Virus record (IMG/VR): IMGVR_UViG_3300022074_000271
Location: 1-29,005 of that record
Reading direction: 5' to 3' (one strand)
DNA length: 29,005 nt
Origin: a virus
A program made the position numbers and the translations under genes. The notes below the pieces were generated by a model. That model was not told the DNA's origin and searched no databases. It saw only the letters and a list, made by a program, of their open reading frames with translations. Of this stretch, positions 1 through 29,005 are shown in pieces. How positions within the stretch are numbered: the stretch's first letter is position 1; every line of letters begins with the position of its first letter.

Positions 1-1215
1 ACTTGTGGTTTGTGATGTACCTTCTGAAGTTCCACCACCACCTGTCAATTCAGGTCTTAGATTACCATTAGGAATTGTAGCAGTATATGTAACTTTATAT
101 ATTTTGTTTTGCACTAATGGTGTTGTAGGTGTTTGCTCTAAATAAGATGTTGCACTTTGGCTACCATCACAAGTTGCAATATCATTCCCCATACCCCAAC
201 CATCTCCAAAACTCCAATCTTGCCCAACCTCTTTTACTGATACGTTGTCTATTGAACCAGTAAATGATGCATTACCTTGTATAAAAAAAGTAGAAGTGCT
301 ACCATTAGTTATATATTCTGTGTATGTGCCTGTACTGCTTCTGTATGTACTATAATTACCACCAAAATAACATCTAACACTTCCACTTGTTATTTCAGTT
401 ATTTCAAAAACTAATTTATATATTTTATTAGCAGTTAATATTCCACTTTGTTGTAAAGTAGCATTACCACCTGATTGACTAGCAACACCATTTGCTATTG
501 TCCAACCTGCACCTTTACTCCAATCACTATCTGTAGCAAAGTCGCCATTAGTTACTTCTTCTGAACCTATCTGACTAAAATCTCCATTAGTTACTTCTTC
601 TACTCCCTCCTGTGAGAAGTTTCCGTTTGCAATTCTATTTGGGCTATAATAGGTGTTATACATACGAGTAATCTCTGCTTGTGTGAGTTCTCTATCGTAA
701 ACTGCAAACTCATCTATTTGTCCTTCAAAGTAATTACCACCTGATTGCCTATCTCCACCTATTGTTAAACTTTCAGTATAAGCAGTCAAAACTCCTGCTG
801 TAACTATTAGAGATGTATTTTGTAAAACACCATCTACATACAATTTACAATTACTTAAGTTATTAGGTTCTGAATATACTACCCAATGATGCCAATCTCC
901 ATCATCTTGTGCAGTAGTTCTATCCCAAAAAACATAATAACTACCCCCTAAATATAAAAATGGTTTTAATACCCCACTATGTTCCCAATTAAAATGAAAA
1001 GCACCTATAGTAGTACCTCCGTGTCCGAACACACCCGAATTAGCAGTAGTAGTGCTTGACTTACACCAAAAAGAATAAGTAGTAGGTTGTGCAACTGTAT
1101 CTGCACCATCAGTAATAATCCTATCATCTACTCCATCAAAGTCAATAGAATACTTGTTTACAAACCTATAGATAGGTTGTGTTGATATTGTTAGCTTGTT
1201 CGCTAATGCTAGCAT
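1..1215 (-). CDS. LamG-domain virion/appendage protein, 3' end cut by window edge
   Basis: The frame is open from an ATG at 1215 to the window edge, so about 405 residues are visible and the C-terminus is missing. Residues about 20-185 look like a LamG/concanavalin-type jelly roll: IDFDGVDDR near the start, DWHHWVVY in the middle and the typical ending GQIDEFAVYDRELTQAEI. After this come three 13-residue tandem units (core VTNGDFSQ) and then one or two further beta-rich carbohydrate-binding-like modules, each ending like IDNVSVKE. Such proteins in flavobacterial phages are usually tail- or capsid-attached sugar-binding appendages; that role is inference. The start lies 3 bases after the stop of the 87-aa gene, so the two are cotranscribed, probably from the promoter at 1977-2005. 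No catalytic motif is visible. Confidence 0.85.
   Translation of the reverse strand, partial: MLALANKLTISTQPIYRFVNKYSIDFDGVDDRIITDGADTVAQPTTYSFWCKSSTTTANSGVFGHGGTTIGAFHFNWEHSGVLKPFLYLGGSYYVFWDRTTAQDDGDWHHWVVYSEPNNLSNCKLYVDGVLQNTSLIVTAGVLTAYTESLTIGGDRQSGGNYFEGQIDEFAVYDRELTQAEITRMYNTYYSPNRIANGNFSQEGVEEVTNGDFSQIGSEEVTNGDFATDSDWSKGAGWTIANGVASQSGGNATLQQSGILTANKIYKLVFEITEITSGSVRCYFGGNYSTYRSSTGTYTEYITNGSTSTFFIQGNASFTGSIDNVSVKEVGQDWSFGDGWGMGNDIATCDGSQSATSYLEQTPTTPLVQNKIYKVTYTATIPNGNLRPELTGGGGTSEGTSQTTS
517..633 (-). repeat. Three tandem 39-bp (13-residue) repeats inside the LamG-protein gene
   Basis: Units start at 633, 594 and 555 on the minus strand and encode IANGNFSQEGVEE, VTNGDFSQIGSEE and a degenerate VTNGDFATDSDW. 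The phrase CCATTAGTTACTTCTTC (plus strand) occurs twice with a 39-base period, at 545 and 584. The repeat joins the LamG domain to the following beta-rich module. Each unit resembles the opening strand of a carbohydrate-binding module, so this may be an expanded linker. Confidence 0.8.
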
Positions 1216-1218
1216 ATT

Positions 1219-1482
1219 TTAGTTTTTATAGCCGATTGCTAAACCACTAGTTAAAGTGATTGCAGTCGTGTTACCAAATAAAGTCATTCCTGCAGGTATT
1301 GTAGTAACTAAGTTACTTGCACCTGTAGTATTAGTCATAGTGATTGAAGATATTACACTTTCTTGCACAAAGTAAATAGCATAGTAATCTTTGCCTGTTT
1401 GTGCAGTAGTTGTAAATACTTCTATTTCTCCTAAACCACCTAATTGTTCATTTAATAATGCTTGTGTATTTTTAATTCCCAT
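1219..1482 (-). CDS. Small virion-associated protein candidate (87 aa)
   Basis: I do not recognise a family. The 87-residue protein starts at an ATG, is rich in Thr, Val, Ile and Gly, and has a predicted all-beta look (runs such as EIEVFTTTAQTGKDYYAIYFV). It has no signal peptide or membrane segment. It sits 11 bases after the 159-aa gene and 3 bases before the LamG-protein gene, in a three-gene unit behind the terminator and promoter near 2000. A structural or decoration role beside the tail tube and LamG proteins is inferred from this position only. Confidence 0.7.
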   Translation of the reverse strand: MGIKNTQALLNEQLGGLGEIEVFTTTAQTGKDYYAIYFVQESVISSITMTNTTGASNLVTTIPAGMTLFGNTTAITLTSGLAIGYKN

Positions 1483-1493
1483 TTTTTATTGTT

Positions 1494-1973
1494 TTAACTT
1501 ACGTAAATATAATTTGTTTGTGAAGGTTTTACATATTGTTCATATTGTACTTCCTCTTGTCCTGTTGCTTCTTTAATGTATAATTTACCTATCTCTACCC
1601 TTCCCTGTACTACTCCTTTGTCATTAGCAGGTGGTGTTAATACATCTGTTTCATTTATTGGTGCATAATTTGTAGCTAAGTTAGGTGTAGTTTGCCAACT
1701 AACCTCATAGATCTCATACTCCCAATAGCCATTAGGCATAAAGTCAATATTACCTGTAAATACATTTTCTGTTGTGTTTGGTGTCATACTAACTTTTGTA
1801 TATCTATTATTTACTAATTGATTCTGTCCATAAGCATAAACTACATTTCTATCCATATCATTAGTAAACTTGAACAAGAACCTTATTTGCGAACTAGGTA
1901 CTGATTTGTCTATTCTTTTTTCTTCTGTTGTAGTGTAAAAAGTATAAGGTTGTCCGTATTGTCCGTGTATCAT
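1494..1973 (-). CDS. Virion-associated protein candidate (159 aa)
   Basis: The 159-residue protein begins MIHGQYGQPYTFY and is beta-rich with many aromatics. I recognise it only as the kind of small structural protein that follows the tail tube in flavobacterial phages, and the function is unknown. It is the first gene after a strong terminator (2007-2033). Its ATG lies in the motif TATTATATAGTATG of the phage-type promoter at 1977-2005, so it appears to head its own transcription unit with the 87-aa and LamG-protein genes. If transcription starts at the ATG the mRNA would be leaderless. Confidence 0.75.
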   Translation of the reverse strand: MIHGQYGQPYTFYTTTEEKRIDKSVPSSQIRFLFKFTNDMDRNVVYAYGQNQLVNNRYTKVSMTPNTTENVFTGNIDFMPNGYWEYEIYEVSWQTTPNLATNYAPINETDVLTPPANDKGVVQGRVEIGKLYIKEATGQEEVQYEQYVKPSQTNYIYVS

Positions 1974-1976
1974 ACT

Positions 1977-2005
1977 ATATAATAGAAAAACCTTTAATTT
2001 GTTTG
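1977..2005 (-). promoter_or_regulatory. Phage-type promoter candidate, copy 5
   Basis: On the minus strand CAAACAAA (2005-1998) is followed by 13 bases and TATTATAT (1984-1977). The ATG of the 159-aa gene is at 1973, giving TATTATATAGTATG. The upstream block lies directly beyond the T-tract of the terminator at 2007-2033, as expected for a terminator-promoter junction. Four other copies with the same 13-base spacing support a shared factor. Promoter function is inferred. Confidence 0.65.
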
Positions 2006-2006
2006 G

Positions 2007-2033
2007 AAAAAAAAAGAACTACCGAAGTAGTTC
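2007..2033 (-). terminator. Rho-independent terminator after the tail tube gene
   Basis: On the minus strand a perfect 7-bp stem GAACTAC/GTAGTTC (2033-2027 and 2022-2016) encloses a TTCG loop closed by C-G, the very stable cUUCGg tetraloop, and is followed by nine T (2015-2007). It lies 25 bases after the tail tube stop at 2059 and ends the scaffold-capsid-tail tube unit. Confidence 0.92.
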
Positions 2034-2058
2034 CTTTAAATTTATATGTTATATACTA

Positions 2059-2622
2059 CTAAGAAGTTACAACACTTCCTATAGTAAATGCAGTATTGTC
2101 AAAAGGTGTAGCGGTATAATCTGCTACAGTTTGCATTGGTGCAAATTCTTGCCCTTCAAATGTCCACTCGTAACCGTTCATATCCGCAAAAGCTGCCCCT
2201 GATGAATTAGTACCTGTATTTAGATCTAATCCATTAGTTGCACCTAAACATAATATTACATTGTGATCATTAGCTGATAACACTTGATTTAATTGAACAA
2301 ATACTATTACTCTGTTTTGTGCAATTAATTTTAATTCATTTTGATCTTCTTTACTTAATCCTGTTAGCTTTAAATTTAAAGAAGGTGCATACACAACAGT
2401 TCCATTTTCAGTTGATCCTGTGATAGTTTCCGTTACAGATGCGTTACCCCTTCTAATTGAATACCTATATAAATCATTAGTACCCATTTCAATATCAGTT
2501 ACTTCTGAAGCTACAGTAGTTATTGATGAAACTTCATCAAATTGAGCAAAATAAACAAACTTTACACCTCCAATTAGGTTTCTACACGGGATTCCTCTCC
2601 CTTTAGTTAAATTACAAGCCAT
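2059..2622 (-). CDS. Major tail tube protein (probable)
   Basis: The 187-residue protein begins MACNLTKGRGIPCRN followed by LIGGVKFVYF, an opening I associate with tail tube proteins of Bacteroidota phages. The body is beta-rich, and a Gly-rich phrase and the ending TAFTIGSVVTS suit a stackable tube subunit. It follows the major capsid gene by 60 bases, with a hairpin between them, and is itself followed by a strong terminator, so it is probably made in large amounts together with capsid. A head decoration protein is the main alternative; length and position fit tube better. Confidence 0.7.
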   Translation of the reverse strand: MACNLTKGRGIPCRNLIGGVKFVYFAQFDEVSSITTVASEVTDIEMGTNDLYRYSIRRGNASVTETITGSTENGTVVYAPSLNLKLTGLSKEDQNELKLIAQNRVIVFVQLNQVLSANDHNVILCLGATNGLDLNTGTNSSGAAFADMNGYEWTFEGQEFAPMQTVADYTATPFDNTAFTIGSVVTS

Positions 2623-2644
2623 TTATTTCTGTTTTAAAAGTTAA

Positions 2645-2669
2645 GGAAAGAGGGAAAAACCCTCTCTCC
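2645..2669 (-). promoter_or_regulatory. Hairpin between capsid and tail tube genes
   Basis: On the minus strand GGAGAGAGGG and CCCTCTTTCC can pair (nine pairs and one mismatch) around a TTTTT loop. It lies 14 bases after the capsid stop and about 23 bases before the tail tube start. No T-run follows, so it is more likely an mRNA-stability or processing element, or a leaky attenuator, than a full terminator. Confidence 0.55.
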
Positions 2670-2682
2670 ATATAATTAATTA

Positions 2683-3600
2683 TTAATCCTGCTGTACTAC
2701 TTCAGATCCAATTCCTACCTGAACTCCGCCAGTAAACTTAGCCACAAATCTTAAGTTCTCTGAACCATCTAGTGGAGACATATCAAGCATTTTCACTTGC
2801 GTTGTATCGCTTAGGAGGTCTGTTCCAAAAAATAAGTTAGAAGTTTGTGCAGCAACTAATTTGTCATCTGGCATACCATAAACAACTGATAATTTAATAC
2901 CTTCAAACATTGGGATATAATTATCATTCATATTTTGGTAAGGGTAACCTGTTAAACCACTTAAAGCAGAAATATATAATCTGTAAGTTTTCCAGTTCAT
3001 ATAGATTCTTAAATCTTCTTTTCCGTAAACTGTAGAAGGAATTGCAGCAGCAATAGTTTGTAAGTTTTCTATAATGTTTCCAGAAGTATAAGCATTTCCT
3101 ATACCACCTATATTGTTAGTTTGTACTACGTTACCATTTACTGCAAAAGCACCTGTAGTAGCTGTTAAAAACCCTTCAAACTGCCCATTAGTTGCAGCAG
3201 CACCACTCCATACTGAAGATTCAACTGCATCAGATATGTGTTGTGTAAAGTAAGAGATTACGTAATCCTCAAAACCTGGTGCATTGTTATTCATAGCACC
3301 TGCTCTCATTGTTTCAGCTTCCCACGATTCTAAAAGTTGATCCTTGCACGTTTGCATATTAATCTGTAGGTTCTTTGGTGTAAGAATAGATTCTGTCAAA
3401 GCTAATGTTCCGTGATCTGAAAAATTACAATCAGCATTACGAACTAAATCTGCACCTGCAAGTTTCTGCAAGTTAGTTTTAAATTTAATATTTTGTAATA
3501 CAGTTAAGTGATCTAAAGAAGTAGCTTCTTTAAGTGCTGCCGAAATATAAAATCCAGCCGCCTTACCTGCATAATTACTATTTACCGTTGGTTTAGACAT
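2683..3600 (-). CDS. Major capsid protein
   Basis: The 305-residue protein has the look of an HK97-fold capsid protein of Bacteroidota phages. An N-terminal region (about 1-110) has phrases such as LQNIKFKTNLQKLAG, followed by the helix of the ETMRAGAMNNNAPGFEDYV region, a spine-helix-like stretch FTQHISDAVESSVWSG, and a C-terminal part LRFVAKFTGGVQVGIGSEVV that resembles the usual P-domain/beta ending. Length is typical for phages that do not carry an N-terminal delta domain in the same gene. A separate scaffold gene lies directly upstream and the protease before that, which is the normal protease-scaffold-capsid order. The scaffold stop and capsid start are 16 bases apart, with a T-rich/A-rich leader. 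Confidence 0.85.
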   Translation of the reverse strand: MSKPTVNSNYAGKAAGFYISAALKEATSLDHLTVLQNIKFKTNLQKLAGADLVRNADCNFSDHGTLALTESILTPKNLQINMQTCKDQLLESWEAETMRAGAMNNNAPGFEDYVISYFTQHISDAVESSVWSGAAATNGQFEGFLTATTGAFAVNGNVVQTNNIGGIGNAYTSGNIIENLQTIAAAIPSTVYGKEDLRIYMNWKTYRLYISALSGLTGYPYQNMNDNYIPMFEGIKLSVVYGMPDDKLVAAQTSNLFFGTDLLSDTTQVKMLDMSPLDGSENLRFVAKFTGGVQVGIGSEVVQQD

Positions 3601-3616
3601 TTTTTTTTATTTTAAA

Positions 3617-4294
3617 TTATTTATTATTAGTTAAATTGTATAAGATTCTTTCTCTCTTAGTCATTTTTCTTAGATCAGGAGTAGAATCTTTTTTGTTTGT
3701 GCTAAATTTATTAGTATCTACAGGAGTATCAGCAGGTTGATTAGATAATTCAACAACCTTAGATTTTAATTCATTTATCTTAGCTTGATATTCAAATTCA
3801 ATTTCTTCTGTAGTTTTTACTTTTTTAGGAGTAGGTTCTTCAGTAGTTTCAGCTTCCATTTCTACATCTGATTCCTCTACTTCATCATTACCTACCTTAT
3901 CTTTCTTTAAATCAGCTACAGCATCTTCTAGGTTCTTGATACGTTTCTCCATACCTTCCCAATCAGCTACATCAGCTTCTTTACCATCATCTTCCATTTC
4001 TTCATTAACAGGTTCTACTTCTGTTTCTTTTTCTACTTCATCTTCATACAACTCGGCTACAATACCTTCTTTTTCCACAGAAAATCTTTGACCATCTTCA
4101 GTCATATACTCTCCTACAGGAAGTAGCATTGTACTACCATCTTCTGTTAAAACAGATATATCAACACCTGCTTCTAAATTTGTAGATGTAGATACGATTA
4201 GTGTTCCATCTTCCAGCTTCGCCTGGAATTCTAAATTAACTTCATCTTCTTTATCAAGACCAAGTGCAATCAATATTTGTTTTTTTAAATCCAT
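3617..4294 (-). CDS. Capsid scaffold-like acidic protein
   Basis: I choose the ATG at 4294 (225 aa). An in-frame ATG at 4366 lies inside the protease gene and upstream of the promoter at 4312-4340, and the residues between (KENNSIILKKEHT) look non-coding. The protein begins MDLKKQILIALGL, has a beta-rich segment with the phrases LEDGTLIVSTST and GEYMTEDGQRFSVEKEGIV, then a long Glu/Asp/Lys-rich helical region with coiled-coil character (EGMEKRIKNLEDAVADLKK) and a basic C-terminus TKRERILYNLTNNK. Acidic, coiled, low-complexity protein between protease and capsid is typical of scaffolds; no enzyme motif is seen. Confidence 0.75.
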   Translation of the reverse strand: MDLKKQILIALGLDKEDEVNLEFQAKLEDGTLIVSTSTNLEAGVDISVLTEDGSTMLLPVGEYMTEDGQRFSVEKEGIVAELYEDEVEKETEVEPVNEEMEDDGKEADVADWEGMEKRIKNLEDAVADLKKDKVGNDEVEESDVEMEAETTEEPTPKKVKTTEEIEFEYQAKINELKSKVVELSNQPADTPVDTNKFSTNKKDSTPDLRKMTKRERILYNLTNNK

Positions 4295-4311
4295 AGTGTG
4301 TTCTTTTTTTA

Positions 4312-4340
4312 ATATAATAGAATTATTTTCCTTTTGTTTG
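4312..4340 (-). promoter_or_regulatory. Phage-type promoter candidate, copy 4
   Basis: On the minus strand CAAACAAA (4340-4333), 13 bases, then TATTATAT (4319-4312). Unlike the other copies the start codon is not adjacent: the scaffold ATG is at 4294, leaving an A-rich leader of roughly 14 bases if transcription starts at the same distance as inferred elsewhere. The upstream block overlaps the last codons of the protease gene (stop at 4323). It would drive scaffold, capsid and tail tube. Confidence 0.6.
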
Positions 4341-5057
4341 ATTTTTGATGTCTTGTAAGATTTCATTTAAAGCAGAAAGTATTTCTTCATTAGTAGGTTT
4401 TACTGTTTCAGACATCTTTTCCATCTTATCTATAAAATATCCCTCAATACTTAAACCACGTAATTCGCCTTCTTTAATCTTATTCCACATTTCATCATTG
4501 TCTATACGCATTTTAACAAACCAAGTACCGTTAGGTAAGTCATATCCATATAGCTTAGATTTGTCTTGCTCTCCTTCTTTTATCCAACTTTCTACAGTCA
4601 ATACACCTGAAACTCTTTCTTCGTGCTGATATGTAGCTTTATGATGATTATTATGCTTTAAATACAATTCTGCTGCTTTTCTTACTGTGTCTTTAGAAAA
4701 GTAAACATAATAATCAGTATCAGTATTAGGATTGTATCTAAATATTTGCTTATTAGGAATTAATGCAGGACTAACTAACATTCTTTTTTCTTCATCTATC
4801 TTAGCAAAAGTCAAGTTATTCTTTTCTTTTCCAAAATAAACAAAGTTTTGTTCTATGGCAGGACTTGTAACTAAGCTAATAGCATCTATAGTTAGTTCTT
4901 CACTTTCATCACTAATTATTAATTCAACTATTTTAGTGCTTTTATCACTATCATAGTGTTTAGGGTTTGCTTTTTCACAAGCTTCTTTAGTGTCGTATTT
5001 ACATTCACCATTTTCCCCCCACTTATATTTTCCGTTATCACATTTTTTACAAGGCAT
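4323..5057 (-). CDS. Prohead protease, XkdF-like (S78_2 type)
   Basis: The 244-residue protein resembles XkdF-like putative serine proteases of phage heads. The diagnostic run is ISLVTSPAIEQNFVYF near residue 60, then DEEKRMLVSPALIPNKQIFR, the His-containing helix-strand KHNNHHKATYQHE and the candidate nucleophile strand GELRGLSIEGYF near residues 200-210. Ahead of this is a small Cys cluster (MPCKKCDNGKYKW ... CKYDTKEACEKA, residues 3-28) that could bind zinc. The C-terminal 30 residues are helical (NEEILSALNEILQDIKN). It cuts scaffold and capsid precursors in related phages. It follows the tape measure by 36 bases and has its own promoter candidate; its ATG is part of TATTATATATTATG. Confidence 0.78.
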   Translation of the reverse strand: MPCKKCDNGKYKWGENGECKYDTKEACEKANPKHYDSDKSTKIVELIISDESEELTIDAISLVTSPAIEQNFVYFGKEKNNLTFAKIDEEKRMLVSPALIPNKQIFRYNPNTDTDYYVYFSKDTVRKAAELYLKHNNHHKATYQHEERVSGVLTVESWIKEGEQDKSKLYGYDLPNGTWFVKMRIDNDEMWNKIKEGELRGLSIEGYFIDKMEKMSETVKPTNEEILSALNEILQDIKNQTKGK

Positions 5058-5060
5058 AAT

Positions 5061-5089
5061 ATATAATATGTTTAATTGTTATTTATTTG
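5061..5089 (-). promoter_or_regulatory. Phage-type promoter candidate, copy 3
   Basis: On the minus strand CAAATAAA (5089-5082), 13 bases, then TATTATAT (5068-5061), with the protease ATG at 5057 (TATTATATATTATG). It fills the 36-base gap after the tape measure stop at 5094. It is the only copy in which the base run before the second block is ACA rather than TTC. Confidence 0.6.
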
Positions 5090-5093
5090 ATTT

Positions 5094-6785
5094 TTAAATT
5101 GTTGCTCTCCTACGTATGTAAGCAAGTTTGTTTTGATTATCTGTTAAGCTATCAGTAACTACATAAGCTTGAACAGGTTGCTGTTCTTCTACTCCACCTA
5201 ATTGAAATCTACCACTTAACATTTCAGGTGCAGGAGTTCCTGTTTGCCCTGTTGTTGGTATATTAACATTTGTAGCATTACTAGGACTTGTTGATAGTAT
5301 ATTTTTAACAGACATAGCACCCATAATACCTGTACTTACTGCTGTAGCTATATTAAAAGGTGCAGGAATATTTGCCATAGCATTCATAATAGCTTGTTGT
5401 GTATTATAGATAGTTTTAGCAACTGCAACAGCTTTTTGTGCTTTATCACTTTTTCCTGCTAATTCTCCTGCTATGTCAAAACCTTGTTCTATTAGATTTA
5501 ATTTTGCATCTTCTCTAGCTTTATCTAATTTTTCAAGATCATCATTTAATTTTTCTGCATCTTTTAGTTGTTGTTTATTCCATTCATCATTAGCTTTCAT
5601 CATAGCTTCAAATTCAGCATCTTCACGATCCTTTTTTTCTTTAGCTATTCTTTTTTCTTCTGCTTCTATCTCTCTATTTAACTCATTTATTTCTGTTTTA
5701 ACTCTTTTTTGTAATCTAAATGACTTAGTTTCTTTATTAATTACATCTGCTCTAAAATCTGCTAGTTTCTTTTCATCTTCTACTAGATTTTCAGATACTT
5801 TCATCTGTTCTTCTTGTATTCTTACTCTCTCTCTAGCTAATTCTAATTCTTGATTAGTTGTTTTAGTTTCAAGATCTAAAGCTTTCTGTAATGCTTTTAC
5901 TCTTTCTTCTTGTGATAATGTTTCATCTTCTGCTAATAATCTAGCTTTTTCTATTTCTTTTCTTGTAGCTGCTCTTTGTACTGTAAACTGTATTTCTGCA
6001 TCTCTTAAAGATTGTTGTCTTTTTTCAAGATCAGTCATTACTTTAATTTCTTCTTTTATTTCATCAGTAATACCTTTAAAACTACCTCTTAGTTTTTCAG
6101 CAGCTTCAGTAAATTCTCCTGAAAAAGCTAAACTAATAGCTTCTCCAACTGTAGAAATTCTATCTCTTATTACATTAAAAGCTGTACTTATACCTGTTAA
6201 AGCAATCTTTAATTTATCTGCACCTCTTTGTGTAGATGTGAAATAAGTAGCTAAAGAACCAAAAGCAATTAATAATGCACCAATACCTGTAGACATTATA
6301 CCTCTAGTAATTGTAGCAAACATTACTTTTATTGTAGGTATCACTCTACCTATAGATTTATTTACATCATTAATAGATACACCAAATAACCTAAAGTTTC
6401 CTATTCCTTCTTTTACTAGCTTTTCGTTTTCTTTTAATTCTTTGTTTTGTTCTTTTAGTTCTCTATTATTCTCTTTTTGCTGATTTTGTAAATCTTTAAG
6501 TCCTAGTTTTTCAAGCTTAATGTTTTTTTCTGTTTCTTTAATCTTAGCATTAAGATCAGACATACCTGCATAAAATGCACCTTTAGGTATAGAATCTTGA
6601 ACTGATTTTAATTCTACTAATTCTTTTTCTAGATCATTTAAAACTTTATTCTGTATGCTTATTTGTTGATTCAGTTCTTTTTGGGCATTTTCAGCATCAT
6701 TTAAAGATTTTGTAAATTCCTCAACTTGTTTTGTAGCAGGTTTTACATTTGCTTTAATTTCCATTACTATTTCTTCTTGTGCCAT
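5094..6785 (-). CDS. Tail tape measure protein
   Basis: The 563-residue protein is dominated by long charged helices: an N-terminal coiled coil (about residues 15-125, e.g. KENNRELKEQNKELKENEK), then a hydrophobic segment (IGALLIAFGSLATYFTSTQ, near 165-185) followed by GADKLKIALTG, a second long coiled coil (about 240-430), and a C-terminal part with a hydrophobic Ala/Met-rich helix (AIMNAMANIPAPFNIATAV) and a Thr/Pro-rich tail. This pattern is that of a short siphovirus tape measure. At roughly 1.5 angstrom per residue the tail would be near 80-90 nm, an estimate from length only. It is unusual that tail-tip genes lie before rather than after it. Confidence 0.85.
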   Translation of the reverse strand: MAQEEIVMEIKANVKPATKQVEEFTKSLNDAENAQKELNQQISIQNKVLNDLEKELVELKSVQDSIPKGAFYAGMSDLNAKIKETEKNIKLEKLGLKDLQNQQKENNRELKEQNKELKENEKLVKEGIGNFRLFGVSINDVNKSIGRVIPTIKVMFATITRGIMSTGIGALLIAFGSLATYFTSTQRGADKLKIALTGISTAFNVIRDRISTVGEAISLAFSGEFTEAAEKLRGSFKGITDEIKEEIKVMTDLEKRQQSLRDAEIQFTVQRAATRKEIEKARLLAEDETLSQEERVKALQKALDLETKTTNQELELARERVRIQEEQMKVSENLVEDEKKLADFRADVINKETKSFRLQKRVKTEINELNREIEAEEKRIAKEKKDREDAEFEAMMKANDEWNKQQLKDAEKLNDDLEKLDKAREDAKLNLIEQGFDIAGELAGKSDKAQKAVAVAKTIYNTQQAIMNAMANIPAPFNIATAVSTGIMGAMSVKNILSTSPSNATNVNIPTTGQTGTPAPEMLSGRFQLGGVEEQQPVQAYVVTDSLTDNQNKLAYIRRRATI

Positions 6786-6788
6786 ATC

Positions 6789-7634
6789 TTAAAAAGTTTG
6801 TTGTATTTGATTTCTAAATAATTTTACATCTGCTGTCCATTGTATGTATGTTTCTTCTAATCCTGTTACTGCAACACCAAATGATGTAGCTGTAGCATCT
6901 TTCATTACTGCTGTTATATTCATACCACTATGTCCTGATTGTACTATATGTGTAGTTGATTGATAATATGTAGAAGCTAAGCCATTAGTAAACGTGACTG
7001 CACCTGTTATCTGTACATAACCATAATCTCCTGCTGTTCCTTCTCCTACTCCTGTATTTACACCAATTACATTAGCTTCAAAGCCAATAACTGCATTAGG
7101 TACTTTTTCTATAAATTTATTAGTTATAAATTGAGTATATAAAGAAGTTTGTGTACCATCTTCAGTATTTCCTGATTGTTGTATAAAAGATGATTGTGCA
7201 AGTCCTAAAGCTGTATTAAAACCACCACCTGCCATCACTACTTCTCCTTGATTTTCTATTACTCCAAATTTACCACCTATAGCAGATGAATTATTAATAC
7301 CTGTTTCTATTTCATTATCTGAACCTGAAATAAATACATTTCTGTTTACTCCTTTAGTTAAGTTTTTTTCTCCTACTACTAATATATTATCTGATCCTCT
7401 TTCTAAAGTGTTTTTTGCACCACCTATTATATTAGTTGATATATTAGTGTTTTCATTTATTCTAGTGCTATATTTAAAAGCATTACAAGTTGCTGATTCT
7501 CTGTTATAAGTATAACCATAAGCTTCACAAACAGCTTGATTTGCAACTACATCATTAGTTCCATCAGTAAATGTTACTTCTCCTGATTGACTAATCTCTT
7601 TAGGTTTTATTGTATATCCTTTTCTATATTCCAT
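6789..7634 (-). CDS. Beta-helix, fibre-like tail protein (281 aa)
   Basis: The N-terminus carries a two-Cys motif (QAVCEAYGYTYNRESATCNAF, about residues 33-53, split here only for reading). Residues about 60-150 are a run of imperfect 13-15-residue repeats with N and G at fixed places (STNIIGGAKNTLERGSDN, ILVVGEKNLTKGVNRN, VFISGSDNEIETGINN, SAIGGKFGVIENQG), like the left-handed beta-roll heads of YadA-type trimeric adhesins. The rest is a beta-rich C-terminal domain. I infer a trimeric fibre or tip protein. It overlaps the 930-aa tail gene by one base (TAATG-type junction) and precedes the tape measure by 3 bases. Confidence 0.65.
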   Translation of the reverse strand: MEYRKGYTIKPKEISQSGEVTFTDGTNDVVANQAVCEAYGYTYNRESATCNAFKYSTRINENTNISTNIIGGAKNTLERGSDNILVVGEKNLTKGVNRNVFISGSDNEIETGINNSSAIGGKFGVIENQGEVVMAGGGFNTALGLAQSSFIQQSGNTEDGTQTSLYTQFITNKFIEKVPNAVIGFEANVIGVNTGVGEGTAGDYGYVQITGAVTFTNGLASTYYQSTTHIVQSGHSGMNITAVMKDATATSFGVAVTGLEETYIQWTADVKLFRNQIQQTF

Positions 7635-10426
7635 TATGGTATTAATATAAATTCTACAGTTGATAAATCATTTGGCTTATACTCTATCTTATTTACTCTA
7701 AAAGATCTATTTTTTATTATTACTTTATCATTAAAGTTAAAGTTATTAATGTCTGAAGCATTTAAATTTACTTTTAAAGTCATTATTCTAGTATCTTTAT
7801 CATATAATTCATAATAATATCTTGACCAATATGTATTAAATAGATTATTAGTTGGAGTTATACTCATAGGATTAATTAACTGACATTCTCCAAAATTGTA
7901 ATCTATAGTATTTAAATTAGGTGTTACTTCAGATAAATGACTAAATTGTAAAAAATACTGTTGATTTTCACTTGTATAAGCATTTTGTTCAGGTATATAG
8001 TATGTTGTATTTGTATTCTTTTTACCATTATTATATAATATTCTAGGTAAATTATCAAAGCTTTCATTTTCAGTATTATTATCATTAGATGAAAATATAG
8101 ATGGTACTATAAAATCAGATAAATTATCAAATAATGGTTTTGATAATGTAGCTGCAAATGGACTAGCAGTTATTTCTTCTTCTCCTTCTAATATAGTAAA
8201 ACCAAATTGATCTATACCATCCCATATTTTTTGTCCATAATTGATTCCATTAGTAGATTTTTTATATTCACTAAATATGTAATCTTCATCATCTTCTTCA
8301 TATTTAAATATAGTTCTATTAATTAATTCTAATGGCTTTAATTGTATTTGTGAAGCATCTACTTTATCTGTCCAATCATATAATATACCTCTTGAAGCTA
8401 AAGATGTTCCTGATGTAGTTACATTAAATACATCATCATACGTTTCTATAATAAGATTATTTACATTGTCTTTATCAGATAATACAACAAGATTAAACAT
8501 ATTAAATATGCCTTTCAAAAACTCCCATTGTCCTAATTCCCCTCTTAAAGCATTTAGAAAAGAAGAAGATGTAGCTGCTAATTGTGTTACATTAGCTGTT
8601 AAAGATGCTGTAGGTGTTGTTGGTTGTTGTAATAATTGATATTGTGATACTGTACCTGCTGATGCTCTAAATTGTGCTTCTAAAGTATCTCCTTGCTGTA
8701 ATGTTCTTGTAAAATTATGGCTCCAAGCTAAACTACCTGATCCTACAGGTGTAAAACTTACATAATCTATTTCTCCACCAGGGTAAACTGTACCGCCACT
8801 ATCTTTATGCACCCATCTACATTCAAAAGCTGATCCTGAACTATATTCTATTTCATAAGAATAAACTATATTATATGATATATTATTTTGTTGTGCAGTA
8901 AATTTATAATTAGACCAACCTATGTTATTATTCCATACACTAGGATTGTGATTAATCTGTAATTGTGAATAGTTTGAAGTAGCTGTATTTGTACTTGTTG
9001 CTTTATCTCTAAAATAATATCCTGTAACTGTGTTTTTAGTTTCTGCTGGTGCGTTACCTGATCCCCAATTAAAGTCCATAAACAACTTAGTAAAAGCTGA
9101 ACTATTAAAGAAATTAGAAGTATATGTAAAACCTGCATCTCTCATTATATTATCTAACAAGTATTTGCAATTTATAAAAGGTCTAAAAGCATCTTCTAAA
9201 CTATTTAAAACAGGGTTACCATTAACTGCATTAGTTCCTGATGGTGCAGTTAAACTTATATTACCTGTCCAATCTACAAAAGGATATTTTAACACTTGAG
9301 TTGTTGTATCTCCCTGTGATCCTGCAAAAGAATTAGCACCTAATTGATTTATTAAAGTAATGCCTGTAGTATCCCAACTAGCTTTTATATTTGACTTATT
9401 ATATAAGTGATCTAATTCTTTTAATTGTGTAAGATTACTAATTGTTTTAGCTTTCAGAGTATCTACTAAAGTTACAGGTTCAGAATATAAATTAACATTA
9501 TAACTTATTTCTCCTTCTTGATTTACTATGTCTATTAATCTTAAATAACCTTTAAATATATCATATCCATCTTGTTTTAATAAACATTGTGTTTTAACAT
9601 AAGGATTAAAACTGTAACTATCCCATACTTTAGTTACATCAAATAAATGTGTAAATATTTTATTATTCCTCTTAGTTGCAGGTAAATTAAAGTCCTTAGA
9701 ATAGCTTTGTGTTTTTTCAGCTACATTTTTAAAATTATCTACTGATAAAGTTAAAGGTATATCTTCTTCTTCATATAAGTCGCATATAACTTGTCCATCA
9801 GATAATTCTGTAAATATAAAACTAGGTTGCTGTGCTGTTTCTTGTATGCTTATATTATCAATATAAACTGTAGATCCATTGTCATTTTGATAAGATAATA
9901 ATAATATTTCTTCATTACTATCAGCAGTAAATGATACAGTTTGTGTTCCTGTACTTGCTGTGCTTAATGCTGTAAATAATGTTTGTCCACCTAATGTTTC
10001 ATATTGACTTGTAATATTTCCCTGTGTTCCTATAATTAATAAACCACCTGCACCTGCTTGTGTTATGTTAATACTTAGATCATATACAGTTCCCATTGAT
10101 AAACCTATAATCTTTTGATATACTCCTGAACTTGATGTAGATCCATTAGCAGAATATAATTCTAATTTATTAGCATTACTTCTAGATGGCATAGTAACTG
10201 AAGCAAATGTACCTCCTGTACTTCTGAATCTTTTCCAAGCTGCTATACCTACTGAATTATTAATAGCATCTAAACTAGGATCACTAGCTGTAGAATCATA
10301 ACCTGTATTATTTAGTAATGTAGTAAAGTTTACATTATCAGCTACATATTCATTAAATATAGGGTTACTTACTGATGAATAAGTACCATCATAAGTTTGT
10401 GGATATAATATTAATTGTACTGACAT
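7634..10426 (-). CDS. Large tail tip / baseplate protein (930 aa)
   Basis: The longest protein of the window. Residues about 30-195 form a carbohydrate-binding-like jelly roll ending VYIDNISIQE. From about 205 on comes a domain with LYEEEDIPLTLSVDN and SYSKDFNLPATKRNN, phrases I associate with tail-tip proteins of Bacteroidota phages, then a long beta-rich body and a C-terminal part NFNDKVIIKNRSFRVNKIEY that looks like an OB/beta hub domain. Function in host contact at the tail end is inferred. The sequence has no enzyme motif that I can see. Neighbours are the 486-aa tail gene (overlap one base) and the fibre-like gene. Confidence 0.75.
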   Translation of the reverse strand: MSVQLILYPQTYDGTYSSVSNPIFNEYVADNVNFTTLLNNTGYDSTASDPSLDAINNSVGIAAWKRFRSTGGTFASVTMPSRSNANKLELYSANGSTSSSGVYQKIIGLSMGTVYDLSINITQAGAGGLLIIGTQGNITSQYETLGGQTLFTALSTASTGTQTVSFTADSNEEILLLSYQNDNGSTVYIDNISIQETAQQPSFIFTELSDGQVICDLYEEEDIPLTLSVDNFKNVAEKTQSYSKDFNLPATKRNNKIFTHLFDVTKVWDSYSFNPYVKTQCLLKQDGYDIFKGYLRLIDIVNQEGEISYNVNLYSEPVTLVDTLKAKTISNLTQLKELDHLYNKSNIKASWDTTGITLINQLGANSFAGSQGDTTTQVLKYPFVDWTGNISLTAPSGTNAVNGNPVLNSLEDAFRPFINCKYLLDNIMRDAGFTYTSNFFNSSAFTKLFMDFNWGSGNAPAETKNTVTGYYFRDKATSTNTATSNYSQLQINHNPSVWNNNIGWSNYKFTAQQNNISYNIVYSYEIEYSSGSAFECRWVHKDSGGTVYPGGEIDYVSFTPVGSGSLAWSHNFTRTLQQGDTLEAQFRASAGTVSQYQLLQQPTTPTASLTANVTQLAATSSSFLNALRGELGQWEFLKGIFNMFNLVVLSDKDNVNNLIIETYDDVFNVTTSGTSLASRGILYDWTDKVDASQIQLKPLELINRTIFKYEEDDEDYIFSEYKKSTNGINYGQKIWDGIDQFGFTILEGEEEITASPFAATLSKPLFDNLSDFIVPSIFSSNDNNTENESFDNLPRILYNNGKKNTNTTYYIPEQNAYTSENQQYFLQFSHLSEVTPNLNTIDYNFGECQLINPMSITPTNNLFNTYWSRYYYELYDKDTRIMTLKVNLNASDINNFNFNDKVIIKNRSFRVNKIEYKPNDLSTVEFILIP

Positions 10427-11886
10427 TATACTGAATGTGATCTTTTATTATGTGTTTTTTCTAATTCAAAAGTGTATTGAATTAATTTATCATTAGCTAT
10501 AGTTTTTCTAATATAATTAGATGTAGTTACAGTAACAGGTTCTACATATTTATTAGTTATACCAAAATTTGTATCGCTTAAAGTACCATCATAACCATTT
10601 AAAAGATAAACATCTGTGCTATTGATTAAGTTTTCAAACCATATAGATTCAGATTCATTTATAAAATCAGTATTTATACTTATAAGTTGCTTTGTGTTTA
10701 CTCTAAAGTTTTTCTTTCCACCTTTATACCCATATATTTTATACTTGCTTTCATTCCAAGTACCCTCTAATTGTGTATATGATGTTCTATTAGTTTGTAA
10801 AGATTTAACAGATTTCTTTTTAAATGTATAGTAATCCCAAGTACCATATTGATTAAGCCAAGTTAATCTAATGCTTTCAAAACCTTTACAACTATTGCCT
10901 ATTATATTTATAGTATATAACTGACTAATAGCTTCTTCTTGATCATCAAATGCTTGTATTGTGTAATAAGATGTATTTGCTTTGTGTGTATCCCAATCTG
11001 CACTCCAACCATCTAAGTTAGCAGGATAGACACCTAAATACATTAAATGAGTTTGTGCATCATCATTGTTAAATTCAAAACCACCATTATTTCTAGTGCA
11101 ATCTATTTGTATATCAGTTCCTAATTGTGATCCTGTTCTATCATATAATTTAATTAATATAAATTGAACTTTATTATCTACTGCATTAGTAGTACCTACA
11201 GCAAAACTATTAGTTGCTACATTTAAAAAGTTTAAAAATGAAAAAGTACCATAATCAGTTAATTTAGCATATTGTACTAATGGTGCATTAGTTAAAAATT
11301 TACCTAATTCAGAATAATAATTATTTAAAACTAATTTATCTTTATTTAAATTAAAACCATAGTTACCACTTATAGATTGAAGAACATCATCATAATTAAG
11401 AACACCATTAAATATTAAATACTGTTCAGATAAAATAGGTTTAGAAAAACTTAAAGGTGCAGTTGATGTAGCTGATGTATAATATTCTATATTGAAAGAT
11501 ATACCAAAAAACTTAGCATTGTTTCTATTGTTAGAATATTTATCTATCAAATGTATAGGGTGTGGATCATCATCTGAATATGCTGTGCCTTTATATGTAC
11601 TATAAATAACACCATCAAAGTTAGTACCTTGATATTGTGGGCTAACATAACTTTCTAATATTGGTTGTAAAGAAAAAATACCTACTCCTTTATTATTAGG
11701 TGTTACTTTTAATGTAGATACTAAAGATGCAGGTTGATAAACACCACTTATTCTGTTTGATATAAAAACTTCTGCTGTAAATTTTACATTATAATTATTA
11801 GCTACTATATTATTATCTGAAACTGTAAATATAATATCCTGTCCTACAGGTAATGTTTTATATAATGGTTTCTGTTCTATTATCAT
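10426..11886 (-). CDS. Tail-associated protein (486 aa), unknown family
   Basis: The protein starts MIIEQKPLYKTLPVGQDIIF and is beta-rich with many Asn, Tyr and Thr. It shows IRLTWLNQYGTWDYYTFKKK near the middle and WFENLINSTDVYLLNGYDG toward the end. These suggest Ig-like and receptor-adjacent beta domains but I cannot name a family. It overlaps the gp10-like gene upstream by the ATGA junction at 11883-11886 and the 930-aa gene downstream by one base, so it is translated with the tail-tip group. Distal tail or baseplate hub is the best inference. Confidence 0.7.
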   Translation of the reverse strand: MIIEQKPLYKTLPVGQDIIFTVSDNNIVANNYNVKFTAEVFISNRISGVYQPASLVSTLKVTPNNKGVGIFSLQPILESYVSPQYQGTNFDGVIYSTYKGTAYSDDDPHPIHLIDKYSNNRNNAKFFGISFNIEYYTSATSTAPLSFSKPILSEQYLIFNGVLNYDDVLQSISGNYGFNLNKDKLVLNNYYSELGKFLTNAPLVQYAKLTDYGTFSFLNFLNVATNSFAVGTTNAVDNKVQFILIKLYDRTGSQLGTDIQIDCTRNNGGFEFNNDDAQTHLMYLGVYPANLDGWSADWDTHKANTSYYTIQAFDDQEEAISQLYTINIIGNSCKGFESIRLTWLNQYGTWDYYTFKKKSVKSLQTNRTSYTQLEGTWNESKYKIYGYKGGKKNFRVNTKQLISINTDFINESESIWFENLINSTDVYLLNGYDGTLSDTNFGITNKYVEPVTVTTSNYIRKTIANDKLIQYTFELEKTHNKRSHSV

Positions 11887-12437
11887 TTTCTTAAATTATT
11901 TAATATATCTTCTTTTACTGCTTTTTGTATTTGTGCTGCAAAACCTCTTAACTCTATTCCTAATGGCTTTTGAAAGAAACTAATACCTTCTATACCTTTT
12001 ATAAATATAGATCTTGATAATGCAAACTTTAAACTACTTCTTGTTAGAAATCTACCTTTTACATCTCTAGGTGCTAATCCTCTCATTACAGTCCACTTAT
12101 CTAAAGCTTTAGTAGGTGGCATTTTACTTTTGTAACTATATGGGCTTTTATGTTTCTGTCCTTTATAATCTGTAAAGCTTCTAATACCTGTATAAGTGCC
12201 TTTATTATTTCCTGTTTTAATCTCTCCACCTGCACCTGATACTCCTTTATCCATAAACTTACCATAGTCAAGCATACTAAACTGAACATTGTAGCCATTA
12301 GATGTTTTTACTATGTTATACTTTATACTGTTTAATAAAGCACCTGTAACTACTTTTTTATCTTGTTGTAATATTTGTTTAGATTGCTTTACTACACTCT
12401 TACCAAAGCTATTTAAGTATCTTTCTAAAGCTTTCAC
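11883..12437 (-). CDS. HK97 gp10-like head-tail joining protein
   Basis: The 184-residue protein has the layout of gp10/neck-type proteins: an N-terminal helix (LNSFGKSVVKQSKQILQQ), VTGALLNSIKYNIV, the strand region QFSMLDYGKFMDKGVSG, a basic loop with PPTKALDKWTVMRG, and C-terminal RSIFIKGIEGISFFQKPL. It would finish the head-tail interface or tail end. The start is GTG at 12437, one base overlapping the TAG of the upstream gene (TAGTG), pointing to coupled translation. Confidence 0.7.
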   Translation of the reverse strand: MKALERYLNSFGKSVVKQSKQILQQDKKVVTGALLNSIKYNIVKTSNGYNVQFSMLDYGKFMDKGVSGAGGEIKTGNNKGTYTGIRSFTDYKGQKHKSPYSYKSKMPPTKALDKWTVMRGLAPRDVKGRFLTRSSLKFALSRSIFIKGIEGISFFQKPLGIELRGFAAQIQKAVKEDILNNLRK

Positions 12438-12880
12438 TATACACTAGCTACAAATATTTCTACATCTAAAGTAGCAGCAGGGTTTACTTGTATACTTGCT
12501 AAATCTGCCATAGTACCAAAGCTAGGAGATGTATCTGCTTCTGCTAACATTACATCTTCTGCTGCACATAAGATATGTGATTGACCTGCTTTAAGTAATA
12601 CTTGGTATAATGTAGCTGCACCTACTACTGCTAGTTCTAAAGTGTTAGTTGCATCTAAGTTAGTTACTCTTATATATCTAACATCTTCTTTATCTATCTG
12701 AACTGCTGAACCATAAGAATTAGTATTAAAAGTTGCTATATGTGTAGTTTGTCCTGTAGTACAAGTTACAATTCTTTCATATACGTTATTTATGCCTGTT
12801 GTTGTTACTGTGTTTGTAGTACCCCTAACTGCACCATTTAATACTACTGATTCACTAATTGTTGTTGTTAAATCTGCCAT
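12437..12880 (-). CDS. Beta-rich structural protein (147 aa)
   Basis: Thr-, Val- and Ala-rich 147-residue protein with no Lys-rich or helical segments, e.g. YERIVTCTTGQTTHIATF and DVRYIRVTNLDATNTLEL. The look is that of a small jelly-roll or Ig-like virion protein (decoration, fibre base or tail accessory). No family recognised. It lies between the 124-aa gene (2-base gap) and the gp10-like gene (overlapping stop/start). Confidence 0.6.
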   Translation of the reverse strand: MADLTTTISESVVLNGAVRGTTNTVTTTGINNVYERIVTCTTGQTTHIATFNTNSYGSAVQIDKEDVRYIRVTNLDATNTLELAVVGAATLYQVLLKAGQSHILCAAEDVMLAEADTSPSFGTMADLASIQVNPAATLDVEIFVASV

Positions 12881-12882
12881 AA

Positions 12883-13257
12883 TTATTTTTTATCTATTTG
12901 TTTTAATTTATTTATTGCCCAATTAATACCTGATGTACCACCCCAACCTAACCAAGCTACATATCCTTTATCTTTCCAAGGTGTAGATTTGTAATCAGGA
13001 TTAATCTTTGCATTCTTTTCGTGTCTTTTAAATGAAGCCATTCTAGCAATAGTATCTCTAGAAATCTTTTGCTTTCTTGCTAATTGATTTGCTCTAGTCC
13101 AACCTACTCTAGTCATTCCTTTTACTTCATCTCCGTGTTCCTCTCTCCATCTTAATACTTTCTTTGCATTGTTCGTTGCACTTTGAGGATAGTCATTATA
13201 TGTTTTTAACTTAATACTTATTTCTTCTAGCTTTTCTAATATATCTTCGTAATTCAT
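12883..13257 (-). CDS. Stand-alone RANQL/RMASFKRH-type phage domain protein (124 aa)
   Basis: After a short helix (residues 1-22) the protein consists of a domain with the conserved-looking phrases YPQSATNNAKKVLRW, GWTRANQLARKQKISRDTIA, RMASFKRH and WLGWGGTSGINWAINKL. From memory this domain occurs in many phage genomes, often attached to head or portal proteins. Its function is not known to me. Here it is a separate gene between tail completion and structural genes. The 64-base gap upstream shows no promoter of either type. Confidence 0.65.
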   Translation of the reverse strand: MNYEDILEKLEEISIKLKTYNDYPQSATNNAKKVLRWREEHGDEVKGMTRVGWTRANQLARKQKISRDTIARMASFKRHEKNAKINPDYKSTPWKDKGYVAWLGWGGTSGINWAINKLKQIDKK

Positions 13258-13321
13258 AATTGATATGTGATCTTTGGTGGTATTAATTGTATTGTTAGTT
13301 TTCCTATTTTAAATTTAAACA

Positions 13322-13816
13322 TTATTGTATTGCATCTGTTGTTGCTTGTGGTGCTATACAAGTATTATAATTGTTCTCTATAATAATTGGTAAAGTAAAT
13401 ACCCAACCTGTTACTGAACTATCAAACCTTTCTGTAAATGGTTCTATTGTAATATCACCTTCTGTAAAGTATTTAGGTATAGCATCAAGTCCTTGATTAG
13501 ATAATAATAAGCTTTCTCCATTTTTAAACGTACCTATAAAGTCATTACAAATCTGTAAACAATCACTTAATACTTCTTGTTCATTTGATTGATCAGGAAA
13601 TACTAAGTCCATTATAAATACTTGAAAGTTTAAAGTCATTTGATGTGTTCCTGCTATAGCATTAATTGGATTGATAAACATCAAAGGAAAATTAGTGTTC
13701 TTTTGTAGATCCATTTCATATATATCTCCTGATTCTACAGTTTGTATTTGATAGTGTTGCTGTCCTAATTTCTTTAATGTATCTATCGTATTATTATAAT
13801 CTTTAAAGTATGTCAT
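13322..13816 (-). CDS. Tail completion / terminator-like protein (164 aa)
   Basis: The phrases NFPLMFINPINAIAG, NFQVFIMDLVFPDQSNEQEVLSD-type helix (LQICNDFIGTF follows) and ITIEPFTERFDSSVTGWVF fit a small alpha/beta tail-completion protein frequent in flavobacterial phages. The ATG at 13816 overlaps the TGA of the frameshifted chaperone frame (ATGA), which shows that the -1 frame is meant to be read to its stop. The assignment rests on recalled family resemblance and context. Confidence 0.6.
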   Translation of the reverse strand: MTYFKDYNNTIDTLKKLGQQHYQIQTVESGDIYEMDLQKNTNFPLMFINPINAIAGTHQMTLNFQVFIMDLVFPDQSNEQEVLSDCLQICNDFIGTFKNGESLLLSNQGLDAIPKYFTEGDITIEPFTERFDSSVTGWVFTLPIIIENNYNTCIAPQATTDAIQ

Positions 13817-14582
13817 CTTTGTACTGCTTTAGTTTCGTTTAAATCTGTTTCATAAGTGAGCCAAGTTAAACACTCATATAAACTCAAATTAGTTATTCTT
13901 TCTAAATTAATTATTTCTCCATTTGTTAATCTATACATCACACCGAACCAACCCCACTTGTCGGCAAATTGTTCATCTGCACTTTGTTTAGTATCGCTAT
14001 ATTCTGATGTGTTAAAAACTGCTGCAAACATCTCAATAGTTCTTTCACGAAAGTCCAAAAAAAAACCAAAGCATTATTTACATCTTCTGCTTTCATTTTC
14101 TTAAATTTTTCTGCTCTCATTCTTAGATCACTTTTACCATAAGCTTCAATAGAATAATTATCTCCATCTATTTCTGTAATAGGTCTATATAAAACAGCCA
14201 TTAATTTAGGTAAGTTATTTTCAATACCATTTTTAAAATATGTTTCTATATCTGCATATTCGCCAATAGTAATTTCCTCAAGATTTGGGTGAAAGCCGTA
14301 CTTAACATCATTTATTTTAATTATTTTTTTTAAATTACTTTTTGTTTCTTCTTGCAACTTAGCTACTTTTTGTAAAATAATAGCTACATCATTAATTGAT
14401 AATTCTTTTATCAACTTTATAGGCATATCAGATAATGTGCTTATTATTTCTAAAGCTTCTTCACTTTTAGTTCTTTCTTTAACACTTATTAATTTTACCC
14501 ACTTATCAAGAGTTACATCACTCCAACTGTTTATCATTGTGTAAACACTCTCTTTGCCATCTTTATTAATTTTCAATCGCAT
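13813..14582 (-). CDS. Tail assembly chaperone, -1 frameshift product (about 256 aa)
   Basis: This is the predicted long product: residues 1-175 come from the frame starting at ATG 14582; then the ribosome slips back one base on T9 (14065-14057) and reads 81 more residues in the -1 frame to the stop at 13813. The joined sequence reads NNALVFFLDFRERTIEMF at the junction. The downstream part (KWGWFGVMYRLTNGEIINLE and LYECLTWLTYETDLNE) looks like a real folded domain, while the 0-frame tail beyond the slip looks like shadow sequence. Its stop overlaps the next ATG. This resembles the gpG/gpGT logic of lambda-like tails, though several genes separate it from the tape measure here. A homopolymer sequencing error would give the same picture. 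Confidence 0.6.
13938..14582 (-). CDS. Tail assembly chaperone candidate, 0-frame product (214 aa)
   Basis: The 0-frame reads from ATG 14582 to a stop at 13938. The first 175 residues form a helical protein (SWSDVTLDKWVKLISVKERT, SINDVAIILQKVAKLQEETK, EEITIGEYADIETYFKNGI) consistent with a tail chaperone. The final 39 residues after the T9 tract overlap the -1 frame and are likely a short extension made when no slip occurs. The ATG is contained in TATTATATATTATG of the promoter candidate at 14586-14614. I infer the chaperone role from the frameshift architecture and position after terminase; no sequence motif proves it. Confidence 0.6.
   Translation of the reverse strand: MRLKINKDGKESVYTMINSWSDVTLDKWVKLISVKERTKSEEALEIISTLSDMPIKLIKELSINDVAIILQKVAKLQEETKSNLKKIIKINDVKYGFHPNLEEITIGEYADIETYFKNGIENNLPKLMAVLYRPITEIDGDNYSIEAYGKSDLRMRAEKFKKMKAEDVNNALVFFWTFVKELLRCLQQFLTHQNIAILNKVQMNNLPTSGVGSV
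14057..14066 (-). promoter_or_regulatory. Slippery site for -1 ribosomal frameshifting
   Basis: On the minus strand the 0-frame codons are GTT TTT TTT TGG, containing the heptamer T TTT TTT of the canonical X XXY YYZ form. Both tRNAs can re-pair perfectly after slipping back one base, and the next codon is then TTG followed by GAC. The following bases could form only a weak 4-bp stem, so a strong stimulatory structure is not obvious. Confidence 0.6.
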
Positions 14583-14585
14583 AAT

Positions 14586-14614
14586 ATATAATAGAATTAT
14601 TTGGAATTTAGTTT
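14586..14614 (-). promoter_or_regulatory. Phage-type promoter candidate, copy 2
   Basis: On the minus strand AAACTAAA (14614-14607; a weaker match to CAAAYAAA) is followed by 13 bases and TATTATAT (14593-14586); the chaperone ATG is at 14582 (TATTATATATTATG). It lies in the 108-base gap after the large terminase and would drive the tail operon. Confidence 0.55.
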
Positions 14615-14660
14615 AAAATTGTATATTTGTCCACGTTTTCAAAAAGTTTTTGTTTTTCAA

Positions 14661-14688
14661 AGGTGTAATTCTTAGGAGTTGCACCTTT
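14661..14688. terminator. Hairpin after the large terminase gene, possible terminator
   Basis: Plus-strand arms AAGGTG(14660-14665) and CACCTT(14682-14687), extended by two more pairs across one mismatch, can form a stem just 3 bases after the TerL stop (14691). A run of T follows only on the plus strand; on the minus strand a run of A precedes the stem. It could stop antisense transcription or act as a weak terminator for the terminase unit. The rest of the gap (14616-14660) is A/T-rich with nothing else recognisable. Confidence 0.4.
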
Positions 14689-14690
14689 TT

Positions 14691-16001
14691 CTATTGCACA
14701 TAATACTTACCATAATTAGAATCTAATTCAAAAAACATTCGCATAGCTATAGCATCTGCATAATCAGGAGATCTACCTATAATATCTTTAACTGTTTCTT
14801 TAGGTATCATCTGTAGCTTATTATCTTTGTCTGCATCTTTTGTTCTAACTTGTTCTAGTTCTTCTATAATGTGATTTTTAATATTAATATCTTCACATTC
14901 AATGCCTACTTGTGCAGTATTTACCATATCTGCTAATTTATAATAACATTGTGTTTTTAAATTTTGATAGTTCTCTCCTTTTATTGCTCTTGAATTATTT
15001 ACAAAACCTCTGCAACGTAAGTAATCTTTAACTCCACCACCTACACCATCTTCATCAACTATAATATTAGTTAATCTAACTGCGTATTGTTGTTGTAATA
15101 TCTTAATTTGATCTACAACCTCATTTACAGCCGATTTAAGCATAGTTCTTATCTTTTTAATATGTAACCCTTCCCAATACATTATAACTGTTCTATCGCT
15201 TCCAAAACGTGCTACATCACAACTTATGTATTTTTCGCCACTAATACCTGTTTGATTAAATAAGTTAAGTATAGCATCATATTCTATTAAATTATCATTA
15301 GTTGCATCATATTCCCAATTACCATAAAGAAGTCGTTGTTTGCTTAATTCATCTAATGTAAGTAGCTGTGATTTATAATGCTTAGAAATAAATTGATTAT
15401 CATCTACTAAACTTTGAATAAATTGTCTATGTGGTTTTTGTATTCCTTCTTTAGCAGGTTTATAATATTGAGTATATACCCAATTCTTAGCAGGGTTACA
15501 AGTCATTAACAATTTAGGTATTAAGTCATATTGATCTAACTTATATCTCATTCTAGATGCTACTATGTTCTTTGCTTTCTCTGTTATTTGATTCGCTTCA
15601 TCTATAAAAGCTGCTGTTATTTCTAATGAACCTAAACTGTCAAAATTCTTATCAGATGGATAAAGAAATAAATCTTTTAATATTATTTCACTACCATTGT
15701 AAAACTTAATAATGTTAGATCCTGCGTTAAAATTGTAATGTTTGTTTGCTAATATGCCCCAAGTTTGACATACTTCAAAGAATGTATTTAATGTAGTTTT
15801 CTTTAAGCTGTCTAGCTTAGATCTACCCATTAAGTATCTTGTTTGAGGGTATTTAATACAAAGTAAGATAAGCCAACTACAACCTACCCAACTCTTACCT
15901 CCACCTGCTGCACCACCAAATAATACTTCTGTTGTTTTTTTGTCAAATAGATATTCTATTGCTTGTCCTTGAGTATATGTAAATTCAGTATCAATGTTCA
16001 A
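14691..16001 (-). CDS. terL: Terminase large subunit (TerL)
   Basis: DNA-packaging ATPase and nuclease, 436 residues. The Walker A motif is GGAAGGGKS at 29-37, Walker B AFIDE at 131-135, and the coupling motif LLMTCNPAKNWVY follows near 165-175. The RNase-H-like nuclease is marked by CDVARFGSDRT near 258, IIVDEDGVGGGV near 315 and PDYADAIAMR near 415, giving the expected acidic residues. The only usable start is TTG at 16001: the frame upstream reaches a stop at 16014-16016 with no ATG or GTG. The gene overlaps TerS by 11 bases. The complete set of motifs suggests a functional enzyme. Confidence 0.95.
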   Translation of the reverse strand: MNIDTEFTYTQGQAIEYLFDKKTTEVLFGGAAGGGKSWVGCSWLILLCIKYPQTRYLMGRSKLDSLKKTTLNTFFEVCQTWGILANKHYNFNAGSNIIKFYNGSEIILKDLFLYPSDKNFDSLGSLEITAAFIDEANQITEKAKNIVASRMRYKLDQYDLIPKLLMTCNPAKNWVYTQYYKPAKEGIQKPHRQFIQSLVDDNQFISKHYKSQLLTLDELSKQRLLYGNWEYDATNDNLIEYDAILNLFNQTGISGEKYISCDVARFGSDRTVIMYWEGLHIKKIRTMLKSAVNEVVDQIKILQQQYAVRLTNIIVDEDGVGGGVKDYLRCRGFVNNSRAIKGENYQNLKTQCYYKLADMVNTAQVGIECEDINIKNHIIEELEQVRTKDADKDNKLQMIPKETVKDIIGRSPDYADAIAMRMFFELDSNYGKYYVQ

Positions 16002-16344
16002 CTCCTTTGATATTTACATTTATCTTAATTGGTTCTTCTCCTGAACTTAAATCTAATTCACTTCTTTCTATATATCCTCTTTTCTTTCCTTTTGTCTTTA
16101 AGTAAAATATAGTAGCTGAAGTGCTACCATCTTTTATCTGTGTATGTAATTGACTTTCTGCAAAATCTAAAGCAACATTCTCTATTTCTTTTACAGCTTG
16201 TGCAAACTCTTGATCTTCTTTTAGCCACTTATAATATGTACTTCTAGGTGTTTCTGTCTTTTTACAAGCTACTGTAACAACTCCTAAACTGTTTTCTAAT
16301 GCTTGTAGCATAGCTTCTTTTTTAATATGTCTACTTTTGTTCAT
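15991..16344 (-). CDS. terS: Terminase small subunit (TerS)
   Basis: The 117-residue protein has an N-terminal helix-turn-helix (MLQALENSLGVVTVACKKTE then RSTYYKWLKEDQEFAQAV), a central helix for oligomerisation (IENVALDFAESQLHTQIKDG) and SATIFYLKTKGKKRGY, the usual build of TerS proteins that recognise phage DNA for packaging. Its ATG overlaps the TAA of the glycosyltransferase gene by one base (TAATG), so terminase is translated from the same message as ParB and the glycosyltransferase. Confidence 0.85.
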   Translation of the reverse strand: MNKSRHIKKEAMLQALENSLGVVTVACKKTETPRSTYYKWLKEDQEFAQAVKEIENVALDFAESQLHTQIKDGSTSATIFYLKTKGKKRGYIERSELDLSSGEEPIKINVNIKGVEH

Positions 16345-17060
16345 TATAAATTTAATCTAATACAAAATTCATTATTTTTCCTTTTTGCACTTGCTACCAT
16401 TTTAGGATATTGTTTTATTAATTTTTTAATACATTCTTTTTCTACTTCTATAGTTCTATAATCTTTACAACCTCCCTCTGTACTCCAATGCTCATTTTCC
16501 CAATGTAAATATCTTACTCCTAAAATACCTCCTTTATCTTTTATATGTCTTAAACATATTTCATAATCTTCTTTTACTTTATAACTTTCATCAAAATAAT
16601 ATTCTCCATCATTAATCATACCCATACAACTTGCTGTTAAATATGTTCTAAAAAGAAAAGGTTTATATGGATAAACACCTCTAGGACTGCTTTCTGTTCT
16701 TACTCCCCACATTTTATAATCTAATTCTTCTAACATACCAAAAAACTTTAAAAATTCTTCTTCCCAAAACTTTTCATCTCTTATTTCTATTTTTTTAGTT
16801 TTTCTTTCATCTAATCTAGAATATCCACAAGTCTTTACATCATCATCAATAAATACTATATATCTTTCTTTAGTATTTTTTAATATCCAATTTCTAGTCG
16901 CTGTTATACCTTTAACATCTACCGGTACTCCTACTACATTTTTAATATAGCTTTTATATTGATGTACTTCACTTTCTGGTACATAAAAAGTCGCATTAGG
17001 TAAAACCTTTTGACTTGTTGTTCTACCTGCTCTATTTTTACTAGGAATTGCTACTATCAT
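16344..17060 (-). CDS. TET-associated-type glycosyltransferase (GT-A fold)
   Basis: The 238-residue protein starts MIVAIPSKNRAGRTTSQKVL and has the metal/nucleotide-sugar binding IVFIDDDV with DDD at 72-74, then GVRTESSPRGVYPYKPF, MGMINDGEYYFDE, the acceptor-side KEDYEICLRHIKDKGG and WSTEGGCKDYRT near 190-200. The build matches the phage TAGT glycosyltransferases described by Iyer and co-workers, which are proposed to add sugars to modified DNA bases. It overlaps the ParB-like gene by 20 bases, another hallmark of that context. No TET/JBP-type base oxidase is in this window, so the acceptor (DNA base or protein) is open. Confidence 0.72.
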   Translation of the reverse strand: MIVAIPSKNRAGRTTSQKVLPNATFYVPESEVHQYKSYIKNVVGVPVDVKGITATRNWILKNTKERYIVFIDDDVKTCGYSRLDERKTKKIEIRDEKFWEEEFLKFFGMLEELDYKMWGVRTESSPRGVYPYKPFLFRTYLTASCMGMINDGEYYFDESYKVKEDYEICLRHIKDKGGILGVRYLHWENEHWSTEGGCKDYRTIEVEKECIKKLIKQYPKMVASAKRKNNEFCIRLNL

Positions 17061-17652
17061 ATCTTTCTATAAAATTTTTATATGTTAATACTCTTTCTGT
17101 ACTTACTGCATCAAAAGCTGATCCTTTTTTATATCCTCCTTTTCTAACTATACCTAATTTTAATTTCATTTTTAATTCTTCCCATTCTACACTATTAGGT
17201 TCACACAATATAATAACATATTCTTTTGGTGGTTCTAATTGAACTGATTGAGGTAATTCTATTTCTTCATCTTCCTCTAAATTATCTATTTGATCTTCTA
17301 TTTTTAATTCTAATCCCCAATCTTCTAATTTTATACTATCCCATTCATTTGCTAGTATATCCCAATCCCATTCTCCAAATCCTACATTATCTTTAACTAT
17401 AAACTCTTTTTTTTGGTTTTCACTTAAACCTTTAGCTATTTTTACGTGTACTTCTTTTAAACCTGCTTCTATACTTGCTCTATATCTCATATTACCACCT
17501 AATATAGTCATATCTTCATCAACTACTATAGGTCTTAATTCTAACATTTCAGGAAAATCTTTTATGGATTGTACAAGTTTTTTAAACTTACTATCTTTTA
17601 TAATTCTCGGATTATCTTTATTTGGTTTTAACTTACTGATTTCTAGTTTCAT
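17041..17652 (-). CDS. ParB-like nuclease-domain protein (203 aa)
   Basis: Residues about 1-75 are a ParB N-terminal-type domain: LKPNKDNPRIIKD, LELRPIVVDED and the signature GGNMRYRA at 52-59. The middle has WDWDILANEW and an acidic linker (NLEEDEEIELP). The C-terminal part (KEYVIILCEPNSVEWEEL and GGYKKGSAFDAVSTERV) recurs with ParB-like proteins of Bacteroidota phages as I remember them. It begins at an ATG within TATTATATACTATG of a promoter candidate and heads the ParB-glycosyltransferase-TerS-TerL unit. It may direct modification or mark DNA for packaging; both are inference. Confidence 0.72.
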   Translation of the reverse strand: MKLEISKLKPNKDNPRIIKDSKFKKLVQSIKDFPEMLELRPIVVDEDMTILGGNMRYRASIEAGLKEVHVKIAKGLSENQKKEFIVKDNVGFGEWDWDILANEWDSIKLEDWGLELKIEDQIDNLEEDEEIELPQSVQLEPPKEYVIILCEPNSVEWEELKMKLKLGIVRKGGYKKGSAFDAVSTERVLTYKNFIERYDSSNS

Positions 17653-17655
17653 AGT

Positions 17656-17684
17656 ATATAATAGAATTTTATTTAATTTATTTT
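17656..17684 (-). promoter_or_regulatory. Phage-type promoter candidate, copy 1
   Basis: On the minus strand AAAATAAA (17684-17677), 13 bases, then TATTATAT (17663-17656), with the ParB-like ATG at 17652 (TATTATATACTATG). The upstream block overlaps the stop of the zinc-ribbon gene (17678). It separates the early operon from the terminase unit. Confidence 0.6.
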
Positions 17685-17911
17685 AATCTGTCTTTAACTC
17701 CACTCCATAGTTTATCTTTTCTATTAGACAAACTAGGTTCTGTTCTTTTTATATTTGGAAAGCCACCAAATTCTTTTTCTACTTCTTGCATATATTCACC
17801 ACACTTAGGACATTCAGATCCTATATTACAAATTTTACCATCAATAACTTTCATTACAACTTTAGTTAGTTGTATTTGTATTTCACATTTGTTGCATTGA
17901 TATAATAACAT
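17678..17911 (-). CDS. Zinc-ribbon protein (77 aa)
   Basis: Two Cys pairs, C6-x2-C9 and C34-x2-C37 (ECPKCGEYM), with C28 between them, form a zinc ribbon. The rest contains EVEKEFGGFPNIKRTEPSL and a basic C-terminus. A nucleic-acid-binding or adaptor role is likely but unproved. It is the last gene before the promoter at 17656-17684, one base after the DUF3310-like gene. Confidence 0.7.
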   Translation of the reverse strand: MLLYQCNKCEIQIQLTKVVMKVIDGKICNIGSECPKCGEYMQEVEKEFGGFPNIKRTEPSLSNRKDKLWSGVKDRLK

Positions 17912-17912
17912 T

Positions 17913-18179
17913 TTAAATATGATTTAATCTCAATTTACTTAATTTTTTTTTCTCTAGTTCTTCTAATTCAAATTCTAAATGATGTATTGCTTTCTTAACA
18001 TCTTCAATATGTTTATCTATATTGCTCATTCCATTTTCTGTTTTCTTACCACACCTTAAAAGATAAGTAACAGAATTACCTACATTGTAACTTAATTCCC
18101 AATCAGCTATTACTTTTCTAGCTTCATATTTATAATATTTTCCGATATAATAATTAGGTATTTTATTTGTATTTTTCAT
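17913..18179 (-). CDS. DUF3310-like protein (88 aa)
   Basis: The phrases YYKYEARKVIADWELSYNVG, NSVTYLLRCGKK and DVKKAIHHLEFELEELE match the small DUF3310 domain that occurs in many phages and, with additions, in the T7 gp1.7 nucleotide kinase. Alone it has no kinase motif. It overlaps the upstream cysteine-rich gene by 17 bases. A part in nucleotide metabolism is inferred from family membership. Confidence 0.75.
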   Translation of the reverse strand: MKNTNKIPNYYIGKYYKYEARKVIADWELSYNVGNSVTYLLRCGKKTENGMSNIDKHIEDVKKAIHHLEFELEELEKKKLSKLRLNHI

Positions 18180-18561
18180 ATATTATTTTTATTCCTTTAA
18201 AACAATCATTTAAACAAGTACCGCAGCTAGTATTAGTTTTATAATTAGTTCCGTAAATTGTATTGTATAATGTTATCATTCTTTTTTTTACTGCTTGATT
18301 CTTTGCTATACCTGTTTTTATATCTTCCCATAATAATACAACTTCATCTATTAATTCTTGAGGTATATCATCAGGTTTTTCTATCTCTGTAGTTTTATCC
18401 CAATATTTTTGTGGACAAGATAATGTTCCGATTCTTGCCTTGATAGACATAAAACACAAACAAATTTTGCAGCTTCCTGTAGGTTTAAAATAATAAACAC
18501 ATTCTTTACAGATACTTAATCTATCTTTATAAACTTCATCTGTAACAAAAAATTTATTCAT
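18163..18561 (-). CDS. Cysteine-rich protein (132 aa)
   Basis: An N-terminal zinc-binding module has C18, C21, C31, C34, C36 and C49 (ICKECVYYF, GSCKICLCFMSIK, LSCPQKYW). A helical middle (ELIDEVVLLWEDIKTG) leads to a second Cys motif SCGTCLNDCFKGIK after LYNTIYGTNYKT. Such two-part proteins are common in T4-like and Bacteroidota phages; function unknown to me. It overlaps the sigma-like gene by 8 bases. Confidence 0.65.
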   Translation of the reverse strand: MNKFFVTDEVYKDRLSICKECVYYFKPTGSCKICLCFMSIKARIGTLSCPQKYWDKTTEIEKPDDIPQELIDEVVLLWEDIKTGIAKNQAVKKRMITLYNTIYGTNYKTNTSCGTCLNDCFKGIKIIYEKYK

Positions 18562-19108
18562 TTAACAAATCTTTTAATTGCTCTCTTACTTTGTCTATAG
18601 TCGTGAACAAGCTATTTCTACTTATGCCTGTTTTTTTTGCTAGTCCTGATAAGGTATTTCCTTCGTAATAGTACAGCTTAAATACATCTCTATCGTACCA
18701 ATAAAATTGATCTAATGCTTTGTCTATAAGTTCTAGCTTTTGCCATTGTTTATATTGATCTGCATTAGGAATATTATATAAATGTTTTTTGTGATATACA
18801 TCTGTACTATCATTAGTTATGTCTGTAGATCTACTATCTATATGTGTATAATATTTCTTATACTTATAATAATAAGGACTTCTATTACTTGTAAAACTTC
18901 TTCTTAGAACTACAGCACCATAAGACAAAATACCTTTTTTACCATCTTTTTCATATATTGACTTTAAAGTATCAGGATTCATTTGCATAAAATATAACAT
19001 CAATTCCTGAACGACCTCATTAATTTCATTTTCATCTTGCGTAAAAGTAAAAGACATTTCTACAAATGTTTCCCTACAATCTGCTACTATTTTATATATC
19101 TTATTCAT
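18554..19108 (-). CDS. Sigma-factor-like transcription protein (184 aa)
   Basis: The C-terminal 55 residues form a region-4-like helix-turn-helix: ALDQFYWYDRDVFKLYYYEG, then TLSGLAKKTGISRNSLFTTI as the two-helix motif. The N-terminal part (ENEINEVVQELMLYFMQMNP) and a basic middle (LRRSFTSNRSPYYYKYKKYY) could stand in for a reduced region 2, though no clear core-binding motif is seen. It is in the second half of the early operon and is the best candidate for the factor that reads the five CAAAYAAA-N13-TATTATAT elements; this link is inference. Confidence 0.65.
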   Translation of the reverse strand: MNKIYKIVADCRETFVEMSFTFTQDENEINEVVQELMLYFMQMNPDTLKSIYEKDGKKGILSYGAVVLRRSFTSNRSPYYYKYKKYYTHIDSRSTDITNDSTDVYHKKHLYNIPNADQYKQWQKLELIDKALDQFYWYDRDVFKLYYYEGNTLSGLAKKTGISRNSLFTTIDKVREQLKDLLNE

Positions 19109-19463
19109 TAGAATATTCTATATTTTTTAGTTCTTTAACTAATAGTTCTAAAGAATTATCTAATAATAATTTAGATGTCTGAATAGCTTTTAAATTTCTT
19201 TTAGTTTGTAATCCTGCAAAATACCCATTTACCATTACAGAAGTATTTATTGGTATAATCATTAACCAATCATTCCAATTATTAGAAAGTGCAGATACAC
19301 CATCTCCATAACTATTGTGATATTCAATAATTAGATCTAAAACTTCTTTAAAATTTGCGTATTTATTATCTGATGAAAGTTCTTTTACTAAAGTTAGCAT
19401 TAAGTTTAAATAGTCATTAACTATTATTTGATGCATTGTATTAGCAAATATGGGTTTTGTCAT
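19101..19463 (-). CDS. Unknown helical protein (120 aa)
   Basis: I do not recognise this gene. The 120 residues are mainly helical (QIIVNDYLNLMLTLVKELSS, FKEVLDLIIEYHNSY, LLLDNSLELLVKELKNIEY), with no Cys cluster or catalytic motif. Some mildly hydrophobic segments (WLMIIPINTSVMVNGYFAGL) are too short for a clear membrane anchor. It overlaps the sigma-like gene by 8 bases, which suggests coupled expression. Upstream is TATATTTG (19475-19468), which fits the Bacteroidota -7 box, but no -33 element was found. Confidence 0.5.
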   Translation of the reverse strand: MTKPIFANTMHQIIVNDYLNLMLTLVKELSSDNKYANFKEVLDLIIEYHNSYGDGVSALSNNWNDWLMIIPINTSVMVNGYFAGLQTKRNLKAIQTSKLLLDNSLELLVKELKNIEYSNE

Positions 19464-19484
19464 TACCCAAATATATAAAATATA

Positions 19485-19892
19485 TTATTCTAGATTTTTT
19501 TCTTTTTTTAAGTTTTTAACAAGCTTTTTGTAATAACTTATCTTTTCTTCATAATCTACTCTAGACATTTTGAAAGATTGTCTAGCTTTAATTTGTAATT
19601 CTACTGCTGTACCTTCTCCGTATTCACTATCTAAAAGCATACCAAATTTAAACTGTTCACCTTGTCCAAAAAGATTGTCTGCTGCTGATTGTGGTTTTAC
19701 GTTTTGCTCACACCAACGTGTTGATAAATGCCTTCTGCTCATAAAATGGCCTGCGTGAATCTGCTTGTAATGATAAACTCTGCCTGAAGTATAGCATTGT
19801 ACCATACCATATTCATTACTATACTTTAATCTTATGTATAAACTAAACCAAGTATCTAATTCTTTTTTTAATTTACTAATAGTTTTTTTCAT
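19485..19892 (-). CDS. ninG: NinG/Rap-like recombination protein with lost zinc cysteines
   Basis: The 135-residue protein follows the NinG layout: N-terminal helix, LDTWFSLYIRLKY, the zinc-finger-like QCYTSGRVYHYKQ, HAGHFMSRRHLSTRW, NVKPQSAADNLFGQGEQF and a basic helical tail. NinG/Rap promotes recombination in lambda-type phages. In usual homologues the finger reads CxTC and QCxxCN; here they are C33-Y-T-S36 and Q-S69-A-A-D72-N, so three of the four expected cysteines are missing while HAGHF (46-50) and N64 remain. It overlaps the 98-aa gene by 17 bases. Confidence 0.78.
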   Translation of the reverse strand: MKKTISKLKKELDTWFSLYIRLKYSNEYGMVQCYTSGRVYHYKQIHAGHFMSRRHLSTRWCEQNVKPQSAADNLFGQGEQFKFGMLLDSEYGEGTAVELQIKARQSFKMSRVDYEEKISYYKKLVKNLKKEKNLE

Positions 19893-20172
19893 ATCCTAAA
19901 TTTTTTCTCCATTCATCTTGATATATTCCTTTTCTTAGATTATATTTTTTACCTCTATATTCAGGACATTCCTCTTGTAACTTTGCTCTTGCTCTTTTTA
20001 TACTAGGTGCAGATGTTAATTTATTTGTTGCATATAACTTTAAAAAATCTCTAGCTGTTATGTTAAGATCTTTTATTTCTTCTGCCCATATATTAGCACA
20101 TAATCTATTATCATCATCTTTTAATGATGAATTTCTATTTAACCAATATATTACTTTTTCTTTAGTTTTCAT
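19876..20172 (-). CDS. Small phage protein with RARAKLQE motif (98 aa)
   Basis: The 98-residue protein contains DNRLCANIWAEEIKDL and APSIKRARAKLQEECPEYRG followed by KKYNLRKG. I recognise the RARAKLQE..PxxRG pattern as frequent in phage early regions next to NinG or replication genes, but no function is known to me. It is basic and helical, compatible with DNA binding. Its ATG overlaps the end of the 127-aa gene (ATGA-type, 20169-20172). Confidence 0.6.
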   Translation of the reverse strand: MKTKEKVIYWLNRNSSLKDDDNRLCANIWAEEIKDLNITARDFLKLYATNKLTSAPSIKRARAKLQEECPEYRGKKYNLRKGIYQDEWRKNLGYEKNY

Positions 20173-20552
20173 TTTAAAAGTTTTTTAGGTTCTTGATAAT
20201 AAGGCACTTCTTCAGGTTTTCTATTTAAAGTATGAACTTGATAGTAAGCTTCATTAATTTTTTTCTTATGCTCTATTATTAATCTAATAAATGTTCTAAG
20301 ATTTAAAAAAGGTTCAAAATCACAATAAATTACACCTTCTTTTATTGCTACTCCTATTTGATATAAATAAAGTTTATTGAATCTTTTTTTATTAATTAAT
20401 TCATCAGCTAATAATTGTGCTAATAATCTCATTCTTTTAGCATCTATACTATGATTTAAAGCTACAGAAGCATAACCTATAAAGTCAATTAATTCATTAG
20501 TAAGTTCATCTAATTCAAATTCTTTAATTATTTTTTTATTATTCATCTTCAC
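20169..20552 (-). CDS. Unknown helical early protein (127 aa)
   Basis: Mostly helical, Ile/Leu/Lys-rich, with DELTNELIDFIGYASVALNH, DAKRMRLLAQLLADELINK and FEPFLNLRTFIRLIIEH. Position after the replication genes suggests a replication accessory, without sequence proof. Two in-frame ATGs exist, at 20552 and 20546; both lie inside the end of the 46-aa gene. No family recognised. Confidence 0.55.
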   Translation of the reverse strand: MKMNNKKIIKEFELDELTNELIDFIGYASVALNHSIDAKRMRLLAQLLADELINKKRFNKLYLYQIGVAIKEGVIYCDFEPFLNLRTFIRLIIEHKKKINEAYYQVHTLNRKPEEVPYYQEPKKLLK

Positions 20553-20679
20553 TTACACTATTAAAATGTATTGCAGTATTATTATGATCTTCTTTAGTTT
20601 CTGATTTTTTTATTACACCACTTAAAAAACCAAATCCATAAGTCATTAAAGTTAAAAGTATTATTATAACAGTTTCCAT
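20539..20679 (-). CDS. Small membrane protein (46 aa)
   Basis: The ORF begins METVIIILLTLMTYGFGFLS, a single N-terminal membrane segment (about residues 3-22), followed by a charged tail IKKSETKEDHNNTAIHF and an acidic end. It fills an otherwise empty 130-base gap and overlaps the 127-aa gene by 14 bases, as real small genes here do. A membrane-tethered early protein is a guess from its shape. Confidence 0.55.
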   Translation of the reverse strand: METVIIILLTLMTYGFGFLSGVIKKSETKEDHNNTAIHFNSVSEDE

Positions 20680-20685
20680 TTTATT

Positions 20686-20901
20686 TTATTTTAGTTTCAC
20701 TTTTTTTGTTTTCTTCAGCACATATTTTGACATATCATTTTTTATAATAGTTTTTTCTTTATAAGTATATTCATCAAATTTATCAATAAATTTACCTTTT
20801 ACTTCTATTTTACCACTATATGCAAAATATTCATCAAGATCTATAATGTTTTTTTTATAGATATTATATAAAGATTTTTTTTGTTTTAATTCTTTAATCA
20901 T
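20686..20901 (-). CDS. Small lysine-rich protein (71 aa)
   Basis: I choose the ATG at 20901 because its A is shared with the TAA of the replication gene (TAATG). The ATG at 20922 in the same frame lies within that gene. The product begins MIKELKQKKSLYNIYKKN and is very rich in Lys, Ile and Tyr, ending VLKKTKKVKLK. No motif is recognisable. Basic charge would allow nucleic-acid contact. Confidence 0.5.
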   Translation of the reverse strand: MIKELKQKKSLYNIYKKNIIDLDEYFAYSGKIEVKGKFIDKFDEYTYKEKTIIKNDMSKYVLKKTKKVKLK

Positions 20902-21524
20902 TATATTTTTGCTAATCTCCATTGTTCTAATTGATTGTCTAATTTAGATTTAACAGTTTTTTTATACTTAGAATTATTTTCTCTTAATTCCCAAGTTCTA
21001 ACTGCTGCTTTCCAATCTTTCATTTTATTTTTACCAACCATCCAACCTTTACTTTCATAAAAATCAAAAAATGAATTAGCATCTATATTATTATTTCTTT
21101 CTAAACAATAATCTTTAATTTCAATAATTGTTGGCTTATTAAAGTATTTATTATTTAATTTTATTTCTTTATTATTATTAATAGTTGTTGATTTACTTAA
21201 TGACAAGTTGTTAAGAAACTTCACAACTAGTTCTTCATTTATTTTAAAGTGTTGTTTAGCAGGAACCCCCATACGTTTAGTTTCTATTATATTTAACTCT
21301 TTAAGTTTTTTAATAGCTTTTCTTTGTTGATAAGGAGTAAGTGTTGTATCTTTTTCTATATTAGATTCTGTATTAAAAAACCAACCATCAGTCATTCCAT
21401 TACTTATAAAATATTCTTCTTTACTAATAAGATCAGCTAATATTACAGTTTCTTTTAATCCTATATTTCTAGCTAAAGTTTTATTTACAACTATAAAAGC
21501 TGTACTACTTAATAATTCTTTCAT
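20901..21524 (-). CDS. Replication initiator/organiser-like protein (207 aa)
   Basis: The N-terminal 110 residues resemble a winged helix: GLKETVILADLISKEEY, TTLTPYQQRKAIKKLKELNI and IETKRMGVPAKQHFKI form helix, recognition helix and wing. A linker rich in Asn follows, then a C-terminal module YCLERNN ... FFDFYESKGWMVGKNKMKDW and KAAVRTWE, a phrase common at the end of phage replication proteins. It would open or load the origin. Start overlaps the DnaA-like gene by 4 bases (ATGA). No helicase or polymerase is in the window, so replication would use host enzymes or genes elsewhere. Confidence 0.7.
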   Translation of the reverse strand: MKELLSSTAFIVVNKTLARNIGLKETVILADLISKEEYFISNGMTDGWFFNTESNIEKDTTLTPYQQRKAIKKLKELNIIETKRMGVPAKQHFKINEELVVKFLNNLSLSKSTTINNNKEIKLNNKYFNKPTIIEIKDYCLERNNNIDANSFFDFYESKGWMVGKNKMKDWKAAVRTWELRENNSKYKKTVKSKLDNQLEQWRLAKI

Positions 21525-22039
21525 TTCATTTTTATTTCTATTGTATATCTATAATCTTTTAAAACTTCCTTAATTATATTAATATTTTCTGTAAAATCAA
21601 AGTAATTACTTTTTAGTTTATAAACTACTTTACCACTTTTAATTATTATAAAAACTTTTGCATTCTTAATATTTACATCAATACCAGATTTAACTAATAA
21701 CATTCTTAACTTATCTTCAGATTCAAACTTTTTCTTTAATTTAATTATTTCAAAATAAATATTATAAACTTTATTAAATAGTTCTCTGTATTTAGGATCA
21801 GATGCATAGTACATTTTATGACATTTTTCATAATGTAAAACAGATGTTCTATCTCTTTTAATTATTTTAGCTATAGTTACAGGGTGTATATCTTCTACAA
21901 TTCTACCAACCATACTAGCTACCATTCTAGGAGTATGTATTTTTTCCTTTTTAGTTTTTTCTGATAAAGAATTTTTTTCTAATCCTACTACATTTGTAGT
22001 TAGATTACATATTTCTATAAATTTTTCTTTTTCTGTCAT
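21521..22039 (-). CDS. DnaA domain-IV-like DNA-binding protein (172 aa)
   Basis: Residues about 35-75 match the DNA-binding domain of DnaA: TPRMVASMVGRIVEDIHPVT, IAKIIKRDRTSVLHYEKCHK, in which RDRTSVLHY corresponds to the GRDHTTVLHA signature. The AAA+ part of DnaA is absent. The C-terminal half is Lys-rich with a beta segment (AKVFIIIKSGKVVYKL). It likely recognises the phage origin with the adjacent initiator-like protein; I did not find a clear cluster of DnaA boxes nearby. Confidence 0.7.
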   Translation of the reverse strand: MTEKEKFIEICNLTTNVVGLEKNSLSEKTKKEKIHTPRMVASMVGRIVEDIHPVTIAKIIKRDRTSVLHYEKCHKMYYASDPKYRELFNKVYNIYFEIIKLKKKFESEDKLRMLLVKSGIDVNIKNAKVFIIIKSGKVVYKLKSNYFDFTENINIIKEVLKDYRYTIEIKMK

Positions 22040-22041
22040 AA

Positions 22042-22368
22042 TTAAAATGGTAAGTCATCTTCATTATTTTCTTCTATCATTTCTTCTACAATGTTACCAT
22101 TAGAAGTAGCACAAGTCCAACCATTTATATTATGATACCACTTACCATTATATTCTCTAGATGATATATTTACATTACAACTTAAATTATCGCCTATTTT
22201 TATTTGTTTTAATTTACTTATATTATCTCCTGTAAATGTAATTACTACCTCTCTATTAAATTGAGTATCTTGTTCTAATAAGATTGATTGTTTTTTCCAT
22301 TCTTTACCTGCTTTAGATATTCCTGTTTCTAGATCTAAAATCTTTACTAATTTACCTTCTATATTCAT
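22042..22368 (-). CDS. SSB-like single-strand DNA-binding protein (108 aa)
   Basis: The 108-residue protein has an OB-like beta pattern (GKLVKILDLETGISKAGKEW, REVVITFTG, GDNLSCNVNISSREYNGKWY) and an acidic C-terminal tail ending NEDDLPF, which equals the conserved protein-binding tip of SSBs. The sequence best resembles the DUF3127-type proteins of Bacteroidota. It lies 5 bases after the Erf gene, a classical annealase-SSB pair. Confidence 0.75.
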   Translation of the reverse strand: MNIEGKLVKILDLETGISKAGKEWKKQSILLEQDTQFNREVVITFTGDNISKLKQIKIGDNLSCNVNISSREYNGKWYHNINGWTCATSNGNIVEEMIEENNEDDLPF

Positions 22369-22373
22369 ATTAT

Positions 22374-22925
22374 TTATTTATTATTATTAATTGATTTATT
22401 TAAAATATTTTCTTGATTTTCTGATATAATATAATCTTTCATTTTAGATTTAACTATATCTGTTTTACCTTCATTTGCTGCTTTTAACATAGCATTAAAC
22501 TTTTCATTTGATAAAACTTTTTTACCTATAGGTTCATTAACTTTATTACTATCAGCATCTTTAGTATCATCTAATAAAAATAGATTACCTAATGCATATT
22601 TTTTAGCATAAGAACTGCTAGATCCAAATGATTGTGCTATATCCATTCCTTTACGTTCAGGATTTATACCTGCTTGTGCTTCTACTGATAAAGAATTTTT
22701 TCCATCTGATATTTCTACTTTTGAATTTAAAACTAAATAACCTGCAATTTCTTTAGTAGTTTCTGTTATTGTTAAATAACAATTATATTTTTTTAGTAAT
22801 GGTTTTACTGCTTCTAATATATCTTCTGCACTTCTATATTTATATTTACCAAAACTATTATATTGATTTTTAGGTGCTTTTAATTCGCTTTGTATAGCTA
22901 TTAAATAATTGTTTTCTTTTTTCAT
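22374..22925 (-). CDS. erf: ERF-family single-strand annealing protein
   Basis: The 183-residue protein shows the ERF pattern: ELKAPKNQYNSFGKYKYRSA near residues 14-33, DILEAVKPLLKKYNCYLTI, and the signature region GMDIAQSFGSSSSYAKKYAL with GNLFLLDDTKDAD. ERF proteins anneal single-stranded DNA in phage recombination. An Asn/Lys-rich C-terminal helix follows. It precedes the SSB-like gene and overlaps the 64-aa gene by 4 bases (ATGA). Confidence 0.88.
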   Translation of the reverse strand: MKKENNYLIAIQSELKAPKNQYNSFGKYKYRSAEDILEAVKPLLKKYNCYLTITETTKEIAGYLVLNSKVEISDGKNSLSVEAQAGINPERKGMDIAQSFGSSSSYAKKYALGNLFLLDDTKDADSNKVNEPIGKKVLSNEKFNAMLKAANEGKTDIVKSKMKDYIISENQENILNKSINNNK

Positions 22926-23116
22926 TTTTGTTTTATGTATTTAATTGTTTGTTTTTTAATGTATTGTATCTGCTTTTTATCTATCCATTCAAGAAAGTTA
23001 AATGCATCAAATACTATTATAAAATCCTCTCCATTTTCATCTTTCCCTCTTAAATACAATTCGTTGTCTTTAGTACAAGCAAATGTATTTATTTCGTGTA
23101 ATCTTTTATTTATCAT
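22922..23116 (-). CDS. Unknown small early protein (64 aa)
   Basis: The 64 residues begin MINKRLHEINTFACTKDN, with a small beta part (LYLRGKDENGEDFIIVFDAF) and a basic helical end (KKQIQYIKKQTIKYIKQK). No family is recognised. It overlaps both neighbours by 4 bases, so it belongs to the early operon. Confidence 0.55.
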   Translation of the reverse strand: MINKRLHEINTFACTKDNELYLRGKDENGEDFIIVFDAFNFLEWIDKKQIQYIKKQTIKYIKQK

Positions 23117-23460
23117 ATTCCTATAATTAAAGGTTTACAATTATTATTATCATATCTCTTTCTATAATAATCTAATTTTGTTTTAACTATCTTATTATGT
23201 TCTATAGGATTATCATATATATTATACCAATATGATCCTTTTTCTTCTACTTTAAAATTATAAGCTTCATTTAAAATATAACCTGTATCTTTTATATATT
23301 TATTTTTAGCTTTTTCAACTTGATCTTCAGTACCAAAGATTCTAATCTTAGGAGAATATTTTTCAAGATCTGTAGTGTAGATACCTAAAGAACTATCGTA
23401 ACTTTTTTGAGTTACATAAGTATCTGTATAAAAGTAATAATCAACTGCTATTAAATCCAT
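23113..23460 (-). CDS. Unknown early protein (115 aa)
   Basis: The protein begins MDLIAVDYYFYTDTYVTQK and is rich in Tyr, Lys and Asp. It looks alpha/beta (IRIFGTEDQVEKAKNKYI) without known motifs. It overlaps the 73-aa gene by 10 bases and the 64-aa gene by 4. Early small proteins of this kind often act on the host, but nothing in the sequence shows it. Confidence 0.55.
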   Translation of the reverse strand: MDLIAVDYYFYTDTYVTQKSYDSSLGIYTTDLEKYSPKIRIFGTEDQVEKAKNKYIKDTGYILNEAYNFKVEEKGSYWYNIYDNPIEHNKIVKTKLDYYRKRYDNNNCKPLIIGI

Positions 23461-23672
23461 TGCATTATAATTTCAGTTAATAATAAAACTATAGCAACTG
23501 TAAAACAACTAAAAGACAATGCTTCTAATATTTTATATTTTCTACATTTTATAGGTGTTATTTTATATTCTCTAAAATTTTGTTGAGCAGTAAACTCTAA
23601 CATTTCTTTGAGATTGAGTATATACTCTTTACTTGATAGTTTGTGTATAACTCTAAATTGTATATTTTTCAT
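23451..23672 (-). CDS. First early gene, small membrane protein (73 aa)
   Basis: I place the start at ATG 23672. A longer reading from TTG at 23708 would run through the promoter's -7 box, and its first codons would not be transcribed. The 73 residues start MKNIQFRVIHKLSSKEYIL and end with a membrane segment (ALSFSCFTVAIVLLLTEIIM, about 50-70), preceded by basic KCRKYK, so the N-terminus should face the cytoplasm. As the first early product with a single tail anchor it may alter the host envelope; this is a guess. Confidence 0.6.
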   Translation of the reverse strand: MKNIQFRVIHKLSSKEYILNLKEMLEFTAQQNFREYKITPIKCRKYKILEALSFSCFTVAIVLLLTEIIMQWI

Positions 23673-23695
23673 AAAAGTTTTTTTTAAATTCTTTA

Positions 23696-23725
23696 CAAAG
23701 ATATACAAAATAATTGAATTAACAA
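23696..23725 (-). promoter_or_regulatory. Bacteroidota housekeeping-type promoter (early promoter)
   Basis: On the minus strand TTG (23725-23723), 19 bases, then TATCTTTG (23703-23696), an exact fit to the Bacteroidota primary-sigma consensus TTG-N19-TAnnTTTG. Transcription would begin near 23690, leaving a leader of about 15-20 bases before ATG 23672. The rest of the 23709-23767 gap is A/T-rich with no other feature. Confidence 0.82.
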
Positions 23726-23767
23726 CTATATTAACAAGAAAATTAACAAAAAAGTAAAATTACTAGA

Positions 23768-24490
23768 TTAGAGAGGCATTAAAAGATTTAATGGAGTTTG
23801 CCCTGAATTTAAGATAACTGCACAACCAACAGCAGGTCTTTTACCATATTTTGCGTAAGCCATTGCATACGACTTGTGATTTATTCCACAACCAACTTGA
23901 GTTCCAAAAACTCTAAAATTTTTACCAACATAGTGTTCCGTGTAACATTGTGTATGTAAATGCCCCTGTACAGTATTCATCATATCAGCACGACATTTTG
24001 TACGAGCAGTACCCCCTTCTCCGTGTATATACTGAACTTCATCTTTCTCATACCTTTCAACAAAGTTCCAATTAGGTACTTCTAATACTTCTTTATATGA
24101 TTTGATCCATTTGCTAGGAATAGCACTAGTTTGTGCTTTACGCATTATAATACGATCGTGATTTCCAATAATGACTGTAGCTACAGGAAAAGCTTTGTAC
24201 CATCTTGTTATACGCTTTATAGCTAATTCTAGTTCATCTAAGCCACCCATTCCGTCTGCCGAGGTCTCGTGGTAGCTTGAGTAGTGATTGTCTATTATAT
24301 CGCCTATAAACACTACTTCTGTACAATTATATGCGTGGTATTGTTCTAAACACCAATCAAGATAAGAATCCAAGCAGAAAGGTTCGTGCAAGTCCCCTAT
24401 TACTAATACATTACTTATTTCTTGCTCTCTTAGTTTCTGAAGGATTTTTATCTCGTGTGGTTTTAATCTGTATCTATTACTTCTTTCCAC
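23768..24490 (-). CDS. Calcineurin-like metallophosphoesterase
   Basis: All five motifs of the family are present: GDLH at 32-35, GDIID at 63-67, GNHD at 109-112, a later His in YIHGEGG and GHLHT. They supply the two-metal site. The substrate may be a nucleotide, nucleic acid or phosphoprotein. The start is GTG at 24490, overlapping the holin-like gene by 14 bases. Parts of the gene are far richer in G+C than neighbours (30 of 60 bases at 24241-24300), which could mean recent acquisition. It is the last gene before the early promoter. Confidence 0.87.
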   Translation of the reverse strand: MERSNRYRLKPHEIKILQKLREQEISNVLVIGDLHEPFCLDSYLDWCLEQYHAYNCTEVVFIGDIIDNHYSSYHETSADGMGGLDELELAIKRITRWYKAFPVATVIIGNHDRIIMRKAQTSAIPSKWIKSYKEVLEVPNWNFVERYEKDEVQYIHGEGGTARTKCRADMMNTVQGHLHTQCYTEHYVGKNFRVFGTQVGCGINHKSYAMAYAKYGKRPAVGCAVILNSGQTPLNLLMPL

Positions 24491-24659
24491 TATCAGCTAA
24501 TCCTTGTGCGCCTGTTAAACCTACTAAAGCCCAAAACATTTCGCTTACGTGTACTTCTTCTACATCTAAAGATCTTGCAATAAAAGGCACTACTATGGCT
24601 GCTATCGTAAACCATACCTTTTTTGATTTTAAAATTGTGTAAATAAGATAATTTTTCAT
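24477..24659 (-). CDS. Small membrane protein, holin candidate (60 aa)
   Basis: After a basic N-terminus (MKNYLIYTILKSKKVW) come a hydrophobic segment FTIAAIVVPFIARSL and a second weaker one MFWALVGLTGAQGLA, then a charged end. One or two membrane helices beside an endolysin gene fit a holin. It begins 18 bases after the M15 peptidase stop. The family is not recognised by name. Confidence 0.55.
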   Translation of the reverse strand: MKNYLIYTILKSKKVWFTIAAIVVPFIARSLDVEEVHVSEMFWALVGLTGAQGLADSGKK

Positions 24660-24677
24660 TTTTATTGTTTTAATTAA

Positions 24678-25040
24678 TTAATATGTCCATAAGACATTTT
24701 TATCCTTACTGCTATCAATATCAACGTGAACAAAAGTTCCCATAAATGATATTCCCATTCTATTAATTCCTGTTTCCAATAAAGCATTTATAATTAAATA
24801 TCTATCTCTTGAATTATTAGGAAGATAAATATCTGCTGCTAATCCTTTACAATGGCTAGATCCTACTCTACCACCTGCTTTTAGATTCCATTCTTTTGTT
24901 CTATATCCTGATGTGATTTTAAAAGGCACACCTGCTTTTTCTCTAGCTTGATCTAATAATTCTAGAAAAGCTTTGTCCATATTACTACCACTTCCTTTTA
25001 AATCAGGACTATCAAATTCAGATAAATTAAAATATTTCAA
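24678..25040 (-). CDS. M15-family peptidase, endolysin
   Basis: The 120-residue enzyme cuts peptide bridges in the cell wall (D,D- or L,D-peptidase type). SEFDSPD at 7-13 is the normal opening, ITSGYRT at 42-48 is the conserved strand, SSHCKGLAAD supplies H63 and D70, and HVD supplies H105 as zinc ligands. No signal peptide is seen, so a holin is needed. The start is TTG at 25040; the next upstream codons are ATT and then a stop, and no in-frame ATG precedes residue 21. Confidence 0.88.
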   Translation of the reverse strand: MKYFNLSEFDSPDLKGSGSNMDKAFLELLDQAREKAGVPFKITSGYRTKEWNLKAGGRVGSSHCKGLAADIYLPNNSRDRYLIINALLETGINRMGISFMGTFVHVDIDSSKDKNVLWTY

Positions 25041-25043
25041 AAT

Positions 25044-25172
25044 TTATATATTATATACTGCGTAAATCTTAACTCCTTTAACATCAGATATTAATTCTTT
25101 ACGAGTTTTTACTACTTCTTCTTCTTTCTTAAAGTATTTAGGATTTTTACTATTCAGCTTTCTTTTTTTCAT
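25044..25172 (-). CDS. Very small basic protein (42 aa)
   Basis: ATG at 25172 opens inside the end of the 63-aa gene (overlap 23 bases), and the stop at 25044 lies 3 bases before the endolysin start. The product begins MKKRKLNSKNPKYFKKEEE and is highly charged, ending VKGVKIYAVYNI. It fills the whole gap between two lysis genes, which supports it, though it may serve mainly to couple translation. Confidence 0.5.
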   Translation of the reverse strand: MKKRKLNSKNPKYFKKEEEVVKTRKELISDVKGVKIYAVYNI

Positions 25173-25341
25173 TGTGCCTTTTCTTTTGACTATACCATTT
25201 GTCTATTGTATATAATATAGATATAACAAGCAAGATTATTTTTAAAGCTAGTTCTAAATTACTGAACGTGGTTACGCTTAGGACTGTTCCGTTTACTGCT
25301 GCGACTTCCAGAGTGTCCTGTACTGTTTTTTGTATTGGCAT
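25150..25341 (-). CDS. Single-span membrane protein, holin candidate (63 aa)
   Basis: The 63 residues have a polar N-terminus (MPIQKTVQDTLEVAAVNGTV), one strong membrane segment (LALKIILLVISILYTIDKW, about 31-49) and a very basic tail KKRHNEKKKAE. This class of small protein is common in flavobacterial phages near lysis genes. The first 83 bases overlap the 47-aa ORF in another frame. It is two genes upstream of the endolysin. Confidence 0.65.
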   Translation of the reverse strand: MPIQKTVQDTLEVAAVNGTVLSVTTFSNLELALKIILLVISILYTIDKWYSQKKRHNEKKKAE

Positions 25342-25402
25342 TTGTCAAGTATGATTTTAATTTTGTTTTATTGACTTCTTTTACTTTATAATATTTTTTC
25401 AT
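25259..25402 (-). CDS. Overlapping small basic ORF (47 aa)
   Basis: The ATG at 25402 shares its A with the TAA of the connector gene (TAATG), a strong coupling signal. The first 20 residues (MKKYYKVKEVNKTKLKSYLT) lie in otherwise empty DNA and the last 27 (STGHSGSRSSKRNSPKRN) overlap the holin-candidate gene in another frame. It may be a real basic protein or a leader ORF that carries ribosomes to the membrane-protein start. Confidence 0.5.
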   Translation of the reverse strand: MKKYYKVKEVNKTKLKSYLTNANTKNSTGHSGSRSSKRNSPKRNHVQ

Positions 25403-25980
25403 TAATTATATGTTGTATCTAAAAAATCTCTTAATGTTATTTTAGTATCTTGCATATAGTTCTTTTCAAGATTCATTCCCTGATAGTAAGCATTGGAATC
25501 AGGATAAACATCCGATCCTGAATTAGTTGAGTATTCAGGGTATAGATGATTATTATTACACAAGTAATCCACTAACCTCTCTGCATAAAATTGGGCTGTA
25601 TTGCTAATTTCAGATCTAAGATCTTGTGCTTCTGCTCTAGTTAAAGGAGTTGAATTTTCTGATGTTTTACTTACTACGTTATTATTTTGAACTTTGTAAC
25701 GTAAAAAAGGCAATACCTCATAAAAAGCATAGTGCACTAACATATCGGCAACATAATCATCTAATAGTAATTTATAGTTAGCATTAGCAGGATTACTTAT
25801 TGTTCCACCACTAATCATTCCTTGTATAGCTACAAAAAGATTTGTTCCTAGTTTTGTTTCTACATATTTTTTCTGTGCAATTTTTACATAAGGTAACAAG
25901 AAATCTACATCCACATTCATATTGATTGCAGTAGAATTTTTTAGTTTATCCTCACTAATAAAGAGTACGTATCCTGCCAT
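25402..25980 (-). CDS. Head-tail connector candidate (192 aa)
   Basis: The protein begins MAGYVLFISEDKLKNSTAIN and has ISEDKLK / FLLPYVKIAQKKYVETKLG, YKLLLDDYVADMLVHYAFYE and a C-terminal helix plus LRDFLDTTYN. This helical pattern is what I recall for DUF6712-type connector (adaptor) proteins of Bacteroidota phages, which dock under the portal. It follows the portal by 5 bases, in line with that role. The family name is from memory. Confidence 0.65.
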   Translation of the reverse strand: MAGYVLFISEDKLKNSTAINMNVDVDFLLPYVKIAQKKYVETKLGTNLFVAIQGMISGGTISNPANANYKLLLDDYVADMLVHYAFYEVLPFLRYKVQNNNVVSKTSENSTPLTRAEAQDLRSEISNTAQFYAERLVDYLCNNNHLYPEYSTNSGSDVYPDSNAYYQGMNLEKNYMQDTKITLRDFLDTTYN

Positions 25981-25985
25981 AATTT

Positions 25986-28016
25986 TTAGTTATAATATCC
26001 GTTATTTTTCATTCTTTGTGGTGCTATTGCTACCAACTTATCATTTCTTTCAGCAGTAAAACCTTCACTTCTTGCTTTAGTATAGCTAATTAATTGACTA
26101 TCATCTATTTTACTCTTAGCATTTCTTAATGATGTTTTGAAAATCTTACGTAAGAAGAAATGTCTGCATTGAGGTCCGCCCTTATATAAAAAGATATTGT
26201 AAGTTCCTAGTTCTCCATCTTTGTAAGCTGTTTCAGGGTGTCCAAAACCAGGATTTACTATTTGACTATTAGCATTAACTAGATCTTCTTTTCTAAATAG
26301 CTTGTTTGCTGATACCATTTTTTGACAAAATTCTCTGCTAGTACCTGATTTATTCACTAGAAAATTATCAGTAGCATAAACATATCTTACTTTATAATAG
26401 TTGTTAAAAGATTTATTTACTCCATCTTGCTCACTTCTAGCATTAGGTCTAGCTGTTACACTACTAGCAAGATTGTATTTTTCTTCTGCTATGCTATTAA
26501 GTTCTTCTTCAAAATTAAAATCTAAATGTTCTCCATCTACTACTTCTTCATCTAATAGTTCCCAACCTTCAGGTATATCTTCTCCTACTTCATCTATCCA
26601 ATTACATAGTTCAGTTTTTTCTAGATTAAGCATTTGATCGTGTGATTCACAAGCCATATATACTGTCTTACCTTCGTATTCGTGTTCGTGATAACCACTA
26701 CAACCAATTTCTTTTGCGTGTTTTTCTGCTTCTTCTATAGTATCAAAAACAGGTTTGCCATCTATCATACCTACTTTACTAAATTCATCTTCTTCAACAA
26801 CTTCTTCTTCTTCTAAAGGTGCTAATCCAAGTTCCTCTCTAATTTCATCTTGTGTCATTACACTTTTCATATCTTCTACACTAAACTTAGATGTAATAGG
26901 TTTTGTCTGAACAAAAGAGATAGGCAAATCCATATTATTAATCTTAAATATTTTAGCTAATACTTTTATGATATGGATCTGATATGGTTTAATTACTGTG
27001 TTGTAATAAAAATCTGCTGCATTCATTAATTCCTCTGCATTGTTACCTAATCCTGTGTCGCTTTTGATCCCCATAAGCATTGGGCTAGTTACCCTATGCC
27101 CTGTTAGTATATTTTGTACCAGGAGTTCTTGGAGTGCTAAATACTGCTTATCCTGATTAGATACTGTAATAGGAAATATTTCAGGTGTTCTTGTTTTATC
27201 ATCTGAAAAAGTAATAACCATTTTACCTGCATTAGAACTAGAAGAAAATTTATTATTTAAACTTCTTTCAATAGCTAGGCGTTCATCTTGTGTCGGTACT
27301 CCATTTGCAAAATTGATCATATAGCTGCCTGAAAAACCATTACTTATATTATTGAGATGGAACTCTGCAACTCTTTGATCCACAAGCGCCCAATTATTTG
27401 CTGCTATGTAATCAGGAGTGTGATAAATATCCATATTAGGACTATATAATCCTGTATATAATAATTGACTAGGACTAGTTCTATCATATAAATCAAAAGC
27501 TGCTATAGGTGTTGGTTTATTTTGTCTAGTATTACTCCAATCTGCTGATACATAATAAGTATCTACTTTACCCATAGCATTAGGTTTCCCTGCACGTACC
27601 CTTTCTACTGGAATATGATACAATTCCACGATTTCTGTTTTAGCTTTATTGTAGATCAGATGTAAGGCAAAAGCCCCCTGAAGCTTAAAGTCAAAAGAAA
27701 TCTTTTTTATTACTTCGTGTAGTGTTTCTTTGCTATTTGCGTGAAAGAAAAAGTTCTTTAACTTAACTAACTTATCTAAATTATTAGCTTGTTCTTCTTC
27801 TTCATCATCTATTATTATATCATCTCCGCTAATCATCTCTGCTGTTGCGTTAATAATGGCGGCGTGGGTAGAACTGTTGTAATAAAGATCTATAAGGAAC
27901 TGTGGGTATAAGTTCTTCCAATCTTCAGTACCATATTCAATATAATCTTTTCCCCTAATTTCTTCAATAATTGGAGAAGTTTCTGATGATAAATCTACAC
28001 TTAGTATGTTTTCCAT
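25986..28016 (-). CDS. Portal protein with C-terminal extension
   Basis: The 676-residue protein carries a portal core in about residues 1-395: IIEEIRGKDYIEYG, WKNLYPQFLIDLYYNSSTHA, the wing/stem regions with LYHIPVERVRAGK and GHRVTSPMLMGIKSDTGLGN, NAEELMNAADFYYNTVIKPY. After an acidic linker (LEEEEVVEEDEF) comes a small His/Cys module (GCSGYHEHEYEGKTVYMACE, near 440-460) and a C-terminal domain (RPNARSEQDG to the end) with SGTSREFCQKM and GGPQCRHFFLRKIF, which may act as a head-interior or minor head domain. It forms the ring through which DNA passes. Portal usually follows TerL; here about 10 kb separate them. Confidence 0.82.
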   Translation of the reverse strand: MENILSVDLSSETSPIIEEIRGKDYIEYGTEDWKNLYPQFLIDLYYNSSTHAAIINATAEMISGDDIIIDDEEEEQANNLDKLVKLKNFFFHANSKETLHEVIKKISFDFKLQGAFALHLIYNKAKTEIVELYHIPVERVRAGKPNAMGKVDTYYVSADWSNTRQNKPTPIAAFDLYDRTSPSQLLYTGLYSPNMDIYHTPDYIAANNWALVDQRVAEFHLNNISNGFSGSYMINFANGVPTQDERLAIERSLNNKFSSSSNAGKMVITFSDDKTRTPEIFPITVSNQDKQYLALQELLVQNILTGHRVTSPMLMGIKSDTGLGNNAEELMNAADFYYNTVIKPYQIHIIKVLAKIFKINNMDLPISFVQTKPITSKFSVEDMKSVMTQDEIREELGLAPLEEEEVVEEDEFSKVGMIDGKPVFDTIEEAEKHAKEIGCSGYHEHEYEGKTVYMACESHDQMLNLEKTELCNWIDEVGEDIPEGWELLDEEVVDGEHLDFNFEEELNSIAEEKYNLASSVTARPNARSEQDGVNKSFNNYYKVRYVYATDNFLVNKSGTSREFCQKMVSANKLFRKEDLVNANSQIVNPGFGHPETAYKDGELGTYNIFLYKGGPQCRHFFLRKIFKTSLRNAKSKIDDSQLISYTKARSEGFTAERNDKLVAIAPQRMKNNGYYN

Positions 28017-28025
28017 AATTTAATT

Positions 28026-28271
28026 TTATTCTTGTTCAGGTGTCCAATCAGAACCTCTTACTATTGCTAATATTTCTTCGTGAGTATATTGGTCTAACCC
28101 TTCTAAAAAAGATGGAGTTTCGCCCATAAATTTAGCAATAAATAATGTACCATCTAATGACTTTCTTACAGTTGCAGGACTATCCTCTACTATTTGTGAA
28201 AAGTCGCATACAGGGTTACCCTCTGCATCTACTTCAGTCAATAAACTTGTGTTTGGTGTTGTATATATCAT
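28026..28271 (-). CDS. Unknown acidic protein upstream of portal (81 aa)
   Basis: The 81 residues start MIYTTPNTSLLTEVDAEGNP and contain TVRKSLDGTLFIAKFMGETP and a C-terminal helix (YTHEEILAIVRGSDWTPEQE). It is acidic and compact, without known motifs. It lies 4 bases after the tail-like gene and 9 before the portal. A minor virion or assembly role is possible from position only. Confidence 0.6.
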   Translation of the reverse strand: MIYTTPNTSLLTEVDAEGNPVCDFSQIVEDSPATVRKSLDGTLFIAKFMGETPSFLEGLDQYTHEEILAIVRGSDWTPEQE

Positions 28272-28275
28272 AATT

Positions 28276-29005
28276 TTAATTGTTTGGAGTGTCCTCTATA
28301 ATATCAGAAGCACTCATATTTGTCATTGTTCCGTAATTATTTTCTGTAAATAAATCTATTGTTACAGGTAATCCTGTTGTCTTAGCATACGTTTCTGCTT
28401 GTGTTTGTTGTTCTAGTTGTGAACCATAAATATATATATTATTGCCATCAGTTGCAGAATGTAAAGTAACTGTTGTATTAGAGTTTCCAACAATAAAATA
28501 TGCTTTAGTAGATGAACTAGCAGTAAAAGTATATGAACATCTATACCAACCATTACCTACATTTTCAATAGCTGCTACTTCTCCACTTGATACTTGTTTT
28601 ACAGTTCCACTATCTAAATTAAATACTGCACCATTTGGATATACTTCAGTTATTAATAAAAATTCAGTAGTACCTTTTTTAGCATATATTGAAATAGTAT
28701 GAACACCACTATAACTTGTAACTGTAGCATTTATCCAAGAACCACTATTACCTGTAGTTGTAGATTCTAATTTATATGCATCATTTAAACCACTTGGAGA
28801 TATTGCAGATTGTGAAGTTCGTGTTGCTCTAACTATACTATATAAACTCTGACTAAAATCTTCACTATAACTTAGTAAGTTAGTAGTAGATGATTTTCTT
28901 ACTGCTGCTATACCATCTGACTTTATGTATGCAGTAGCTTGTGATTGTTCTTCTAATTGTATTCCCCAAGCAAACAAACTACCTGTACCACTAAATTGTA
29001 CTCTA
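28276..29005 (-). CDS. Appendage/tail protein with carbohydrate-binding-like modules, 5' end cut
   Basis: The frame is open to the right edge (RVQFSGTGS precedes the first possible TTG at 28977), so the N-terminus is outside. About 240 residues are visible. One module ends FAWGIQLEEQSQATAYI near the left of the protein, and the next, a full beta module of about 150 residues (TNLLSYSEDFSQ to IYIYGSQLEQQTQAETYA), ends with the same pattern, so the protein is built of repeated jelly-roll units. This is typical of sugar-binding virion proteins. It shares its style with the LamG protein at the other end. Confidence 0.75.
   Translation of the reverse strand, partial: RVQFSGTGSLFAWGIQLEEQSQATAYIKSDGIAAVRKSSTTNLLSYSEDFSQSLYSIVRATRTSQSAISPSGLNDAYKLESTTTGNSGSWINATVTSYSGVHTISIYAKKGTTEFLLITEVYPNGAVFNLDSGTVKQVSSGEVAAIENVGNGWYRCSYTFTASSSTKAYFIVGNSNTTVTLHSATDGNNIYIYGSQLEQQTQAETYAKTTGLPVTIDLFTENNYGTMTNMSASDIIEDTPNN

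Follow-up and report, generated by a model that had tools for sequence, protein, structure and literature searches.

The stretch analyzed here, referred to as the window, is an entire linear IMG/VR virus record of 29,005 bases, which may represent a fragment. A tight gene run on its minus strand encodes, in this order, a ParB-superfamily protein of 203 amino acids (17041..17652), a TAGT-family glycosyltransferase (GT) of the GT-A type with 238 amino acids (16344..17060), the terminase small subunit TerS (15991..16344; phrog_309, E 3e-9) and the terminase large subunit TerL (14691..16001; PF04466, E 5e-17; phrog_2, E 2e-33), with no gap from the GT gene to TerL. Our analysis reproduced the coordinates of the first two reading frames as given in the initial annotation, as well as their 20-base overlap at 17041..17060, where the ParB gene ends and the GT gene starts. 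Among relatives from the window's clade, 69 pairs were measured and 65 of them overlap by exactly 23 bases, and translational coupling of the two genes appears likely. Directly after the TerL gene lies a 13-pair hairpin (14659-14688), beyond which comes a T-rich plus-strand tail. A promoter common to the pair and TerS-TerL, as originally proposed, was dropped, since the 33 promoter-like sites found in the interval 14500-19000 are no more than expected by chance (29.8 +/- 5.6 in shuffled sequences).

The GT matches the Pfam TAGT family PF20691 over the full profile (positions 1-205) with 53.3 bits and an E-value of 4e-14, the curated cut-off being 27.5 bits, and phrog_842 of the PHROGs collection with an E-value of 1e-22. 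Profile comparison by hhalign aligned it with T6 ggt over residues 24-222 (probability 93.7, E 2e-7). Three residues, D72, D73, and D165, are invariant in an alignment of 18 diverse TAGT-type proteins, T6 included. The first two belong to a DDD motif (residues 72-74; 16839..16847, minus strand) that by analogy may form the metal/nucleotide-sugar site, and D165 lies in a KEDY motif (residues 163-166; 16563..16574, minus strand), which we take to be the catalytic ED of GT2-type enzymes. The enzyme is under purifying selection, with a dN/dS of about 0.05 relative to its two nearest relatives. Most of a tree built from the 18 TAGT sequences lacked resolution, T6, Gordonia, and Microbacterium sitting on long branches, and we therefore base no claim on it.

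The predicted GT model (pLDDT 86) adopts a GT-A fold and aligns with PDB structures at Z-scores of up to 15.3 (rmsd 3.5, 198 aligned residues). All 999 of 999 aligned PDB chains, spanning many GT-A classes, scored Z >= 5, and the nearest solved folds are those of generic GT-A enzymes whose acceptors are proteins, polysaccharides, and teichoic acid. Its viral fold neighbors include annotated TAGTs, such as the beta-glucosyl-HMC-alpha-GT of Klebsiella phage PKO111 (TM 0.78). The fold comparison suggested in the initial annotation thus finds a GT-A fold, but cannot tell whether the acceptor is DNA, a protein, or a polysaccharide, because TAGTs have the GT-A fold in common with glycosyltransferases for proteins, lipids, and polysaccharides. 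This shared fold leaves room for a GT that glycosylates a protein, such as capsid or terminase, or a host surface polymer, with ParB as an unrelated neighbor or a regulator. Some carriers are prophages, and glycosyltransferases often bring about lysogenic conversion, which would suit such a role. We nevertheless regard it as unlikely, given that the family match is TAGT-specific, that ParB is linked to TAGT across several phage lineages including a lytic cluster, and that the same genomic slot is occupied by DNA methyltransferases, Mom, and DpdA-like enzymes, as detailed below.

The ParB-like protein scored 31.5 bits (E 2e-7) against ParB_N (PF02195; cut-off 26.3 bits). It consists of a ParB_N domain (residues ~2-92; 17377..17649, minus strand) and a C-terminal module (residues 128-203; 17041..17271, minus strand). 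Residues 1-92 of its AlphaFold2 model superimpose on the CTP-binding ParB of Myxococcus xanthus (7bnr) with a Z-score of 13.3 and an rmsd of 1.4 over 88 residues. The M. xanthus residues Q52 and E93 correspond to N14 and N54 in the window protein, N14 being invariant across the family alignment. Presumably, Q52 and E93 serve in hydrolysis. Structures of M. xanthus ParB mutated at Q52 and E93 have been solved with bound nucleotide, and since the ParB_N fold is kept while both residues are replaced, nucleotide binding without hydrolysis is plausible for the window protein. As to the central HTH domain that binds parS, Pfam recognized ParB_N alone in this protein, and the C-terminal part of the model is of low confidence. 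A role in partition was rejected, as no HTH was recognized and the Q52 and E93 positions are replaced.

The two modules of ParB behave differently relative to the GT. Within the window's clade (67 ParB-GT pairs), pairwise identities of the C-terminal part correlated with those of the GT at a rank correlation of 0.77, versus 0.43 for the N-domain, and in 376 locus pairs the C-terminal part was more than 25 percentage points more alike than the N-terminal part, the opposite being seen in 8; the locus pairs are not independent, and the figures therefore describe a pattern rather than constitute a statistical test. The window and locus L006 illustrate this, with 35% identity in the ParB N-domain, 88% in the C-terminal part, and 79% in the GT. 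The C-terminal part, used as query on its own, retrieved 38 loci, 37 of them with a GT, and in the remaining one the stored stretch stops inside ParB. We infer that the C-terminal part is a GT-docking module to which exchangeable, swappable N-domains are joined. In three loci (L176:2078-2863, as well as L177 and L178), the phage carries a second ParB_N gene upstream of its ParB-TAGT pair.

The search with the GT yielded 79 viral loci, and a second GT clade, 25% identical and entered via Streptococcus phage Javan291, which has the ParB-TAGT pair, added 80 further loci. Over both clades, a ParB relative lies upstream in 132 of the 140 GT loci that have an upstream gene; the pairing is more than chance. 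As sole query, the window GT matched one phage record in INPHARED, and a genome scan for relatives with named hosts returned two MAG contigs only; the other phage lineages were found through ParB and c5 queries. Phages infecting Streptococcus, Lactobacillus, Microbacterium, Gordonia, Nocardia, and E. coli carry the pair as well, as does a haloarchaeal virus. Lactobacillus phage c5 (complete genome, 31.8 kb) has the order cos, ParB, TAGT, two small genes, TerL. Cluster EC of the Microbacterium phages (56 records, lytic, circularly permuted) carries the pair with a partial UDP-glucose dehydrogenase gene behind it. This dehydrogenase-like gene (260 amino acids) overlaps the GT gene (L201:6346-7128) and may hint at a uronic-acid donor. 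Further carriers are haloarchaeal virus HHTV-2, Gordonia phage Lilbeanie, E. coli phage vB_EcoS-673R7, Nocardia phage NTR1, and Lactobacillus gasseri phage JNU_P11, where the TAGT call in the last three is by tblastn similarity to the c5 enzyme (39%, 39%, and 32%, respectively). In all these wider carriers (EC, c5, HHTV-2, Lilbeanie, 673R7, NTR1, and JNU_P11), ParB was identified by profile with E-values of 4e-9 or better. The E. coli version is widespread, its ParB-TAGT DNA being present at >=80% coverage in 885 of 5,426 complete genomes. Two variations of the TAGT gene were also noted. Proteins of 463-473 amino acids have an N-terminal extension of about 190 residues (L272:4735-6156 and L286:4726-6117), with no PHROG match for the L272 extension. 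In two other loci, the TAGT frame is interrupted solely by in-frame TGA codons, three in L141 (G072:29071-29598) and five in L149 (G075:16559-17086), and TGA may therefore be read as an amino acid there.

The company kept by ParB_N in related phages speaks to the substrate of the GT. We surveyed the slot with the ParB_N domains of Streptococcus phage Javan492 and Bacteroides phage BS-TP3 as queries and sorted the resulting 87 loci by ParB length and neighbor. An N6_N4 methyltransferase is fused to ParB in 27 of 30 distinct long fusions, and the separate downstream partners assigned by Pfam (n = 31) comprise five TAGTs, three Mom proteins, and five methyltransferases of several kinds. The methyltransferases occupying the ParB slot of related phages are of the N6/N4, C5, and D12 types, the C5 methylase being exemplified by a Ruminococcus phage, and Bacteroides phage BS-TP3 has the order ParB, ParB-methyltransferase, TerS, TerL. 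Four partners run against PHROGs matched the queuine tRNA-ribosyltransferase family (DpdA-like), one of them resembling the annotated 7-deazaguanosine-inserting enzyme of Escherichia phage GottfriedDienst. Hence, the ParB-partnered slot exchanges DNA-modifying enzymes, and the TAGT of the window sits in such a slot: its ParB_N protein lies directly upstream of the enzyme and near the terminase, the arrangement by which, along with direct fusion, we define a ParB-partnered cassette, and from which we infer the DNA-modifying role of the TAGT. Sharing of the slot with DNA-modifying enzymes argues that the GT acts on DNA. The slot is not perfectly diagnostic, since some ParB partners (P-loop and PAPS-reductase-like proteins) are without a known DNA-modifying role. 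Examples are a P-loop protein (phrog_11143), a candidate for a so far unrecognized DNA-modifying enzyme, which occurs at L227:4498-5175 and in L228-L235 and which Leptospira phage LE3 has in combination with a GNAT domain (L202:4453-5553); and a PAPS-reductase-like protein (phrog_424) directly after ParB (L310:3018-3713), for which sulfur chemistry on DNA may be considered.

Another recurrent feature is the vicinity to terminase genes. The nearest large gene downstream is TerL in at least 77 of 84 representatives, and of these 77 TerL proteins, 71 fall into one family linked to the window's TerL and six are of the GpA type. In c5 the pair directly adjoins the cos site. These positions could mean that ParB-TAGT modifies the packaging or end region only, in the service of terminase choice, instead of the whole genome. 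We consider this quite improbable. Adjacency to the terminase is seen in the cos phage c5 and in the circularly permuted Microbacterium phages alike, in cluster EC some 3 kb of the circular map separate the end of the GT from TerS downstream, in HHTV-2 2.9 kb separate it from TerL, and a late-operon position is sufficient to explain the adjacency. The original proposal that terminase coupling reflects modification near the time of packaging stands as far as positional adjacency is concerned; this adjacency, present in both cos and circularly permuted phages, fits late expression and is not proof of modification during packaging. 'Near packaging' is a late-operon position only.

A related issue is the group that would accept the sugar. 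The T2/T6 TAGT puts a second glucose on glucosylated hmC (PMC13216743; PMC13390438), and in T6, which served as control, the dCMP hydroxymethylase gene adjoins the TAGT gene. Likewise, the 191-kb Vibrio phage pv27, with a TAGT and no annotated ParB alongside, encodes a PF00303 protein. In contrast, with controls positive, PF00303 (hydroxymethylase type) had no match in 41 carrier records of 24-89 kb (0/41) or in eight complete phage genomes bearing this kind of TAGT (0/8), and the same held for PF00145 (C5 methylase; 0/41 and 0/8). Seven of the eight complete genomes have an adjacent ParB, whereas Ld17 has a TAGT without an annotated ParB; the complete ParB-TAGT genomes span 32-65 kb. PF12851 (TET/JBP) gave zero matches in the window, carriers, and complete genomes, in a search whose controls were equally silent and that thus had no positive control. 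The fully annotated c5 genome (31.8 kb) lists no oxidase. The initial annotation had seen no modification gene in the window and had concluded that such a gene either lies outside or that the sugar acceptor is a different one. The first point now holds at the family level for PF00303 and PF00145, with the caveats that the PF12851 search was uncontrolled and that the record is possibly a fragment. Of the two branches, the balance tilts towards a different acceptor, as neither PF00303 nor PF00145 occurs in complete relatives and PF12851 gave no match.

Given that no known route to a hydroxymethyl base was found in the complete relatives, the acceptor should be either the product of an unrecognized enzyme or an ordinary base. 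One possibility that we take seriously, though tentatively, as a sub-case of the DNA-modification reading is that the TAGT acts on a base hydroxylated by an enzyme that escaped recognition, be it a divergent TET/JBP, another oxygenase, or a host-made activity. Known TAGT chemistry requires an hmC-derived acceptor (PMC13216743), the very name TAGT derives from the association with TET, and the PF12851 search was the one without a positive control. On the other hand, PF00303 and PF00145 are absent from the 41 records and the eight complete genomes with controls working, c5 has no annotated oxidase, and a host source would be needed in each of Lactobacillus, Microbacterium, E. coli, and the haloarchaea. 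Should DNA be the substrate, the acceptor may need no preparation, as with methyltransferases and Mom. About equally tentative, in our view, is the proposal that ParB-paired solitary TAGTs attach the sugar directly to an ordinary base of phage DNA that carries no hydroxyl modification, or to another canonical group, with ParB providing the targeting, as a precursor-free route in viruses of Bacteria and Archaea. If the acceptor is indeed a plain base, this would be new DNA chemistry; otherwise, an unrecognized base-activating enzyme must exist.

Taken together, we consider it probable that the ParB-TAGT pair is a two-subunit phage DNA-modification cassette with DNA as its substrate. The DNA-modification part of the initial interpretation is supported, on stronger grounds than were available at first, in that the GT belongs to the TAGT family, is homologous to the T6 enzyme, and is replaced in the ParB slot of other phages by methyltransferases, Mom, or DpdA-like proteins; the shared promoter is not supported, and the coupling to terminase is one of position. 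Speaking against DNA as substrate, the sole characterized TAGT acts on a sugar already present on hmC, and the searches of carriers turned up neither a hydroxymethylase nor a C5 methylase. In the mechanism we envisage, the TAGT would transfer a sugar from a nucleotide-sugar donor to the phage's own DNA, late in infection and along with expression of the packaging genes. The C-terminal module of ParB may dock the TAGT, and ParB_N, probably nucleotide-bound without hydrolysis, could engage DNA or set the choice of site or the timing. The sugar on the DNA would probably mask the phage genome from host nucleases.

This proposal joins two questions, namely the function of solitary TAGTs (PMC13216743) and the role of ParB beside phage DNA-modifying enzymes (PMC12783734), in a single ParB slot beside the terminase that is filled, depending on the phage, by a methyltransferase, Mom, a DpdA-like enzyme, or a TAGT. 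The small cultured phages (Lactobacillus c5 and Microbacterium cluster EC) and the E. coli prophage version offer direct test systems for solitary TAGTs.

The E. coli version has a counterpart in K-12, where the Rac prophage genes ynaK and ydaY, short genes after trkG, occupy the place of the pair. They comprise 87 and 119 codons with no terminase after them, whereas the full E. coli pairs lie upstream of TerS-TerL in the same setting; ynaK and ydaY (L222:4878-5481) thus look like truncated remnants of a ParB-TAGT pair. In a further E. coli locus (L223:4501-4758), RefSeq lists ynaK as 'incomplete', yet a phage record that matches this DNA at 100% identity contains an intact ParB gene of 263 codons, and the pseudogene call at this locus is probably wrong.

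TAGTs were probably first described by Iyer et al. in 2013 (NAR). In the literature examined, we found no report of a ParB-TAGT-terminase cassette, part of which may be contained in Iyer et al. 2013. The window GT shares PF20691 membership and the DDD, ED, and GGC...R motifs with the T6/T2 beta-glucosyl-HMC-alpha-glucosyltransferase. The settings differ in that T6 has an adjoining dCMP hydroxymethylase, an alpha-GT nearby, and no ParB, whereas in the window and its relatives ParB is present and the acceptor genes whose searches were validated by controls are all missing. TAGT is the only glycosyltransferase homolog in 288 of 753 phage genomes with GT homologs, where its function is undefined (PMC13216743, 2026); the window-type TAGT resembles these solitary enzymes in occurring without alpha-GT or beta-GT, and differs from them as reported in being ParB-paired, terminase-linked, and exchanged for other enzymes in its slot. 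ParBc proteins have been found with CmoX and fused to DNA methyltransferases, their role being stated as unknown (PMC12783734). As in these cases, ParB_N here stands beside or fused to a DNA-modifying enzyme; unlike the ParB-fused methyltransferases, the partner is a separately encoded glycosyltransferase, which is tracked by the C-terminal module of ParB. A further parallel is DpdB, a ParB-like ATPase that works with the DNA-guanine transglycosylase DpdA (PMC12839542), again a ParB-superfamily protein combined with a DNA-modifying enzyme. DpdB-DpdA belongs to a bacterial defense island and carries out another chemistry, whereas the pair described here is a phage pair near the terminase, with a ParB protein devoid of Q52 and E93 equivalents.
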